Shown here: positions 1 to 64,000 of the stretch, one piece after another
Layout of the letters: each line of letters opens with the position of its first letter
Numbering within the stretch: the stretch's first letter is position 1
Origin: Silicimonas algicola
GTDB lineage: Bacteria > Pseudomonadota > Alphaproteobacteria > Rhodobacterales > Rhodobacteraceae
NCBI RefSeq assembly: GCF_003148765.1
Contig: NZ_QGGV01000005.1
Location: 1-64,000, forward strand
Length of the DNA stretch: 64,000 nucleotides
Reading direction: 5' to 3'
Program-made: the position numbers and the translations under genes
The notes under the pieces: model-generated
What the model saw: the letters and a program-made list of their open reading frames with translations, nothing else
Told to the model about the DNA's origin: nothing
The model's database searches: none

Positions 1-96
1 CTTCGCTTCCTCGCCCCGCAGGACCACACGCCCCTCCGCCACAGGCGCCCCATACGCCCGAAGCAACCCCTTCGCCTGGTATTCGTGGATGTTCAC
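1..96 (-). CDS. sucC: Succinyl-CoA synthetase beta subunit (ADP-forming), N-terminal 32 codons only
   Basis: Partial gene running off the left edge of the window. The reverse strand reads GTG followed by NIHEYQAKGLLRAYGAP, the conserved start of SucC; this region begins the ATP-grasp domain. SucCD interconverts succinyl-CoA and succinate plus ATP in the TCA cycle, in the cytosol. The GTG start is supported by a perfect AGGAGG at 105-110, eight bases upstream. An ATG-initiated frame overlapping this spot is not the gene. mdh lies 1.1 kb upstream on the same strand, the usual mdh-sucCD order of Rhodobacterales, here separated by a glycosyltransferase gene. Confidence 0.93.
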   Translation of the reverse strand, partial: MNIHEYQAKGLLRAYGAPVAEGRVVLRGEEAK

Positions 97-205
97 CTGG
101 GTGGCCTCCTGTGCATTCGCGTCGCGCGTTGCCTTGGCATGGAATGCGTGAAGAAAGGAATGAAAATCGGCGAGAGCAACGCCATCATCCGCGATTTTCC
201 GCGCA

Positions 206-237
206 TTGTGATCACACAAAAACTCGTGTGATCACGA
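206..237. promoter_or_regulatory. Pair of TGTGATCACA-like palindromes upstream of sucC
   Basis: Two near-perfect palindromes, TTGTGATCACACAA (206-219) and CGTGTGATCACG (225-236), have their GATC centres 20 bp apart, about two helical turns. They lie about 110-130 bp upstream of the sucC start, the second overlapping the last codons of the preceding glycosyltransferase gene. The same pair, with 21 bp spacing, occurs upstream of sdhC at 6148-6179. This looks like the operator of a dimeric regulator binding side by side. The half sites resemble CRP/FNR halves but without the six-base spacer, so the regulator is unknown. Confidence 0.5.
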
Positions 238-1176
238 AGTGTCTGCGGCTTCGGGAAGGGGGTCCCGGAAGCCCTCGATCCCGGCGCAGGCCTCGGTCGC
301 GCCCGGCCGCGAAAGGAGACGCGCGATCTCCTCGTCGGTCTCCGGGGCACGGTGCGCGAGGCTGGTTTCAGCGACCTGGTTGAAGTTGCGGCCGTCGTAG
401 AGCGCAGTGTCACGCACCACGGCGTCGGGACGCGTGTGATAGCCGTCGCCGCGCTGCGCCTTGCGCAGAAACATGTCGGGGGTGCGTACGGAAAAATGCG
501 CGACCTGCGCGAGGATGTAGGGCCGCCTCTGCCCCACGAGGCGGTTGAAGGGCCGCTGCCGGGCCGCGTCGTAGAAGAGATCGTCGGCCGGGTTTCCGGA
601 AGAGATCAGGACGGGAAAATGCGCTCGCCCGACGCCGGGCGCGAGCCGAGGCCTGTGGATGTCCAGCCGTTCGATCTCGGGGCCGTAGCGGAAGAGCGTC
701 TTGACCTGAGCGTTGGCGCCCTTGCGGCGTGGCGCGGCGCGTGTGAACGCCGGTCCGACATGGCGACCGGGCCAGGTTGTGTTGCCGCTGTCGCCGAAGA
801 ATCGCCAGGCCACCATGAGCGCGGCCGCGTCGCCCAAGGCCGCGATCAGATCCCGGACGGTGCGGTGGGGCGGGCTCGGCAGCAGGAATTCGTCTAGGTC
901 GAGCCACATGATCCAGTCACCTGGGCGGAAGCAGCCCGCCTCGCGCGCGAGGCGTTCGGCGCTGACCTGGGGGGCGACGCCGGGCGGGACCTCTTGCCGG
1001 ATGTGCGTGAGTTCGCCGGCATCTGCAAGCCGGTCGAGGAGGGCGTCGCCGCCGTCGTCGCAGTCGTTCGACACGATGACGATGTCCGAGAAGCCCAGCA
1101 CGCGGTGGTAGGCGACCCATTCCAGAAGGAAAGGGCCCTCGTTCTTCTGGGCGGAGAAGAGGACAGTCCGGGTCAC
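232..1176 (-). CDS. Glycosyltransferase family 2-like protein (PF13704 type)
   Basis: 314 residues. The N-terminus reads KNEGPFLLEWVAYHRVLG, followed by a DLDEF motif near residue 95, the metal/nucleotide-sugar-binding DxD-type motif of the GT-A-like Glyco_tranf_2_4 family. No membrane segment is apparent, so it is probably cytosolic. Substrate and acceptor cannot be inferred; relatives are often linked to surface polysaccharide. It lies between mdh and sucC on the same strand but behind an mdh terminator, so it need not belong to the TCA transcript. Confidence 0.8.
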   Translation of the reverse strand: MTRTVLFSAQKNEGPFLLEWVAYHRVLGFSDIVIVSNDCDDGGDALLDRLADAGELTHIRQEVPPGVAPQVSAERLAREAGCFRPGDWIMWLDLDEFLLPSPPHRTVRDLIAALGDAAALMVAWRFFGDSGNTTWPGRHVGPAFTRAAPRRKGANAQVKTLFRYGPEIERLDIHRPRLAPGVGRAHFPVLISSGNPADDLFYDAARQRPFNRLVGQRRPYILAQVAHFSVRTPDMFLRKAQRGDGYHTRPDAVVRDTALYDGRNFNQVAETSLAHRAPETDEEIARLLSRPGATEACAGIEGFRDPLPEAADTS

Positions 1177-1210
1177 GACGCCAAAAGGGAAGCAGGCGAC
1201 ACGCCGGATG

Positions 1211-1245
1211 TAAAGGCCGCCCTCCCCGAGGCCGGGAAGGGCGGC
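1211..1245 (-). terminator. Rho-independent-type hairpin after mdh
   Basis: On the reverse strand a 12-bp stem (GCCGCCCTTCCC pairing with GGGGAGGGCGGC, one wobble) with a six-base loop follows the mdh stop codon. A short CTTTA run comes next. The T tract is weak, as is common in GC-rich alphaproteobacteria. Confidence 0.6.
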
Positions 1246-1251
1246 GGACCC

Positions 1252-3106
<1,855 letters not shown>

Positions 3107-3110
<4 letters not shown>

Positions 3111-3409
3111 CTGGGGATGCCGGAGGGTTCGCGCGGCTCGTCGAGCGGCTCATAGGCTTGTCCGCTGGCGACGAGGCAGGTGATGCCGTTGGGCAGCGTG
3201 ACCGTGATCGTCCAGGTGCCCGTTTCGAGCGAGGCATAGACTTCCATCACGCGGCCCTGCGTCGCCATTCCGATCGACTGGCGGCTTTCGCCGTAGCGGG
3301 AGGAGAGCCGTTCCAGGACGGCGTCCCGGCTCGCGCAGTTCTGCGATTGCGCGAGGGCGGCGGACGGCAAAAGGGCCGCGAGAGCGAGAGTGGCAAGCTT
3401 TGTTTTCAT
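3107..3409 (-). CDS. Small exported protein of unknown function
   Basis: 100 residues. A typical signal peptide (MKTKLATLALAALLPSAALA) ends in an Ala-x-Ala cleavage site before QSQNC. The mature part, about 80 residues, has two cysteines (CASRD, ITCLV) that could form a disulfide in the periplasm. No family is recognised. An AGGACAG-type ribosome site lies just before the ATG. Convergent with, and overlapping by four bases, the TauE/SafE gene. Confidence 0.7.
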
Positions 3410-3589
3410 CTCTGTCCTTTCAGGGGACCAATGTCCCCTCGGATGAGGCCCCGAGGTCTGGGGGCGAAGCGTGACCAGTCTGAGACCGGGAAAACGAAAA
3501 TGAGGTTAACCCTTCGTGCCCTGCGTCCCGGCATCGGCAACGTTGGCAGCGCCAAACGACAGATCTTCCGTGCAGAGGCAACGACATGG

Positions 3590-3696
3590 AATTTGCGAAG
3601 AATTGTCGCTATTCTGCGTTGCGGCATGAATTGCCTTGCGGAAAAATGCGTCGCGGTGCAGGTTTCGCGCAATTTTGTTGCGGAGAAAATGTCTCG
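3590..3696 (+). promoter_or_regulatory. Region with repeated TTGCGG motifs upstream of mcl2
   Basis: The 287-bp intergenic region before mcl2 is AT-richer than its surroundings. Near the start codon it holds three TTGCGG copies (3619, 3636, 3678) plus TTTGCGAA and TTTCGCGCAA. The block CTATTCTGCGTTGCGG (3609-3624) matches 12 of 16 positions of CGATTCTGCATCGCAG in front of ccr (23337-23352). This could be a shared ethylmalonyl-CoA-pathway operator; no regulator can be named from the window. Confidence 0.3.
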
Positions 3697-4542
3697 ATGC
3701 GCCTGTACAGGTCAGTGCTGTATATCCCCGGCTCGAAGCCTCGTGCGCTGGACAAGGCGCGGAGCCTGCCGGTTGACGCCATCATCTTCGATCTCGAGGA
3801 CGCCGTTGCGCCGAACGAAAAGCAGGCCGCGCGCGAGACCTTGCGGACCGAACTGGCCTCGGGCGGCTATGGCCACCGGGTCCGTCTCGTCCGGATCAAC
3901 GGGCTCGCCACACCCTGGGGCGAAGACGATGCGCGCGCCGTCGCGGACATGGGCTGTGACGGTGTGCTCATTCCCAAGGCCGAGTCGCGGGGCCAGATCG
4001 AAGCCCTGTCCTCTCTGACGCCGGGGCTGCCGGTCTGGTGCATGATGGAGACGCCCCGGGGCGCGCTGAATGCGCTCGAGATCGCCGACACGCCGGGTGT
4101 CGCCGGCTTCGTCCTTGGCACGAACGACCTTGCCAAGGACATCGGTTGCGAGACCGGCGGCGACCGCGCAGCGCTGATGACGGCCATCCAGATGTGCCTC
4201 CTGGCGGCGCGGGCGGCGGGCCTCGTCTGCGTCGACGGCGTCTTCAACGGGTTTCGCGACGAGGCGGGCTTCGAAGCCGAGGCGATCCAGGGACGCGCGC
4301 TCGGCATGGACGGGAAGTCCCTGATCCATCCGTCGCAGGTCGAGGCCGCCAATCGGGTCTTCGCCCCGTCGCCGGACCAGATCGACCTGGCCGAACGTCA
4401 GATCGCCGCCCATGACGCCGCACTGGCCGAAGGGCAGGCCGTGGCGGTCGTGGACGGCCGGATCGTCGAGAACCTTCATGTCGAGACCGCGAAAGCCGTC
4501 CTTGCACGGGCCGACGCGATCCGGGAAAGATCGGAACCATGA
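3697..4542 (+). CDS. mcl2: (3S)-malyl-CoA thioesterase, HpcH/HpaI aldolase/CitE family
   Basis: 281 residues. Hydrolyses (3S)-malyl-CoA to malate and CoA at the end of the ethylmalonyl-CoA pathway. The start MRLYRSVLYIPGSKPRALDK and the motifs IIFDLEDAV, RINGL, LIPKAES and GTNDLAKD match Mcl2 rather than the longer Mcl1 lyase (about 318 residues). An in-frame ATG 37 codons upstream is rejected because the family starts here. It forms a tight cluster with the NnrU-like gene (four-base overlap) and mch, as in R. sphaeroides. A CitE-like lyase of other specificity is the alternative. Confidence 0.85.
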   Translation: MRLYRSVLYIPGSKPRALDKARSLPVDAIIFDLEDAVAPNEKQAARETLRTELASGGYGHRVRLVRINGLATPWGEDDARAVADMGCDGVLIPKAESRGQIEALSSLTPGLPVWCMMETPRGALNALEIADTPGVAGFVLGTNDLAKDIGCETGGDRAALMTAIQMCLLAARAAGLVCVDGVFNGFRDEAGFEAEAIQGRALGMDGKSLIHPSQVEAANRVFAPSPDQIDLAERQIAAHDAALAEGQAVAVVDGRIVENLHVETAKAVLARADAIRERSEP

Positions 4543-5099
4543 CACTTCTCATCCTCGGACTGCTGCTGTGGGCGGGCGCCCACCTGGTGAAACGGCTTGC
4601 GCCCGGCGCGCGCGCGGTCCTTCAGGACAAGATGGGCGACGGATCGAAGGGGCTGATCGCGGCTCTCATCCTCTTGTCCGTGGTCCTGATGGTGCTGGGT
4701 TATCGGTCGGCCGACGGCGCGGTCTACTGGGGCCGGACCGGTGCGATGGTCGGGATCAACAACCTTCTCATGGTCGTCGCGGTCGCGCTGTTCGGGGTCG
4801 GCAACTCGAAAAGCCGGCTGCGCGGAAAGATGCGGCATCCGATGCTGACGGGCCTGATCGTCTGGGGCGTCGCGCATCTTCTGGTGAACGGCGACGTTCC
4901 GTCCTTCGTCCTGTTCGGCGGGCTGATCGCCTGGGCGCTTCTCGAGATGATCCTCGTGAACCGGGCCGAGCACGAGTACGTCCCATACGACGGGGGCAGC
5001 TTCGCCGGCGACGTCCGGCTGGCCGTCATCACCCTCGTCGTCTACGCCGTGATCTCCGGAATCCATTGGTGGCTGGGGTACGTCCCTTTCGGAGCCTGA
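4539..5099 (+). CDS. NnrU family inner-membrane protein
   Basis: 186 residues with about five hydrophobic segments and conserved NnrU features: GAHLVKRLAP near the N-terminus, KMRHPMLTGLIVWGVAHLL in the middle and an NRAEHEYVPYDGG-type loop. NnrU was named in denitrification loci, but most members are of unknown function. Here it sits between mcl2 (ATGA overlap) and mch (one-base gap), so it is probably co-expressed with ethylmalonyl-CoA-pathway genes; any role there is inference. Confidence 0.82.
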   Translation: MTLLILGLLLWAGAHLVKRLAPGARAVLQDKMGDGSKGLIAALILLSVVLMVLGYRSADGAVYWGRTGAMVGINNLLMVVAVALFGVGNSKSRLRGKMRHPMLTGLIVWGVAHLLVNGDVPSFVLFGGLIAWALLEMILVNRAEHEYVPYDGGSFAGDVRLAVITLVVYAVISGIHWWLGYVPFGA

Positions 5100-5100
5100 G

Positions 5101-6132
5101 GTGAAGACGAACCCCGGTCGGTTCTTCGAGGACTACAGGCTTGGCGAGACGATCCGCCACGCCGTGCCGCGGACCCTGAGCGGTGGCGAACGTGCGCTCT
5201 ACCACGCGCTTTATCCGCAGCGGCACGCGATCCATTCCTCGGACGATTTCGCAGAGGCCTGCGGTCTGCCACGCGGGGTTCTCGACGACCTTCTCGTATT
5301 TCACACGGTCTTCGGAAAGACGGTTCCCGACGTCTCGCTGAATGCGGTTGCAAACCTCGGATACGCCGAAGGCCGCTGGCTGAGGCCGGTGGTGACGGGC
5401 GAAACCCTGACGGCAACCTCCGAGGTGATCGGGCTCAAGGAGAACTCGAACGGGACAACGGGCGTGGTCTGGGTGCGTACGACCGGGCGGGCCGGGGAGG
5501 GCGACCCCGTGCTGGAGTATGTCCGGTGGGTCATGGTCCGAAAGCGGGACCCGGGCGCGCCGGCGCCCGAGCCGACGGTGCCGACGCTGTCGCCGATGGT
5601 GAGTGCGGACCGTTTGATCGTGCCCGGTGGCCTGGATTTCACGGGGTACGACTTCGCTCTCGCCGGTGAACCGCACAGGTGGGGCGACTACGACGTCGGC
5701 GAGACCATCGACCATGTCGACCGCGTGACCGTCGAGGACGCCGAGCACATGTTGGCGACGCGGCTATGGCAGAACACCGCGAAGGTTCATTTCGACGCCA
5801 CGCACCGCGACGACGGACGCCGCCTGATCTATGGCGGACACGTCATAAGCCTGGCTCGTGCGCTCTCGTTCAACGGTCTTGCGAATGCGCAGATCCTCGT
5901 GGCGCTGAACGGCGGGGCGCATGTCAGCCCGCTGTTTGCGGGCGACACGGTCTGCGCCTGGTCCGAGGTTCTGGAGAAGGCGGAGACGGCAGCGCCGGGC
6001 GTGGGCGCCGTTCGTCTGCGTCTTGTCGCTCACAAGCCGGAGGCGCCAGCGGGACAATTGAGGACAGAGGGCGGCAAGTATCTGCCGGGCGTTCTTCTGG
6101 ACCTCGACTACTGGGCCCTGATGCCTGTGTGA
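5101..6132 (+). CDS. mch: Mesaconyl-CoA hydratase (beta-methylmalyl-CoA dehydratase)
   Basis: 343 residues, the length of characterised R. sphaeroides Mch. It hydrates mesaconyl-C1-CoA to beta-methylmalyl-CoA in the ethylmalonyl-CoA pathway. It has two MaoC-like hot-dog halves; the N-terminal half begins NPGRFFEDYRLGETIRHAVP and the C-terminal half around residue 195 carries WGDYDVGETIDHVD. The GTG start follows the NnrU stop by one base. Cytosolic. It ends 164 bp before sdhC. Confidence 0.92.
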   Translation: MKTNPGRFFEDYRLGETIRHAVPRTLSGGERALYHALYPQRHAIHSSDDFAEACGLPRGVLDDLLVFHTVFGKTVPDVSLNAVANLGYAEGRWLRPVVTGETLTATSEVIGLKENSNGTTGVVWVRTTGRAGEGDPVLEYVRWVMVRKRDPGAPAPEPTVPTLSPMVSADRLIVPGGLDFTGYDFALAGEPHRWGDYDVGETIDHVDRVTVEDAEHMLATRLWQNTAKVHFDATHRDDGRRLIYGGHVISLARALSFNGLANAQILVALNGGAHVSPLFAGDTVCAWSEVLEKAETAAPGVGAVRLRLVAHKPEAPAGQLRTEGGKYLPGVLLDLDYWALMPV

Positions 6133-6144
6133 CGGAAAGGGTGG

Positions 6145-6210
6145 TTTTGTGATCGCAGGAATTCTGCGTGTGATCACAAGGCTAGAATTCTCGCGACTGT
6201 TAGCGATATT
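6145..6210 (+). promoter_or_regulatory. Control region of the sdh operon: paired TGTGATC(A/G)CA palindromes and a TGTTAGCGATAT site
   Basis: Palindromes TTGTGATCGCA (6148-6158) and GTGTGATCACAA (6168-6179) have GATC centres 21 bp apart, matching the pair before sucC. Downstream, TGTTAGCGATAT (6198-6209) looks like an imperfect LacI-family operator with a central CG; LacI-type regulators of TCA genes (CceR/AkgR) are known in this group, but whether this is their site is inference. The sdhC start lies at 6297 with AAGGAGCTGGAG before it. Confidence 0.45.
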
Positions 6211-6296
6211 TGCTGCGCCGCGGCGCCGCAGAGGCGTGACACGGCTGACCACAGTGCTATGACAACCCAACGCCGCCACCAGAAGGAGCTGGAGAC

Positions 6297-6686
6297 ATGG
6301 CAGATGACCTCAGAGGCAAGCGCCCCCTTTCTCCGTTCATGATCGGGCCGTACTACAGGCCCCAGATCACGTCGATGACGTCCATCGCGAACCGCATCGC
6401 CGGCACGGGTCTTGGCGTGGCGGCGATCTTGGTCGTGTGGTGGTTCCTCGCCGCGGCCACGTCCGCAGACTCCTTTGCGACCGCCGACGGCGTGATCACG
6501 TCCTTCCTCGGCGATCTCGTCATGGTCGTGTCGGCCTGGGCGCTTTGGTATCATGCGCTGGCGGGGCTGAGGCATCTCTACTGGGACAGCGGGCGCGGGC
6601 TGGAAATCGAGACGGCCGAGCGGCTTGGCATCGTGGTCATCGTCGCCTCGGTCGCCATGACGATCCTGACCGTCCTGGCCGTTTGA
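6297..6686 (+). CDS. sdhC: Succinate dehydrogenase cytochrome b556 subunit
   Basis: 129 residues. Membrane anchor of complex II that binds ubiquinone and heme b together with SdhD. The N-terminal RPLSPFMIGPYYRPQITSM region is the SdhC signature, and three hydrophobic helices follow. A histidine in WYHALAGLRHLYWDSG near residue 85 is the likely heme ligand. First gene of the sdh operon, preceded by a good ribosome site; sdhD follows after 11 bases. Confidence 0.93.
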   Translation: MADDLRGKRPLSPFMIGPYYRPQITSMTSIANRIAGTGLGVAAILVVWWFLAAATSADSFATADGVITSFLGDLVMVVSAWALWYHALAGLRHLYWDSGRGLEIETAERLGIVVIVASVAMTILTVLAV

Positions 6687-6697
6687 GGAGAGTGGCG

Positions 6698-7069
6698 ATG
6701 TCCTATCTGACCGATCTCAAACGTGCGACGGGCCATGGTTCGGCCCGCGAGGGCACCCACCGGCATTGGACGATGACCAAGTCGAGCGTGGCGCTCCTCC
6801 TTTTGACGCCGTTGTTCGTCTTCACCTTCGGCCCGATGCTCGGGCGTCCCCATCTCGAGGTCATCGTCTATTTCTCGCAGCCCTTCCCGGCGATCGTGGC
6901 GGCTCTGATGATCATGACCGGGTTCATGCATTTCAAGAACGGCATCCAGGTTGTGATCGAGGACTATGTCGACCAGCCCGGGCGGGAATGGGCGATCATC
7001 CTGACGACGGTGCTGTCCTATGCCGCCGCCGCCGCCGGCGTCTTCGCCATCGCCAAGATCGCGCTCTGA
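6698..7069 (+). CDS. sdhD: Succinate dehydrogenase membrane anchor subunit
   Basis: 123 residues with three membrane helices. The MSYLTDLKRATGHGSAREGT start is typical of alphaproteobacterial SdhD. The second helix ends GFMHFKNGIQVVIEDYVD, containing the conserved heme-ligand histidine and the DY of the quinone pocket. Longer open frames in this phase overlap sdhC and are rejected; AGGAGAG precedes the chosen ATG. Confidence 0.92.
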   Translation: MSYLTDLKRATGHGSAREGTHRHWTMTKSSVALLLLTPLFVFTFGPMLGRPHLEVIVYFSQPFPAIVAALMIMTGFMHFKNGIQVVIEDYVDQPGREWAIILTTVLSYAAAAAGVFAIAKIAL

Positions 7070-7078
7070 GGTAACGAC

Positions 7079-8884
7079 ATGGCCGCTTACGACTACGAGA
7101 CACACGAGTACGACTGCATCGTCGTCGGCGCAGGAGGATCCGGCTTGCGTGCGACGCTCGGCATGGCCGAGCAGGGCCTGCGGACGGCCTGCATCACCAA
7201 GGTCTTCCCGACGCGGTCGCACACGGTGGCGGCGCAGGGTGGGATCGCGGCGTCCCTGGGCAACATGGGTCCCGACCACTGGCAGTGGCACATGTACGAC
7301 ACCGTGAAGGGGTCGGACTGGCTGGGCGACACCGACGCGATGGAATACCTCGCACGGGAAGCGCCGAAGGCGGTCTACGAGTTGGAACATTACGGCGTGC
7401 CATTCTCGCGCACCGAGGAGGGGCGTATCTATCAGCGGCCCTTCGGCGGCCACACCACCGAGTTCGGCGAAGGCCCACCCGTGCAGCGCACCTGCGCCGC
7501 CGCCGACCGGACCGGGCACGCGATCCTGCACACGCTCTATGGTCAGTCGCTGAAGAACAATGCCGAGTTTTTCATCGAGTATTTCGCGCTCGACCTCATC
7601 ATGTCCGAGGACGGCACCTGCCAGGGAGTCGTGGCGTGGTGTCTCGACGACGGCTCGATCCACGTCTTCAACGCAAAGATGACCGTTCTGGCCACTGGCG
7701 GTTACGGCCGCGCCTACTTCAGCGCGACCAGCGCCCACACCTGCACCGGCGACGGTGGGGGCATGGTGGCGCGGGCGGGGCTGCCGCTTCAGGACATGGA
7801 ATTCGTGCAGTTTCACCCGACCGGCATCTACGGTTCGGGCTGCCTGATCACCGAAGGCGCCAGGGGCGAGGGCGGATACCTGACCAATTCCGAAGGCGAG
7901 CGGTTCATGGAACGCTATGCGCCGACCTACAAGGACCTGGCGTCGCGCGACGTCGTCAGCCGCTGCATGACGATGGAGATCCGCGAGGGGCGGGGCGTCG
8001 GAACGGAGGGGGACCACATCCACCTGCACCTGAACCACCTGCCGCCCGAGACGCTGCACGAGCGTCTTCCGGGCATCAGCGAGTCGGCCAAGATCTTCGC
8101 GGGCGTCGACCTGACGAAGGAGCCGATCCCGGTGATCCCGACCGTTCACTACAACATGGGCGGCATTCCCACGAACTATTGGGGCGAGGTTCTGAACGCC
8201 GACGGCGAGAACCCGGAACGGACCGCTCCCGGCCTGATGGCCGTGGGCGAGGCGGGCTGCGCCAGCGTTCACGGCGCCAACCGGCTCGGGTCCAACAGCC
8301 TCATCGACCTCGTGGTGTTCGGCCGCGCCGCCGCCATCCGGGCGGGGCAGGTCGTCGACCGCACCGGCGGCAATCCGTCGCTCAATCAGGCTTCGATCGA
8401 CGCCGCGCTCGACCGCTTCGACCGTTTCCGCCATGCTGACGGAACGGTCCCCACGGCCGAGCTGAGGCTAGAGATGCAGAAGACGATGCAGGCCGATGCG
8501 GCGGTGTTCCGCACCGACAGGACGCTTGCCGAGGGCGTCGAGAAGATGGACTCCGTCGCGCGCAAGATGGACGACATCAAGGTGACCGACCGGAGCCTGA
8601 TCTGGAACAGCGACCTGATGGAGACGCTGGAGCTGGCGAACCTGATGCCGAATGCGCTGGCGACGATCGTCAGTGCCGAGGCGCGGAAGGAATCGCGCGG
8701 CGCTCATGCGCACGAGGACTATCCCGACCGCGACGACCAAACCTGGCGCAAGCACACGCTGGCCTGGGTAGAGGGCGCCGACGTTCGGCTGGATTACCGT
8801 CCTGTCCACCTCGACCCGCTGACGACGAGCGACGAAGGCGGGATCGACCTGAAACGTATCGCGCCCAAGGCGAGGGTCTACTGA
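7079..8884 (+). CDS. sdhA: Succinate dehydrogenase flavoprotein subunit
   Basis: 601 residues. Oxidises succinate to fumarate on the cytoplasmic face of the inner membrane. Visible: FAD dinucleotide motif [11 protein letters not shown] (15-25), covalent-flavin histidine in [10 protein letters not shown] (about His48), substrate-binding [18 protein letters not shown] and [10 protein letters not shown], and [18 protein letters not shown]. The C-terminus RIAPKARVY is the canonical SdhA end. The stop codon overlaps the next ATG (ATGA), so the following small gene is translationally coupled. Confidence 0.96.
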
Positions 8885-9186
8885 TGCGGCTGCTTCTCAT
8901 CGCCGTCGTTGCGCTGGCCGCCTGCGCGCCGCAGCCGGAATCCACAGTCGAGGAGCTGGCCGAACAGGTCGCCTCGGCCACGCTCGTCACGCTTCAGCCC
9001 GGTGTGGACCGCGCGCCCGTGGCGACCTGCGTCCGAGACCATGCGAAGTTCGATGAACTCCTGACCCTGTCCACGGACGACGCGCGCAACCCCTCGATCG
9101 AGGCGGTCGCCCTGGTTCAGGACATGCTGACGCGGGAAGAGGTGCAGACATGCATCGCGGCGAACAACGTGGCGCTATTAGAATGA
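8884..9186 (+). CDS. Small lipoprotein-like exported protein, paralogue of the one at 11157
   Basis: 100 residues. A short hydrophobic leader runs into LAAC, a plausible lipobox, so it is probably a membrane-anchored periplasmic lipoprotein. Two later cysteines (TCVRDH, TCIAANN) match the cysteine positions of the protein at 11157, and both share an (E)LL-(T/S)-L segment and a C-terminal half of similar pattern. Overlaps sdhA by one base. Small unknown genes between sdhA and sdhB are known in Rhodobacterales; their role is unknown. Confidence 0.72.
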   Translation: MRLLLIAVVALAACAPQPESTVEELAEQVASATLVTLQPGVDRAPVATCVRDHAKFDELLTLSTDDARNPSIEAVALVQDMLTREEVQTCIAANNVALLE

Positions 9187-9464
9187 GAGTCGTGCTCCTT
9201 CTTCCGGCGCTCATGATTCTTGCCGCCTGCGGTCCCCTGTCGCCCGAGCGTGCCGCCGAGGTCTGCGAGGACAAGGCGCGGGCTGCCACGGGACCTACCG
9301 GGGAAATCGGCATCGGCATCGGAACGGGCGGCAAGGTCGACTCGCGGCTCGAGATCGGGGTGACGAGCGACTACCTTCGCGGGCTCGACCCCTACCAGGT
9401 CTACGAGGACTGCGTGCGCCGCGAGACCGGGCAAGGCCCGATCCGGCCGCTGGTGCTGGGGTAG
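9183..9464 (+). CDS. Small lipoprotein-like protein, unknown function
   Basis: 93 residues from an ATG overlapping the preceding stop (ATGA). The leader MRVVLLLPALMILAACGPLS has a clear lipobox LAAC. The mature part is Gly-rich (GEIGIGIGTGGKVDS) and has two further cysteines (EVCEDK, EDCVRR). No family is recognised beyond uncharacterised Rhodobacterales lipoproteins. An upstream in-frame ATG at 9150 would destroy the signal and is rejected. Confidence 0.7.
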   Translation: MRVVLLLPALMILAACGPLSPERAAEVCEDKARAATGPTGEIGIGIGTGGKVDSRLEIGVTSDYLRGLDPYQVYEDCVRRETGQGPIRPLVLG

Positions 9465-9477
9465 GAGGGCAGGCGGC

Positions 9478-11160
9478 ATGGCGCATTTCCCGACGCTGAT
9501 CGGCAAGATCCGGGACGAGTTGAACCTCGTGCCGGACGAGGGTTTTCCGGTCCTGGGACGGACCCATTACTTCGCCCTGCTTCATGAGTTGCATCAAAGG
9601 CTCAAACCGAAGGCCTACCTTGAGATCGGGACCGAAAGCGGTGCTTCACTCGGGCTTGCGAAATGTCTCTCCGTCGCTGTCGATCCCGCTTTCCGGATCG
9701 AAGCAGATGTGATGGGCGGCAAGCCCGGGCTAATTCTCCAGCAGACGACGAGCGAGGCGTTCTTCGCCTCGGGTCTGCTCGACCGTCTCGGCGTAACAAT
9801 CGATCTCGCGTTTCTCGACGGTATGCATCTCTTCGAGTACCTCCTGGACGACTTCATCAATACCGAACACCATATGGCGGCCGATGGGATGATCGTGCTG
9901 CACGATTGCGTGCCCTTCAGTTCGGCGGGAGCGCGTCGCGACGGGGACCGCCGCGTCACCCGCTCGTGGACTGGAGACGTCTGGAAGCTGCTTCCGATCC
10001 TTCGCGCTTACCGTCCGGACTTGAACGTCCGGACCTTCGACACACCGCCGTCGGGCCTCGTGGTCATCACGGGGCTGGACGTCACGAACCGCGTGCTGTC
10101 GGAGAAGCGCGACGAAATCATTGCGCGCTACGGCGACATGACATTCGAAGACCTCGGCCTGACGGCATTTCTCGCGGCGGCGGCCATCGAACCCTACCGT
10201 CGGTACATCGCTCCTCTCCCGGCCGAGGGAGCCTTGTCGTTCCGCATCCAGACGCCAGTTCCCAAACCGCGCGCCCAAGCCTCGTGGGGCGACCATGCCT
10301 TCGCGGTCTCTCTGGCCGAAGCCCTTGAGCGCGCCGGGCACTTTGCCGAAATCCGCACCGTGCGGGACTGGCATGCACCGGGGCCAAGCGACCAGATCGA
10401 TATCGTGTTGCGCGGCGACACATCCTACGAGCGGCGGTTTGGTCATCTGACCCTTTTCTGGGCCTTGTATGGCGACGATCTGGGCGCGCTTCGTCAGGAT
10501 GCGCTTGGTGCGGACCATGTCTTTGCGGCAGGTCAGCCGCTGAAGGACGAGATCGCCATGATCTACGGGCCCGATTTCGTCACCCTGCTGCCTCAGGCCT
10601 TCGACGCCACCCGCATGGGACCGCCTGATGAAGGCGCGCCGCGCGAAGGCGCAACCTTCGTGGGAATCTCCAAGCGGTTTCGCCGTCCTATCGTGCGTCA
10701 GGCAATGCGCGCGGGGCTGCCGCTGCAATTGTGGGGCAGAGGCTGGGCCGAAAGCCCGGCCGCCGACTTCGCCAAGGGAGAGCGTTTGGAGCAGGATGAA
10801 CTTGGCGCGGTCTATGCGACGTCCCAGATCGTCCTGAACGATCACCGTCCCGACATGAGCCGTCTCGGCATTCCGTCCAACCGTATTTTCGACGCCCTCG
10901 CCTGCGGGACGCCGGTCATCTCCGACCCGGTCTCCTGGCTGCCGGATGACATAGCGCCCTTCGTCCACCAGGTCCGCGATGCGCAACAGGTGCGTGATGC
11001 GGCGCGGTCCATCGCCGAAGAGGACGAGGATCGCCGCTCTGAAAGACGCGCGCTGGCGCTGTCGATGCGCGAGACCCACTCCTTCGATGCCCGGGCCCGG
11101 GTCATCATAGACAAGGCAGAAGAATTAGCCGGTTACGCAAGAATAAGGAAAACAGCATGA
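9478..11160 (+). CDS. Fusion of a class I SAM methyltransferase-like domain and a glycosyltransferase-like domain
   Basis: 560 residues. Residues about 35-190 resemble Methyltransf_24 proteins: AYLEIGTESGASLGLA (SAM-binding loop), VAVDPAFR, LAFLDGMHLFEYLLDDF and MIVLHDCVP. Residues about 290-545 resemble the C-terminal half of spore-protein-type glycosyltransferases (Glyco_trans_1_2): FVGISKRFRRPIVRQA, LWGRGW, then IVLNDHRPDMSRLGIPSNRIFDALACGTPVISD. It lies between sdhA and sdhB among small lipoprotein genes and overlaps the next one by four bases. Probably modifies a glycan or glycolipid; the link to respiration is unexplained. Confidence 0.75.
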   Translation: MAHFPTLIGKIRDELNLVPDEGFPVLGRTHYFALLHELHQRLKPKAYLEIGTESGASLGLAKCLSVAVDPAFRIEADVMGGKPGLILQQTTSEAFFASGLLDRLGVTIDLAFLDGMHLFEYLLDDFINTEHHMAADGMIVLHDCVPFSSAGARRDGDRRVTRSWTGDVWKLLPILRAYRPDLNVRTFDTPPSGLVVITGLDVTNRVLSEKRDEIIARYGDMTFEDLGLTAFLAAAAIEPYRRYIAPLPAEGALSFRIQTPVPKPRAQASWGDHAFAVSLAEALERAGHFAEIRTVRDWHAPGPSDQIDIVLRGDTSYERRFGHLTLFWALYGDDLGALRQDALGADHVFAAGQPLKDEIAMIYGPDFVTLLPQAFDATRMGPPDEGAPREGATFVGISKRFRRPIVRQAMRAGLPLQLWGRGWAESPAADFAKGERLEQDELGAVYATSQIVLNDHRPDMSRLGIPSNRIFDALACGTPVISDPVSWLPDDIAPFVHQVRDAQQVRDAARSIAEEDEDRRSERRALALSMRETHSFDARARVIIDKAEELAGYARIRKTA

Positions 11161-11474
11161 AGCTTCGTATTCTGGCCTTGATCTTCCTCGCCGCCTGCAC
11201 GCCGCAGCAGCAGGACGAGATCACCCGCGATGCGGCACGCAACGCCGTGCGACCGGTCTTGGAGCAGCGCTTTCCGGGCATCCCTCTCGAGCCTGCGACG
11301 GACTGCATCATCGACAACGCCAACTCGCGAGAGCTTCTGTCACTGGCCGCGGACGCGGTGACCGGGCCGACGGCGAACACGGTCGAGATCGTATCGATCA
11401 TCCTCTCGCGCCAGGGCACCATCCAGTGCCTCGCGACCGAGGGGCTTCCCGTCCTCCTGGGCGGACTGCGTTAA
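11157..11474 (+). CDS. Small lipoprotein-like protein, paralogue of the one at 8884
   Basis: 105 residues. The leader MKLRILALIFLAAC has lipobox LAAC. The segment SRELLSLAADAVTG...IVSIILSRQGTIQC lines up with DELLTLSTDDARN...LVQDMLTREEVQTC of the protein at 8884, including both later cysteines. The two genes therefore appear to be duplicates bracketing the cassette. Starts by ATGA overlap with the fusion gene and ends 12 bases before sdhB. Confidence 0.72.
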   Translation: MKLRILALIFLAACTPQQQDEITRDAARNAVRPVLEQRFPGIPLEPATDCIIDNANSRELLSLAADAVTGPTANTVEIVSIILSRQGTIQCLATEGLPVLLGGLR

Positions 11475-11486
11475 GGAGAGTGTGCC

Positions 11487-12266
11487 ATGGTTCAACTGAC
11501 CCTTCCCAAGAATTCGACGATCCGCGTCGGCAAGACATGGCCCCGGCCGGAGGGGGCGAAGGACGTCCGCAAGGTGATGGTCTACCGCTGGAATCCCGAC
11601 GACGGTGAGAACCCGCGCGTCGATACCTATTTCGTCGACATGGACACATGCGGCCCGATGGTCCTGGATGTCCTCATCAAGATCAAGACCGAGATCGACC
11701 CGACGCTGACCTTCCGCCGGTCGTGCCGCGAGGGGATTTGCGGGTCCTGCGCGATGAACATCGACGGCATCAACACGCTGGCCTGCATCTATGGCCACGA
11801 CGAGATCAAGGGCGACATCCGCATCTATCCGCTGCCGCACATGCCGGTCATCAAGGACCTGATCCCGGACCTGACACTCTTCTACGCGCAGCACGCCTCG
11901 ATCATGCCGTGGCTCGAGACCAAGACGAACCGCCCGCAGAAGGAATGGAAGCAGTCGATCGACGACCGGCGGAAGCTGGACGGTCTCTACGAGTGCGTTA
12001 TGTGCGCCTGCTGCTCCACCTCGTGCCCGTCCTACTGGTGGAACGGCGACCGCTATCTCGGGCCTGCGGCGCTTCTCCACGCGTACCGCTGGATCATCGA
12101 CAGCCGCGACGAGGCCACGGGTGAGCGGCTGGACGACCTCGAGGATCCGTTCAAGCTGTACCGCTGCCACACGATCATGAACTGCGCCAAGACCTGTCCC
12201 AAGGGGCTGAACCCGGCCAAGGCGATCCAGGAAATCAAGAAGATGATGGTCGAGCGGATCGTCTGA
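11487..12266 (+). CDS. sdhB: Succinate dehydrogenase iron-sulfur subunit
   Basis: 259 residues. Carries electrons from SdhA flavin to ubiquinone. Three cluster motifs are visible: 2Fe-2[13 protein letters not shown] with a later IYGHD-side cysteine, 4Fe-4[16 protein letters not shown], and 3Fe-4S/4Fe-4[18 protein letters not shown]. The ribosome site AAGGAGAG precedes the ATG. It is separated from sdhA by a 2.6-kb cassette of four genes but remains in the same direction and tight spacing, so one transcript is likely. Confidence 0.96.
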
Positions 12267-12270
12267 CGCG

Positions 12271-13350
12271 TCAGGCGGCGGCGGTCCTGCGGGCGTCCGC
12301 CACCCTGAGGATCGCCTGCATGGCAAAGGATCCGGCCCACATCGAGACGGCGGCGACCCAGGCGGTCAGCGACAGGATCGCCCCGCCGGACACTCCCGCG
12401 CCGACGGCGCATCCCCCGGCCAACATCGCGCCGAAGCCCATGAGGACTGCACCCAGCAGATAGGTCTCCATCGGGGTGTCCGGGCCGAAGCGTTCGATGC
12501 GCCACTCGTGCCGAAGGACCGCCATCGCCAGCGAACCGAGAAAGACGCCGGGGACGAGGCCGATGCCGAAGGACAGAGGCAGGTCCGGTTGCGTTACAAG
12601 CGCCATCAGTGTGTCGGTCGACGGACCCGTGAAGGTGACGGAGGAGATCGGGACGACCTCGAAAGAGGTCGACGCCACGGCCCAGGTGGCCAGCCAGCCA
12701 AGCGCCACGGCAAGCCCGGTGACGACGGCGGCGAAGGCCGTTCCCAAGCCGGTGTGCGAAGCAAGGGCCAATGCTGCCGCAGCGGCGAGGCCCGTGAGCG
12801 CGAAGAGGACGACGCTGCCGTGACCGAGGCCAGCGAGGGACGCAAGATCGCGGTCAGCGCCGCCGGCGACTGTCCATATCCGTGAGATGTCCTCGCGAAG
12901 CGGAGCAAGGACGCCGCGATAGGACGCCTGCGCCACCAGTGTCACCACTAGACCGGTGACGAGGGCGCGCATGTTTCCCGTGCCCGACAGGACCAGCAGG
13001 CGACTTGCGCATCCGCGGGCGAGGATCATCCCGGCGCCGAACATCAGTCCGCCTGCAATGGCCCCGCTCATGCTGCCCTCGGCCGCGATCTGCCTTGCGC
13101 CCGACACGTCGAGCCACCCCGCGACGATCGCGCCCTGCGTCGCCGCTAGCGCCGAGAAGAAGACCAGAAGCCAGACAGCCATCCTCTCGCCGGGCCGCCT
13201 CGCAAACACCTCGACGGTCGCTGCGCGAAGGCAGAAGCGGGATCGTTGCGCCGCCGCCCCGAAGACGAGGCCCACGGTGAGGCCGGCCGCCGCAAGGACG
13301 GTGCCCTCGCCGTAGGCCTCCAACGCATTCTCAAGTGCGAATATTTCCAT
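12271..13350 (-). CDS. YeeE/YedE (TsuA-like) sulfur-compound transporter family membrane protein
   Basis: 359 residues from the ATG at 13348-13350. About ten hydrophobic segments in two related halves. Conserved motifs include RSRFCLRAA, GAGMILARGCASR and LAGGCAVGAGVSGGA; cysteines in such motifs relay thiosulfate in characterised TsuA. An ATG at 13437 in the same frame would overlap the start of the divergent BNR gene and add a polar N-terminus, so the inner start is preferred. Convergent with sdhB, four bases apart. Substrate is not proven. Confidence 0.78.
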   Translation of the reverse strand: MEIFALENALEAYGEGTVLAAAGLTVGLVFGAAAQRSRFCLRAATVEVFARRPGERMAVWLLVFFSALAATQGAIVAGWLDVSGARQIAAEGSMSGAIAGGLMFGAGMILARGCASRLLVLSGTGNMRALVTGLVVTLVAQASYRGVLAPLREDISRIWTVAGGADRDLASLAGLGHGSVVLFALTGLAAAAALALASHTGLGTAFAAVVTGLAVALGWLATWAVASTSFEVVPISSVTFTGPSTDTLMALVTQPDLPLSFGIGLVPGVFLGSLAMAVLRHEWRIERFGPDTPMETYLLGAVLMGFGAMLAGGCAVGAGVSGGAILSLTAWVAAVSMWAGSFAMQAILRVADARRTAAA

Positions 13351-13435
13351 GAAAGAGGCTTCTAGCCAAGCCAGGGCCTCCGGATCATGATCTGGATCAA
13401 CCGACTCGCCCGTCAGTCGATCAGAGAGAGACGCC

Positions 13436-14584
13436 ATGACCGTGACCCTGCTTGTAGGAACGACGAAAGGTGCGTTCCTCTTGTCGTCCGACGATCGCCA
13501 GACCTGGACGGTGTCCGGGCCGCACTGCGGCCTCTGGCCCATCAATCACGCCGTGGGCGATCCCGAGACCGGGATGCTCTGGGCGGCGGGCGGCAACGAA
13601 TGGTTCGGTGCGGGCGTCTGGCGGTCCGAGGACGGCGGCGAAACCTGGGAGCTGGCGAAGTTCACCGACGGTCAGATGGACAAATGGTTCGCGAACGACC
13701 CCGACATGGCGCGCATGTTCGGGTGGGAAAAGCGCGAGCCCCTGTTCGAGGACGGCACGGTCGACGCCCTGTGGTCGCTCCACGCGGCCCACGGGAAGGT
13801 GTGGACCGGGGCGAAGCCTGCGCAGCTGTTCGAATCCTCCGACGGGGGAAAGTCCTGGACGCGCAACGACGCCTTTGCCGACTTCGAGGGTCGCGAAAGC
13901 TGGAACCCCGGCGCGGCCGGGCTGACCCTGCACACCATCGTCACCGATCCGGGCGTGCCGAAGAAACTGTGGCTTGCCGTGTCTGCGGCGGGCGTCTTTG
14001 CGTCAGAGGACGGCGGCGGCTCCTGGGAGCGGCGCAATCGCATGTCGAACGAAGAGGCTCACGCGCATCACGACCATCCGGCGGCGGGGCAGGACGGCGA
14101 GACCGGGCACTGCGTCCACAACATGATGCGGGCGCCGGGAGATGCGGACACGCTTTACCAGCAGAACCACCACGGCGTGTTCCGAAGCCGGGACGGCGGA
14201 CGAAGCTGGGACGATATCACCGAGGGGCTGCCGTCGACCTTCGGCTTTCCGATCCGCGTCCACCCGACGGACCGCGACACGATCTGGACCATTCCGCTCA
14301 ACGGCGACACCGAGGGACGCTTTCCGCCCGACGCCAGCGCCGCGGTCTGGACGTCGCGCGACGGCGGGGACACCTGGACCGCGAAGCGCGACGGGCTGCC
14401 TCAGCAGAACTGCTATTTCACCGTCCTGCGGCAGGCGATGGCCGGGGACCGCCAAAGCCCGGCCGGCGTCTATTTCGGCACCAACTCGGGCTCGATCTTC
14501 GCCTCGGCCGACGAAGGCGAAAGCTGGATCGAGGCCGCGCGCCACCTGCCGACTGTGCTGTGCGTCGAGGCCTTCGAGCGCTGA
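13436..14584 (+). CDS. BNR/WD40-like repeat protein (sialidase-type beta-propeller)
   Basis: 382 residues with no signal peptide. At least six Asp-box (SxDxGxxW) repeats are visible: RSEDGGETWE, ESSDGGKSWT, ASEDGGGSWE, RSRDGGRSWD, TSRDGGDTWT and ASADEGESWI. This predicts a six- or seven-bladed propeller of the COG4447 type, often annotated as exo-alpha-sialidase without proof. A histidine-rich patch (EAHAHHDHPAA) in the middle may bind metal. Function unknown. Confidence 0.82.
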   Translation: MTVTLLVGTTKGAFLLSSDDRQTWTVSGPHCGLWPINHAVGDPETGMLWAAGGNEWFGAGVWRSEDGGETWELAKFTDGQMDKWFANDPDMARMFGWEKREPLFEDGTVDALWSLHAAHGKVWTGAKPAQLFESSDGGKSWTRNDAFADFEGRESWNPGAAGLTLHTIVTDPGVPKKLWLAVSAAGVFASEDGGGSWERRNRMSNEEAHAHHDHPAAGQDGETGHCVHNMMRAPGDADTLYQQNHHGVFRSRDGGRSWDDITEGLPSTFGFPIRVHPTDRDTIWTIPLNGDTEGRFPPDASAAVWTSRDGGDTWTAKRDGLPQQNCYFTVLRQAMAGDRQSPAGVYFGTNSGSIFASADEGESWIEAARHLPTVLCVEAFER

Positions 14585-14626
14585 GGTCCGGTTGCGCCCG
14601 CGGCTGGCGCGGGACATATCTGGACG

Positions 14627-14827
14627 ATGGTCGTCCTCGCCCTCGTTCTTCTCGCCGGCACGTTCGCCTATCTGTGGTGGATGCGGCGCACAACCTCGCT
14701 GACCCGGCTCTGCCGCTGGCGGGAGGACCGCGCGGCGGGTGACTGGGTCTGCGCGTCGTGCGGCGCGCGCACCTGCCCCGAAGAGGGCGGCGCGCCTACC
14801 GTCTGCCTGCGCAACTCCTCCTCATAG
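14627..14827 (+). CDS. Small membrane-anchored protein with zinc-ribbon-like C-terminus
   Basis: 66 residues. One N-terminal transmembrane helix (about residues 2-19) is followed by TSLTRLCRWREDR and a knuckle CASCGARTC with a final cysteine in TVCLRNSSS. Small single-span proteins with this CRWR...CxxCG pattern occur in Rhodobacterales, from memory. A folding or metal-binding role is only inference. It follows the BNR gene by 42 bases. Confidence 0.55.
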   Translation: MVVLALVLLAGTFAYLWWMRRTTSLTRLCRWREDRAAGDWVCASCGARTCPEEGGAPTVCLRNSSS

Positions 14828-14926
14828 ATGCACGACCGCTGATCCCTTCGTCCACGCTTTCGCAACGGCGATTGCGCGGAGCTGCCGTCAGACGTGGCGG
14901 AAGAAACGATACGAAAGGACAGTGAC

Positions 14927-16333
14927 GTGACACATTCCGCAGGCCTGCGCTTCATCATGGTGGGCGCGCTCGCCCTTCTGATGTTCATTCCTTTGGGCCT
15001 CGTCAGCGACATCGTGCAGGAGCGCTCGCGCTATTCCGACGGCACGATCGCGGACTTGAGCCGCGAATGGGGTGGGGAGCAGCTTTTCTCCGGCCCGCTT
15101 CTGACGATCCCCGTAACGGAAGAGGTGACCTACGACCGCCGGCGCGAGGCGGTTGATTCCGTCACCGGCCTGACGCTTCGCGACGACAAGGGCAACGTCA
15201 TCTATGAGCACTTCGAGGAGACCGTCACCGAGACACGGCCGCCCATCTATCTCTACCCCGACGATCTCGACATAGACGTGACCAGCCGAAGCTCGATCCG
15301 AAGCCGCGGCCTGTTCGAGGTGCCCGTCTATACGGCCGATCTGGCCATGGCCTTCAACTTCGACACCGCGCAGGCCGAGGCCGAGGCGACCGAAACGGAA
15401 GAGGTGCACTGGGACGATGCGACGCTGACCATCTTCCTGAACGCGAACAGGGGACTGAGGGGCGAGGCGACGCTCGTCGCGGGCGGAGACGCTCTCGATC
15501 TGGAACCCGTTGCACGGGGCGATGCGGAGCGCACCGGCATCGTGGCGGTGACGGGCGACCCGCGCGACAGGTCGGGCTACACCCTCGATCTCGGGGTCAA
15601 CGGCGCCGGCACCTTCGCCGTCGCCGCCACCGGACGGACGACGCGATTTCGCATGACAAGCGACTGGCCCGATCCCAGTTTCTTCGGCGACTTCCTTCCG
15701 GACGAAAGGGAGGTGACGGCCGAGGGGTTCAGCGCGAGCTGGAGGGTTCCCCACCTCGCACGGTCGCTGCCGCAGGCGGGACGGCGCTATCCCGATGCCG
15801 AGGCACGCGCGGGTGCCACGATGGGTGCGCGATTCCTGACGCCGAACGACTTCTACCAGAAGGCCTGGAGGGCGTCGCGCTATGGCATCCTGTTCATCTC
15901 GCTGACCTTCCTGACTATTCTCCTCCTCGACCGCGCGGCGTCAAGGCCGGCACATCCCGTCCAGTACCTGATGGTCGGGCTTGCGCAGTCGGTCTTCATC
16001 CTGCTCATGGTGTCCTACGCCGAACACATCGGCTTCGGGGCGGCCTACCTTCTTGCCGCCGGGGCGACGATCGGGCTTCTTACCGTCTTCGGTGCCACGG
16101 CGCTGAAGCTCGGGCGCAAAACCGGGTTGCTGGGCGGCGTCCTCGTCGCGGTCTACGGGGTTCTGTACCTCATCCTCCAGAGTGAGGATCAGGCCATGCT
16201 GGCAGGATCGACCCTCGCCTTCGTGGCGCTTGCCCTGACGATGTGGCTGACGCGGAACGAAGAATGGCGTGGCTCCGGCCTTCCCCGGTCCCTTCCCTGG
16301 CGACGACCCAAGGCCGACCCCGTCCCTGCGTGA
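14927..16333 (+). CDS. creD: CreD (inner membrane protein) family
   Basis: 468 residues from a GTG at 14927 preceded by GAAAGGAC; an ATG 11 codons upstream lacks a ribosome site. Topology is typical: one N-terminal membrane helix (RFIMVGALALLMFIPLGLV), a large periplasmic domain with SREWGGEQLFSGPLLTIPV, and five or six C-terminal helices after YGILFISLTFLTILLL. CreD is tied to cell-envelope integrity and, in E. coli, to the CreBC regulon; no creBC genes are present here. Confidence 0.85.
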   Translation: MTHSAGLRFIMVGALALLMFIPLGLVSDIVQERSRYSDGTIADLSREWGGEQLFSGPLLTIPVTEEVTYDRRREAVDSVTGLTLRDDKGNVIYEHFEETVTETRPPIYLYPDDLDIDVTSRSSIRSRGLFEVPVYTADLAMAFNFDTAQAEAEATETEEVHWDDATLTIFLNANRGLRGEATLVAGGDALDLEPVARGDAERTGIVAVTGDPRDRSGYTLDLGVNGAGTFAVAATGRTTRFRMTSDWPDPSFFGDFLPDEREVTAEGFSASWRVPHLARSLPQAGRRYPDAEARAGATMGARFLTPNDFYQKAWRASRYGILFISLTFLTILLLDRAASRPAHPVQYLMVGLAQSVFILLMVSYAEHIGFGAAYLLAAGATIGLLTVFGATALKLGRKTGLLGGVLVAVYGVLYLILQSEDQAMLAGSTLAFVALALTMWLTRNEEWRGSGLPRSLPWRRPKADPVPA

Positions 16334-16344
16334 ATACCTCGTGG

Positions 16345-16362
16345 CGGCCCCTCGCGGGGCCG
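16345..16362. terminator. Hairpin between convergent creD and GNAT genes
   Basis: CGGCCCC-TCGC-GGGGCCG forms a perfect seven-base-pair stem with a four-base loop just after the creD stop and at the end of the convergent acetyltransferase gene. There is no T tract, so bidirectional termination is only likely. Confidence 0.4.
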
Positions 16363-16839
16363 TCACACCGCCTTGCGGAAGTGCCAGCTTGTCGTCCTGT
16401 CAAAGCCTGGGTGAGACGATCCAGAGACCTTTCGGAAGCCCAAAGCCTCGAAGGCAGCATGGGTCTCGGTCATCTCTACACGGCTTTGCAGGGTCAGTGC
16501 GTCACATCCAAGCCGCCGCGCTTCGTTTTCGAACAGGGGCAGCATCCGGCGCAGGATATGCTGACCCTGCATCGACGGAGCAACGGCGATCTTCGAGAGG
16601 TAGAAGGCTTTATCGCTGGCGGTTCCGAAGCCGCAACCGACCAGACGCTCGTCCTTCTCGGCCAGTACCAGGAATTCCTTTCCGGCCTTCATCCGCAGAC
16701 TGCCGGCGGTCATCGTCCCCAGGGACGAGGGCGGGTCGATTTTCCCCTCCATCACCTTGAAGGCTGCCACGAGAAGGGCGTGCAGTTCGGTCCAGTCGGG
16801 TGGCGGGTTGGCGCCTGAGCGGATGGAAAAGTCGGCCAT
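16363..16839 (-). CDS. GNAT family N-acetyltransferase
   Basis: 158 residues. The acetyl-CoA-binding region is visible as FYLSKIAVAPSMQGQHILRRML (about residues 80-101, Q/RxxG/H variant of motif A), followed by ALTLQSRVEMTETHAAFEALGFRKV. The substrate amine is unknown. The start is the ATG before ADFSIRSG; a nine-codon upstream extension is possible but less typical. Divergent from the small membrane protein gene at 16903. Confidence 0.78.
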   Translation of the reverse strand: MADFSIRSGANPPPDWTELHALLVAAFKVMEGKIDPPSSLGTMTAGSLRMKAGKEFLVLAEKDERLVGCGFGTASDKAFYLSKIAVAPSMQGQHILRRMLPLFENEARRLGCDALTLQSRVEMTETHAAFEALGFRKVSGSSHPGFDRTTSWHFRKAV

Positions 16840-16902
16840 GTGACCTTGGGCGTCGGGGTGCCGCACTCTATCTCTGTCTGGCGAAGGGAGCCGAGAAGTA
16901 GC

Positions 16903-17142
16903 ATGACAGTCAAGAACAAGCTCGTCCGCATGGTTGCGAGGACACGGCTATGGGTGAGACGTCATATCCCTGTCGGTCTGCGTTGGCTCGTCGGGTTGGT
17001 CGTCATCGCGTTGGGCTTTCTGGGATTTCTTCCCATCCTCGGCTTCTGGATGATACCTTTGGGCATCGCGATCGCCGCGATGGACATCAGGCCACTGTGG
17101 CGACGCTTTGGCCGAAGGCATGCACTGGACCGGAATGAATAG
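16903..17142 (+). CDS. Small inner-membrane protein, unknown function
   Basis: 79 residues. A basic N-terminus (KNKLVRMVARTRLWVRRH) is followed by one hydrophobic hairpin or two short helices, VGLVVIALGFLGFLPILGF and MIPLGIAIAAMDI, and a basic tail. Uncharacterised proteins with GFLPILGFWMIPLG are common in Rhodobacterales. Its stop overlaps the start of the DUF1989 gene by eight bases, suggesting co-translation. Confidence 0.65.
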   Translation: MTVKNKLVRMVARTRLWVRRHIPVGLRWLVGLVVIALGFLGFLPILGFWMIPLGIAIAAMDIRPLWRRFGRRHALDRNE

Positions 17143-17974
17143 CACTCCCTCTGACGCCGACCGACGCCGCTCCGCCAAGCCCGTCGTCGTGTACCCGCCC
17201 GAGACGCTTCCCGATGCCGGTGTGGCGGCAAAACTGGCGGCTCTTTCAGGCTATGCGAAGACGGGAGAGATGCTCGTCCCACCCCGCGAGGCTCGTTGCT
17301 TTCGCGTTCCGGCGGGCGGAGTCTTTCGCATCGTCTCAGTCGAAGGTCCGCAAGTGGGGGATCTGAACCTCTGGAACGCGGGCGCTCTGTCCGAGAGGTT
17401 GTTCTCGGGAAAGACCCGGGCGCTTCACGGCACACATGTGACGACGGGAGACCGCCTGTGGTCGGTGCTGCCCTATCTGCGGCCGATGGCGACGCTGATC
17501 GAGGACACGCTTGGCTGGTACGGGATCGACGCGGACGGAGGCGGCGTACACGACGTCATCGGAACGCGCTGCGACCCCTACACGGGGCAGCTATTGTCGG
17601 GCACGACCTATCATCGCTGCTGTCATTCGAACTTGACGCGGGCGCTGGCGGACGAACTGGGCATGGCCTTGAACGACGCGGAGCGTCACGTTCACGACGT
17701 TCTTAACGTATTCATGTGCACGGGGTTTACGCGGGACACCGGCCAGTATTTCATGAAGGCGTCGCCGGTCAGGCCGGGGGACAGGCTTACGCTATTTGCC
17801 GAGATCGACCTTCTTGGGGCTCTCTCCGCCTGTCCGGGCGGCGATTGCGGCGGCGAACATTCGTCCGACGTCGCAGCGTGTCATCCGCTCCTAGTCGAAG
17901 TCTTCGAGGGAGACCCCCCCGAAGGGTGGGCCTCGCCCGAGGTCAGCGGCTACGATCGCTCGCACGGCCGCTGA
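17135..17974 (+). CDS. DUF1989 / urea carboxylase-associated family protein
   Basis: 279 residues from the ATG at 17135. The family signature is visible as FRVPAGGVFRIVSVEGPQVGDLNLWNA (about residues 55-80), later GTRCDPYTGQLLS and YHRCCHSNLTRAL, then VNVF-type LNVFMCTGFTRDTGQYFM. Relatives occur beside urea carboxylase or aminomethyltransferase genes, but neither is adjacent here. The Cys/His pattern suggests metal binding. The reaction is unknown. Confidence 0.82.
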   Translation: MNSTPSDADRRRSAKPVVVYPPETLPDAGVAAKLAALSGYAKTGEMLVPPREARCFRVPAGGVFRIVSVEGPQVGDLNLWNAGALSERLFSGKTRALHGTHVTTGDRLWSVLPYLRPMATLIEDTLGWYGIDADGGGVHDVIGTRCDPYTGQLLSGTTYHRCCHSNLTRALADELGMALNDAERHVHDVLNVFMCTGFTRDTGQYFMKASPVRPGDRLTLFAEIDLLGALSACPGGDCGGEHSSDVAACHPLLVEVFEGDPPEGWASPEVSGYDRSHGR

Positions 17975-17998
17975 ATCCCAAGCGAAGCCCTACGGCAG

Positions 17999-18274
17999 TC
18001 AGCCGTCCACACCGCTGGGAAGGTCGTTGTTGACCTCCTCGCACGCGGTATCGTCACCGCCGGCGACGGCGCCGGTGCAATCGTCCAAGCTCATGGTGCT
18101 ATTGCTTGACATCATGCCACCCGGGCGAACCATGGGCTCCATCCCGATGATCGTGCCGTCCTTGGCATAGATCGGGGTCTGCTGCGGGGTCTCGACCATC
18201 ACTTCTTCCTGCTGGGCGCAGGCAGTGGCGAGCACGAGCGCGGAAAGAACCGCGGCGGATTTGAATATCTTCAT
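17999..18274 (-). CDS. Small lipoprotein, unknown function
   Basis: 91 residues. Signal MKIFKSAAVLSALVLATAC has a good lipobox (LATAC); AGGAG lies eight bases before the ATG. The mature part has a QQTPIYAKDGTIIGMEPM segment, a Met/Ser-rich stretch and two cysteines (LDDCTG, DTACEEV). No known family. Monocistronic between the DUF1989 gene (convergent) and deoD. Confidence 0.7.
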   Translation of the reverse strand: MKIFKSAAVLSALVLATACAQQEEVMVETPQQTPIYAKDGTIIGMEPMVRPGGMMSSNSTMSLDDCTGAVAGGDDTACEEVNNDLPSGVDG

Positions 18275-18334
18275 AACTGTCTCCTGTCGAAACGATTGCA
18301 CCGCTCATGCGGGCTGACAGGAAACGTTAGCTCG

Positions 18335-19036
18335 TCAAAAAGCTGCTTCAAGGGCGATGCGCACCATTTCCCCGAAACTCCTCTCGCGGTCTTCCGAGGG
18401 TAGCGCCTCTCCGCTCAGGAGATGATCGGACACCGTCAGGATGGCGAGAGCGCGCCGGTTGTGGCGGGCGGCGAGGGTGTAGAGCTCGGCGGCTTCCATC
18501 TCGACGCCGAGGATTCCGTGGCGGGTCATCTGCTCGGTCAGGTCGGGGCGTTCGTCGTAGAAAACGTCCGAGGAATAGATGCCGCCGACGTGGGTGGCGA
18601 CGCCCGAGGCTTCGGCTGCACGGGCGGCGGCGCGGAGGAGGGTCCAGTCGGCACAGGGGGCGAAATTCAGCTCGCGGAAGATGCCTCGGGAGGGGGTCGA
18701 CAAGGTGCTGGCCGTCATCGCGATGACGATATCACGAACCTTGACGCTGTCCTGCATTCCGCCGCAAGAACCTATGCGGATCAAGGTCTTGGCGCCGTAG
18801 TCGCGGATCAGTTCGTTGACGTAGATCGACAGCGACGGCATCCCCATGCCGGTGCCGTGGATGGTGACGGGGTTGCCCTTCCACGTCCCGGTATAAGCCA
18901 GCATCCCCCGCACCTCGTTCACCAGTCGCGGCGCGTCGAGGAAGGTCTGGGCCGCCCATCTGGCGCGATAGGGATCGCCTGGCAGAAGGACGGTTTCGGC
19001 GATGTCGCCGGGCTCGGCGCCGATGTGGACGGTCAT
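18335..19036 (-). CDS. deoD: Purine nucleoside phosphorylase, DeoD type
   Basis: 233 residues, the length of hexameric DeoD enzymes. It cleaves purine nucleosides with phosphate to base and (deoxy)ribose 1-phosphate. Conserved blocks: [64 protein letters not shown] and the catalytic SDHLLSGE. Cytosolic. A BMP-type nucleoside importer is encoded at 30.5-35.9 kb, a plausible functional partner although not linked. Confidence 0.95.
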
Positions 19037-19100
19037 TCCCTCGATCCCTTTCTGTGGTCGAAGGACAGAGTAGCGAGCTGCGGGGAGGGCGAAAAGCCGT

Positions 19101-19155
19101 GTCGGTATCGCGTCGGTATCACGTCGGTATCACATCGGTGTCGGGTCGGGGACGG
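19101..19155. repeat. Five 11-bp direct repeats between deoD and the alpha/beta hydrolase gene
   Basis: Units read GTCGGTATCGC, GTCGGTATCAC, GTCGGTATCAC, ATCGGTGTCGG and GTCGGGGACGG, decaying to the right. The 11-bp period places each unit on the same helix face. They lie in the 207-bp divergent intergenic region, 65-120 bp from the deoD start and 90-140 bp from the hydrolase start. This could be a regulator array or simple slippage. Confidence 0.7.
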
Positions 19156-19243
19156 GCCGGGAACATCGCTGCCGTTCTTCTGTTGAATTCGCAACGCCGC
19201 GCCGACCATTGGCGCGTCCACCAATCCGAAGAAAGAGGACCAC

Positions 19244-20065
19244 ATGGACCAGCGTATCGACTCCGCCGTCAACATTCGTGTCGAGGATACGGGAGGCCCC
19301 GGCCGCCCCGTCGTCCTGATCCACGGCTGGCCTCTGTCGGGCGAGGCCTGGGCCCACCAGTTGCCCGCGCTGAGAGATGCGGGCTTTCGCGTCATCACCT
19401 ACGACCGCCGAGGCTTCGGCCGGTCGGACAAGCCCAACCACGGCTACGACTACGACACCCTGGCCGACGATCTCGAGGCCGTCATGGACGACAAGGATCT
19501 GCGAGACGTGACCCTGGTCGGCTTCTCGATGGGAGGCGGCGAAGTCGCGCGCTACATTTCGGCACACGGCGAAGACCGTCTCCACAGCGTCGTCTTCGCC
19601 TCGGCCGTGCCGCCCTTCATGATGAAGACGGACGACAACCCCGGAGGGCCGCTTGACGAAGACAAGGCCGAGAAGATGGAAGCGGATCTGAAGCAGAACC
19701 GCGCGACTTTCTTCGAGGGGTTCACAAAGAACTTCTTCACTGCGAATGGAGACTTGAAGGTGTCCGAGCCCGAGCGGCAGATGGCGATCTCGCTTTGCGA
19801 GCAATCGGACCAGACCGCGGCGCTCAAGTGCATGGAAGCGTTCGGGACCACGGACTTCCGCGACGACCTGAAGAAAATCACCGTGCCCACGCTGGTCATT
19901 CACGGCGATTCCGACGGGGTCGTGCCCATCGAGGGCTCGGGCGAGCGGACGCACCGCATGGTGCCGGGGTCGGAGATGCATGTCATTCGGGACGCACCGC
20001 ACGGCTGCAACGTCAGTCACGCGGACGATTTCAACAGCGCGCTGATCGAGTTCCTTCGGAAATGA
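19244..20065 (+). CDS. Alpha/beta hydrolase (non-heme chloroperoxidase-like)
   Basis: 273 residues. Catalytic triad candidates: Ser in GFSMGGGEVARY (about residue 95), Asp in VIHGDSDGVVP (about 223) and His in RDAPHGCNVSHADDF. HGWPLSGEAW forms the oxyanion hole and YDRRGFGRSDKP the typical strand-4 turn of the chloroperoxidase/esterase group. No signal peptide. Its natural substrate cannot be told. A hairpin follows the stop. Confidence 0.86.
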   Translation: MDQRIDSAVNIRVEDTGGPGRPVVLIHGWPLSGEAWAHQLPALRDAGFRVITYDRRGFGRSDKPNHGYDYDTLADDLEAVMDDKDLRDVTLVGFSMGGGEVARYISAHGEDRLHSVVFASAVPPFMMKTDDNPGGPLDEDKAEKMEADLKQNRATFFEGFTKNFFTANGDLKVSEPERQMAISLCEQSDQTAALKCMEAFGTTDFRDDLKKITVPTLVIHGDSDGVVPIEGSGERTHRMVPGSEMHVIRDAPHGCNVSHADDFNSALIEFLRK

Positions 20066-20073
20066 ACAACAGA

Positions 20074-20096
20074 GGGCCTCGCCATCGGCGGGGCCT
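20074..20096 (+). terminator. Hairpin after the alpha/beta hydrolase gene
   Basis: GGCCTCGCC and GGCGGGGCC pair over nine bases with one wobble and a short AT loop. The following TT is short, so the terminator is weak by sequence. Confidence 0.5.
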
Positions 20097-20117
20097 TCCA
20101 ATCAGCCTGAGGCTGCG

Positions 20118-20458
20118 ATGACGGAAAAGTCGAGAGACGAGATCTGGAGCGAGTGGCGCACGAAGGTGAACATGGCGCCCAAGGAGCTTGAGGCCTGACC
20201 GACGAGTCCAGGTCGGTCGGTGACAGCAGCGATGGGGACGAGAGCACCGGCCACAAGTCGGGACGCCGGATCGTCGAGATCAAGCGGACCGACAAGGACG
20301 ACCTGACGGACGCCCAATGGGATCACATGGCGAAGGTCCTTGGCTATATCGCAAGGCATTCGGCCCAGAAGCCGAAAGAGCCAGAGGGATCGAACTGGGC
20401 CTATTCGTTGAAGAATTGGGGCCACGACCCCTTCGGCAGGAACGGCGCGGCGACCTGA
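20118..20458 (+). pseudogene. DUF3140 protein gene broken by a frameshift
   Basis: ATG at 20118 opens MTEKSRDEIWSEWRTKVN...PKELEA and stops at TGA 20196-20198. Continuing in the +2-shifted phase from 20198 gives TDESRSVGD, then HKSGRRIVEIKR, AKVLGYIARH and WAYSLKNWGHDPFG, the hallmark C-terminus of DUF3140, to the stop at 20456-20458. Family members normally read LEKWL-x-TDES here, so one base or seven bases appear lost at the junction. A sequencing error is possible. Confidence 0.75.
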
Positions 20459-20462
20459 GATC

Positions 20463-22430
20463 CTATTCCGCCGCCACCGCCTCGGGGTCGGCCAATGCGA
20501 CGATGTCGAACATGATGCGGTTCAGCTCGAAATCCTTGGGGGTGTAAACACGCGCGACGCCCATCGCGCGCAGGCGCTCGGCGTCGGAGTCGGGGATGAT
20601 CCCGCCCACGACCAGCGGCACATGCGAGAGTCCGGCCGAGGTCATCTCGGCCAGCGTTTCCTCGATCAGCGGCAGGTGGCTTCCCGACAGGATGGACAGA
20701 CCCACGACATGGGCGCCCGCATCGCGCGCGGCGGTGACGATCTCGGACGGCGTCAGGCGAATGCCCTCGTAGGTGATGTCCATGCCGGCGTCGCGGGCGC
20801 GGGTTGCGATCTGCTCGGCCCCGTTCGAATGGCCGTCGAGGCCGGGCTTGCCGACGAGGAACTTCAGGCGCGTCCCGAGGCGTGCCGAGACGGCATCTAC
20901 GGCGGCGCGGATCTCGTCCAGTCCCTCGGTCCGGTTCGAGGGGTTGCGGCTGACGCCCGTGGGTGCGCGGTACTGGCCGAAGGCGGCGCGCACGACGTCG
21001 CCCCATTCGCCGGTCGTGGCACCTGCCTTCGCGGCGGCGATGGAAGCGGGCATGACGTTCTGGCCGGAGGCGCAGGCATTGCGGAGGGCGTCGAGGGCAG
21101 CTCGGACCCTTGTCTCGTCGCGAGAGGCGCGCCAGTCCGTCAGGCGCGCGACTTGGTCGGCCTCGGCTTCGGGATCGGCGACCATGATCGCTTCGGGCCC
21201 GCTGGTCAGCGGCGAGGGCTCGCCCGCCTGCCAGCGGTTGACGCCGACGACGGTGGTTTCGCCCTGCTCGATCCGGCCGATGCGGTCGGAGTTCGCCTCG
21301 ACGAGGCGGGATTTCATGTATTCGATAGCCTCGACTGCGCCGCCCATCGCGTCGATGTGGGCAAGCTCGGACCGGGCGCCGTCTTTCAGTTCTTCCACCT
21401 TCGCGGTCACCGCCGGGTTGCCGTCGAAGAGGTCGTCGTATTCGAGAAGGTCGGTCTCGTAGGCGAGGATCTGCTGCATCCTCAGTGACCACTGCTGGTC
21501 CCAGGGACGGGGCAGGCCCAGGGCTTCGTTCCAGGCCGGAAGCTGCACCGCGCGGGCGCGGGCGTTCTTCGACAGGGTGACGGCCAGCATCTCGATCAGG
21601 ATGCGGTAGACGTTGTTTTCGGGCTGCTGCTCGGTCAGTCCCAGCGAGTTGACCTGCACGCCGTAGCGGAAACGGCGGAATTTCTCGTCCTCGACACCAT
21701 AACGGGCGCGGCAGATCTCGTCCCAAAGCTCGGTGAAGGCGCGCATCTTGCAGAGTTCGGTGACGAAGCGGATGCCGGCGTTCACGAAGAACGAGATGCG
21801 GCCGACCATCTCGGGGAAGTGCTCGGCGGGCACTTTTGCGCGGAGGTCGTCGAGGACGGCCTGCGCGGTGGCCAGCGCATAGGCCAGTTCCTGTTCCGGC
21901 GTCGCTCCGGCCTCCTGAAGGTGGTAGGAACACACGTTCATCGGGTTCCATTTCGGAAGGTGCTCGCGCGTGTAGGCGGCGACGTCGGTGATCATGTTCA
22001 GGCTGGGCCGGGGCGGGCAGACGTAGGTGCCGCGCGAGAGGTATTCCTTGATGATGTCGTTCTGGACGGTGCCCTGCAGCTTCGAGACGTCCGCGCCCTG
22101 CTCCTCGGCCACGGCGATGTAGAGCGCCAGGAGCCACGGCGCGGTGGCGTTGATCGTCATCGAGGTGTTCATCTCCTCGACCGGCAGGCCGTCGAAGAGG
22201 GCGCGCATGTCGCCGAGGTGGGCTATCGGGACGCCGACCTTGCCGACCTCGCCGCGCGCCAGGCGGTGGTCGCTGTCATAGCCGGTCTGGGTGGGCAGGT
22301 CGAAGGCGACCGACAGGCCGGTCTGGCCGCGCGACAGGTTCGAGCGGTATAGCGCGTTCGACGCGGCAGCGGTCGAGTGGCCGGCATAGGTGCGGAACAG
22401 CCAGGGACGGTCTTTCTGCGCGTGCGACAT
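20463..22430 (-). CDS. ecm: Ethylmalonyl-CoA mutase (AdoCbl-dependent)
   Basis: 655 residues. Converts (2R)-ethylmalonyl-CoA to (2S)-methylsuccinyl-CoA in the ethylmalonyl-CoA pathway. The N-terminal TIM-barrel substrate domain has RPWLFRTYAGHSTAAASN and GLSVAFDLPTQTGYDSDH; the C-terminal B12 domain has the DxHxxG motif in KPGLDGHSNGAEQ (about residue 530). The length and the RTYAGHSTA variant fit Ecm rather than methylmalonyl- or isobutyryl-CoA mutase. Divergent from ccr with one membrane-protein gene between. Cytosolic. Confidence 0.92.
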   Translation of the reverse strand: MSHAQKDRPWLFRTYAGHSTAAASNALYRSNLSRGQTGLSVAFDLPTQTGYDSDHRLARGEVGKVGVPIAHLGDMRALFDGLPVEEMNTSMTINATAPWLLALYIAVAEEQGADVSKLQGTVQNDIIKEYLSRGTYVCPPRPSLNMITDVAAYTREHLPKWNPMNVCSYHLQEAGATPEQELAYALATAQAVLDDLRAKVPAEHFPEMVGRISFFVNAGIRFVTELCKMRAFTELWDEICRARYGVEDEKFRRFRYGVQVNSLGLTEQQPENNVYRILIEMLAVTLSKNARARAVQLPAWNEALGLPRPWDQQWSLRMQQILAYETDLLEYDDLFDGNPAVTAKVEELKDGARSELAHIDAMGGAVEAIEYMKSRLVEANSDRIGRIEQGETTVVGVNRWQAGEPSPLTSGPEAIMVADPEAEADQVARLTDWRASRDETRVRAALDALRNACASGQNVMPASIAAAKAGATTGEWGDVVRAAFGQYRAPTGVSRNPSNRTEGLDEIRAAVDAVSARLGTRLKFLVGKPGLDGHSNGAEQIATRARDAGMDITYEGIRLTPSEIVTAARDAGAHVVGLSILSGSHLPLIEETLAEMTSAGLSHVPLVVGGIIPDSDAERLRAMGVARVYTPKDFELNRIMFDIVALADPEAVAAE

Positions 22431-22534
22431 CTGCGGATATCCTCGACCGGCGTTGAAATATAATTTCGCTGGAGGTCAAGTATGCGCAAGGAAATGGCCG
22501 TGTCAATTCGCTGCGACGCGGCGAGGGGCGATGC

Positions 22535-23113
22535 CTAGTGGCGGATCGCCCCGGTCTCGACCGCGAGGTCGGTCTGGATCACGGAAACGAAGCGCTCGAT
22601 CGACGCCAGGACCTCGCCCGAGGGCTCTTTGAGGGCGTGGAGGGGGATGCGGACGCCGAGGCGGCTGAGGATCCAGGATTCCATCCACGAGGGCAGCGGG
22701 AGGCGGAGGACACCCGAGGTGCGGGGGCGAAGCTCGAGGTAGAGCCACTCCTGCGCGTGCCAGAAGACGGGGCGGCGGGGGACGTAGTGGGCGCGCTCGA
22801 CCTCATGCCAGGCGATGCTGCGCAGAAGGCCGAAGGGCGACGTCAGGCCTTCGGGGCCTACGGTGAGGCGCGTTACGGGATGCCGCGAAATCACCATGAA
22901 AACAGTGGCGACGACAAGGCAGACGCCAAGCACCATTCCCTCGACAAGGGCGAGGACCGGGCCGGGATTGCCGAAGATCAGCGCGATCAGGGTGGGATAG
23001 AGAAGGATCATCGCCAGCGCGACGGTGCGCCGTGCCATCCAGCGATTGTAGAGGAAGCGGTGGGTGGTCGACGGCATCGACTGCAGGTCTGGTTCGCGCG
23101 CGCCGGACGACAT
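22535..23113 (-). CDS. Membrane protein with PH-like C-terminal domain, unknown function
   Basis: 192 residues from the ATG at 23111-23113 (an internal ATG at 23077 and a 54-codon upstream extension are alternatives). Two adjacent transmembrane helices span about residues 30-80. A cytosolic part follows with LTVGPEGLTSPFGLLRSIAWHEVERAHY, the pattern of bacterial PH-like domains (DUF2244/YdbT style). It sits between the divergent ecm and ccr genes. Confidence 0.6.
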   Translation of the reverse strand: MSSGAREPDLQSMPSTTHRFLYNRWMARRTVALAMILLYPTLIALIFGNPGPVLALVEGMVLGVCLVVATVFMVISRHPVTRLTVGPEGLTSPFGLLRSIAWHEVERAHYVPRRPVFWHAQEWLYLELRPRTSGVLRLPLPSWMESWILSRLGVRIPLHALKEPSGEVLASIERFVSVIQTDLAVETGAIRH

Positions 23114-23334
23114 TAGACTAGCCACCTGAAAGTTTACGGAATTCTCCCTATCGTACCCGTTTTCGGCGATCGTGTAACCCTTGGAGACAGCCTCTGCGAC
23201 TTTCCGCTGATACGGAGTGCTGCGCTTGCGAAGAAAACCTGACCCTCTAACAGCCGACGAGACATAAAATTTCAAATAACACGACCTCTGGGTTGCAATC
23301 TTGCGTGGCCAGTTCTATTTCCTGACTTGAGTTT

Positions 23335-23352
23335 TGCGATTCTGCATCGCAG
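23335..23352 (+). promoter_or_regulatory. Inverted repeat TGCGAT-N5-ATCGCA in front of ccr
   Basis: A perfect six-base inverted repeat lies 18 bases before the ccr start codon, overlapping the likely 5' leader. It includes CGATTCTGCATCGCAG, similar to the block upstream of mcl2. Position and symmetry suit a repressor or activator site; the cognate factor is unknown. Confidence 0.4.
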
Positions 23353-23369
23353 CGTAGAAGGGGACGATC

Positions 23370-24659
23370 ATGGCTTTGGACGAGGCTGGCACGATGACCG
23401 AGACGGCGCCGAAGAAGGACCTGTACGCGGTGGGCGAGATGCCTCCGCTGGGGCATCTTCCCGGGAAGATGCACGCCTGGGCCATCCGGAGAGAGCGTCA
23501 CGGCGAGCCCGACAAATCCTTCCAACTCGAAGTGGTGCCGGTCGACAGGCCCGACAGCCACGAGGTCGTCGTGATGGTGATGGCGGCGGGCGTGAACTAT
23601 AACGGCGTCTGGGCGGGGCTCGGGATCCCGATCAGCCCCTTCGACGTCCACAAGGCCGAGTATCACATCGCGGGGTCGGACGCGGCGGGCATCGTCTGGG
23701 CCGTCGGCGACAAGGTCTCGCGCTGGAAGGTCGGCGACGAGGTCGTGATCCACTGCAACCAGGACGACGGCGAGGACGAGGAGTGCAACGGCGGCGACCC
23801 GATGTTCAGTCCCAGCCAGCGGATTTGGGGCTATGAGACGCCGGACGGCTCCTTCGCGCAGTTCACCACGGTACAGTCGCAGCAGTTGATGCCGCGCCCG
23901 AAGCACCTGACCTGGGAAGAAAGCGCCTGCTACACGCTGACGCTCGCCACGGCCTATCGAATGCTGTTCGGGCATCATCCGCACGAGCTGAAGCCGGGGC
24001 AGAACGTGCTGGTCTGGGGCGCGTCGGGGGGGCTTGGGTCTTATGCGATCCAGCTCATCAACACGGCGGGGGCGAACGCGATCGGCGTGATCTCGGAAGA
24101 AGACAAGCGGGACTTCGTGATGAGCCTCGGCGCCAAGGGCGTCATCAACCGCAAGGATTTCGACTGCTGGGGCCAGCTTCCGACGGTCAATACCGACGAA
24201 TACAAGGCGTGGTTCGGCGAAGTCAGGAAGTTCGGCAAGGCGATCTGGGACATCACCGGCAAGGGCGTGAACGTCGACATGGTGTTCGAGCATCCGGGCG
24301 AGGCGACCTTCCCGGTCTCGACCTTCGTGGTGAAGAAAGGCGGCATGGTCGTGATCTGCGCCGGCACCACCGGATACAACCTGACAATGGACGCGCGGTA
24401 TATCTGGATGCACCAGAAACGCATCCAGGGCTCGCACTTCGCGCATCTGAAGCAGGCGGCAGCGGCGAACAAGCTGATGGTCGAGCGGCGGCTCGACCCC
24501 TGCATGTCCGAGGTGTTTCCCTGGGCGGACATACCGGCTGCGCACGTCAAGATGCGCCGCAACGAACACAAGCCGGGGAACATGGCCGTTCTGGTTCAGG
24601 CGCCGCGCACGGGGCTTCGGACCTGGGAAGACACGCTAGAGGCGAGCGTTTCCAGATAA
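23370..24659 (+). CDS. ccr: Crotonyl-CoA carboxylase/reductase
   Basis: 429 residues. Reductively carboxylates crotonyl-CoA with NADPH and CO2 to ethylmalonyl-CoA, the key step of the pathway. It is a medium-chain dehydrogenase: NADPH site LVWGASGGLGSYAIQLI (about 210-226). Ccr-specific residues known from structural work appear present: Asn in GVNYNGVW, Glu in WGYETPDGSFAQ and His in RIQGSHFAH. Starts with MALDEAGTM; GAAGGGGAC precedes the ATG. A strong terminator hairpin follows, so it is probably monocistronic. Confidence 0.95.
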   Translation: MALDEAGTMTETAPKKDLYAVGEMPPLGHLPGKMHAWAIRRERHGEPDKSFQLEVVPVDRPDSHEVVVMVMAAGVNYNGVWAGLGIPISPFDVHKAEYHIAGSDAAGIVWAVGDKVSRWKVGDEVVIHCNQDDGEDEECNGGDPMFSPSQRIWGYETPDGSFAQFTTVQSQQLMPRPKHLTWEESACYTLTLATAYRMLFGHHPHELKPGQNVLVWGASGGLGSYAIQLINTAGANAIGVISEEDKRDFVMSLGAKGVINRKDFDCWGQLPTVNTDEYKAWFGEVRKFGKAIWDITGKGVNVDMVFEHPGEATFPVSTFVVKKGGMVVICAGTTGYNLTMDARYIWMHQKRIQGSHFAHLKQAAAANKLMVERRLDPCMSEVFPWADIPAAHVKMRRNEHKPGNMAVLVQAPRTGLRTWEDTLEASVSR

Positions 24660-24687
24660 GAGACAGTCTGTTTCCATATCGGAATCA

Positions 24688-24719
24688 AACGCCGCGAGGG
24701 TCCGCACCCTTGCGGCGTT
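24688..24719 (+). terminator. Terminator hairpin after ccr
   Basis: A 14-bp stem (AACGCCGCGAGGGT with ACCCTTGCGGCGTT, one wobble) with a four-base loop, followed by TCTCCGTTCT. It is the strongest hairpin in this stretch and separates ccr from the quorum-sensing genes. Confidence 0.8.
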
Positions 24720-24766
24720 CTCCGTTCTGGAGGCCCTAACCCCAAGTTTTTCAATATCTTGCAGTC

Positions 24767-24840
24767 TTCCCCCTCGCTATATCTGGGGAGTTGAAAATGG
24801 TGAGTGACGCTGCATCATGAATACATGCTATGGTTGTATT
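24767..24840 (+). promoter_or_regulatory. Two dyads upstream of the LuxR-type locus
   Basis: A CCCC-N11-GGGG dyad lies at about 24770-24788 and AATACA-N9-TGTATT at 24820-24840. Both have the 19-21 bp span expected for a lux-box-like site, though neither matches the Vibrio consensus. The second lies 34 bp before the small gene that heads the locus and could overlap the promoter. Confidence 0.3.
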
Positions 24841-24874
24841 AGTGAATCGTTAACCATCTAGGGGCGAGAACTGT

Positions 24875-25087
24875 ATGGCAAACGACTGGATACTCGACGT
24901 TCTGACCGACCTTCGATCCTTCGCCTGCAAGAACGGATTGAAGGCCACGGAAATGCAGATGGTCACGGCCATCGGCATCGTCGCGGAGGAGCTGACGTCG
25001 GTGCGTGGGATGGCGCCGGGGACGCCGCTTAACATTGGCCATACTGGAGAGCTTCATCGACAAGCTGGGTTCGGTCGAAAGTTTTGA
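24875..25087 (+). CDS. Small protein preceding luxR, unknown function
   Basis: 70 residues: MANDWILDVLTDLRSFACKN, then a helical stretch and a polar tail. Short proteins starting (x)xDWI-DVL-DL-xFA precede LuxR-type genes in several Rhodobacterales, from memory, so this is likely a real conserved gene. It overlaps the luxR frame by about 80 bases, which suggests translational coupling. A role in tuning LuxR is only a guess. Confidence 0.6.
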   Translation: MANDWILDVLTDLRSFACKNGLKATEMQMVTAIGIVAEELTSVRGMAPGTPLNIGHTGELHRQAGFGRKF

Positions 25088-25745
25088 TCGGCTGAACGAC
25101 GTCATTGTCGGCCTGCGGGACGTGCTGGAGACCGAGCACGTCATCTATCACTGGGTCAATTCGACCGGCGAACATTGCGCCGCGCTGACCTATTCCGAAG
25201 AGTGGACGACCCGCTACCTGACGCAGGACTATGCCCGGCTCGATCCCGTGGTGCAGGCCTGCCTGAGGCAGTTCAACCCCGTCGACTGGAAGCGGCTCGA
25301 CTGGAGCGGGCGTTCGGTGCGCGCTTTCGTGGACGAGGCCGTCGACGCGGGCGTGGGAAACCAGGGGTATTCGATCCCGATCCGGGGACCCTCGGGCCAG
25401 TTCGCCCTGTTCACGGTGTCGAGCCGGGACGACGACGCGGCCTGGAGCCGTTTCACCGAAGCGCGTGCGAGAGAGCTGATCCTGATCTCGCACTTCATCA
25501 ACCAGAAGGCGCTGGAGCTGGAGCGCGGATCGGACACCCTGAAGGTCGTCAGCCTCAGCCCGCGCGAGACCGATGCGCTGACCCTTCTGGCGCTTGGACA
25601 CAGCCGGGCGCAGGCGGCCGAGAGCCTGTCGATCTCGGAGCATACGCTGCGCGTCTATATCGAAGGCGCGCGGATGAAGCTGGCGGCGATGAACACGACC
25701 CACGCCGTCGCTCGCGCCCTGAACCAGGGGCTGTTAATCGTGTGA
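25005..25745 (+). CDS. LuxR family autoinducer-binding transcriptional regulator
   Basis: 246 residues from the ATG at 25005; a TTG at about 25032 is an alternative, because family members start near AILESF. The N-terminal ligand domain shows YHWVN, WTTRYLTQDYARLDPVV (conserved Tyr, Asp-Pro) and NPVDWKRLDW. The C-terminal GerE-type HTH reads LSPRETDALTLLALG, then AAESLSISEHTLRVYIEGARMK. It presumably binds the signal made by the LuxI homologue 79 bases downstream. No other target is visible. Confidence 0.85.
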   Translation: MGWRRGRRLTLAILESFIDKLGSVESFDRLNDVIVGLRDVLETEHVIYHWVNSTGEHCAALTYSEEWTTRYLTQDYARLDPVVQACLRQFNPVDWKRLDWSGRSVRAFVDEAVDAGVGNQGYSIPIRGPSGQFALFTVSSRDDDAAWSRFTEARARELILISHFINQKALELERGSDTLKVVSLSPRETDALTLLALGHSRAQAAESLSISEHTLRVYIEGARMKLAAMNTTHAVARALNQGLLIV

Positions 25746-25796
25746 CAACCCTCGCGCACGGCTGGATCCGCGCGCGTTAACCACGGCTGACTAGGA

Positions 25797-25819
25797 CCCT
25801 TCCACCGCAAGTGGGAGGG
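25797..25819 (+). promoter_or_regulatory. Hairpin covering the luxI ribosome-binding site
   Basis: CCCTTCCAC (25797-25805) pairs with GTGGGAGGG (25811-25819) around a five-base loop, one wobble. The 3' arm contains GGGAGGG, the Shine-Dalgarno of the synthase gene whose ATG is at 25824. If formed in the mRNA it would hide the ribosome site. It could also be read as a weak terminator of luxR. Confidence 0.5.
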
Positions 25820-25823
25820 TTTC

Positions 25824-26450
25824 ATGCTTCGCTATCTTCATGCCGTCGAGCTGCCGCGCTTGCCCAGGCTGAGGGACGGCATGTTCCGCGACCGCGCCGT
25901 GCAGTTTCGCGAACGGCTGGGGTGGGAGGTGAGCGTGGGCGCCGACGGCTTCGAGCGCGATGCGTATGACGCCGAAGATCCGCTCTATGTGCTGTGGGCG
26001 CGTCCCGACGGCACGCATGGCGGGTCCATGCGGTTTCTGCCGACGACCGGCATCACCATGGTCAACGATCACTTCGCGTCCCTGACGGATGGCGCCCGGA
26101 TCGAAAGTTCGTCGATCTGGGAATGCACGAGGTTCTGTCTTGCCCCTGACGCGGCAGCGGGTGTGTCGGCTGCCATGATGCTTGGCGCGATGGAGGTCGG
26201 GCGGCATTTCGGCCTGTCGCACCTCGTCGGTGTCTTTGATGCGCGCATGGTGCGGATCTATCGCCGGCTTGGCTGGGGCCCGACGATCCTGGGCACCGAG
26301 GGGCAGGGGCGCGATGCGACCAGCGCGGGTCTCTGGGCGATCGATGCGCGGGTCCGCGCGCGGCTTCTGGTGGCGGCGGGCGTGTCGGACGAGGTGTCGC
26401 GCTTCTGGGTGTCGCGGTCTCTTGGAGGAGCATGTGCAATGGCGGCCTGA
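25824..26450 (+). CDS. Acyl-homoserine-lactone synthase (LuxI family)
   Basis: 208 residues. Makes N-acyl-homoserine lactone from SAM and acyl-ACP or acyl-CoA. The invariant residues are in place: Arg24, Phe28 and Trp34 in FRDRAVQFRERLGW; Asp46 and Asp49 in FERDAYDAEDPLYVLW; Arg about 70 in GGSMRFLPTT; and Glu/Arg in IWECTRFCL (about 101-104). Acyl-chain length cannot be inferred. Encoded directly after its likely receptor. Confidence 0.92.
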   Translation: MLRYLHAVELPRLPRLRDGMFRDRAVQFRERLGWEVSVGADGFERDAYDAEDPLYVLWARPDGTHGGSMRFLPTTGITMVNDHFASLTDGARIESSSIWECTRFCLAPDAAAGVSAAMMLGAMEVGRHFGLSHLVGVFDARMVRIYRRLGWGPTILGTEGQGRDATSAGLWAIDARVRARLLVAAGVSDEVSRFWVSRSLGGACAMAA

Positions 26451-26489
26451 CCGCTGGCCCACGCCGGGCGGGCAGGCTAGGGTCCGGGC

Positions 26490-28022
26490 ATGTCGCTTCC
26501 CGTCACCGCGTTCTCCGAGGACCAGGCAGAGGCCTTCGACCGCGTGGCCGAAGCCTTGCGCGGGGCTGGCGTCGACATCGAGGAAAGCTCCGTCTCGCCC
26601 CGGACCGAGGGCGGGCAGGGCGTTCTGGCGGTGATCGGCAAGGCCGGGTCGGGCAAGACGATGCTGCTGGCGCGGCTGGCCGAGGCGCTGACGGAAGCGG
26701 GCGTCGACACGGTCAGCGGGGACTACGAGGGGCGGCGGCGCAAGGATCGTCGCACGCTTGCCATCCTCGCTCCGACGAACAAGGCCGCGAGCGTCCTGCG
26801 CAACCAGCGCGTGCCCGCGACGACGATCCACCGGATCCTCTACACTCCGGTCTACGATCCCGAGTACGAAAAGATCGCGGAATGGCTGGTCGGCAACGGC
26901 GAGCGGCCTTCGGTCGAAGGGCTGACCGACGCGGCGCTCGACCGGGCGTTCGCGTTCTTCCAGACCGTCAGGTCGGTGCCGGGCGCGCTGGCGACGGCAG
27001 GTTTGAAGGGGTCGGACTTCATCCTCGGCTGGAAGCGGCGCGAGGATCCGCTGGACATCGGCTTCGTCGACGAGGCCTCGATGCTGGACCAGAAGCAGTT
27101 CGACGACCTTCGGGAAATCTTCCCGACGCTCCTTCTCTTCGGGGATCCCGCGCAGCTCGCGCCGGTCAACCAGTCCGGGCAAATGATCTTCGAGACCCTG
27201 CCTGAGCCGCGCAAGCTGGTGCTGCACCGGGTCCACCGTCAGGACCTCGACAACCCCATCCTCGACCTCGCGCACGCGCTCGGCGACGACGCCCTGACCT
27301 TCGAGGACTTCGAGCGGATGATCGAGGATGCCGCGCGCACCGACGACCGGGTCGTCGTCAGCCCGCGCGTCGAAGCGGGGCTGATGGCGCGGTCTCCCGT
27401 GCTCGTCTGGCGGAACGCGACGCGCATAAGGCTGATTCACGCCTTCCGCGCCGCCTTCGACGCGCCCGCCGATGCGCTCCTGCCGGGCGAGCCGCTGATC
27501 TGCGACGGCATCGAGCTGCCGCTCAAGCATCGCAAGAAGCGGCTCGACCTCGAGGCGCGGGGGCTCATCAAGGGCGCTCAGGTGATCTATCTCGGACCAG
27601 GGCGGCGTCCCGGCTTCTCGCGGCTGCACGTCATCGGGGCGATCGAGCCGCAGGTGTCGGCCGCGTCCATCGTCAAGATCGAGATGCCGGACGAGGAAGA
27701 GCCGTTCATCCCCTTCGCCGCGAACATGGGCGCAGCCTTCCTGCACGGCGCGGCCGTGACGATCCACAAGGCGCAAGGCTCCCAATGGCGCGAGGTTCAG
27801 GTTTTCGCGCCGGATCTCTACGCCGCCAGCCGGGCGGGACGGAACGAGGCGGGCATCCCGCTCTGGAAACGACTGGCCTACGTCGCTATCACTCGGGCAG
27901 AGGAGCGGCTTTACTGGGTCACGCGCTATCGCCTCGGAAAGCCGGCAGAACCATTGACGACACGCGATCTCGACGCGCCCCCCGCGCCGTTCTCGCTGGA
28001 CAGGGAGGACGACGGGGAATGA
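26490..28022 (+). CDS. RecD-like superfamily 1 DNA helicase / AAA ATPase
   Basis: 510 residues. Walker A GKAGSGKT (50-57), APTNKAAS motif Ia, VDEASM Walker B (about 193), GDPAQLAPV motif III, LHRVHRQ motif IV, TIHKAQGSQW motif V (UvrD_C_2 fold) and VAITRAEERLYWV motif VI. This is the set of stand-alone RecD-type 5'-3' helicases. No nuclease domain is seen. A standalone gene 40 bases after luxI, overlapping the SDR gene by ATGA. Exact role in repair is unknown. Confidence 0.87.
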   Translation: MSLPVTAFSEDQAEAFDRVAEALRGAGVDIEESSVSPRTEGGQGVLAVIGKAGSGKTMLLARLAEALTEAGVDTVSGDYEGRRRKDRRTLAILAPTNKAASVLRNQRVPATTIHRILYTPVYDPEYEKIAEWLVGNGERPSVEGLTDAALDRAFAFFQTVRSVPGALATAGLKGSDFILGWKRREDPLDIGFVDEASMLDQKQFDDLREIFPTLLLFGDPAQLAPVNQSGQMIFETLPEPRKLVLHRVHRQDLDNPILDLAHALGDDALTFEDFERMIEDAARTDDRVVVSPRVEAGLMARSPVLVWRNATRIRLIHAFRAAFDAPADALLPGEPLICDGIELPLKHRKKRLDLEARGLIKGAQVIYLGPGRRPGFSRLHVIGAIEPQVSAASIVKIEMPDEEEPFIPFAANMGAAFLHGAAVTIHKAQGSQWREVQVFAPDLYAASRAGRNEAGIPLWKRLAYVAITRAEERLYWVTRYRLGKPAEPLTTRDLDAPPAPFSLDREDDGE

Positions 28023-28756
28023 GCGGAACCATCATCATCACGGGCGCAAGCCAGGGCATCGGCAAGACCACGGCCGAGGTTTTTCTCGAGGCCGGCTGGA
28101 CGGTCGGCGTCCTTGCTCGCAGCGCCGAGAAGCTGGACGCCTTCTGCAAGGGACGCGACAAGGCCGTGCCTCTGGCAGCCGACGTTGCCGACAGCGCTGC
28201 GGTCGACGCGGCCTTCGCGCAGTTCGTCGAGAAGGCCGGACGGATCGACGCGATCTTCAACAACGCCGGGCGCGGGTCGAAGCCCGTCAGCATCGACGAG
28301 ATCGACGACGAGACCTGGAATGCCGTCGTCGGCGTGAACCTGAACGGAATGTTCAACTGCGCCCGAGCGGCGTTCCGGCAGATGCGGAGGCAGGCGCCGC
28401 AGGGCGGTCGGATCGTCAACAACGGGTCGATTTCGGCGCATTCTCCGCGCTGGCATTCGGTGCCCTACACGACGACCAAGCACGCCATCACGGGCCTGAC
28501 GAAGAGCCTCGCGCTTGACGGCCGCGAGTTTGACATCGCCTGCGGGCAGATCGACATCGGCAACGCGCTGACCGACATGACGCAGGACATGGCCTCGGGC
28601 CGGCCGCAGGCGGATGGCAGCATGAAGCCCGAGCCGACGATGGATGCGCGCCACGTGGCCGAGACGGTGCTGTCGATGTGCCGCCTGCCGCTGGAGACGA
28701 ACGTGCAGTTCGTCACCATCATGGCGACCAAGATGCCCTTCGTCGGGCGCGGCTAG
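28019..28756 (+). CDS. SDR family oxidoreductase
   Basis: 245 residues. NAD(P)-binding TGASQGIGKTTA (TGxxxGIG), NNAGRG, the active-site Ser in NNGSISAHSPRW and YTTTKHAITGLTKSL (YxxxK). The ATG overlaps the helicase stop. A longer open frame entering from inside the helicase gene is not used. Substrate unknown. Convergent with the TIGR02186 gene, ends overlapping by four bases. Confidence 0.85.
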   Translation: MSGTIIITGASQGIGKTTAEVFLEAGWTVGVLARSAEKLDAFCKGRDKAVPLAADVADSAAVDAAFAQFVEKAGRIDAIFNNAGRGSKPVSIDEIDDETWNAVVGVNLNGMFNCARAAFRQMRRQAPQGGRIVNNGSISAHSPRWHSVPYTTTKHAITGLTKSLALDGREFDIACGQIDIGNALTDMTQDMASGRPQADGSMKPEPTMDARHVAETVLSMCRLPLETNVQFVTIMATKMPFVGRG

Positions 28757-29505
28757 GACCGGAACACGCGGAAGGCGGCGGAGGCCGCCCATCCCGCGAA
28801 GATGGCGATCGTCAGCGACATCAGGCCATAGATTAGCGGCTGTTCCCGGGACAGGTGGAACAGCCAGCGCTCCAGCCCGACCTTGTGGACCTCGATCGCG
28901 GCGGTATGCGTGTCGACGATGAAGCCGCCGCGCGTCAGGTAGAAGCGCGCGACGTACCGGCCTTCGTGCAGGTTGGCGGGCAACTGGATGCTGGTCGAGA
29001 AGAGCGTGTCCTCGTCGAAGGTCACAGCGCCGATATTCGTCTGGTACAGCGTCTCGCGCATGCGCAGCCGGATCAGAGCCTCGGTGAAGTCATTCGTGCC
29101 GGAGATCGTCGCGCCGACCGAGCGGATCGCGCGGTGGATCGAGATGCGGTGGCGCAGGTCCTCGACGTCCTTGATCGTCTCGGACCATGTGCCCGAGGTC
29201 GAGACCGAATAGAAGCTTGGGGCTGCGTCCACCTCGACCGTGTCGGTGTTCACCCAGATGCCAAAACGCCGTTCCTTCCGGCGTACCGTCAGCGGCTCGG
29301 ACGGCCCCGACACGGTGATGAGAACCTGAAGCGCCGGATCCTCGACGATCTGCGTTTCACGCTTCACGGCACCGAAGATCAGGATTTCGGACCCGTCGAA
29401 GTTCGTCGAGATCTGGATCCGGCTCTGGCTGAGGCCGGCCACCACCTCTTCCGCCCGCGCGGGCAAGGCGGCGAGAAGGAGAAGGGACAGGAGAGCCGCG
29501 CGCAT
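28753..29505 (-). CDS. TIGR02186 family membrane-anchored periplasmic protein
   Basis: 250 residues. Signal peptide MRAALLSLLLLAALPARA, then EEVVAGLSQSRIQISTNFDGSEILIFGAVKR, the TIGR02186 start. A long periplasmic part is followed by one C-terminal membrane helix (LIYGLMSLTIAIFAGWAA). The family is nearly always beside a TauE/SafE permease, as here (the next gene upstream overlaps by one base), so it is probably an accessory subunit of that exporter. Confidence 0.85.
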   Translation of the reverse strand: MRAALLSLLLLAALPARAEEVVAGLSQSRIQISTNFDGSEILIFGAVKRETQIVEDPALQVLITVSGPSEPLTVRRKERRFGIWVNTDTVEVDAAPSFYSVSTSGTWSETIKDVEDLRHRISIHRAIRSVGATISGTNDFTEALIRLRMRETLYQTNIGAVTFDEDTLFSTSIQLPANLHEGRYVARFYLTRGGFIVDTHTAAIEVHKVGLERWLFHLSREQPLIYGLMSLTIAIFAGWAASAAFRVFRS

Positions 29506-30422
29506 CAGTGCGCCTTCCCGGTGCCGAGGCTGTAAAGCTCGGACGGCTCGAGAAGGAGGTCGAGCGCCAGCTTGCCGCAGACCAGGAGGACGAGAAGGGC
29601 GAGAAGGACGCGCAGTTGCTCGGCCTTCATCTTTGCCCCGATCTGAGTTCCGATCTGCGCCCCGAGGACGCCTCCCACGATCAGGAGAAGGGCGAGCACG
29701 ATGTCGACGGTATAGTTCGTCGTCGCGTGCAGGATCGTCGTGAAGGCGGTGACGAAGATGATCTGGAAGAGCGAGGTGCCGATGACGACCTTGGTCGGCA
29801 TGTGGAGGATGTAGATCATCGCCGGCACCATGACGAAGCCGCCGCCGACGCCCATCACCGCCGCAAGGATGCCGACGAGGAAGCCGACCATCAGGGGCGG
29901 GATGACCGAGATGTAGAGCCGCGAGGCGCGGAACTGCATCTTGAACGGCATCGCATGGACCCAGCCGTGCTTGCGCCGGGTCGGCGCTGCGCGGCCCGCG
30001 CGCGTCTTGCGGATGGCGTTGAGGCTTTCGACGAACATCAGCGCGCCGATGACGCCGAGGAACAGGACGTAGGACAGCTGGACCAGAAGATCGACCTGGC
30101 CTCGCGCCCGGAGCAGGTTGAACACCTGAACGCCAAGGAGCGCCCCGGCGAGACCGCCGACCAGAAGGACGCCTCCCATCCTCAGATCGACCGTGCGGCG
30201 CTTCAGGTGCGCGAGCACGCCCGAGAACGAGGCCGCGACAATCTGGTTCGCGCCCGTGGCCACCGCGACGGCGGGCGGGATGCCGATGAAGAACAGAAGC
30301 GGCGTCAGAAGAAAGCCGCCCCCCACCCCGAACATCCCCGAAAGGACCCCGACCATTCCTCCCAATCCCAGAAGAAGGAAGGCGTTGACCGAGACCTCGG
30401 CAATGGGGAGGTAGATCTGCAT
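29505..30422 (-). CDS. TauE/SafE family sulfite exporter-like permease
   Basis: 305 residues with about eight hydrophobic segments in two repeats. Each repeat has the family motif: GGMVGVLSGMFGVGGGFLLTP (N-terminal) and VGILAAVMGVGGGFVMVPAM (central). It forms a two-gene unit with the TIGR02186 protein. The substrate is likely a sulfur oxyanion by family, but is unproven. It differs from the shorter paralogue at 2358. Confidence 0.88.
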   Translation of the reverse strand: MQIYLPIAEVSVNAFLLLGLGGMVGVLSGMFGVGGGFLLTPLLFFIGIPPAVAVATGANQIVAASFSGVLAHLKRRTVDLRMGGVLLVGGLAGALLGVQVFNLLRARGQVDLLVQLSYVLFLGVIGALMFVESLNAIRKTRAGRAAPTRRKHGWVHAMPFKMQFRASRLYISVIPPLMVGFLVGILAAVMGVGGGFVMVPAMIYILHMPTKVVIGTSLFQIIFVTAFTTILHATTNYTVDIVLALLLIVGGVLGAQIGTQIGAKMKAEQLRVLLALLVLLVCGKLALDLLLEPSELYSLGTGKAH

Positions 30423-30476
30423 GGTCTCCCTTACGCCCCGTCGCCGTTCGCTTTCAAGGGGCTGCCGCTGCCGGGG

Positions 30477-31445
30477 TCAGCGTTCCTTCACATAGGGCTC
30501 TCCGCCGGCGCGGGGAGGGATCGCCTTGCCCACGAAACCGGCGAGTATGACGACGGTCAGGATATAGGGAAGCGCATCGAGGAACTGTCCGGGTATGTCG
30601 ATGCGGGCAACTCTCTCGACCACGTCCGGCCGGAACGACAAAGCCTGGAAGAAGCCGAAGAGAAGGCAGGCGAAAAGGGCGTACCACGGCCTCCATTTGG
30701 CGAAGATCAGGGCCGCGAGCGCGATGTAGCCCCGGCCCGACGACATCTCCTTGACGAAGCCCGCCTGCAGGCCGGTCGCAAGGTAGACGCCTCCGAGGCC
30801 GCAAAGGACACCTGCGATGGCGACCGCCGTATAGCGCAGGCGCAGGACCGACACGCCGGCTGTGTCGACGGCCGCCGGGTTTTCGCCCACGGCGCGAAGC
30901 CTCAGCCCGAAGCGCGTGCGGTAGAGCATCCACCAGATCAGCGGCACCGTCAGGAGCCCGACATAGACCAGAAGCGAATGGCCCGAGATCAGCTCGGTGT
31001 ATCCCTGGCCGGCGTAGGGCAGGCCCGACAGCGACTGTGCGAAGGGCAGGGTGATCTCGTTGAACCGCGCGTCACCCGACAGGGACGGCGTGCGCCCGCC
31101 TTGTCCGAACCAGTCCTGCGCGATGAGGACGGTCAGGCCGGACGCGAGGAAGTTGATGGCGACGCCCGAGATCAACTGGTTGCCCCGGAAGGTGATCGAG
31201 GCAAGGCCGTGGATCGCCGACAGGACCAGCGACGCGCCCACGCCTGCGGCAAGTCCGGCCCAGACCGAACCCGTGGTCGCGGCGACGGCGGCCGAGAAGA
31301 AGGCCGACATCAGCAGCTTGCCTTCGAGCCCGATGTCGAAGATGCCCGCGCGCTCGGACACGAGGCCCGCGAGGCAGGCGAAGAGAAGCGGCGTGGCGAG
31401 CCGGACCGTGGTGTCGAGGATCTGGAGGAGCGTCAGGTAGTCCAA
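30477..31445 (-). CDS. ABC transporter permease of the BMP/nucleoside type (NupQ-like)
   Basis: 322 residues from a TTG at 31443-31445 with GGAG eight bases before it; the family normally starts MDYLTLLQ at this point. About nine membrane helices; PLLFACLAGLVSERAGIFDIGLEGKLL is the signature of the second BMP-system permease. It pairs with the permease at 32073, but a LysE gene lies between them, five bases upstream. Confidence 0.87.
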   Translation of the reverse strand: MDYLTLLQILDTTVRLATPLLFACLAGLVSERAGIFDIGLEGKLLMSAFFSAAVAATTGSVWAGLAAGVGASLVLSAIHGLASITFRGNQLISGVAINFLASGLTVLIAQDWFGQGGRTPSLSGDARFNEITLPFAQSLSGLPYAGQGYTELISGHSLLVYVGLLTVPLIWWMLYRTRFGLRLRAVGENPAAVDTAGVSVLRLRYTAVAIAGVLCGLGGVYLATGLQAGFVKEMSSGRGYIALAALIFAKWRPWYALFACLLFGFFQALSFRPDVVERVARIDIPGQFLDALPYILTVVILAGFVGKAIPPRAGGEPYVKER

Positions 31446-31449
31446 GGCG

Positions 31450-32076
31450 TCACTCCCGGGCCGTGGCGAGCTTGAAGGCGGCAAAGGCGAAGAACACGCC
31501 GAGGACGCCCTCGATCCAGCGCCGCGCGCCGGCATAGAGGGACAGGAACGGCCGGGAGGACAGGGCGACGGCCCAAGCCCCGTGTCCCGCGAAGGAATTG
31601 ACGAAGGCGCCCCCAAGGAACAGCGCGAGGATCGGCAGGGGCGCGGTCTCCAGCCCCGCCACGGCTGCCGCTGCGATCCAATAGAGGATGGCCTTGGGAT
31701 TGGTCATCTGCATGGCAAAGCCCGCCGCCGCCGAATTGTCCGCGCGTGCCGTGCCCTTCGCGGCAGGCAGTTCTCCCGGAGCCATCATGCGTCCGAAGGA
31801 TTTCCACGCCAGCCACAGAAGGAAAGCCGCCCCGGCAAAGCGCACCGCCGTCATCGCCCAGGCGATGTCGGCGAGAAGCGCCGCCAGACCGAGGACGGCG
31901 ATCAGCGCCAGAAGTACCGCGCCCAGCGCGATGCCGAGGCAGGTGGCAAGTGCGGGTGCGCGTCCGCGCGTCGTCGCCACCGTCAGGATCAGCGCGACAC
32001 CGGGACCGGGCGACAGCACCCCCAGAAGCTGGACGCCCCATCCGGTCAGAAGGTTCGGCAGCCACTCCCCGATCAC
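31450..32076 (-). CDS. LysE family amino-acid (or metabolite) exporter
   Basis: 208 residues from a GTG at 32074-32076 that overlaps the upstream permease stop (GTGA). Six hydrophobic segments; LLGVLSPGPGVALILTVATTRGRAPALATCLGIALG and AGFAMQMTNPKAILYW are LysE/RhtB motifs. It sits inside the BMP transporter operon between its two permeases, presumably an insertion into the operon. The exported compound is unknown. Confidence 0.86.
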   Translation of the reverse strand: MIGEWLPNLLTGWGVQLLGVLSPGPGVALILTVATTRGRAPALATCLGIALGAVLLALIAVLGLAALLADIAWAMTAVRFAGAAFLLWLAWKSFGRMMAPGELPAAKGTARADNSAAAGFAMQMTNPKAILYWIAAAAVAGLETAPLPILALFLGGAFVNSFAGHGAWAVALSSRPFLSLYAGARRWIEGVLGVFFAFAAFKLATARE

Positions 32077-33227
32077 GCGCCGTGCCCTCCCTGCGCCGAC
32101 TTGGCGTCGGGTTTGGGCGCGGTGGTCGCCTCGACCGGCGCCTTGCGGCGGAAGTTCAGGAACAGCGCCTCGATCGGCATCCGCACCATGTTGTCGAGAG
32201 CGCCGGTGAACAGGATCACCAGCGCCTGGATGACCACGATCAGCTCGCGCTGGATGTTGGCCCAGAGCGACAGCTCGGCCCCCCCCTGGTAGAGGAACCC
32301 GAAAAGAAGCGCTGCCAGCAGGACGCCGAGGGGATGCGACCGCCCCATCAGCGCCACCGCGATGCCGATGAAGCCCGCGCCCTCGACCGAGTTCAGGACC
32401 AGCCTTTCGGCCTCGCCCATGACGTTGTTGACCGCCATGCACCCCGCCAGCGCGCCCGAGATCATCATCGACACGACGATGATCTTGGTGGGCGAAATTC
32501 CGGCGTAGCGGGCGGCGGGCTCGGAATGGCCGTAGGCCCGGATCTCGTAGCCGAGGCGCGTCCGCCAGATCAGCAGCCACACGAGGTAGCAGGCGAGGAG
32601 TGCTATGAAGAAGGTGATGTTCGCGGGCGCCGCCTGCGAGAACGGGATGCCGACGAGGCCGAGCGCGTCGGCAAGCGACGGCAGATGCGTGCCCGCGGGG
32701 AACTTGGCCGTTGCCGGGTCCATCGCGCCTGCGGGCCTCAGGTGCTCGACCAGCATGTAGGTCAGGAAAGACGCGGCGATGAAGTTGAACATGATCGTTG
32801 TGATGACGATGTGGCTGCCGCGCTTGGCCTGAAGGTAGGCAGGAATGAAGGCCCAGGCTGCGCCGAACAGCGCCCCCGCGATCAGCGCGACGGGCAGGGC
32901 GACCAGCCAGTGCGGCCAGTCGACCGAAAGGCACACCAGCGCCACACCCAGACCGCCCAAGGCCGCCTGACCCTCGCCGCCGATGTTGAACATCCGGGCA
33001 TGGAAGGCGACGGCGACGCAAAGGCCGGTGAAGATGAAGTTGGTCGCATAGTAGAGCGTGTAGCCCCAGCCATAGGACGACCCGAGCGCGCCCGTGACCA
33101 TGATCTTCACGGCCTCGATGGGGTCCTTGCCGATCGACAGGATGACGAGCGCCGAGAGCGCGAACGAGATCAGAAGCGAAATCAGCGGGACGAGGATCGC
33201 GTCGGCCCACTTGGGGATCACGTCCAT
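32073..33227 (-). CDS. ABC transporter permease of the BMP/nucleoside type (NupP-like)
   Basis: 384 residues. About eight to ten membrane helices; AVAFHARMFNIGGEGQAALGGLG and GYEIRAYGHSEPAARYAGISPTK match first-permease subunits of purine/nucleoside BMP transporters. The C-terminal tail is hydrophilic. Follows the ATPase gene by 28 bases and overlaps the LysE gene by four. Confidence 0.88.
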   Translation of the reverse strand: MDVIPKWADAILVPLISLLISFALSALVILSIGKDPIEAVKIMVTGALGSSYGWGYTLYYATNFIFTGLCVAVAFHARMFNIGGEGQAALGGLGVALVCLSVDWPHWLVALPVALIAGALFGAAWAFIPAYLQAKRGSHIVITTIMFNFIAASFLTYMLVEHLRPAGAMDPATAKFPAGTHLPSLADALGLVGIPFSQAAPANITFFIALLACYLVWLLIWRTRLGYEIRAYGHSEPAARYAGISPTKIIVVSMMISGALAGCMAVNNVMGEAERLVLNSVEGAGFIGIAVALMGRSHPLGVLLAALLFGFLYQGGAELSLWANIQRELIVVIQALVILFTGALDNMVRMPIEALFLNFRRKAPVEATTAPKPDAKSAQGGHGA

Positions 33228-33255
33228 GCCGAAGGTCTCCCCTGCCGCCTGCGCA

Positions 33256-34878
33256 TCATGCCTGCGTTCCGTTCCCGGTCACGAGACCGCTTGGCGGTCT
33301 GTGGACAGGCGCGCGGCCGGTGTCGGTGATCCCGGCCATCAGCATGCCAAGCTCTCGCTCGTCGGTCTCGGCAGGCAGACGCTCGCCCATGATGCGGCCG
33401 TCGAACATGACGGCGATGCGGTCGGACATCGACAGGATCTCATCCAGTTCGACCGAGACGAGGAGGATCGCCTTTCCCCGGTCGCGGAGCGCGATGATCT
33501 GCTGGTGGATGAATTCGATGGCGCCGATGTCGACGCCGCGCGTCGGCTGGCCGACAAGCAGAAGATCGGGGTCGCGTTCGATCTCGCGCGCCAGAACGAT
33601 CTTCTGCTGGTTGCCGCCCGAGAAGTTCTTGGCCGCCAGCGCCGGGTTCGGCGGGCGCACGTCGAAGCGCTGCATCTTCTCTTGGGTGATGCGGCGGATG
33701 GCGGCGTTGTCCATGAACCAGGACGACTTCTGGTATTCCGGCGCGTTGTGATAGCCGAAGACCATGTTCTCCCAGGCGAAGAAGTCGAGGATCAGCCCTT
33801 CGCGGTGCCGGTCCTCGGGGACGTGGGCGATGCCGCGCGCGCGGCGGGACTGGCCGTCGGACCGGGAACCGGTCAGGTCGATGTCCTCGCCGTTGACGCG
33901 GACGGTTCCCGCCGCACGGCCATAGCCGCCGAGGACGTGCAGAAGCTCGGACTGTCCGTTGCCGGCCACGCCCGCGATCCCCAGAATCTCGCCGCCCCGG
34001 ACGTGCAGGTCGACGCCCTTGACGCGCTCGACTCCGTCCTCGTCCACGATGCGCAGGTTTTCAACCTCGAGAACGCGGGCGTAGGGCTCGGCGGGCTTCT
34101 TGTCGACGCGGAGAAGGACCTTGCGGCCCACCATCAGCTCGGCCAGTTCCTCGGGCGAGGTTTCCTTCGTCTTGACGGTCGCCGTCATCTCGCCGCGCCG
34201 CATCACGCTGACGGTGTCGGTGATCTCCATGATCTCGCGCAGCTTGTGGGTGATCAGGATAATCGTCTTGCCCTGGTCCTTGAGGCCATTGAGGATGCGG
34301 AACAGGTGATCGGCCTCGGCGGGCGTCAGGACGCCCGTGGGCTCGTCCAGGATCAGGATGTCGGCCTGACGATAGAGCGCCTTCAGGATCTCGACGCGCT
34401 GCTGGTGGCCGACGGACAGCTCCTCGATCATCTCGTCCGGGTCGACGTTCAGTTCGTATTCGGCGGCGAGTTCGGACAGGAGTTTCCGCGCCTTGGCGAG
34501 CGAGGGCTTGAGAAGCGCGCCCTCCTCGGCGCCGAGGACCACGTTTTCCAGCACGGTGAAGTTCTCGACCAGCTTGAAGTGCTGGAAGACCATGCCGATG
34601 CCGGCGGCGATGGCAGCCTGGCTGTCGGGGATCTCGGTCTTGCGTCCCTGGATGAAGATCTCGCCCGCGTCGGCCTTGTAGAAGCCGTAGAGGATCGACA
34701 TGAGGGTGGACTTGCCCGCGCCGTTCTCGCCGATGATGCCGTGGATCGTGCCTGGCATCACGCGGATGGAAATGTCCTTGTTGGCCTGGACCGGACCGAA
34801 GGCCTTGGAAATACCTTTCAGTTCAATGGCCGGGGCGGCCGTGTCCGGCCGCCCCGCATTTTCCGCGCCATCGCGCAT
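33256..34878 (-). CDS. ABC transporter ATP-binding protein, two ABC domains (NupO-like)
   Basis: 540 residues. The first domain has Walker A GENGAGKST, signature LSVGHQQRVEI and Walker B ILILDEPTGVLTP. The second domain has the degenerate Walker A GVAGNGQSE, FSGGNQQKIVLA and LLLVGQPTRGVD, typical of sugar/nucleoside two-domain ATPases. The start is the ATG overlapping the BMP stop by one base; a much longer in-phase frame upstream runs through the BMP gene antiphase and is rejected. Confidence 0.92.
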   Translation of the reverse strand: MRDGAENAGRPDTAAPAIELKGISKAFGPVQANKDISIRVMPGTIHGIIGENGAGKSTLMSILYGFYKADAGEIFIQGRKTEIPDSQAAIAAGIGMVFQHFKLVENFTVLENVVLGAEEGALLKPSLAKARKLLSELAAEYELNVDPDEMIEELSVGHQQRVEILKALYRQADILILDEPTGVLTPAEADHLFRILNGLKDQGKTIILITHKLREIMEITDTVSVMRRGEMTATVKTKETSPEELAELMVGRKVLLRVDKKPAEPYARVLEVENLRIVDEDGVERVKGVDLHVRGGEILGIAGVAGNGQSELLHVLGGYGRAAGTVRVNGEDIDLTGSRSDGQSRRARGIAHVPEDRHREGLILDFFAWENMVFGYHNAPEYQKSSWFMDNAAIRRITQEKMQRFDVRPPNPALAAKNFSGGNQQKIVLAREIERDPDLLLVGQPTRGVDIGAIEFIHQQIIALRDRGKAILLVSVELDEILSMSDRIAVMFDGRIMGERLPAETDERELGMLMAGITDTGRAPVHRPPSGLVTGNGTQA

Positions 34879-35873
34879 CAGAAGTCGATCGCGGGGCAGC
34901 TGTCGTCCGACATGTAGTCGTGAACCTGGACCTCGCCCGAGACGATCTTGGCCTTCGCGTCCTCGACCGCCGCCGTCATCTCGTCGGTGATGAGCGAGGC
35001 GTTGTTGTCGTCGACGGCATAGCCCACGCCGTCGTCGGCGAGGCCCAGAACCTGGATGCCCGTCTCCATCTCGGGGCCCTGCGAGAAGGCTTCGTAGACG
35101 GCGTTGTCGACGCGCTTGAGCATCGAGGTCAGGACTTCGCCCGGATGCAGGTAGTTCTGGTTCGAGTCGACGCCGATCGACAGGATGTCGGCGTCCGCTG
35201 CCGCCTGGAGGACGCCCACGCCGGTGCCGCCGGCCGCCGCATAGACCACGTCCGCGCCCTGGCTGATCTGCGCCTTGGTCAACTCGCCGCCCTTCACGGG
35301 GTCGTTCCACGCGGCGGGCGTGGTGCCGGTCATGTTGGCGACGACCGTGGCATCGGGGTTCACGGCCTTCACGCCCTGGGCATAGCCGCAGGCGAACTTG
35401 CGGATCAGCGGAATGTCCATGCCGCCGATGAAGCCCACGGTGCCGGTTTCCGACGCCATAGCGGCCAGCATGCCGACGAGGTAGGAGCCTTCATGCTCGT
35501 TGAACACGACCGAACGGACGTTCGGCGCGTCGACGACCATGTCGATGATCGCGAAAGTCGTGTCGGGATAGTCGGGGGCGACCTCGCCCAGCACCGACCC
35601 GAAGGCGAAGCCAGTCATCACGACGGGGTTCGCGCCCGCCTCGGCAAAGCGGCGGAGCGCCTGCTCGCGCTGCGCTTCCGAGGTCAGCTCGATCTCGCGG
35701 AAGGTGTTGCCGGTCTCTTCGGCCCACTTCTGGGCTCCGTTAAAGGCGGCCTCGTTGAACGACTTGTCGAACTTGCCGCCCAGGTCGAAGATCAGCGCGG
35801 GCTCGGCCAGCGCGGCGCCCGACGTCAGCGCCAGCGCCGCGGCGCCGCCAAGAAATTTGTTGAGGATGGTCAT
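34878..35873 (-). CDS. BMP family ABC transporter substrate-binding lipoprotein-like protein
   Basis: 331 residues. Signal peptide (KFLGGAAALALTSGAALA), then EPALIFDLGGKFDKSFNEAAFNGAQ, the Bmp signature; also FGGMDIPLIRKFACGYAQG-type IGGMDIPL and DVVYAAAGGTGVGVLQAA. It binds a nucleoside or purine base in the periplasm and hands it to the two permeases. It lacks a clear lipobox cysteine. First gene of the five-gene operon; promoter and operator candidates lie upstream. Confidence 0.92.
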   Translation of the reverse strand: MTILNKFLGGAAALALTSGAALAEPALIFDLGGKFDKSFNEAAFNGAQKWAEETGNTFREIELTSEAQREQALRRFAEAGANPVVMTGFAFGSVLGEVAPDYPDTTFAIIDMVVDAPNVRSVVFNEHEGSYLVGMLAAMASETGTVGFIGGMDIPLIRKFACGYAQGVKAVNPDATVVANMTGTTPAAWNDPVKGGELTKAQISQGADVVYAAAGGTGVGVLQAAADADILSIGVDSNQNYLHPGEVLTSMLKRVDNAVYEAFSQGPEMETGIQVLGLADDGVGYAVDDNNASLITDEMTAAVEDAKAKIVSGEVQVHDYMSDDSCPAIDF

Positions 35874-35943
35874 GGTCGTCTCCCAGTTGCGGACCTGGGC
35901 GCGGATCGCGGGCAGAACCCCCCGGCGCCCTTATTGATGACGG

Positions 35944-35998
35944 ATTAAGGCCGCAGAGCCCGTAAGGCGTCAATAGGAGTCTTGACCATCTGGTCGAA
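35944..35998 (-). promoter_or_regulatory. Promoter and GntR-type operator of the nucleoside transporter operon
   Basis: On the reverse strand TTGACG (35968-35973) and CTTAAT (35944-35949) are 18 bases apart, a reasonable sigma70 promoter. Just upstream lies TTGACCA-TC-TGGTCGA (35982-35997), an almost perfect inverted repeat like FadR-subfamily GntR operators. Its position immediately upstream of -35 suits either activation or repression. No gntR gene is in the window. Confidence 0.45.
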
Positions 35999-36019
35999 AT
36001 GCGCGGCCGCGACGCAAGG

Positions 36020-36478
36020 TCATGCAGGGGCGAGGGTTTTGCTCATCAGGATGGCGTCGATCCGGCCCGATGCGGCGCGGTAATAGGCACGCCTGACACC
36101 GTCCTCGGACCACCCCGCGCGGGCGTAGAGCGCGCGTGCCGGTGCGTTGGTCGCGGCGACTTCGAGGAAGGCGCGGGAAGCGGAGCGGCCGCGGGCGGCG
36201 GCCTCGAAGGCGGCGAGCGTTTCAGCGCCGAGGCCCCGGCGGCGGACGTCCCGGTGAACGGCGATGGTGAGAAGCTCGGCCTCATCCAGAGCAACCCTGC
36301 CGAGGGCGAAGGCGAGGGGCTCTGCCCCTCGCGCTCCCCGGGATATTTCGGGACCGATGAAAGGCTGTGCCAGGAAGACTGCCGGATCGGCGAGAAGGTC
36401 CGCGAAGTCCTTCTCCGACCAGGGCGCGGGCACCTCCATCGCGGCGGCGTGGATCGCGGCGAGGGCGGCGGGCGTCAC
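36020..36478 (-). CDS. rimI: Ribosomal-protein S18 alanine N-acetyltransferase-like GNAT protein
   Basis: 152 residues from a GTG overlapping the tsaB stop (GTGA). GNAT motif A reads AELLTIAVHRDVRRRGLGAETLAAF, and VAATNAPARALYARAGW is typical RimI. Adjacent tsaB supports rimI. Odd feature: residues about 38-55 (PFIGPEISRGARGAEPLA) are encoded by a palindromic repeat inserted in frame (36311-36362), between the FLAQ and FALGRV blocks that are normally close together. Confidence 0.85.
   Translation of the reverse strand: MTPAALAAIHAAAMEVPAPWSEKDFADLLADPAVFLAQPFIGPEISRGARGAEPLAFALGRVALDEAELLTIAVHRDVRRRGLGAETLAAFEAAARGRSASRAFLEVAATNAPARALYARAGWSEDGVRRAYYRAASGRIDAILMSKTLAPA
36311..36362 (-). repeat. 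Dispersed palindromic repeat inserted in frame in rimI
   Basis: The stretch holds a perfect nine-base stem (GCGAGGGGC / GCCCCTCGC, three-base loop), then GCTCCCCGGGATATTTCGGG and ACCGATGAAAG. On the reverse strand it reads CTTTCATCGGTCCCG AAATATCCCGGGG followed by the hairpin. The same order, CTT...AAATA..CCGGGG then hairpins, is found at 46499-46560. Such elements are frequent between genes in Rhodobacterales, from memory; here it lies inside a coding sequence without breaking the frame. Confidence 0.7.
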
Positions 36479-37056
36479 GGCAGGATGACGGGCGGCGGAT
36501 CCGAGGCCGGGGCCGCGTCGGCGGGGCGGATGTAGAGGGGAGCGGGGCGGGGGATGTCGGTGGAGACCGAGAGGCGGCGGGCGGCGAGGCGGGCGATGAT
36601 CCCGGCCGGGTTTCCGTTCAGCGGGAGCGGCCGTTCCGCCGCTTCGGCTTCTGCGAGGATCGGCGCACCGCCGTGCGTGAAATCCTTCAGGTAGACTTGC
36701 CCGCGCGGGGCCGGAAGCGCCACGGTCGAGAGTCCCGCGACCTCGCGGACCACGTCGAACCCGTCGACGCCGATTGCAGGGATGCCGAGCGAGAGCGAAA
36801 GCCCGCGCGCGGCCGAGACCGCAATGCGGATGCCGGTGAAGTTGCCCGGCCCGGTCCCGACCGCGACGGCGTCGAGATCGGACCACGCCGCGTCAGCCTG
36901 GGCCAGCACTTCCTCCAGCATCGGGAACAGCCGCTCGGCCTGACCCTTGCCCATCTCCTCGAGCCGTTCGGCTAAGATCCGGCCGCCCATCAGCAAAGCG
37001 GCCGCGCAGTGCGCGGCCGATGTGTCGAAAGCGAGGATCGTCGGTTCAGACGGCAA
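36475..37056 (-). CDS. tsaB: tRNA threonylcarbamoyladenosine biosynthesis protein TsaB
   Basis: 193 residues. ILAFDTSAAHCAAALLMGG (ASKHA phosphate-1 motif) and VGTGPGNFTGIRIAVSAARGL are characteristic. It scaffolds TsaD in forming t6A37 on ANN-decoding tRNAs. It overlaps nfuA upstream by 11 bases and rimI downstream by four, so the three are probably co-transcribed. Confidence 0.92.
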   Translation of the reverse strand: MPSEPTILAFDTSAAHCAAALLMGGRILAERLEEMGKGQAERLFPMLEEVLAQADAAWSDLDAVAVGTGPGNFTGIRIAVSAARGLSLSLGIPAIGVDGFDVVREVAGLSTVALPAPRGQVYLKDFTHGGAPILAEAEAAERPLPLNGNPAGIIARLAARRLSVSTDIPRPAPLYIRPADAAPASDPPPVILP

Positions 37057-37603
37057 CCGGCCTGACCTCGACCACTTCGGGGATGTAGTGTCGCAGCAGG
37101 TTCTCGATCCCCATCTTCAGCGTCAGGGTCGAGGACGGGCAGCCCGCGCAGGCGCCCTGCATGTGCAGGTAGACGATGCCGCGGTCGAAGCCGTGGAACA
37201 CGATGTCGCCCCCGTCCTGCGCCACGGCGGGACGCACGCGGGTGTCGAGGAGTTCCTTGATCTGGCTGACGATCTCGCCGTCCTCGCCGTCATGCTCGGC
37301 ATGGGCCGCCGCCGCCTCGCCCTCGATGGCGGGCTGGCCGGACTGGAAGTGCTCCATGATCGCGCCCAGGATCGGGGCCTTGACCACGTCCCATTCCGTC
37401 GCTTCGGCCTTGGTCACGGTGACGAAGTCGGTGCCCAGGAACACGCCCGTCACGCCTTCGACCGCGAAGATGCGGCTGGCGAGCGGCGATTTGCCGGCAG
37501 TGCCCGCCGAGGGGAAATCCGCGGTGCCCGCTCCCAGCACGGACTGGCCGGGCAGGAATTTCAGGGTCGCGGGGTTCGGCGTGGACTCGGTCTGGATGAA
37601 CAT
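37046..37603 (-). CDS. NifU-like iron-sulfur scaffold/carrier protein (Nfu)
   Basis: 185 residues. N-terminal Nfu_N domain (MFIQTESTPNPATLKFLPGQ) and C-terminal NifU domain with CAGCPSS, the CxxC that holds a 4Fe-4S cluster. Delivers clusters to apo-enzymes in the cytosol. A consensus sigma70 promoter lies immediately upstream. Heads the nfu-tsaB-rimI unit. Confidence 0.93.
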   Translation of the reverse strand: MFIQTESTPNPATLKFLPGQSVLGAGTADFPSAGTAGKSPLASRIFAVEGVTGVFLGTDFVTVTKAEATEWDVVKAPILGAIMEHFQSGQPAIEGEAAAAHAEHDGEDGEIVSQIKELLDTRVRPAVAQDGGDIVFHGFDRGIVYLHMQGACAGCPSSTLTLKMGIENLLRHYIPEVVEVRPVAV

Positions 37604-37627
37604 CGGCTTTCTCCGGGTTGGACAAGA

Positions 37628-37656
37628 TATATGCGCCCCGTACCCTGGAGTGTCAA
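37628..37656 (-). promoter_or_regulatory. Consensus sigma70 promoter of the nfu-tsaB-rimI unit
   Basis: On the reverse strand TTGACA (37651-37656) and CATATA (37628-37633) are separated by exactly 17 bases. The inferred transcription start lies about 15-20 bases before the Nfu start codon, giving a very short leader. Confidence 0.7.
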
Positions 37657-37755
37657 TGGATTGGAACGGTTCTAAAGTGCCCCTACGCCGGTCATCGACG
37701 TCTTGAAATGACTACGTATAGAACTTGGGCAGTCGGGACGGAGGGGTACGCGAGG

Positions 37756-38010
37756 ATGGACGAGGATGTGCAGGCGCTCAAGAAGCGGCTTGAGACCAAG
37801 ATTCGAGAAAACGCGAGTGACTTGAAAGAGTTCACCCGAGAAAGAACCGATCAGGCGATGCTTGAGCTAAGATCCGAGATCGGGCGCGTGGATATGAGGA
37901 TCTCGGGACTCGAAAGGCTTCTTTGGAACCGTTTCGCGACCTTTCTCGCAGGAGCGGTCTTCGGCGTCGCGGTTTCGGCCATCGGGCTTTTGGCCATCAA
38001 GGCCCTTTAG
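37756..38010 (+). CDS. Small coiled-coil protein with C-terminal membrane anchor
   Basis: 84 residues from the ATG at 37756, preceded by GGAGGGG at good distance; an ATG 16 codons upstream has no ribosome site. Residues 1-50 are charged and helical (ALKKRLETKIRENASDLKEF, RSEIGRVDMRISGLERLL), predicting a coiled coil. A single hydrophobic tail helix follows (FLAGAVFGVAVSAIGLLAI). Codon use is somewhat AT-richer than its neighbours. Function unknown; similar proteins occur in phage or accessory regions. Confidence 0.55.
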   Translation: MDEDVQALKKRLETKIRENASDLKEFTRERTDQAMLELRSEIGRVDMRISGLERLLWNRFATFLAGAVFGVAVSAIGLLAIKAL

Positions 38011-38027
38011 TCTGAAGGTCTAACGCC

Positions 38028-38483
38028 TCAGCTCACCGCTTCAAGCCGCTCCTTCGACAACTCCCCCGGCACTATGGTCAGCGGCACGGGCAGCGAGCCG
38101 AAGCTGCGCGAGAGCGCCTGCACGATGGGACCCGGCCCGCCCTTCTCGGCGGAGGCTCCGAGGACGAGGACGCCGATGTCGCCGTCCTCCTCGATCTGGG
38201 CGAGGATCTCCGGCACCGGGTCGCCTTCGCGGATCACCAGCTCGGGGTCGACGTTCTGGCGGTCGCGCATCCACTTTGCGAAGACCTCGAAGTGGACGTG
38301 GATCCGCTCGCGGGCTTCTTCCCGCATGATCTCGCCCACCCCGATCCAGTGCTGGAACTCCTCTGGCGGGATGACGGCGAGGATCTGGACGCTGCCGGCC
38401 GTGCGTGCGGCGCGCATGGCGGCGAAGCGCATGGCGTTCAGGCACTCGCGGCTGTCGTCGAGGATGACGAGGAACTTGCGCAT
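38028..38483 (-). CDS. Universal stress protein (UspA family)
   Basis: 151 residues. A single Usp domain: MRKFLVILDDSRECLNAMRFA at the start and VLVLGASAEKGGPGPIVQALSRSFG-type G2xG9xG(S) pattern (LGASAEKGGPGPIVQALSRS), which suggests ATP binding. Cytosolic. Role in stress is by family only. Stop lies 18 bases after the convergent coiled-coil gene. Confidence 0.87.
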   Translation of the reverse strand: MRKFLVILDDSRECLNAMRFAAMRAARTAGSVQILAVIPPEEFQHWIGVGEIMREEARERIHVHFEVFAKWMRDRQNVDPELVIREGDPVPEILAQIEEDGDIGVLVLGASAEKGGPGPIVQALSRSFGSLPVPLTIVPGELSKERLEAVS

Positions 38484-38534
38484 CTCACTCTCTTTCGCGG
38501 CGGCGATGATGCTGACTTCGCGCGGGGCTGTCCA

Positions 38535-39494
38535 TCACCGCGTGCCGATCGGCGTTCCGGCGCCTGTCGCCTCGGCGCGGGCCAGCGCGAGGGCGGCGGC
38601 GGCATAGTCGCCAAGGGCGATGCCTCGGAAGGCGAAGGCGCGGGGGCCGGTTGGGCCAGGCTCGATCTCACCGCCGACCAGGCCGGTCAGGTCGCCCGAA
38701 ACGAGGTCGGCGGGCAGCATCGGCCGCTCGGCCGTGCGTTCCTGCACGAGGTCGTCGACGACGACGGTAGAGAAGGCCGACAGGCTGTCCTGCGTCCAGG
38801 GAATGCAGAGGTCGGTGATGGCGGCGAAGGCATTGGGCTTGAGGAGCCGAGCGTCGAGGAAGGGCGCGATGGTGTAGTCGAGCGTGACCGAAGTCACGAC
38901 GATGTCGGCCTCGGTCAGGGCCTCGTCCGGGGTCGCCGCCTGCGCGTCGAGACCACGCTGCCGCGCTGCGTCCAGAAGCGCCTCGCGGTTCGCCTCGCCC
39001 CGCCCGCAGGCCAGCACCCGGCGCAGGGGATAGGCGTCCGCGACGGCGGCGAGGTGGCTGTGAGCCTGCACGCCGCAGCCGACGAAGGCCAGGGTCGCGC
39101 TGTCGGGATCGGCCAGCCTGCGCGCCGCGACGGCCGAGAGGGCGGCGGTGCGGTGCGCGGTGATCCAGTTCGCCCCCATGACCGCCAGCAGAAGGCCGGT
39201 GCGCGCGTCGAGTACGAGGATCGCGCCGTTGATCGCGGGCAGGCCTTTCGCGGGATTGTCGGGGCAGACGGCGACCGTCTTCAGCACCGTCAGGTCCTCG
39301 TCGTTGCCGACCGCGAGCGTCGACATCATGTAGCGTCCCTCGCCAGGCAGAAGCGAGGACTTGGGCGTGACGTGCAGCCGTCCGGCGGCCTTGCCGCGAA
39401 GCGCGGCCTCGATGGCGTCCGCGATCTCGCGCGGGGCGATGCCAAGCCCGTCGAGCGTCTCGTCGGACAGGTAGCGGATCGGTTTGTCGGTCAT
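38535..39494 (-). CDS. Ornithine cyclodeaminase / mu-crystallin family protein
   Basis: 319 residues. Contains KSSLLPGEGRYMMSTLAV (substrate Lys/Arg region), NWITAHRTAALSAVAARRLA and the Rossmann segment LAFVGCGVQAHSHLAAV. Family members deaminate ornithine to proline or reduce cyclic imino acids; which applies cannot be told. The ATG overlaps the upstream membrane-protein gene by four bases. Confidence 0.83.
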   Translation of the reverse strand: MTDKPIRYLSDETLDGLGIAPREIADAIEAALRGKAAGRLHVTPKSSLLPGEGRYMMSTLAVGNDEDLTVLKTVAVCPDNPAKGLPAINGAILVLDARTGLLLAVMGANWITAHRTAALSAVAARRLADPDSATLAFVGCGVQAHSHLAAVADAYPLRRVLACGRGEANREALLDAARQRGLDAQAATPDEALTEADIVVTSVTLDYTIAPFLDARLLKPNAFAAITDLCIPWTQDSLSAFSTVVVDDLVQERTAERPMLPADLVSGDLTGLVGGEIEPGPTGPRAFAFRGIALGDYAAAALALARAEATGAGTPIGTR

Positions 39495-40573
39495 CGTCGC
39501 GCCTCCCTTCGGCTCTGCGAGGGTGGCTGAGGCCGGCCGCGCTGTCCACCTCGCGCGGGGCGAAGAAAGCGCCGGAGCAGCCAGATCGCGAAGGACACCA
39601 CCTGACCCGCCAGCGCGGCCAGAAGGGCGGCGGCGAGGATCGTCATGTCGGCGAGGCGCGTCGTGAGGCGGACGAGGCGGGCCTTGCCGAGGACGGCGAG
39701 CGTGGCGCGGGTCTCGTCGCCGGTCGCGTTCGCCACGCGGGCGAGGCGCGCGAGATCGTCGGCGCTCTCGGCCCGGCGGACGACGGCGAAGGCGTCGCCG
39801 AGGGGCATGGCGTCGGTCAGACGGCCCACGTCCGAGGCGACGCCCGACAGGCGCGCGGCGGCGGCGGGCTCGACGAGAAGCGCCAGCTTGCGCGTCCGCA
39901 TCGCCTCGCCGGCGCGGTCCAGCCTGAGCGCGTCCGAGGCGAGGGTCGCGACCTCGTCCGTCAGGCGGGGCGGCAAGGCCCCGACCTTCCGGCCCACGCG
40001 CAGAACCGTGGCGCCGCCCTTCACCGACGCACTGGAGCCGCCGCTGACCAGGATCGCGGCCGTCGCCCCCAGGCCGACGACGCCAAGGCCAAGGTCGACG
40101 CGGTCGATGGCGCGATCCTCGAGATAGGCGTCGACCGCGCGCCACACCGCCTTGGCGTCGCCCACAGGCGTCAGCTCCAGGGGCAGGTTGCAGGCGGCGA
40201 CACGGGTCAGGTCTGGACACTCAGCGGGATCGACGGCGCAGGAGAGGCAGGCGGACCAGCCCTCCGCCACCTCGACCGCCGCCTCGACCTCGGCCCGAAG
40301 GAACGGCATGACCGCAACGCCGCGACGGTCGGCGAGTGCCAGGATGGCCGCGGCCTCGTCGGCCTCGCCCTCGGCCAGAGCCGCGCGCAGCCGCGCCTCG
40401 ACGGTGCGCATGTCCATGTTGCGGGTCAAGGCTGCCTCGACGGCGACCTTCACCTGCGCTTCGGTCCTCTCGACATAGGGCGCCGCGAAGGGCGACTGCG
40501 ACAGGGTCCAACCAGAAGCGATAAACGTGACGGCGGCGGCGAGGCCAAGGATGGCCCGCGCCAGCGCGCGCAT
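39491..40573 (-). CDS. Membrane protein of unknown function between ilvE and the cyclodeaminase gene
   Basis: 360 residues. N-terminal helix (LARAILGLAAAVTFIASGW) and a C-terminal helix (MTILAAALLAALAGQVVSFAIWLLRRFL) flank a long helical, Ala-rich soluble part with a cysteine cluster (WSACLSCAVDPAECPDLTRVAACN) and a glycine-rich membrane-like hairpin (DLGLGVVGLGATAAILVSGG). No known domain. It overlaps ilvE by one base and the downstream gene by four, so all three are coupled. Confidence 0.62.
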   Translation of the reverse strand: MRALARAILGLAAAVTFIASGWTLSQSPFAAPYVERTEAQVKVAVEAALTRNMDMRTVEARLRAALAEGEADEAAAILALADRRGVAVMPFLRAEVEAAVEVAEGWSACLSCAVDPAECPDLTRVAACNLPLELTPVGDAKAVWRAVDAYLEDRAIDRVDLGLGVVGLGATAAILVSGGSSASVKGGATVLRVGRKVGALPPRLTDEVATLASDALRLDRAGEAMRTRKLALLVEPAAAARLSGVASDVGRLTDAMPLGDAFAVVRRAESADDLARLARVANATGDETRATLAVLGKARLVRLTTRLADMTILAAALLAALAGQVVSFAIWLLRRFLRPARGGQRGRPQPPSQSRREARR

Positions 40574-41439
40574 CAGGGACGCTCCGACAGCGCCCAATCC
40601 CAGTACATCTCGCGCACGCGCCGGGTGACGGGGCCGACCTGATAATGCGTGCCGTCGAATTCGATCACCGGCGTGACCTTGTTCATGTTGCCCGACAGGA
40701 AGACCTCGTCCGCGTCGCGCAGGTCGTCGAAGGTCAGCACGGCCTCGCGCACCGGCGTCCCATCGGCGGCGAGGTTCGTCATGTGGCGGGCGCGGGTGAT
40801 TCCGGCGAGGAAGGTGCCGTTCGGGATCGGCGTCAGGACCTCGCCGTCCTTCACCAGGAAGACGTTCGCGGTGGCGCTTTCGGCGAGGTTGCCCATGGCG
40901 TCGGCGACCATGGCGTTCTGGAAGCCCTTGGCGCGCACTTCGGTCAGCATCCGCGCGTTGTTCGGGTAAAGGCAACCGGCCTTCGCGTTGACCACCGCCG
41001 ACTCGAGGACCGGACGCCGGAATCGCGTCGTCGTGGTGCGTGTCGTCGCCTCGGCGGGTGCAAGCGGCACCTCTTCGAGGCAGAGCGCGAAACCTGTGCG
41101 CTCTGGCCCCGGCACGATGGCGGTGATGTCGCCGTCGATGCCCCAGTACATCGGGCGGATGTAGACCGGGCCGGACCAGTCGAAGCCCGTCAGCCCCTCC
41201 CAGGCGAGCGCCGCGATCTCCTCGTCGGTCTTCGTCGGCGTGAGCATCAGCGCGCGGGCCGAGGCGTTGACGCGCCGGCAATGCGCGAGAAGGTCGGGCG
41301 CCACGCCCTCGAAGTACCGCGCGCCGTCGAAGACCGAGGAGCCGAGCCACGCGCCGTGGTCGGCGGCCCGCATCACCGCCGTGTCGCCGTCGTGCCAGCG
41401 GCCTTCGAACCAGGTGCGGATTGTCTTGCTGATCGCCAT
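40573..41439 (-). CDS. ilvE: Branched-chain amino acid aminotransferase-like PLP enzyme (class IV)
   Basis: 288 residues. The PLP lysine is in VNAKAGCLYPNNARM (about Lys152), with the GLY-type ESATANVFLVKDG and SGNMNKVTPV cofactor loops. Typical IlvE of Rhodobacterales begins TIRTWFEGRWHDGD. It transfers amino groups between glutamate and branched-chain 2-oxo acids. A D-amino-acid transaminase is the main alternative within the fold. Confidence 0.85.
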   Translation of the reverse strand: MAISKTIRTWFEGRWHDGDTAVMRAADHGAWLGSSVFDGARYFEGVAPDLLAHCRRVNASARALMLTPTKTDEEIAALAWEGLTGFDWSGPVYIRPMYWGIDGDITAIVPGPERTGFALCLEEVPLAPAEATTRTTTTRFRRPVLESAVVNAKAGCLYPNNARMLTEVRAKGFQNAMVADAMGNLAESATANVFLVKDGEVLTPIPNGTFLAGITRARHMTNLAADGTPVREAVLTFDDLRDADEVFLSGNMNKVTPVIEFDGTHYQVGPVTRRVREMYWDWALSERP

Positions 41440-41492
41440 GCCCGTTCCTCCGTCGGCCAGCCTATTGGGGCCGGCCGCGCGGGTCCAGAGCC

Positions 41493-41990
41493 TCAGACGG
41501 TGGCGGCCTCGCCTTCCGCGATCAGGGCGGGCACGTCGAAGGGCGCGTTGAACATCTCGAGTTCACCCGCCGCGTCGCGCGGCCAGTCCTCGCGAGGGCG
41601 GTCCCAATACAGCTCGATACCGTTGCCGTCGGGATCGTCCAGGTAGACCGCCAGGCTGACGCCGTGGTCCGCCGCGCCAGTGATGGGCACACCCTTCGCC
41701 ACGACGTTGCCGACAGCACGGCCAAGCGACGGGCGGTCGGGGAACAGGAAAGCGACGTGATACAGACCGGGCGCACGGCGCGGAGCGGGCGGGGCGCCGA
41801 GGCTTTCCCAGGTGTTCAGGCCAAGATGGTGGTGATAGCCGCCCGCCGACAGGAAGGCCGCCTGCCGCCCGTAGCGCTGCACGAGGTCGAGCCCGATCAC
41901 CTCGCGATAAAAGGCCACGGAGCGTTCCAGGTCGGTCACCTTGAGGTGGACGTGCCCGACGCTGAGGCCGGGCGAGGCTTGATAGGTCAT
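41493..41990 (-). CDS. VOC family (glyoxalase/extradiol dioxygenase-like) protein
   Basis: 165 residues. GHVHLKVTDLERSVAFYREVIG opens a classical VOC module; the metal-binding set is His in VGHVHLKV, His in LYHVAFLF and Glu in GNGIELYWDRP. It resembles CatE-like single-module proteins. Substrate unknown. The chosen ATG is the one before TYQASPGLS; the upstream in-phase frame has no family similarity. The following 260 bp up to slyX contain no convincing gene or site. Confidence 0.84.
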   Translation of the reverse strand: MTYQASPGLSVGHVHLKVTDLERSVAFYREVIGLDLVQRYGRQAAFLSAGGYHHHLGLNTWESLGAPPAPRRAPGLYHVAFLFPDRPSLGRAVGNVVAKGVPITGAADHGVSLAVYLDDPDGNGIELYWDRPREDWPRDAAGELEMFNAPFDVPALIAEGEAATV

Positions 41991-42251
41991 AGGATGTCTC
42001 CTTTGACCAGAACCTACGCCGTAGGGTCCGCGCACGGTAGAGCGATATCTGCAAAGCGACTGTGCGAAAATGTCGCCCGGTCGCGGTCTCGCGCCGGGGG
42101 ACCAGACGCGCCTCGGGCAGCGCATGTCGAAGCCGGCCTCGCGATCACCGCAGGTGCGGTCGGGACGTAGGTGTGGCCAGCCAAAGCGGGTCGGGGAACC
42201 CGTGCCGCGACCCTAGGCGCGGCGTGCAACGATTCCGTGACGGCTGGCGGC

Positions 42252-42449
42252 TCAGTAGTGCGGTGGCCGCTCGTCTCTCAGGATCACGCCGCCCGTGCCT
42301 TCGGACTCGCGCATCGCCTCGCGGTCCATCAGGCGGCGCACGCGCTCGGTCAGCCGCTCGATCTCGCGTCCCTGGGTCGCCACGACGTCGCTCAGGTCCT
42401 CGGCCAGCCGCTCGAGATGGGCCAGCCTTTCTTCGATCCTCTCGGTCAT
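42252..42449 (-). CDS. slyX: SlyX family protein
   Basis: 65 residues. A coiled coil ([35 protein letters not shown]) ends in the conserved ERPPHY. AAGGAGG lies before the ATG. SlyX function is unknown. Divergent from hisS with 67 bases between starts. Confidence 0.85.
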
Positions 42450-42516
42450 CCGGTCCTCCTTGCCCCCTCGCGGGACACGGGCTAAACCCCCGCGCGACCC
42501 GACCCGAGGAAGGTGC

Positions 42517-44142
42517 ATGGCCAAGGAGAAGAAAGCCCCGCGCCCCAAGGCGGAAACGCCGAAGGGGTTCCGCGACTATTTCGGTCCGGACGTCGCCGAA
42601 CGCAAGGCGATGCTCGATGCCATCGCGCGGGTCTACCACCTCTATGGGTTCGAGGCGCTGGAAAGCTCCGCCGTCGAGACGGTCGAGGCCCTGGGCAAGT
42701 TCCTCCCCGACGTCGACCGCCCCAACGAGGGCGTCTTCGCCTGGCAGGAGGACGCCGAGGGCGAAAAGCCCGGCGACTGGCTGGCGCTGCGCTATGACCT
42801 GACGGCGCCCTTGGCGCGCGTCTACGCCCAGCACCGGAACGAGTTGCCGACGCCGTATAGGCGGTTCGCGATGGGACCCGTCTGGCGGAACGAGAAGCCG
42901 GGGCCGGGACGCTTCCGGCAGTTCTACCAGTGCGACGCGGATACGGTGGGGACGGCGTCGGTCGCGGCGGATGCCGAGATCTGCATGATGCTGGCCGATG
43001 CGCTGGAGGCGGTGGGCATCGAGCGCGGGGACTACGTCATCCGGGTGAACAACCGGAAGGTGCTAAACGGGGTGCTGGAGGTGGCGGGGCTGCCCGACAC
43101 CGAGGCGCACCATGCTGCACGCGGTATCGTTCTGCGCGCCATCGACAAGCTGGACCGTCTGGGGCCGGAGGGCGTGCGGGCGTTGCTCGGAGAAGGGCGG
43201 AAGGACGAAAGCGGCGACTACACTAAGGGCGCGGGTCTCTCCAAAGCCCAGATTGAGGTTCTCTTAAGTTTCGCAACCGCTCCCACCTTGGTTCAGAATG
43301 AAATCACGAGGCAGATCGCGCTCAGTGAGAAGACACGTGGAGTCCAAGACGGTCGTATTCGCGCATTTGAAAACAAGCAGGGTGAAATATTCGAAGCTTC
43401 CGAGATTGGACCAGAATACTATCCGTACGTTTTTACTATTCAGCACCTGAGGAGACTCGTTGCGGAGTCTGAAGTTGGCACGGAGGGAGTAGAAGAGCTT
43501 GTTGCTTTGGCAAACCTTACAAGAGCCAACAAGTACGGCCCCGACCGCATCGTCATCGACCCCTCCGTCGTGCGCGGCCTCGGCTACTACACCGGCCCCG
43601 TGTTCGAGGCCGAGCTGACCTTCGAGATCACCGACGAGAAGGGCAACCCGCGCCAGTTCGGCTCGGTCGCGGGCGGTGGGCGCTATGATGACCTCGTCAA
43701 GCGCTTCACCGGCCAGGAAGTCCCCGCCACCGGCATCTCCATCGGCGTCGACCGCCTTCTCGCCGCCCTCCGCGCCAAGGGCCGCAGCCAGTCCGATACC
43801 ACCGGCCCCGTCGTCGTCACCGTCATGGACCGCGACCGCATGGCCGACTACCAGGCGATGGCCTCCGAACTGCGACAGGCGGGTATCCGCGCCGAGGTCT
43901 ACCTCGGCAATCCCAAGAACTTCGGCAACCAGCTCAAGTACGCCGACAAGCGCGGCTCGCCCGTCGCGATCATCCAGGGCGGGGACGAGCACGCGAAAGG
44001 CGTCGTGCAGGTCAAGGACCTGATCCTCGGCGCGAAGATCGCCGAGACCGCGACGCACGAGGAATGGAAGGACCAGCCGGCGCAATTCGAGTGCAAGCGC
44101 GAGGACATGGTCGCCCGCGTCCACGAGATCCTGTCGAGGTGA
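42517..44142 (+). CDS. hisS: Histidyl-tRNA synthetase with an unusual AT-rich internal segment
   Basis: 541 residues, longer than the roughly 500 usual in this group (from memory). Class II motifs: [51 protein letters not shown] (motif 2), and the histidine-specific [16 protein letters not shown]; motif 3 [10 protein letters not shown]-like [10 protein letters not shown]. Codons 250-345 are much AT-richer than the rest and lie between motif 2 and the HisA motif. The reading frame is intact. hisZ follows by GTGA overlap. Confidence 0.93.
43255..43535 (+). other. AT-rich block inside hisS, possible recombined segment
   Basis: About 280 bases here are near half GC by eye, against about two thirds around them, with codons such as TTA, ATA, AAA and TTT that are rare elsewhere in the gene. 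The block starts after [11 protein letters not shown] and ends before [16 protein letters not shown]. It encodes [18 protein letters not shown] through [12 protein letters not shown]. It keeps the frame, so it looks like replacement or acquisition of a piece from an AT-richer hisS or other source. Confidence 0.6.
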
Positions 44143-45209
44143 GCCGCAAGGCCGCCATCAAGGCCGAGGCCGACCGCCTGCGCGGCACCTTCGAGGCACG
44201 CGGCGCCGAGGTGTTCGAGACCGACGTCCTGCAACCCGCCGGCGCGCTTCTGGACCTTTACGGCGAGGACATCCGCGCCCGCGCCTTCGTCACCCACGAT
44301 CCCTTGCGCGGCGAGATGATGCTGCGCCCCGACTTCACCATCCCCCTCGTCCAGCGCCACATGCGCGAGGGCCGGGGGCAGGGCCGCTATACCTACGCGG
44401 GCGAGGTGTTCCGCCGGCAGGAGGACGACCCGGACCGTGCGTCCGAATACTTCCAGGTCGGGTTCGAGCTGTTCGACGGGCAGGGTCCGGCCCAGACCGA
44501 CGCCGAGGTCTTCGCCACCTTCGCCGAGATCCTGCTGCCGCTCGGCCTCAAGGCCGCGATGGGCGACATCGGCCTTCTCCGCGCCGCCGTCGAAGGGCTG
44601 CCGACCAGCGCCGCGCGAAAGGCGGCCCTTCTTCACCATCTCTGGCGCCCCCGCCGCTTCCGGTCGCTTCTCGGCCGCTACGCGAAACCGGGCGAAGACC
44701 GCGCGATCCTGCAATCCTCCGACCCGCTCGCCGGCAAGGTCGAGGTCGGGCTACGCACCGCCGAGGAGATCCTCGCCCGCCTCCACCATCTTCGCGACGA
44801 CCGCGAGGTGCCGCCCCTGCCGCGCGACGAGATCGCCCTGGTCGACGCCCTTCTCGCCGTGCGCGGCAAGGCCCACGACGCGGTCTCGCAGCTTCGCGAC
44901 CTCGCCATCGACCTGCCGTCCATCGGCGCGGCCGTCGACCGGCTGACCGACCGCTTCGACGCGCTGGAGGGCCGCGGCGTCGACCTCCGTCGGCTGGATT
45001 TCGAAGCCGCCTACGGACGCACGACGCTGGAATACTACGACGGCTTCGTCTTCGGCTTCTACGCCGAGGGCCGCCCCGGCCTGCCGCCCGTCGCTTCCGG
45101 AGGCCGCTACGACGCGCTGACCCGCGCCATCGGCGGGGGCGATGGCGTACCGGCCGTCGGCGGCGTGATCCGCCCGGGCCTTCTCATCGACCTGGGGATG
45201 GCCGCATGA
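44139..45209 (+). CDS. hisZ: ATP phosphoribosyltransferase regulatory subunit HisZ
   Basis: 356 residues from a GTG overlapping the hisS stop. HisZ is a catalytically inactive HisRS-like partner of the short His[16 protein letters not shown] and [32 protein letters not shown] are diagnostic. It keeps a class II fold but lacks tRNA-binding parts. Its presence matches the short (230-residue) HisG encoded next. ATGA overlap with hisG. Confidence 0.94.
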
Positions 45210-45898
45210 CCCTGCGTCTGGGAGTGCCCTCGAAGGGCCGCCTGATGGAAAAGACCTTCGCCTGGTTCGGCGCGCGAGGCGTCGACCTGGCGCTGTCGGG
45301 CCACGCCCGCGAATACGCCGGAGCCGTCGAGGGCGTCGACGGCGTCGAACTGGTCATGGTCTCGGCCGGCGAGGTGCCGCGCGAGCTTGAGGCGGGGCGC
45401 ATCCACCTGGGCGTCACCGGCATCGACATGGTGCGCGAGAAGATCGCGCGGTGGGAGGACAAGGTGCGTCAGGTCGCCAGCCTCGGCTTCGGCGGCGCGG
45501 ATCTGGTGATCGCGGTCCCGGACTGCTGGGTGGACGTCGCCACGCTGGACGACCTCGACCAGGTGGCGACCCTGTTCCGCGCCGCCCACGGCCACCGCCT
45601 GCGGATCGCGACCAAGTATCACCGCGTGATCCGCGACTTCCTTCGCGAACAGGGCGTGGGAGACTACCAGCTCGTCGACAGCCAGGGCGCGACCGAGGGC
45701 ACCGTCAAGAACCTGACGGCCGAGGCCATCGCCGACATCACCTCGACCGGCGAGACGCTGCGCGCCAACCACCTCCGCGTGCTCGAGGACGGTCTCGTCC
45801 TGCGCTCGCAGGCGGCTCTCTTCAAGACCCGCGCCGAGACCTGGACCCCCACCGCCCGCGACGCCTGGGCCGCGCTGTCGAAGCGGTTGGGGGTCTGA
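45206..45898 (+). CDS. hisG: ATP phosphoribosyltransferase catalytic subunit, short form
   Basis: 230 residues. First step of histidine synthesis: ATP + PRPP to N1-phosphoribosyl-ATP. LGVPSKGRLMEKT opens the periplasmic-binding-like fold; VRLASLGFGGADLVIAVPD-type VRQVASLGFGGADLV and the PRPP loop DSQGATEGTVKNLTAEAIADITSTGET are clear. Lacks the regulatory C-terminal domain of long HisG, hence HisZ. The last 95 bases, including the stop, are repeated 599 bp downstream. Confidence 0.95.
   Translation: MTLRLGVPSKGRLMEKTFAWFGARGVDLALSGHAREYAGAVEGVDGVELVMVSAGEVPRELEAGRIHLGVTGIDMVREKIARWEDKVRQVASLGFGGADLVIAVPDCWVDVATLDDLDQVATLFRAAHGHRLRIATKYHRVIRDFLREQGVGDYQLVDSQGATEGTVKNLTAEAIADITSTGETLRANHLRVLEDGLVLRSQAALFKTRAETWTPTARDAWAALSKRLGV
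45804..45898 (+). repeat. Direct repeat, copy A: 3' end of hisG
   Basis: Matches 46403-46497 without gaps; 85 of 95 bases agree and the first 37 are identical (starting GCTCGCAGGCGGCTC). Copy A is the functional end of hisG. The ten differences are concentrated in the last 60 bases. Confidence 0.9.
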
Positions 45899-45997
45899 TT
45901 TCGGATTTCGGTGGAGGTTCGCTAGCGGGCTCTCAGTTTTCGGTGACCTGAGTACCTAGGAATGGGAATGAAAATCCCGGAGCAGGATTTCTGACCG

Positions 45998-46378
45998 ATG
46001 ACAGACCTAACCAATGAAAAGATTGGACAGGACATGGTTGAGAACGTCCTCAATCGCGTCATGCGACAGTACGCTCGTCTCCTGTTCGACCCCACGTTCT
46101 CCCTAAGGAAGAACGAACTTCTCGGATCGATGATAGAGGACATTCCTGAAGAAAGCCGAGAAGCGGTAGCCAAGCTTCTCGATCATTGCTGCATAACAAC
46201 GATGCATGCGCTTCTTAATTTCATAACTAAGCATAATGGCGACGAAGACCAAGTCTATGCATTCGATTTAAGCATAGAACATGGCGGGGGTGTGAGCTCG
46301 CTTTTAGACTTTTCGGATGACCCCGGAGCGGATCTGGTAATGGAGGACGGCTGGGCCGAAAAGTACAAGAAGTACTGA
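45998..46378 (+). CDS. AT-rich orphan gene between hisG 3'-end copies
   Basis: 126 residues, begins MTDLTNEKIGQDMVENVLNR and ends DGWAEKYKKY. Strongly acidic C-terminal half (SLLDFSDDPGADLVMEDG); mostly helical, with no signal peptide or membrane segment. Base composition is clearly AT-richer than neighbours, suggesting acquisition. No family recognised; size and acidity are reminiscent of immunity-type accessory proteins, a guess only. It lies 99 bases after hisG. Confidence 0.7.
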   Translation: MTDLTNEKIGQDMVENVLNRVMRQYARLLFDPTFSLRKNELLGSMIEDIPEESREAVAKLLDHCCITTMHALLNFITKHNGDEDQVYAFDLSIEHGGGVSSLLDFSDDPGADLVMEDGWAEKYKKY

Positions 46379-46402
46379 TTGCTTTCGCTGCATGGTCCGC
46401 TC

Positions 46403-46497
46403 GCTCGCAGGCGGCTCTCTTCAAGACCCGCGCCGAGACATGGACCCCCGCCGCCCGCGAGGCGTGGGTAGTCCTATCGAAGCGGTTGAGGGTCTGA
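46403..46497 (+). repeat. Direct repeat, copy B: remnant of hisG 3' end
   Basis: A second copy of the hisG terminal 95 bases including the TGA, not attached to a hisG gene. It marks the right end of the segment that carries the AT-rich orphan gene. Preceding sequence CATGGTCCGCTC differs from the hisG context. Together with copy A it forms a duplication of the kind left by integration or recombination at a gene end. Confidence 0.88.
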
Positions 46498-46498
46498 A

Positions 46499-46562
46499 GC
46501 TTCTTCTTGGCGAAAATACTCCGGGGGTGAGGCGCGCAGCGCCGAGGGGGCAGCGCCCCCTA
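46499..46562 (+). repeat. Intergenic palindromic repeat of the family also found in rimI
   Basis: CTTCTTCTTGGCGAAAATAC and TCCGGGGGTGA are followed by two hairpins, GGCGC-GCA-GCGCC (46531-46543) and GGGGGC-AGC-GCCCCC (46546-46560). It overlaps the stop codon of the convergent DUF1489 gene and may serve as its terminator. The order of parts matches the copy at 36311-36362. Confidence 0.6.
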
Positions 46563-46988
46563 CCTGATCCCGATCTCGGACAGCGCCGCCATCAGCATCG
46601 GCGGCAGGTCGTCGTTGGCCCGTCCGCGCGGCAGATCGCGTGGGGCGGCCTCGGTTTCCAGGTAGCGCCAGCCCTGGAACGGACGCTTCGGCATCGCCTC
46701 GGTGCGGACCACCTCGGGGTTCAGCACCAGCCCGCAGCGGCGGATGCCGTCGCCCCGGTCGACCTCGTCCAGACGCAGGATCGCCTGCCGCGCCAGGACC
46801 ACGCCCTTGAACACCCAATAGAGCGAGCCGCCGCGCAGGATCTCCTCCTCGCGCTTCGGCCACATCCGCGTGACATGACGTGGCAGCCCGTCCGGACCCT
46901 TGGCCCGTGCGGTCTTCTGCCAGTCGGTCAGGTCGGAGACCGTTTCGGCGCCGACACAGAGCTTGATGAGATTGAGGTGTTTATCCAC
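46560..46988 (-). CDS. DUF1489 family protein
   Basis: 142 residues from a GTG at 46986-46988; the family usually starts at (x)HLNLIKLCVGAE, which immediately follows. Also seen: HVTRMWPKREEEILRGGSLYWVFKG and RCGLVLNPEVVRTEAMPKRPFQGWRYLE. A TTG 18 codons upstream would extend it through the DnaA-box region and is less likely. Function unknown; common in alphaproteobacteria. Confidence 0.85.
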   Translation of the reverse strand: MDKHLNLIKLCVGAETVSDLTDWQKTARAKGPDGLPRHVTRMWPKREEEILRGGSLYWVFKGVVLARQAILRLDEVDRGDGIRRCGLVLNPEVVRTEAMPKRPFQGWRYLETEAAPRDLPRGRANDDLPPMLMAALSEIGIR

Positions 46989-47001
46989 AGAGTCGTCCAC
47001 A
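46981..47001 (+). promoter_or_regulatory. Perfect DnaA box and a second DnaA-like box
   Basis: TTATCCACA (46981-46989) is the exact consensus DnaA box; TCGTCCACA (46993-47001) is a direct repeat 12 bases on with two mismatches. They lie across the start of the DUF1489 gene and about 100 bases before nrdJ. DnaA control of ribonucleotide reductase is known for E. coli nrdAB; here it is only suggested. Confidence 0.45.
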
Positions 47002-47101
47002 AGTCGCACTGGATATCGTAGCTTACACTGGGCCACCTGCAACCGGTTGTGCAGGGAAGGCGCAAAAGCTAGATTGGTCTCCCTAGCCTGAAGGACTCGC
47101 C

Positions 47102-49390
47102 ATGACCCGTTTCGCCGCGCCTATCGCCGAACAGATATGGGACATGAAGTACCGTCTCAAGGATGCCGCGGGCTCAGCTCTCGACGGCACGATCGAGGAC
47201 ACCTGGCGCCGCATCGCCCGGTCGCTGGCCGCGAACGAGGCCGAGCCCGCCGCATGGGAAGACCGCTTCTACGAAGCGCTCGAGGATTTCCGCTTCCTTC
47301 CCGCCGGCCGCATCGTCGCGGGGGCAGGGACGGGCCGCACGGTGACGCTGTTCAACTGCTTCGTCATGGGCACGATCCCCGACAGCCTCGAGGGCATCTT
47401 CCAAGGCCTCAAGGAAGCCGCCCTGACGATGCAGCAGGGCGGGGGGATCGGCTACGACTTCTCGACAATCCGCCCCAAGGGCGCCGACGTGAAGGGTGTC
47501 GCCGCCGACGCCTCTGGGCCGCTATCGTTCATGGACGTCTGGGACGCGATGTGCCGCACGATCATGTCGGCCGGCGCGCGGCGGGGCGCGATGATGGCGA
47601 CGATGCGCTGCGACCACCCCGACATCGAGGCCTTCATCGCGGCCAAGTCCGACGCCTCGCGCCTGCGCAACTTCAACGTCAGCGTGCTGGTGACGGACGC
47701 CTTCATGGACGCGGTGAAGGCCGACGGCCCCTGGGACCTCGTGTTCGACGGCAAGGTCTACCGCACGACACAGGCGCGCGACCTCTGGAACCGCATCATG
47801 CGCGCCACCTACGATTACGCCGAGCCGGGCGTGATCTTCATCGACCGCATCAACGCGATGAACAACCTGGCCTATGCCGAGACCATCGCGGCGACGAACC
47901 CCTGCGGCGAGCAGCCCCTGCCGCCCTATGGCGCCTGCCTTCTCGGCTCGATCAACCTCGCACGGTTGGTGCGCGACCCCTTCGGCGAGGGCGCCGCGCT
48001 GGACGAGGACGAACTCGCCGACCTCGTGGCGACCGCCGTCCGGATGATGGACAACGTCGTCGACGCCTCGCGCTTCCCGCTGCCGCAACAGGCCGAGGAG
48101 GCGCGGAACAAGCGCCGCATCGGCCTTGGCGTCACCGGACTCGCCGACGCGCTGCTCATGGTCGGTGCGCGCTATGGCTCGGACGAGGCGGCGGCGCTGA
48201 CCGAGCGCTGGCTCCATGCCATCGCGCGGGCATCCTACCTCGCCTCGACCGACCTTGCCGCCGAGAAGGGCGCGTTCCCGCTGTTCGATGCCGAGGCCTA
48301 TCTCGACAGCGGGTCGCTGAAGACGATGGACGAGGACGTGCGCGCCGCGATACGCGAAAAGGGCATCCGCAACGCGCTTCTGACCTCCATCGCCCCCACG
48401 GGCACGATCAGCCTTCTGGCGGGCAACGTCTCGTCGGGAATCGAGCCCGTCTTCGCCTTCGTCTACACCCGCAAGGTGCTCCAGCGCGACGGGTCGCGGA
48501 CCGAGGAGGAGGTCGTCGACTATGCCGTCCAGATGTGGCGCGACCTGAAGGGCGAGGCGCCCTTGCCCGAGCATTTCGTCAACGCCCAGACCCTGTCGCC
48601 CTCGGATCACGTCCGGATGCAGGCAGCGGCGCAGAAGTGGGTGGATTCCTCGATCTCGAAGACGATCAACTGCCCCGAGGACATCTCGTTCGAGGCGTTC
48701 AAGGACGTCTACATGCTGGCCTGGGACACCGGCTGCAAGGGCTGCACGACCTACCGCCCGAACGCAGTGACCGGCAGCGTTCTGAGCGTCGAGGAGGAGC
48801 AGCCCAAGACGCCCGAGGTCGTGTCGGCCTCGCTGGCCGAACCTCCCGTTCCCCACGGAGACGTCATCTACATCACCGAGCCTCTGAACCGGCCCGCGGC
48901 GCTGGAAGGAAACACCTACAAGCTCAAGTGGCCCGACAGCGAGCACGCGATCTACATCACCATCAACGACATCGTCCACGCCGGGCGGCGCCAGCCCTTC
49001 GAGGTCTTCATCAACTCGAAGAACATGGAGCATTTCGCCTGGACGGTCGCCCTGACGCGGATGATCTCGGCAGTGTTCCGGCGCGGCGGCGACGTGTCCT
49101 TCGTCGTCGAGGAGCTGAAAGCCGTCTTCGATCCGCGCGGCGGCGCCTGGATGAACGGCAAGTACGTCCCCTCGATCCTCGCCGCCATCGGGGGCGTGAT
49201 CGAGCGGCACATGATCTCGATCGGCTTCATCGCGGGCGAGGGGCTGGGGCTCAAGTCCGATCCGAAGGCTCAGGTGGTGAACCTGACCGCCGGGCGTGGA
49301 CCGGCCTGTCCGAATTGCGGCCAGTACGGGATGCAGATGATCGAGGGCTGCATGACCTGCCCGTCCTGCGGACACTCGAAGTGCGGCTGA
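47102..49390 (+). CDS. nrdJ: Adenosylcobalamin-dependent (class II) ribonucleotide reductase
   Basis: 762 residues. Reduces ribonucleotides to deoxyribonucleotides with AdoCbl as radical source. The active-site loop NPCGEQPLPPYGACLLGSINL-like block (NPCGEQPLPPYGACLLGSIN, about residue 266), the early cysteine in VTLFNCFVMG, GGGIGYDFSTIRPKGADVKG and the PTGTISLLAG motif are present. The C-terminus has two CxxC pairs (CPNCG, CPSCG) typical of the reducing tail. An antisense and a second-frame long open frame over this gene are shadows. Confidence 0.96.
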   Translation: MTRFAAPIAEQIWDMKYRLKDAAGSALDGTIEDTWRRIARSLAANEAEPAAWEDRFYEALEDFRFLPAGRIVAGAGTGRTVTLFNCFVMGTIPDSLEGIFQGLKEAALTMQQGGGIGYDFSTIRPKGADVKGVAADASGPLSFMDVWDAMCRTIMSAGARRGAMMATMRCDHPDIEAFIAAKSDASRLRNFNVSVLVTDAFMDAVKADGPWDLVFDGKVYRTTQARDLWNRIMRATYDYAEPGVIFIDRINAMNNLAYAETIAATNPCGEQPLPPYGACLLGSINLARLVRDPFGEGAALDEDELADLVATAVRMMDNVVDASRFPLPQQAEEARNKRRIGLGVTGLADALLMVGARYGSDEAAALTERWLHAIARASYLASTDLAAEKGAFPLFDAEAYLDSGSLKTMDEDVRAAIREKGIRNALLTSIAPTGTISLLAGNVSSGIEPVFAFVYTRKVLQRDGSRTEEEVVDYAVQMWRDLKGEAPLPEHFVNAQTLSPSDHVRMQAAAQKWVDSSISKTINCPEDISFEAFKDVYMLAWDTGCKGCTTYRPNAVTGSVLSVEEEQPKTPEVVSASLAEPPVPHGDVIYITEPLNRPAALEGNTYKLKWPDSEHAIYITINDIVHAGRRQPFEVFINSKNMEHFAWTVALTRMISAVFRRGGDVSFVVEELKAVFDPRGGAWMNGKYVPSILAAIGGVIERHMISIGFIAGEGLGLKSDPKAQVVNLTAGRGPACPNCGQYGMQMIEGCMTCPSCGHSKCG

Positions 49391-50244
49391 GAGCGGCCTT
49401 TGCCGCGCTCGTCCTTTCTTGCGCGACCCCGGCCCCCGCCGAGGTCATCGGCACGTCGCTTGCGGTCTCGAACGACAGCCAGGGGGTCTACGACCGCTGG
49501 CAAAGCAACTCGGTCCAGGCCGGCGTCTTCACGCGGCAGGGGGGCGGGCCGATCCTCGAATACCGCTTCCGCTCGGACATCCTGTCGCCCGAGCTGAAAA
49601 CGCCCGTCGATCCGGACGACCGGCGGCATGCGGGCGTACTGTCCTTCGGCCTCCACGCCTACCGCGATCTCGGTGCGGCCGACCTGCGCTTTGGCGGCGA
49701 TATCGTGGCGGTCGGCCCGGATACGGGCATTCTCGAACTTCAGAAGAAGATCCACGAGATCTTCGGCTATCCCATCCCCGACTACGACGGCTTCGAGATC
49801 GAGGACGCCCTGCGCCCGCAATTCTCAGCCGAGATGGGCCGCAGCTTCGCGTGGCATCAGCTGTCGGCTCGCCCTTTTGCCGAAGCGATCCTGGGACCCG
49901 AGGACATGCTGCGGGCGGGTATCGACCTTGCGTGGTCGCCGTCTCCCGGCGCGGGGCCTATGGCGCGTATGGGCTCGACCGGCCACCGGCTGCCGACCGT
50001 CGACGGCGGGCGTGGGTTCAGTGTGCAGATCGGTGCCGACGTGGCGAAGGTCACAGACAGCCTCTACCTGCCGGAAAGCCTGGGTTATGAGTTGACGCCG
50101 CTTCGCCGCCGCGTCCGCGCGGGCCTGGGCTGGCAAGGGGAACGGTTCTCGGTTTTCGGCGGTGTCGCGTGGCTCGACCGCGAATTCGAGGCCCAGCCCG
50201 AGGGCCAGGCCGTTGGTATGTTGCATCTCGGTCTCACCTTCTGA
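49381..50244 (+). CDS. Outer-membrane beta-barrel-like protein (possible LpxR/DUF2219 relative)
   Basis: 287 residues from a GTG inside the last codons of nrdJ (overlap 10 bases). Signal peptide VRLRAAFAALVLSCATPAPA. The mature part begins EVIGTSLAVSNDSQGVYDRWQSNSVQ and alternates polar and hydrophobic residues as in beta-strands. It ends MLHLGLTF with a terminal Phe, as outer-membrane barrels do. Resemblance to LpxR-type lipid A deacylases is suggested by NDS...DRW but is not certain. Confidence 0.6.
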   Translation: MRLRAAFAALVLSCATPAPAEVIGTSLAVSNDSQGVYDRWQSNSVQAGVFTRQGGGPILEYRFRSDILSPELKTPVDPDDRRHAGVLSFGLHAYRDLGAADLRFGGDIVAVGPDTGILELQKKIHEIFGYPIPDYDGFEIEDALRPQFSAEMGRSFAWHQLSARPFAEAILGPEDMLRAGIDLAWSPSPGAGPMARMGSTGHRLPTVDGGRGFSVQIGADVAKVTDSLYLPESLGYELTPLRRRVRAGLGWQGERFSVFGGVAWLDREFEAQPEGQAVGMLHLGLTF

Positions 50245-50358
50245 CCTGCCCGCATTGAACGCCGCTCAAATCGATTGCGTTGATCCTTGACCTCGTTAAC
50301 CATTTAACAAAGGGCGCAAAGTCCCTGAAAAAAATGAACATATACCGAGGCAGGTAGC

Positions 50359-51429
50359 ATGAACGCGATGACGGGCCGGATGGGCACGTTCGTCATATCT
50401 TGGTCGCAGACCGAGATCGACGGACTGGCGGGGGCACCCGTGACATCCCTCGACGCTGGCGCGATGTGGAGCTGGAAAGGCGAACCCGTGCGGATCGACT
50501 CCGCCGCGGGCGGTCTCGTGGGCGTCAGTTGCCCCGAAGCGAGGGAACTTCACCGCAAGCGTGCCGCGGCCAGCGCACGGCGCATCGTGGCCCGCGCTCT
50601 CGTTCAGGAAGGTGTGCGCACGCCCTTCGTCGACGACATGGTCGAATTCGACCGCTCGTTCTCGGTGACCGACGGTCACCGCTCGTGGACCGCCACACTG
50701 ATCGAGATGCCGGAGGTGGCGCGGCCGCTTCTGATGTTCGCAGGCGCCATGCCGCCGTCTGGAACCCCGCTCTACGTCTCGTCCGGGGTCATGGAGCCGG
50801 CACTTCCCAATCGCCTTTCGGACGGCGGCGAGGGCGTTGTCTGCTTCACGCCCGGCACCTTCCTCGAGACGCCCGAAGGGCCGCGCCGGGTCGAGGACCT
50901 GGTCGCCGGCGACAAGGTGGTGACCAAGGACGGCGGCGCGCAGCCGGTGCTCTGGGTTGGCAGCCGCAACGTCTCGGGCGCGCGTCTCTACGCCATGCCC
51001 GACCTGCGCCCGGTCCGGATACGCGAGGGCGCCCTCGGACGAGGCCGCCCCTCGGGCGACCTGATCGTGTCGCCCGATCACCGCATGCTGATCCAGGGCC
51101 AGCCCGCCCGCGCCCTCTGGGGCACGGACGAGGTGCTGGTCGCCGCCCGCGATCTCGTCGACGGGGCCGGCATCGCGCGTGACATGGGCGCGCGGTCCGT
51201 CACCTATGTCCACCTCATGCTCGAGAAGCACCACATTCTCGTCGCCAACGGGATCGAGACCGAAAGCTTCCATCCCGCAGCGGCGCGGCTTGACGCCATC
51301 GACGATGTCCAGCGCCAGCGCCTGTTCGACGTGATGCCCGACCTGACCTATGCGCCGCAGTCCTACGGGCCGATGTGCCGCAGGGCGCTGACGCAGGCCG
51401 AAGCGGCCCTTCTGCCCGTCGCGGCCTGA
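50359..51429 (+). CDS. Hint (Hedgehog/intein) domain-containing protein
   Basis: 356 residues. The Hint module starts at CFTPGTFLETPEGPRRVEDL (about residue 167) and contains SPDHRMLIQG and HLMLEKHHILVANGIETESFHP. This two-part pattern is typical of Rhodobacterales Hint_2 proteins. Whether it self-cleaves is unknown; the start cysteine and HHIL histidines are present. The N-terminal part has no recognised domain. No signal peptide. Confidence 0.85.
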   Translation: MNAMTGRMGTFVISWSQTEIDGLAGAPVTSLDAGAMWSWKGEPVRIDSAAGGLVGVSCPEARELHRKRAAASARRIVARALVQEGVRTPFVDDMVEFDRSFSVTDGHRSWTATLIEMPEVARPLLMFAGAMPPSGTPLYVSSGVMEPALPNRLSDGGEGVVCFTPGTFLETPEGPRRVEDLVAGDKVVTKDGGAQPVLWVGSRNVSGARLYAMPDLRPVRIREGALGRGRPSGDLIVSPDHRMLIQGQPARALWGTDEVLVAARDLVDGAGIARDMGARSVTYVHLMLEKHHILVANGIETESFHPAAARLDAIDDVQRQRLFDVMPDLTYAPQSYGPMCRRALTQAEAALLPVAA

Positions 51430-51506
51430 CCCAACGGGGGAGGGAGGACACGATTCCGCCGCAATCCTCTGCCTACCTCGGGCTTTGCGAACGTGGGCCC
51501 GAGTCG

Positions 51507-52331
51507 ATGCTGGAGATTCCCTTTCCGCTGGAGAGATTGCCGGTCGCGCAGATCGAGACCGCGCTGAGCCGCCTCCGCGCCGAGCGCCCGGCGTCGCAGC
51601 CGATCCTTCTTGGCGACGTCGACGTCTTCTCGGCCGAATGGGCCGAAACGGTCGATATTTTCGAGGAGCCCGCCGCGATCCTGTCGGCCGCGCGCGCTCT
51701 CGATATCGACGCCTGGTTCGCCGAGCGCACCCTGCCGCCCCCGCCGCGCCCGGTCGTTCGTCGCGAGGGTCTGGCCCGCCGCCTGTCCACGCGGCTGTTC
51801 GCGCGGCCCGACCCCGTCGTCCCCTTACCCAGCCGTCGCCGGATCGACGCGCTGAAGGATCACGCCCGCGACCTGGAAGCGTCCGGCGAGGGCAGCGTCG
51901 AGGAACTGGCCGAGATCCGCGAGATCATCCGCGCCGTCGAATGCGGCGATGCGCCCATGATGTTCCCCGATCCGATCGACTATGTCACACCGCGCCGGGG
52001 CGACGAGATGGTCGCGGGTCTCGTCGACACAGCCGAGCCGTGGGAGAGCATGGCCTGGCTTCAGCACGGCACCTATGCCGTCTGCGCCCCGCGTGCCGTC
52101 CTCGTCGCCTGCTGCCGCTGGCTGTGGGACACTCACGGGGCGCGCATCATCACGGCGTCGACCGATCACATCGGCTTCCAGGTCGAACGCCCCATTGCCC
52201 GGATCGAGGACGCGCGCGAGGTTCTGCGCCGCGTGGCGCTTCTCGGCGCGTCCGAGGTCAACGGCGACACCCGCCACACCTCGGGCGAAACGATCGTCGG
52301 CGCGGCGCGGCTGTGGGTCTGGTGGGACTGA
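51507..52331 (+). CDS. DUF4253 family protein
   Basis: 274 residues from the ATG before LEIPFPLERLPV. The C-terminal domain shows EPWESMAWLQHGTYAVCAPRAVLVACCRWLWDTHGARI-type pattern: WLQHGTYAVCAPRAVLVACC, then WDTHGARIITASTDHIGFQV, and ends RLWVWWD. Function unknown; no signal or membrane segment. An in-phase frame 44 codons longer begins inside the Hint gene and is not used. Confidence 0.72.
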   Translation: MLEIPFPLERLPVAQIETALSRLRAERPASQPILLGDVDVFSAEWAETVDIFEEPAAILSAARALDIDAWFAERTLPPPPRPVVRREGLARRLSTRLFARPDPVVPLPSRRRIDALKDHARDLEASGEGSVEELAEIREIIRAVECGDAPMMFPDPIDYVTPRRGDEMVAGLVDTAEPWESMAWLQHGTYAVCAPRAVLVACCRWLWDTHGARIITASTDHIGFQVERPIARIEDAREVLRRVALLGASEVNGDTRHTSGETIVGAARLWVWWD

Positions 52332-52354
52332 GCCGGGACGGGTTGACGCAGGTC

Positions 52355-52380
52355 ATTCCACGCATTCGACGAATTGCATA
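52355..52380 (+). promoter_or_regulatory. Inverted repeat ATTCGACGAAT upstream of the Met/His-rich protein gene
   Basis: ATTCG-A-CGAAT (52364-52374) lies 40 bases before the start codon, followed by TTGCATATATACTGG, a possible -10 region. An operator over the promoter of this gene is plausible. ArsR-family sites often have ATTC/GAAT halves but with longer spacing, so the regulator class is uncertain. Confidence 0.3.
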
Positions 52381-52413
52381 TATACTGGGCTCACGTTTCA
52401 AGGAGCGCCTGCC

Positions 52414-52983
52414 ATGACCGCCTTCCGCCTTGCGTTCGCCGCCATCGCGATCACCGTCGTTGCCGCCGTCGCGGGCTCGGCCGCCTTTTCCCAGATGATG
52501 CACGGCCACGGTGGCGGTGGCGGCATGGGAATGATGCACGACATGGCCGGCATGCCCGGCCTGCGCGGCACCGACGCGACGCAGGAAGAAAGCGACGAGC
52601 TCGCGGTCATGTTCAACGGCTTCCAGACCTTCGAGCGCGAGGTGTCGCTCCTCGACGACGGCATCCGCACCGTCACGCGGTCCTCCGACCCGCAGGTGAT
52701 GGAGGCGCTGGTGAGCCACGTCTCGGGCATGATCGGGCGGGTTGAAGAGGGCCGCGACCCCGGCATCTTCATCCAGAGCCCCACGCTAGACATCTTCTTC
52801 GCGCGGGGTGACGCCATCGAGAGCGATATCGCGGTGACGGATGAGGGCATCGTCGTCACCCAGACCTCGGCCGATCCAGAGGTAGTCGCAGCACTTCACA
52901 CCCATGCGGGCGAAGTCTCGGACATGGCCGAACGTGGAATGCATGCCGTTCACGAGCGCATGATGCGCGGAGCGTCCAACTAG
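52414..52983 (+). CDS. Exported Met/His/Gly-rich protein, probably periplasmic metal-binding
   Basis: 189 residues. Signal peptide (AFAAIAITVVAAVAGSAAFS) is followed by QMMHGHGGGGGMGMMHDMAG, a Met/His-rich stretch suited to copper or similar soft metals. The remainder is helical and acidic, ending ALHTHAGEVSDMAERGMHAV with more His/Met. AAGGAG precedes the ATG. No characterised family known to me; a metal stress role is inferred from composition. Confidence 0.72.
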   Translation: MTAFRLAFAAIAITVVAAVAGSAAFSQMMHGHGGGGGMGMMHDMAGMPGLRGTDATQEESDELAVMFNGFQTFEREVSLLDDGIRTVTRSSDPQVMEALVSHVSGMIGRVEEGRDPGIFIQSPTLDIFFARGDAIESDIAVTDEGIVVTQTSADPEVVAALHTHAGEVSDMAERGMHAVHERMMRGASN

Positions 52984-52999
52984 GCGCCCGCTCCCTTGC

Positions 53000-53027
53000 T
53001 TGACAGGCCCGGGAATCCCTGTACAAG
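53000..53027 (+). promoter_or_regulatory. Consensus-like sigma70 promoter of rpsD
   Basis: TTGACA (53000-53005) and TACAAG (53022-53027), spacer 16 bases. The inferred transcript start near 53034 gives an rpsD leader of about 100 bases containing hairpins. Confidence 0.65.
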
Positions 53028-53035
53028 CGCCGCTT

Positions 53036-53133
53036 CATTGGTGTTGGTGGCCCCCGCAAGGGGATGACCTGTCGCCCCGGCCAAATCCGGGGAAAGGACA
53101 ACGCCCTTCGCAAGAGCAGAAGGAGATCAGACG
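53036..53133 (+). promoter_or_regulatory. Structured rpsD leader
   Basis: Three hairpins can be drawn: CCCC-GCAA-GGGG (53052-53063, GNRA tetraloop), CCCCGG-CCAAAT-CCGGGG (53075-53092) and CCTTC (53105-53109) with GAAGG (53119-53123). The last hides the AAGGAG ribosome site before the GTG start. S4 is a known autoregulator in E. coli (at the alpha operon) and in Bacillus rpsD; autoregulation here is inference. Confidence 0.45.
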
Positions 53134-53754
53134 GTGACCAAACGCACCTCTGCCAAGTACAAACTCGACCGCCGGATGGGCGAGAACATCTGGGGCCGCC
53201 CGAAGTCCCCGGTCAACCGCCGCGAATACGGCCCCGGCCAGCACGGCCAGCGCCGCAAGGGCAAGGTGTCCGACTTCGGCCTCCAGCTTCGCGCCAAGCA
53301 GAAGCTCAAGGGCTATTACGGCGACCTGACCGAGAAGCAGTTCAAGAAGATCTTCGTCGAGGCCGAGCGTCAGCGCGGTGACACGGGCGAGCTTCTGATC
53401 GGCCTCCTCGAGCGCCGTCTCGACGCCGTCGTGTACCGCTCGAAGTTCGTGCCGACCATCTTCGCCGCGCGCCAGTTCGTGAACCACGGCCACGTGACGG
53501 TGAACGGCCAGCGCGTCAACATCGCGTCCTACCGCGTCGGTGAGGGCGATGTCGTCGAGGTCCGCGACAAGTCCAAGCAGATGGCGCTGGTGCTGGAAGC
53601 CGCAGGGCTGCCCGAGCGCGACGTGCCCGACTATCTCGAGGTCGACCACTCCAAGATGAAGGCCACCTTCGTGCGCACGCCCGGTCTCTCGGACGTGCCC
53701 TACCCGGTCCTGATGGAGCCGAACCTGGTCATCGAATATTACGCGCAGAACTGA
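53134..53754 (+). CDS. rpsD: 30S ribosomal protein S4
   Basis: 206 residues from a [22 protein letters not shown] start, [35 protein letters not shown]-type body ([20 protein letters not shown]) and the S4 RNA-binding domain [35 protein letters not shown]. An early assembly protein of the small subunit. Stand-alone gene with its own promoter and terminator, as usual in alphaproteobacteria. Confidence 0.96.
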
Positions 53755-53779
53755 TTTCGGTCTGTTGCGGAGAGACAGG

Positions 53780-53806
53780 GGCCGCCCTCCGGGGCGGCCT
53801 TTTTTG
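53780..53806 (+). terminator. Intrinsic terminator of rpsD
   Basis: Perfect eight-base stem GGCCGCCC / GGGCGGCC with a TCCG tetraloop, followed by a run of seven T with no interruption. The clearest intrinsic terminator in the window. Confidence 0.92.
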
Positions 53807-53942
53807 TGCTTGATGTTTCGGAGGCGCGAACGACAGGTGTATTCAGGGAACGACTGTTCTGAACCATTCTAGGTGGCATATTATCTGAACTATTGGCAGT
53901 ATCCTGGGGCGCACTTCAATTCTTGCACCCCTTTGGACTGCT

Positions 53943-54239
53943 ATGAAGACCATCCCTGAAATTCGTCTCGAAATGAAACCGAAGACACGAGAAGCGAAGG
54001 CTGTCGTCGGTTTCGACTGGGCAGAAGACGGCGTGGGGAAGAGGTCTAAAATTGGTGGTCGCCCCGATTTTCTGCAGGGAAGGGAAGACGTTGGCTGTGA
54101 TAGCTGTGGCGAGGAAATGACGTTCTTCGCGCAGCTAGATTCTGTCGGAGATGAGATCTGTTTTGCCGACGTTGGCATGGTCTTCGTCTTCGTTTGTTTT
54201 GACTGCTTTAGGACAAAGTCTCTGATCCAGTCCGGATGA
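53943..54239 (+). CDS. Small YwqG-like (DUF1963-like) protein, AT-rich orphan
   Basis: 98 residues. KIGGRPDFLQ, a CDSCGEEMTFFAQLDSVGD zinc-knuckle-like segment and FADVGMVFVFVCFDCFRTKS follow the order GG-P-(W/F)-(I/L)Q, CP-CG--M-FL-QLDS, GD-G-LYVF-C--C seen in YwqG family proteins. The four cysteines likely bind zinc. Base composition is AT-richer than around it, and it stands alone between the rpsD terminator and an ABC operon, suggesting acquisition. A reverse-strand frame over it is considered a shadow. Confidence 0.62.
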   Translation: MKTIPEIRLEMKPKTREAKAVVGFDWAEDGVGKRSKIGGRPDFLQGREDVGCDSCGEEMTFFAQLDSVGDEICFADVGMVFVFVCFDCFRTKSLIQSG

Positions 54240-54377
54240 CCGATGCGTCTGCGCAAAACCAATAATGCTAGGTAATGCCCCCCACATCCCGCACCCCCGC
54301 AGCCCCCTCTCTACTGAAATGATCGGTTCACTTTTCTGCCGATGGCGTTAACTTGCGCCTCGACGACGGAGTTTCCC

Positions 54378-55307
54378 ATGACGGCAATCGTTGAGGTCGA
54401 GCACCTCAAAAAGACTTATGACAGCGGGTTCGAGGCGCTGAAGGGCATCGACCTGACCATCGAGCAGGGCGAGATCCTGGCACTTCTCGGCCCGAACGGC
54501 GCGGGCAAGACGACGCTGATCTCGGCCGTCTGCGGCATCACTGCGCCGACCGACGGCAAGGTCAGGGTGGGCGGTCACGACATCCAGGACGACTGGCGGG
54601 CGGCGCGCAAGCTCATTGGCCTCGTCCCGCAGGAAATCAACCTCGAACCGTTCGAGCTGGTGATGAACACCGTGCGCTTCTCACGCGGACTGTTCGGCCG
54701 GCCCCGCAACGATGCGCTGATCGAGAAAATCCTTCGCGACCTGTCGCTGTGGGACAAGAAAGACTCGCGTATCAACGCGTTGTCGGGCGGCATGAAGCGC
54801 CGGGTGCTGATCGCCAAGGCTCTGTCGCACGAGCCGCGCGTCCTCTTCCTCGACGAGCCCACGGCGGGCGTCGACGTGGAACTTCGCCGCGACATGTGGC
54901 GCATCGTCGAGACGCTGCGCGCCGACGGCGTCACGATCATCCTGACGACCCACTACATCGAAGAGGCCGAGGCCATCGCCGACCGCATCGGCATCATCAG
55001 CGGCGGTCAGCTTCTCCTGGTCGAGGAGAAGGCGGCGCTGATGAAGCGGCTCGCCAAGAAAGAGCTTCGCATAGACCTTCAGTCGCCGGTGGACCATATC
55101 CCCGAGACCCTGTCGGCCTTCGACCTGCGCCGCGCCGACGACGGCCGCGCATTGATCTACACCTACGACACCACGGGCGAGCGGACCGGGATCACCCGGC
55201 TTCTGGGCGCGGTGCAGGCGGCGGGGCTGACGCTTGCCGACATTCGCACCAGCCAGAGCTCGCTCGAGGAAATCTTCGTCGACATCGTGAAGGACGGCGG
55301 CAAATGA
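54378..55307 (+). CDS. ABC-2 type transporter ATP-binding protein
   Basis: 309 residues. Walker [12 protein letters not shown], signature [20 protein letters not shown], Walker [13 protein letters not shown] and H-loop [17 protein letters not shown]. The C-terminal about 80 residues are the usual accessory domain of drug/polysaccharide exporters (CcmA/YadG type). The ATG chosen precedes [15 protein letters not shown] overlap with its permease gene. Substrate unknown. Confidence 0.92.
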
Positions 55308-56065
55308 ACTGGACAGGCATATTCGCCATCTGGCGTTTCGAGATGGCGCGCTTCTTCAGGTCGATCATCCAGTCGGTGGTCTCCCCGGTGGTCTCGACCT
55401 CGCTGTATTTCGTCGTCTTCGGCGCCGCCATCGGCAGCCGGATTCAGGAGGTCGAGGGGGTACCCTACGGCGCCTTCATCGTGCCTGGACTCATCATGCT
55501 GACGGTCCTGCAGCAGTCGATCCAGAACGCGGCTTTCGGGATCTATTTCCCCAAGTTCATCGGCACGATCTTCGAGGTGCTGTCGGCCCCCATCTCGGCC
55601 TTCGAGATCGTCATGGGATATGTGGGCGCGGCGGCGGCGAAGGCGATCCTGATCGGCCTCATCATCCTTCTGACCTCGTTCTTCTTCGTCGACGTCCGCA
55701 TCGCGCATCCCTTTTGGATGCTCGCGTTCCTGGTGATGACCGCCGTCAGCTTCTCGCTTCTGGGCTTCATCCTGGGGATCTGGGCAAAAAGCTTCGAGCA
55801 GCTCAATATCGTTCCGCTTCTGGTCGTGACGCCTCTCGTGTTCCTTGGGGGCTCGTTCTACTCGGTGTCGATGCTGCCGCCCTTCTGGGAGGCGGTGTCG
55901 CACTTCAACCCGGTACTCTACCTCGTGTCCGGGTTCCGCTGGTCGTTCTTCGGAATGGCCGACGTGCCTATCGGCGCGAGCCTCGCGGCGATCCTGATCT
56001 TCACCTGCGCCTGTCTTGCGATCGTCTGGTGGATCTTCCGCACCGGCTACCGGATCAAGAGCTGA
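55304..56065 (+). CDS. ABC-2 type transporter permease
   Basis: 253 residues, six membrane helices. The ABC2_membrane domain is visible in [42 protein letters not shown] and [22 protein letters not shown], close to E. coli YadH. It forms a two-gene exporter with the preceding ATPase. Convergent with the PfkB gene, seven bases apart. Confidence 0.92.
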
Positions 56066-56072
56066 GCGGGGC

Positions 56073-57023
56073 CTAGAGCCGGACGACCACGCAATCCTCG
56101 AGCTGGCGCCGCGTCGTCTCGCGGTCGCAGAGGCGCGTGGCCTCGGTCATGGTCGCGGCGCTGGCGGCGGCCACGCCCCATCTGAGGCAGTCCTCGGGCG
56201 TCGCCTGGCCGGCCAGCGCGTTGGTGAAGGCGCCGACGAAGCTGTCGCCCGCGCCCACCTTCGAGACGACGGGAACAGGCGGGCTGACCGCGTGCCAGGC
56301 CCCGGTCGTATCGGCCATGACCGACCCGTCCGAACCACGCGCGACAATGACGATGCGGGCGACGCCGGTACGAACGAGGCCCTGCGCGAACTCGGCCGTG
56401 TCCTCGCGCGTCGGCAGGGGACGCCCCGCCAATTCCTCGCCTTCCTCGCCGTTCATGCGCAGGACGTAGAGCGCATCGTGGGGGCGTTCGGCGAGGTGAA
56501 ACAGCGCCGGGCCCGAGGTATCGACGATCAGACGCGCGCCGCGTCCCGCGACGTGGTCGGCAAGGATCGAAGGGAAGTCCTTGGCGACGCCCGGCGGCTG
56601 GCTGCCCGAGAGAACCACGAGGGTATCCTCGCCCGTGGCCTGGTCGACCGAGTTGAGCGCGCGGGGTACGTCGCTGTCCTGCCAGATCGGGCCGGGCATG
56701 ACGAAGCGGTACTGTTCGCCGCTCTCGCGGTCGATGACGGACATCGACTGGCGCGTCTCGCCGGGGCCCTGGAAGGCGACCGTGGGCACGCCTTCCAATG
56801 CTAGAAGCTGGAGAAGATGCGCGCCGGTCGCGCCGCCGATGGCGACGAGCGCCGTGGCCTGGCCGCCGAGCAGCTTGATCGCGCGGGCGACGTTGATGCC
56901 GCCGCCGCCGGGGTCGATCTGGGGATCGGTGCAGCGCAGCTTGGGGCCGGGCTCGATGCTGGCGGCGGTGGTCGAGAAGTCCACCGTCGGGTTCAGCGTG
57001 ATGGTCAGGATGTGCGATTTCAT
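56073..57023 (-). CDS. PfkB family hexose-phosphate kinase (1-phosphofructokinase-like)
   Basis: 316 residues from the ATG before KSHILTITLNPTVD, with GGAGGCG in front; an ATG six codons upstream is possible. Motifs: IDPGGGGINVARAIKLLGG (PfkB signature 1) and VSKVGAGDSFVGAFTNAL (signature 2, catalytic Asp). Close to E. coli Pfk-2 and FruK/LacC; fructose 6-phosphate or a related sugar phosphate is the likely substrate. No PTS or sugar operon beside it. Confidence 0.85.
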   Translation of the reverse strand: MKSHILTITLNPTVDFSTTAASIEPGPKLRCTDPQIDPGGGGINVARAIKLLGGQATALVAIGGATGAHLLQLLALEGVPTVAFQGPGETRQSMSVIDRESGEQYRFVMPGPIWQDSDVPRALNSVDQATGEDTLVVLSGSQPPGVAKDFPSILADHVAGRGARLIVDTSGPALFHLAERPHDALYVLRMNGEEGEELAGRPLPTREDTAEFAQGLVRTGVARIVIVARGSDGSVMADTTGAWHAVSPPVPVVSKVGAGDSFVGAFTNALAGQATPEDCLRWGVAAASAATMTEATRLCDRETTRRQLEDCVVVRL

Positions 57024-57085
57024 GGGCGCCGCCTCCGGCATCCTTCATCGCCCGTTAGCGCCACCAGTGCAAGCCGGCTTCCGCT

Positions 57086-58405
57086 TCAGCCCGGTTTGCG
57101 CGTCAAAAGCGGCATGACGTCGGCCATCTCGGGGCCTCTCGTCTCGCCGGTGATGGCCAAACGCAGCGGCATGAAAAGACCCTTGCCCTTGCGGCCCGTC
57201 TCGAACTTCACGACGTTAGTCCACTGGCTCCACGTCTCGGCTGTGTAGGGCGGCTCGGGCAGCAGGGCGAGGGCGGTCGCGACGAACTCGCGGTCCTCCT
57301 CGGCGACGATCGGAGTCGCACCGCCCGTGAACACCGGCCACCAGCGGCCCGCGTCGGCGCGGATGTCGACGTTGCCGCGAACGGCCTGCCAGTAGGCGTC
57401 GCGGCGGTCAGCGGGGACGCCCGCCGCATCCAGTTCGGCGTCGACATCCGAGGCGTCGAGCGACTGGATAACGCGAGCGGTCAGCGGCTTCAGGTCCTCG
57501 GCGTCGAACTTGGTGGGCGCCGCACCGAAGGCCGAGAGGTCGAAGCCCTCGATCAACTCGTCGAGGTTTCCGCGCAACTCCACAGGCTGCGACGACCCGA
57601 GCCGCGCCATCAGCGACAGCAGCGCCATCGGCTCGATCCCCTGCGCGCGCAGGTCGCGCAGCGACAGGGTGCCAAGCCGCTTCGACAGCGCCTCGCCCTG
57701 CGGGCCGGTCAGAAGCGAATGGTGCGCGAAGCGCGGCGGGGTGCCGCCCAGGGCCTCGATGATCTGGATCTGGGTCGCCGTGTTGGTGACGTGGTCTGCG
57801 CCCCGCACGATGTCAGTCACGCCCATGTCGATGTCGTCGACCGACGAGGCGAAGGTATAGAGAACCTGCCCGTCCTGCCGGATCAGCACCGGGTCCGACA
57901 CCGACGCCGCATCGATCGAGATGGGTCCAAGGATGCCGTCGGTCCATTCGATCCGCTCGTGGTCGAGACGGAAGCGCCACACGCCTTGCCCACGCTCGGC
58001 GCGCATCTTCTCGCGGTCGGCGTCCGACAGCGCCAGCGCCGAGCGGTCGTAGACCGGGGGCTTGCCCATGTTGAGCTGCTTCTTGCGCTTCAGGTCCAGT
58101 TCGGTCGGCGTCTCCCACGCCTCGTAGAAGCGCCCCATGTCGCGCAGGCGCTGCGCCTCTTCGGCATAGCGGTCCAGCCGCAGCGACTGGCGCTCGACGC
58201 GGTCCCAGGTCAGGCCCAGCCATTCCAGGTCCTGCTTCAGGGCGTCGACGTATTCTTCCTTCGACCGCTCGGGGTCGGTGTCGTCGATGCGCAGGATGAA
58301 GGTGCCGCCGGACTTGCGGGCGATCAGCCAGTTGAACAGCGCCGTGCGCAGGTTGCCGATGTGGATGTAGCCGGTCGGCGAGGGCGCGAAGCGGGTCGTG
58401 GTCAT
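57086..58405 (-). CDS. gltX: Glutamyl-tRNA synthetase (second, short type)
   Basis: 439 residues. Class I motifs: RFAPSPTGYIHIGNLRTAL (HIGH-like HIGN at 15-18) and EALSKRLG (KMSKS-like, about residue 240). Alphaproteobacteria often have two GluRS; this length and the missing zinc cysteines fit the shorter form. Whether it charges tRNA-Glu, tRNA-Gln or both cannot be told. Cytosolic. Confidence 0.92.
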   Translation of the reverse strand: MTTTRFAPSPTGYIHIGNLRTALFNWLIARKSGGTFILRIDDTDPERSKEEYVDALKQDLEWLGLTWDRVERQSLRLDRYAEEAQRLRDMGRFYEAWETPTELDLKRKKQLNMGKPPVYDRSALALSDADREKMRAERGQGVWRFRLDHERIEWTDGILGPISIDAASVSDPVLIRQDGQVLYTFASSVDDIDMGVTDIVRGADHVTNTATQIQIIEALGGTPPRFAHHSLLTGPQGEALSKRLGTLSLRDLRAQGIEPMALLSLMARLGSSQPVELRGNLDELIEGFDLSAFGAAPTKFDAEDLKPLTARVIQSLDASDVDAELDAAGVPADRRDAYWQAVRGNVDIRADAGRWWPVFTGGATPIVAEEDREFVATALALLPEPPYTAETWSQWTNVVKFETGRKGKGLFMPLRLAITGETRGPEMADVMPLLTRKPG

Positions 58406-58463
58406 GGGGCTCTCCTTGCGGGGGGAGGCTTTTTCACAAGGTCGCGCGAATGTCCATCAGGGA

Positions 58464-58885
58464 TCAGGTGGGCAGGACGGGCCAGTGCGTCGCGAGGTCT
58501 TCGAGACCTGCGCGGATCAACTCTTCAAGCACGTCCATGTCAATATCCTCGAGCTTGTTCACGTAGAGGCAGGATTTGCCTGTCTTGTGCTTGCCGAGCC
58601 GTGCCAGGATCGGGCCGAAGTCGGCATACCCGGGCAGGATGTAGATCGAAAGCTTCGCGGCCCGCGGCGAGAAACCGGTTGCCAGGTAGCGGCCGGCATG
58701 GCCGCGGGCGTAGGTGTAGTCGTAGCTGCCGTAGCCCACGATGCCCGAGGGCCACAGACGGGGCGTGAAGCCCGTCACACTCCGGCAGAGCGCATCGAGG
58801 GCTGCGCTTCGTCGCGCCTGCGGTCGGTTTCGACGGCGGCGAGAAAGGCGGCGACGTCGGGTTCGCTAGGATGCGCGGTGGTCAT
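58464..58885 (-). pseudogene. DUF1801 protein gene broken by a single-base frameshift
   Basis: ATG at 58883-58885 opens MTTAHPSEPDVAAFLAAVET then DRRRDEAQP and soon stops. Switching phase after GACGAAGCGCAG gives LDALCRSVTGFTPRLWPSG, GYGSYDYTYARGHAGRYLAT, GFSPRAAKLSIYILPGY and LGKHKTGKSCLYV, the DUF1801 body, to the stop at 58464. One base has been lost (expected GCC after CAG). A GTG at 58778 could still make a truncated protein. A sequencing error is possible. Confidence 0.75.
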
Positions 58886-58961
58886 TCCACGATCTTACTG
58901 CCTGTGGGCAAGTGCGTCACGGGCTCTGGCGCGGGACGGGCGACCTGCATAGGTAGGCCTG

Positions 58962-59366
58962 ATGGATTGGACCCAGGCGACCGCCCCCGACGCAGCAGAT
59001 ATCGAAGCGATGGCTCTTGCCGCCATCGCGGCACTTCCGGACGAGTTCAGGCTGCCGGCACGCGGCGTCGCGCTGCAGGTCGAGGACTTCGCGTCGGAGG
59101 AACTGCTGGACGAATTAGACATCGAGGATCCGTTCGAGCTGACGGGCCTTTATGACGGCATTCCCCTGATCGAGAAGTCGGTGTCGGACCAGCCGCACAG
59201 GCCGGATGCGATCTGGCTGTTCCGGCGGCCGATCCTGGACGAATGGATACAGCGGGGCGACGTGACGCTGGCCGAACTGGTGGGCCATGTCGTGGTCCAC
59301 GAGCTGGCGCATCACTTCGGTTGGTCCGACAGCGACATCGCCACCATCGATGAATGGTGGACCTGA
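58962..59366 (+). CDS. Metallopeptidase family protein (minimal zincin, PF06262)
   Basis: 134 residues. HELAHHFGWSDSDI near the C-terminus is a HExxHxxGxxD zinc site; the N-terminal half contains LPDEFRLPARGVALQVEDFA and FELTGLYDGIPLIEKSV, standard for this family. No signal peptide. Substrate and proteolytic activity are unproven for the family. Confidence 0.88.
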   Translation: MDWTQATAPDAADIEAMALAAIAALPDEFRLPARGVALQVEDFASEELLDELDIEDPFELTGLYDGIPLIEKSVSDQPHRPDAIWLFRRPILDEWIQRGDVTLAELVGHVVVHELAHHFGWSDSDIATIDEWWT

Positions 59367-59474
59367 TGCTAACGCGCACTCACCCATGCGTGATCGCACA
59401 GGCTCATTCTGTGGAAAGGCCCCGGTGCCGCGCTAGACTGCTGACCTGACGTCAACGTCTCAGGGAGCACTTCA

Positions 59475-60401
59475 ATGATAAATCCGACCTTCTCGCGCCG
59501 TACCCTTCTGGGGGGCGCCGCGGCCCTGCCATTTGCCGCAGCCGTCCGCCCGGCCTTCGCCGCCGCCCACATGGGCGAGTCGCAGAACGCCGTGCAGAAC
59601 ACTTTCGCGCTGGGCGACTTCCAGGTGTCGACCCTTCTGGCCGGGACGCGGACCGTCGAGGACATCCAGTCGATCTTCGGCACCAACGTGCCGCCCGAGG
59701 AATTCGAGCAGGTCAGCCAGCAGAATTTCATCCCGGCCGACAAGGCGCAGTTCTTCTTCACCCCGACGGTGGTGCGGACCGGGAACGAGACGGTCCTCTT
59801 CGACACCGGTCCCTCTCCCGTGGGCATGGTTGCGGCCCTTGCCGCCGCCGGTCTGACACCCGAGGAGATCGACGTCGTCGTCCTCACGCACATGCACGGC
59901 GATCACATCGGCGGCATGGCGGGAGAGGGCGGGGCGGCCACCTTCCCGAACGCGCGATATGTCACGGGGCAGGTCGAGTTCGATCACTGGAACGGCACCG
60001 AGGACGAGAACTTCGCGGCCAAGGTGAAGCCCTTCGCCGAGCAGTTCACCTTCCTCAACGATGGCGGCAGCGTTGTGTCCGGCCTGACGGCGGTCGAGGC
60101 GTTCGGCCACACACCCGGTCACATGGCCTACATGCTGGAATCGGGCGGCGAGCAGGTGCTGGTGATGGCCGACACGGCGAACCATTACGTCTGGTCGCTG
60201 GCCTATCCCGAGTGGGAGGTCCGTTTCGACGCGGACAAGGCGATGGCGGCGGAGACTCGCAAGAAGATCCTCGGCATGGTCGCAGCGGACCGTCATCCGC
60301 TGATCGGCTATCACATGCCCTTCCCCGGAATGGGCTATGTCACCGAGGAAGGACCGGGCATGTTCCACTATGTGCCCACGACCTATCAGATGATGCTGTG
60401 A
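59475..60401 (+). CDS. Exported MBL-fold metallo-hydrolase
   Basis: 308 residues. Twin-arginine signal SRRTLLGGAAALPFAAAVRPAFA, so it is probably folded with metal before export. Metal motif THMHGDHIGG (about 138-147), then GHTPGHMAYM and ADTAN, and a final IGYHMPFPGMGY. Quinolone-response/lactonase-like MBL enzymes share this layout; an acyl-homoserine-lactone lactonase activity is possible but not indicated specifically. Confidence 0.87.
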   Translation: MINPTFSRRTLLGGAAALPFAAAVRPAFAAAHMGESQNAVQNTFALGDFQVSTLLAGTRTVEDIQSIFGTNVPPEEFEQVSQQNFIPADKAQFFFTPTVVRTGNETVLFDTGPSPVGMVAALAAAGLTPEEIDVVVLTHMHGDHIGGMAGEGGAATFPNARYVTGQVEFDHWNGTEDENFAAKVKPFAEQFTFLNDGGSVVSGLTAVEAFGHTPGHMAYMLESGGEQVLVMADTANHYVWSLAYPEWEVRFDADKAMAAETRKKILGMVAADRHPLIGYHMPFPGMGYVTEEGPGMFHYVPTTYQMML

Positions 60402-60431
60402 TCCGAAGGTTTCGCATGCGAAACCAATGAA

Positions 60432-60986
60432 TTAAGGGTTAACGCCCTTCAGGGCGAGGTGGCGGTCCACAAGGGCCGTCTCCTCGTCCGTCAGGCACTG
60501 GTGCCTTGGGTAGCGAGGCGCGTCGCGGTCGTTCAGGACGGGGGCGTCCCAGCCGTCCGTCGTGTCGAAGAACCTCTGCACGCCGCCCTCTCCGAACTCG
60601 CGCAGGAAGCCCTGCACCACCACGTCGATGTAGGACAGAAGCACCGGGCGCATGGTCGTCGCGGGCCGGTGCATGTCGTCGGGCGCGTGGTAGATGTGGA
60701 TCTCGGGTTGCCCGCCGAGGGCATGGGCGACGCCCGTGGCCATGACGCGGGCGTAAGCATGTTCGCGCATGTCCAGCGCGGACCAGTCGCCGCCGGGAAC
60801 GCGCGCCATCAGCCCGTCGATCTGGTCCTCGGGCGCCGGCACGGCGGTCAGGAAGGCGACCTCGCGGCCCTCGACATGCCGCCAGGCGCGGCGCCAGCCC
60901 GATATGCTCGCAGGATGCGCCTCGGCATAGGTGTGGGTCGCCCGGTTCACGAGGCTGCCGTATCCGAAGAACCAGGGACCATCCAT
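60432..60986 (-). CDS. Gamma-glutamylcyclotransferase-like protein
   Basis: 184 residues from the ATG before DGPWFFGYGSLVN, the (F/Y)GYGS(L) nucleotide-like loop of the GGCT fold. The catalytic Glu position is not resolved by eye. Later YIDVVVQGFLREFGEGGVQRFF and DTTDGWDAP are typical of the Rhodobacterales version. The reaction is unconfirmed. Divergent from the gcv operon; its start lies 77 bases from the riboswitch. Confidence 0.78.
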   Translation of the reverse strand: MDGPWFFGYGSLVNRATHTYAEAHPASISGWRRAWRHVEGREVAFLTAVPAPEDQIDGLMARVPGGDWSALDMREHAYARVMATGVAHALGGQPEIHIYHAPDDMHRPATTMRPVLLSYIDVVVQGFLREFGEGGVQRFFDTTDGWDAPVLNDRDAPRYPRHQCLTDEETALVDRHLALKGVNP

Positions 60987-61062
60987 GCGGCGAGGTTTGG
61001 CGTGGGCGGGGGCGTGATGCAAGATCTTGCCAGCGCGCGCGGAACCGGCGTATCCCTGAACT

Positions 61063-61222
61063 GCGCGACGGGAGAATCCGGGTTCGACCCGGTGCCGAAG
61101 GAGCAACCGCCCCGGTAAACTCTCAGGCCAACGGACCGCCGCGTGACGGACACTCTGGAGAGACCCCGCGATCGGGGCGCCGAAGGGATAGCGATCTCAG
61201 GCGAAGGGACAGAGGGGGCGCC
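61063..61222 (+). ncRNA. Tandem glycine riboswitch controlling the gcv operon
   Basis: Two glycine aptamers in series. The first has GGGAGA, GTGCCGAAGGAGCAACC and CTCTCAGGCCAACGGACCG; the second has CTGGAGAGACCCC, GCGCCGAAGGGATAGC and TCTCAGGCGAAGGGACAGAG. GCCGAAGG and CTCAGG-(n)-GGAC are the conserved glycine-aptamer core. Downstream to the gcvT ATG at 61287 lies GGCAAGGCCGTTGCCCGAGA, part of a possible expression platform. In this class glycine binding usually turns gcv expression on. Confidence 0.95.
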
Positions 61223-61286
61223 AGAGGGCAAGGCCGTTGCCCGAGAGGTGCCCGACGCATCGGCCGTCGGCGGGAAGAGGGTTGCG

Positions 61287-62405
61287 ATGCCTGAGCTGAA
61301 GCGGACACCGCTCTACGATCTGCACACATCGCTCGGCGCGAAGATCGTGCCGTTCGCGGGTTACGACATGCCGGTGCAATATGGTCTGGGGGTGCTCAAG
61401 GAGCACCTTTGGACGCGGCAGCATGCCGGGCTTTTCGACGTGAGCCACATGGGGCAGGCGCGGCTGGTGCCTGAGGGGTCGGTGTCGGACGCGGCGCTGG
61501 CTCTCGAGACGCTGGTGCCGGTCGACGTGCTTGGGCTGAAGGAAGGGCGGCAGCGCTATGCTCTTTTCACCGACGACGAAGGCGGGATTCTCGACGACCT
61601 GATGGTCGCGAACCGGGGCGATCACCTGTTCGTCGTCGTGAACGCGGCCTGCAAGGACGACGACATCGCGCACATGCAGGCGGGTCTTGGCGGTCCGGTC
61701 TCGGTCGAGCCGGTGACGGACCGCGGGCTTCTGGCGTTGCAGGGACCGGAGGCCGAGGCGGCGCTGGCTCGGCTTGTGCCCGGGGTTGCGGGCCTGCGCT
61801 TCATGGACGTTGCAACCTTCGACTGGGAGGGCGCGGAACTTTGGGTGTCGCGGTCGGGCTATACCGGCGAGGACGGGTTCGAGATCTCGGTGCCAGAGGG
61901 CCGGACCGTGGGCCTTGCCGAAGCGCTGCTGGCGATGGATGAGGTCGAGGCGATCGGCCTCGGCGCGCGGGATTCCCTGCGGCTGGAAGCGGGGATGTGC
62001 CTCTATGGGCACGACATTGACCGCACCACCTCTCCGGTCGAGGCGGCCTTGGAGTGGGCAATCCAGAAGGTACGCCGGCGGGGCGGGGATCGTGCGGGCG
62101 GCTTTCCCGGCGCGGACCGCATCCTGGAGGAACTTGAGACCGGGGCGGCACGGCGTCGCGTCGGGCTTCTGCCCGACGGACGCGCGCCGATGCGCGAGGG
62201 GACCGAGCTTTTCGTGGGCGATACGCGGATCGGGTCCGTCACCTCGGGCGGCTTCGCACCGTCGCTCGAACGGCCCGTGAGCATGGGCTATGTTTCAACC
62301 GACCATGCCGCGACCGGCACGGGCGTCGAGGCGGAGGTGCGCGGCAAGCGCCTGCCCGCCACCGTCGCCGACCTGCCGTTCCGGCCCTCGACCTACAAAC
62401 GCTGA
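61287..62405 (+). CDS. gcvT: Aminomethyltransferase, glycine cleavage T-protein
   Basis: 372 residues from the ATG before PELKRTPLYDLHTSLGAKIV. Transfers the methylene group from the H-protein lipoyl arm to tetrahydrofolate, releasing ammonia. Motifs: PFAGYDMPVQYG, AGLFDVSHMGQ, LDDLMV and GYTGEDGFEI. The frame is open to 61143, but that part is the riboswitch and is not coding. Confidence 0.95.
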   Translation: MPELKRTPLYDLHTSLGAKIVPFAGYDMPVQYGLGVLKEHLWTRQHAGLFDVSHMGQARLVPEGSVSDAALALETLVPVDVLGLKEGRQRYALFTDDEGGILDDLMVANRGDHLFVVVNAACKDDDIAHMQAGLGGPVSVEPVTDRGLLALQGPEAEAALARLVPGVAGLRFMDVATFDWEGAELWVSRSGYTGEDGFEISVPEGRTVGLAEALLAMDEVEAIGLGARDSLRLEAGMCLYGHDIDRTTSPVEAALEWAIQKVRRRGGDRAGGFPGADRILEELETGAARRRVGLLPDGRAPMREGTELFVGDTRIGSVTSGGFAPSLERPVSMGYVSTDHAATGTGVEAEVRGKRLPATVADLPFRPSTYKR

Positions 62406-62420
62406 GAAGGATCAGACGCG

Positions 62421-62780
62421 ATGAAATACACCGAAGATCACGAGTGGCTGCGGGTGGACGGCGATGTCGTCGTCGTGGGCATCACCGAACATGCGGCCGA
62501 GCAACTGGGCGACGTCGTCTTCATCGAACTGCCCGAGACCGAGACGCAGGTGGCCAAGGGCGACGACATCGTGGTGATCGAGAGCGTGAAGGCGGCGTCC
62601 GACATCGCCGCGCCGGTGGACGGCGAGATCGTCGAGGTGAACGTCGATCTCGCCGACAACCCGGGCCTCGTCAACGAGGATCCCCTTGGGGCCGCGTGGT
62701 TCTTCAAGATGAAGGTCACGGACATGGAGCAGCTCGACACCTTCATGTCCGAGGACGAGTACAAGGACATGATCGGGTGA
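62421..62780 (+). CDS. gcvH: Glycine cleavage H-protein
   Basis: 119 residues. Carries the aminomethyl group on a lipoyl-lysine: IESVKAASDIAAPVDGEIV has the modified Lys near residue 57. YTEDHEWLRVDGDVVVVGIT start and LGAAWFFKMKV are typical. Follows gcvT by 15 bases. Confidence 0.96.
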   Translation: MKYTEDHEWLRVDGDVVVVGITEHAAEQLGDVVFIELPETETQVAKGDDIVVIESVKAASDIAAPVDGEIVEVNVDLADNPGLVNEDPLGAAWFFKMKVTDMEQLDTFMSEDEYKDMIG

Positions 62781-62784
62781 TCGC

Positions 62785-63243
62785 TTGACCCCTCGCGTCG
62801 ACCGGGCCGCGCGGCATGTCGCGGCGGAGCCTGCGACCGCCTATGCGGCCTGGATCGACGCTGAGGCGCTGGCGCACTGGCTGCCGCCCGAAGGAGCCTC
62901 GATGACGGTCGAGAGCTTCGTGCCCGAGCCGGGTGGCGCGCTGGTCATCGTCCTGCACTTCGACGAGGCGACCGGCAAGACCAGCGCGCGGACGGACCGG
63001 GTGCAGGGGCGGTTCCTGGAGCTCGATCCGCCGTCGCACCTGGCGATTTCGGTCGACTTCGACAGCGACGACCCGCGCTTCGCCGGGACCATGCGGATGG
63101 ACTGGACCTTCCGCCCCGACGGCGCAGGGACCGAGGTGACCGTCGAGGCCCGCGACGTGCCGGCCGGCATCTCACCCGAGGCGCATGACATGGGCTTGCA
63201 GTCGTCGCTCGCCAACCTCGCCCGCTACATCGAACGAACCTGA
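62785..63243 (+). CDS. SRPBCC (AHSA1-like) family protein in the gcv operon
   Basis: 152 residues from a TTG four bases after the gcvH stop; no ATG or GTG is better placed, and [20 protein letters not shown] is a complete SRPBCC N-terminus (helix-grip ligand fold). Middle and end: [40 protein letters not shown]. Its place between gcvH and gcvP is unusual; a link to glycine cleavage is unknown. Confidence 0.78.
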
Positions 63244-63260
63244 CCCTTGACGGTGGACCC

Positions 63261-64000
63261 ATGACCTTCACGCCGACCGACTACCTTCCCTACGACTTCG
63301 CCAACCGCCGCCATATCGGGCCGTCGCCGGCCGAGATGGAGGCGATGCTGAAGACGCTTGGCGTCGCTTCGCTGGACGAGCTGATCGACCAGACCATCCC
63401 CTCGACGATCCGGCAGGCCGAGCCGCTGGACTTCGGCAAGCCCCGGTCCGAGCGCGAGATGCTCTGGGAGATGCGGCAGATCGCGGACCGGAACGAGGTC
63501 TTCACGACGATGATCGGGCAGGGGTATCACGGCACCGTCACCCCGCCCGCGATCCAGCGCAACATCCTGGAGAACCCGGCCTGGTACACGGCCTATACGC
63601 CGTATCAGCCGGAGATCTCGCAGGGGCGGCTGGAGGCGCTTCTGAATTACCAGACGATGATCTCGGACCTGACGGGGCTCGAGATCGCCAACGCCTCGCT
63701 CCTGGACGAGGCGACGGCGGCGGCCGAAGCGATGACGATGGCCGAGCGGACGGCGAAGTCGAAGGCCAAGGCCTTCTTCATCGACGAGAACTGCCACCCG
63801 CAGAACATCGCGGTGATGCGGACAAGGGCCGAGCCTCTGGACATCGAGGTGATCGTGGGATCGCCGGACGACCTGGAGGCGGACAAGGTTTTCGGCGCGA
63901 TCTTCCAGTATCCCGGCACCTACGGGCACGTCCGGGACTTCACGCCGCAGATCGAGGCTCTGCACGCGGCGGGGGCCCTTGGCATCGTCATCGCGGACCC
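63261..64000 (+). CDS. gcvP: Glycine dehydrogenase (decarboxylating) P-protein, N-terminal part
   Basis: Runs off the right edge; 246 codons visible. [20 protein letters not shown] then [10 protein letters not shown] is the conserved start. Further blocks are [29 protein letters not shown]-type ([20 protein letters not shown]) and [16 protein letters not shown]-protein decarboxylates glycine with PLP and loads the H-protein. ATG preceded by a weak GGTGGACCC. The missing part prevents telling one-piece from split P-protein. Confidence 0.93.

Follow-up and report, generated by a model that had tools for sequence, protein, structure and literature searches.

A dispersed palindromic repeat read in frame within rimI of Silicimonas algicola and in the same RimI loop of two other genera

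The rimI gene of Silicimonas algicola contains a palindromic segment that is read as part of the protein, and this raises the question of where such a segment comes from and whether it entered rimI once or several times. Rickettsia provides the best-known examples of palindromic insertions read in frame. We analysed the segment within a 64-kb stretch of the genome (the window), across the remainder of that genome, and in other Rhodobacteraceae; the features discussed are listed in Table 1.

Table 1. Positions of rimI, its neighbour and the repeat features in the window
Feature	Position	Strand	Basis
rimI (predicted ribosomal protein S18 alanine N-acetyltransferase), host of the insert	36020..36478	-	ORF, PDB and fold matches
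Presumed tsaB, upstream neighbour of rimI	36475..37056	-	ORF; stop overlaps rimI start
Palindromic repeat copy in frame in rimI, 54 bases	36311..36364	-	Covariance model R1, 62.3 bits, E 8e-13
Left motif CCTTTCATCGGTCCCG of rimI copy	36349..36364	-	Letter comparison
Core AAATATCCCGGGG of rimI copy	36336..36348	-	Core search
9-bp stem with AGA loop of rimI copy	36312..36332	-	Sequence, folding
Second copy in the window, of the TTCTTCTTGGC subtype and with an additional stem in the middle	46498..46562	+	R1 46.1 bits at 46498-46559; context 3'/3'

The host gene and its insert

The host gene starts with a GTG codon that overlaps the stop codon of its upstream neighbour, which from its sequence we take to be tsaB, and encodes a protein of 152 amino acids. 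The product matches RimI structures in the PDB by sequence (5isv, E 3e-17, and 2cnm), and an AlphaFold model (mean pLDDT 93) has the same two entries as its best PDB fold matches, with a TM of about 0.8; with both a GNAT fold and an S18 N-acetyltransferase sequence, the protein is predicted to be RimI. The insert occupies codons 39–56 and is read as PFIGPEISRGARGAEPLA (frame EISRG). It is modelled as a coil between strands 34–37 and 56–63, and pLDDT falls to 66 at residues 41–50, with other blocks at 86–98 except for the C-terminal block at 72; the loop that carries it is, in the model, the turn that joins strands two and three (beta2-beta3), and RimI activity would probably be unchanged by the insert.

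The repeat within rimI was recovered by a covariance model, R1, built from 46 aligned copies with no rimI copy among them, and ranks third by score among the 56 copies in the genome; the model match proper covers positions 36364–36316. The in-frame palindromic repeat claimed in the preliminary description is thereby confirmed by an independently built model, and the perfect nine-base-pair stem (GCGAGGGGC-AGA-GCCCCTCGC) and the core were also found as described, the extent being 54 bases (36311–36364) rather than 52 (36311–36362). In a separate alignment test the rimI copy outscores 200/200 shuffles, and its left motif agrees at 15 of 16 bases with the intergenic copies L008 and L004 of its own genome. 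Folding of the 61-nt rimI stretch was equalled by 6 of 200 shuffles (z -2.4).

Set against RimIs of at most 60% identity, all of them from other genera (this genus is represented by the one genome), the repeat in rimI is best read as an insertion. The comparison RimIs that were read do not share its residues, as had been proposed. A count of 18 extra residues given earlier holds for the codons that the repeat contributes and not for the net lengthening of the loop, which is about 14 (21 residues here and 7 in the usual row L050). Loop length also varies among RimIs without the repeat (e.g. L121, L122 and L094).

A repeat family at the 3' ends of genes

Within the window alone, core and hairpin do not occur beyond chance, and a search for the core with up to two mismatches found 2 matches where 0.95 were expected, which is at chance level. 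Genome-wide the core occurs 12 times exactly and 19 times with up to one mismatch, with none for the reversed control; 17 of these 19 matches have the left motif and hairpin in common, and the other two lack both. R1 at E<=0.01 identifies 56 places, with matches spanning 35–67 bp and a conserved 29-base left part preceding the hairpin in family copies; there are thus 55 copies besides the one in rimI, where the preliminary description had allowed that there might be none, and the related intergenic element that it placed near 46499 is a member of the family, lying between convergent genes. Family copies are unusually open, with a mean of 5.28 of six reading frames free of stops and 4.02 in composition shuffles. 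A search of Rfam with 16 loci and E up to 1 gave no match at gathering level, the sole match being a weak one of L004 to RF02883 (25.9 bits; gathering score 40). Three candidates that had been called inside genes (L177, L178 and L184) are bare core matches without a hairpin and were dropped.

Gene contexts, assigned with a home-made codon-usage gene caller, show that 28 of the 56 copies lie between convergent genes (3'/3'), 16 between tandem genes with the hairpin at the 3' end, seven between tandem genes in the reversed orientation and three between divergent genes, with two called inside genes. The hairpin is therefore at the 3' end of a gene in 44 of the 54 intergenic copies, and the repeat often starts 0–8 bases past the stop codon. 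Convergent placement (28/54 copies) exceeds the 11/70 seen among neighbouring gene pairs in the window (p 8e-10), and the orientation bias among tandem genes, 16 vs 7, is not significant (p 0.09). Of the two copies called inside genes, L205 was rejected by eye as a weak ORF overlapping the stop of the preceding gene, and the rimI copy is the only convincing intragenic one among the 56. In G394, a metagenome-assembled genome (Paracoccaceae bacterium MO_188.B57), we note a copy (L188) that supplies the last residues of a protein judged by eye to be a probable oxidoreductase; the end of this protein falls at the hairpin or just beyond it.

In three surveys of plasmid records the best place lay outside every listed gene in 25/25, 4/4 and 22/22 annotated records, these surveys having overlapping records, an incomplete gene table, only the best place per record and two more unannotated records each. 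Most of the plasmids with the repeat are from Rhodobacteraceae genera such as Leisingera, with one each from Rhodovastum and Xylanimonas, which have shorter matches. On neither side of the hairpin is there a T-run in the 16 intergenic copies examined of the 56 (0–3 T in 10 flanking bases in 16/16), and in these the absent T-run rules out a textbook intrinsic terminator.

The family is abundant in Rhodobacteraceae and rare outside. By R1 there are 56 copies in this genome (G000), at least 108 in G394, at least 96 in G397 (also a metagenome assembly), 51 in G116 and 48 in G079, counted among 150 candidates scored for each genome, so that the high counts may be low; G201, G395 and G396 have none among the same number of candidates. 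When the filters were tightened and no more than 15 candidates were scored in each genome, at least one match was found in 310 of 394 Rhodobacteraceae genus representatives, this genome included. A class-level survey gave matches in 10 of 385 genomes, five of them Rhodobacteraceae (again including this genome) and the other five with 1–4 matches each; R1 was trained on copies from few genomes, and distant subtypes may be undercounted. G428 and G560, genomes of about 1.9 Mb each from another family of the same class, have four and three weaker R1 matches and possibly contain a related family.

The Y1 transposase (PF01797) was considered as the mover of the repeat and was not found in any of the five element-rich genomes (G000, G079, G116, G394 and G397), nor in G185, G201 and G396, in a search whose control was positive in 5 of 14 genomes. 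Four PF01797 matches (three at E about 1e-39 and one partial) are present in G151, which has nine repeat matches, and one partial match in G395, which has no repeat. Because the five element-rich genomes are without a Y1 transposase, a RAYT is not needed for abundance of the repeat, and one may have acted in the past.

The same RimI loop in other genera

The RimI loop was read in 110 and 28 loci, 138 rows that come partly from the same genomes, and the repeat was found in three genomes only: this one, G394 (L036) and G116 (L130). The L036 copy is read in the frame KYPG and has an intact stem (52.4 bits), and the L130 copy is read in the frame KYPE and is decayed (23.2 bits, E 5e-4), with part of the stem lost and the frame kept. 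All three copies have the same orientation and lie above 200/200 shuffles in the alignment test, and their cores start 28 (G000), 24 (L036) and 33 (L130) bases after the codon of a conserved F. As rimI was searched deliberately, these three cases are not comparable with randomly sampled proteins. Other long RimI loops (L037–L039, L041, L045, L116, L119, L121 and L122) do not score above shuffles as repeat remnants, and those of L040 and L117 are borderline, as 8 and 18 of 200 shuffles, respectively, reach their scores. Long RimI loops in which no repeat is recognisable (L037–L041, L045, L116 and L119) occur in genomes that the tree places near this one, and three genomes with long loops are those in which R1 found no copy at all (G201, G395 and G396).

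Elsewhere, internal in-frame copies number three among 126 examined (2/62 in G394, 1/46 in G397 and 0/18 in G079). Those in G394 are in rimI, a copy also present in a gene-blind list of exact cores, and in bchB, and that in G397 is in bchB; a second call in G397, at the start of an apparent NAD synthetase, and the single inside call in G079 were judged by eye to be probable wrong starts, the rejected calls being L270 and L355. Four of the 51 copies in G116 were examined and one of them is internal, this being the rimI copy itself. The two bchB copies, L241 (G394) and L348 (G397), occupy the linker that precedes the C-terminal domain. Both run opposite to the gene and share a reading frame, and they are of different subtypes, CATCGACC and CGCCTGTTC. 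BchB was identified from PDB matches of L241; because the linker aligns poorly, the reading of these copies as insertions rests on the repeat itself.

A tree of 29 genomes was constructed from SdhA, SdhC, SdhD, TsaB and RimI with gappy columns removed (1204 columns). To account for the three genomes whose RimI carries the repeat it requires three changes, of which supported branches demand at least two, and a single clade of the carriers appears in 0/200 bootstrap trees. The AU test rejects such a clade with a p of 5.7e-5, a value that presumes a group named before the tree, and the carriers were known and earlier trees had been viewed beforehand. This genome belongs to a supported set of nine genomes, and the repeat is not recognisable in any other RimI of that set; G394 and G116 lie outside it, without a firm place. 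With RimI and TsaB alone a single clade of the carriers is allowed (AU p 0.20; pairs p 0.31–0.52), and a FastTree tree of tsaB and rimI is weakly resolved and places G394 beside G397, unlike another tree. Since these two genes alone do not reject a single origin, the rimI allele may have been transferred or inherited in common.

In this genome the two left motifs closest to that in rimI are both from its own copies. In G394 the closest is of the CATCGAC subtype of that genome, with one G397 copy equally close, and five of the six best motifs are its own. The motif in G116 rimI is closest to G397 copies, only three other G116 copies having been compared, and the G397 bchB copy has a G394 copy as its nearest. 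Across four genomes the nearest left motif is in the same genome for 137 of 178 copies, with ties counted as own. Taken with the tree, separate insertion is the better reading, and we regard at least two events in rimI as quite probable.

Explanations and comparison with known repeats

The explanation that we favour, and think likely, is that the insert belongs to a REP-like Rhodobacteraceae repeat that is mostly kept out of genes, survives in indel-tolerant loops, and has hit RimI more than once. The insert would be one copy of a hairpin-forming family whose usual site is a few bases behind stop codons, where the transcribed hairpin probably forms or shields the mRNA 3' end. Copies would be duplicated to new places, no Y1 transposase having been found in the five element-rich genomes, and the rarity of intragenic copies suggests that such landings are nearly always purged by selection. 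A landing that is in frame and in a length-tolerant loop could survive, since the repeat has a high GC content and most of its six frames are open. The RimI loop would have been hit in this lineage and, on balance, separately in one or two others, the different subtypes, offsets and frames marking separate events, and the BchB linker appears to show the same. Among the copies inspected by eye, neither target duplications nor terminal inverted repeats were recognised.

The simplest objection, that there is no insertion and that an ordinary variable loop resembles the repeat by chance or reflects an assembly error, draws on the variable loop length of many RimIs, but a 62-bit match to an independent model (E 8e-13) refutes chance, the frame and neighbouring genes are intact, and two other assemblies have the same repeat at this loop; we give it a negligible probability. 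It is also very improbable that the insert was retained for a function, either as a regulatory hairpin (a terminator, attenuator or mRNA processing site) or as a useful peptide loop under selection: the hairpin is strong and the family is located at the 3' ends of genes, but the T-run is absent from all 16 intergenic copies examined, most RimIs read have no repeat, and in the G116 copy part of the stem is gone while the frame is kept. A single ancient insertion into rimI, inherited or recombined with the allele and then altered by indels and by gene conversion from resident copies, would fit the shared orientation of the three copies and the one clade allowed by rimI and tsaB, and long loops in several relatives could be its remnants (as with the borderline L040 and L117). 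We nevertheless consider it unlikely: the 29-genome tree rejects one clade and no bootstrap tree contains it, the other RimIs of the nine-genome set have no recognisable repeat, with G394 and G116 outside that set, frame and offset differ among carriers, and the remaining long loops score as shuffles, three of the genomes concerned being free of the repeat.

Were survival decided by tolerance alone, one small loop would not be expected to yield three cases, though rimI was searched deliberately, and it may be asked whether rimI is a true insertion hotspot, its DNA or transcript being preferred by the route of spread. The RimI loop carries the repeat in three genera at positions no more than 9 bases apart, and in two genomes the BchB linker holds copies of different subtypes that agree in orientation and frame. 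Indel-tolerant loops alone may nonetheless account for the survivors observed, no shared target sequence was noticed in an informal look, and only three genomes among the 138 RimI rows carry the repeat; we therefore find a hotspot doubtful. Somewhat less doubtfully, and still tentatively, we raise the possibility that the repeat, without a Y1 transposase, inserts independently and repeatedly at the same few protein sites (the RimI beta2-beta3 loop in three genera and the BchB linker in two genomes), with an open frame each time, two of the RimI cases being of the local subtype, and with a real insertion preference. If this were true, nature would have provided a repeatable experiment in which repeat DNA lengthens proteins in parallel.

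Compared with repeats described elsewhere, the family resembles REPs, which are described as short many-copy hairpins, mostly between convergent or tandem genes and often under 20 bp from 3' ends, with a few copies in frame within genes (PMC3733652). The 56 copies here share with the GTAG and CGTC superfamilies of that source the many hairpin copies near 3' ends and the rare in-frame ones. They differ from REPs in that GTAG or its complement is in 0/46 aligned copies, CGTC or its complement is anywhere in the copy in only 3/46, and a conserved 29-base left part precedes the hairpin. According to Table 1 of the same source, a Y1 REP transposase is a feature of the GTAG superfamily (PMC3733652), and such a transposase is lacking in 5/5 element-rich genomes here. 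In two Xanthomonas species, different REPs are reported to lie at nearly the same recB site (PMC3733652).

The likeness to Rickettsia RPEs that had been proposed stands for the open, in-frame protein sequence in a loop and fails for intragenic frequency, 54 of the 56 copies being intergenic and a 55th a weak ORF. RPEs are described as palindromic, open and in frame inside housekeeping genes, about 150 bp long, and inside ORFs in nearly half of cases (PMC10969869). Like RPEs so described, the present repeat is read in frame in unrelated genes (rimI in G000, G394 and G116; bchB in G394 and G397), but few copies are in ORFs (1/56 here and 3/126 in three other genomes). Enterobacterial repeat units, described as MITE-like, are 103–168 bp long and intergenic with occasional in-frame protein copies (PMC2759123); the present family resembles that description in being intergenic with occasional in-frame copies, and differs from it in its R1 matches of 35–67 bp; by eye no terminal inverted repeats were recognised in it. 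A literature search, judged by titles and the starts of abstracts and reaching few subscription journals, found no description of this repeat, and the core and hairpin strings occur there in four papers, all unrelated by title.

Apparent in-frame repeat insertion is now seen in Rhodobacteraceae, where distant genera share the protein sites concerned, and comparison can ask whether inserts survive where proteins are indifferent to them or are steered to sites. Repeats of this kind may repeatedly become protein sequence, and the family raises the question of what spreads a REP-like repeat in the absence of a Y1 transposase. Copies beside genes also present an annotation issue, as they can yield spurious ORF starts and C-terminal tails.

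Two further aspects of the copies are noted. Several in G394 and G397 (e.g. L036, L233, L253 and L259) extend beyond the hairpin with a right arm resembling GCGCGACGGCGAAGCCGGCGCAAAACCTC, and because the arm continues in this way the full-length element may be about 90–100 bp; the L036 rimI copy has a similar arm. Others form head-to-head pairs (L004/L005 and L209 in this genome, L220 and L236 in G394, and L269 in G079), with left ends facing, hairpins outward, and cores about 51 or about 150 bases apart.
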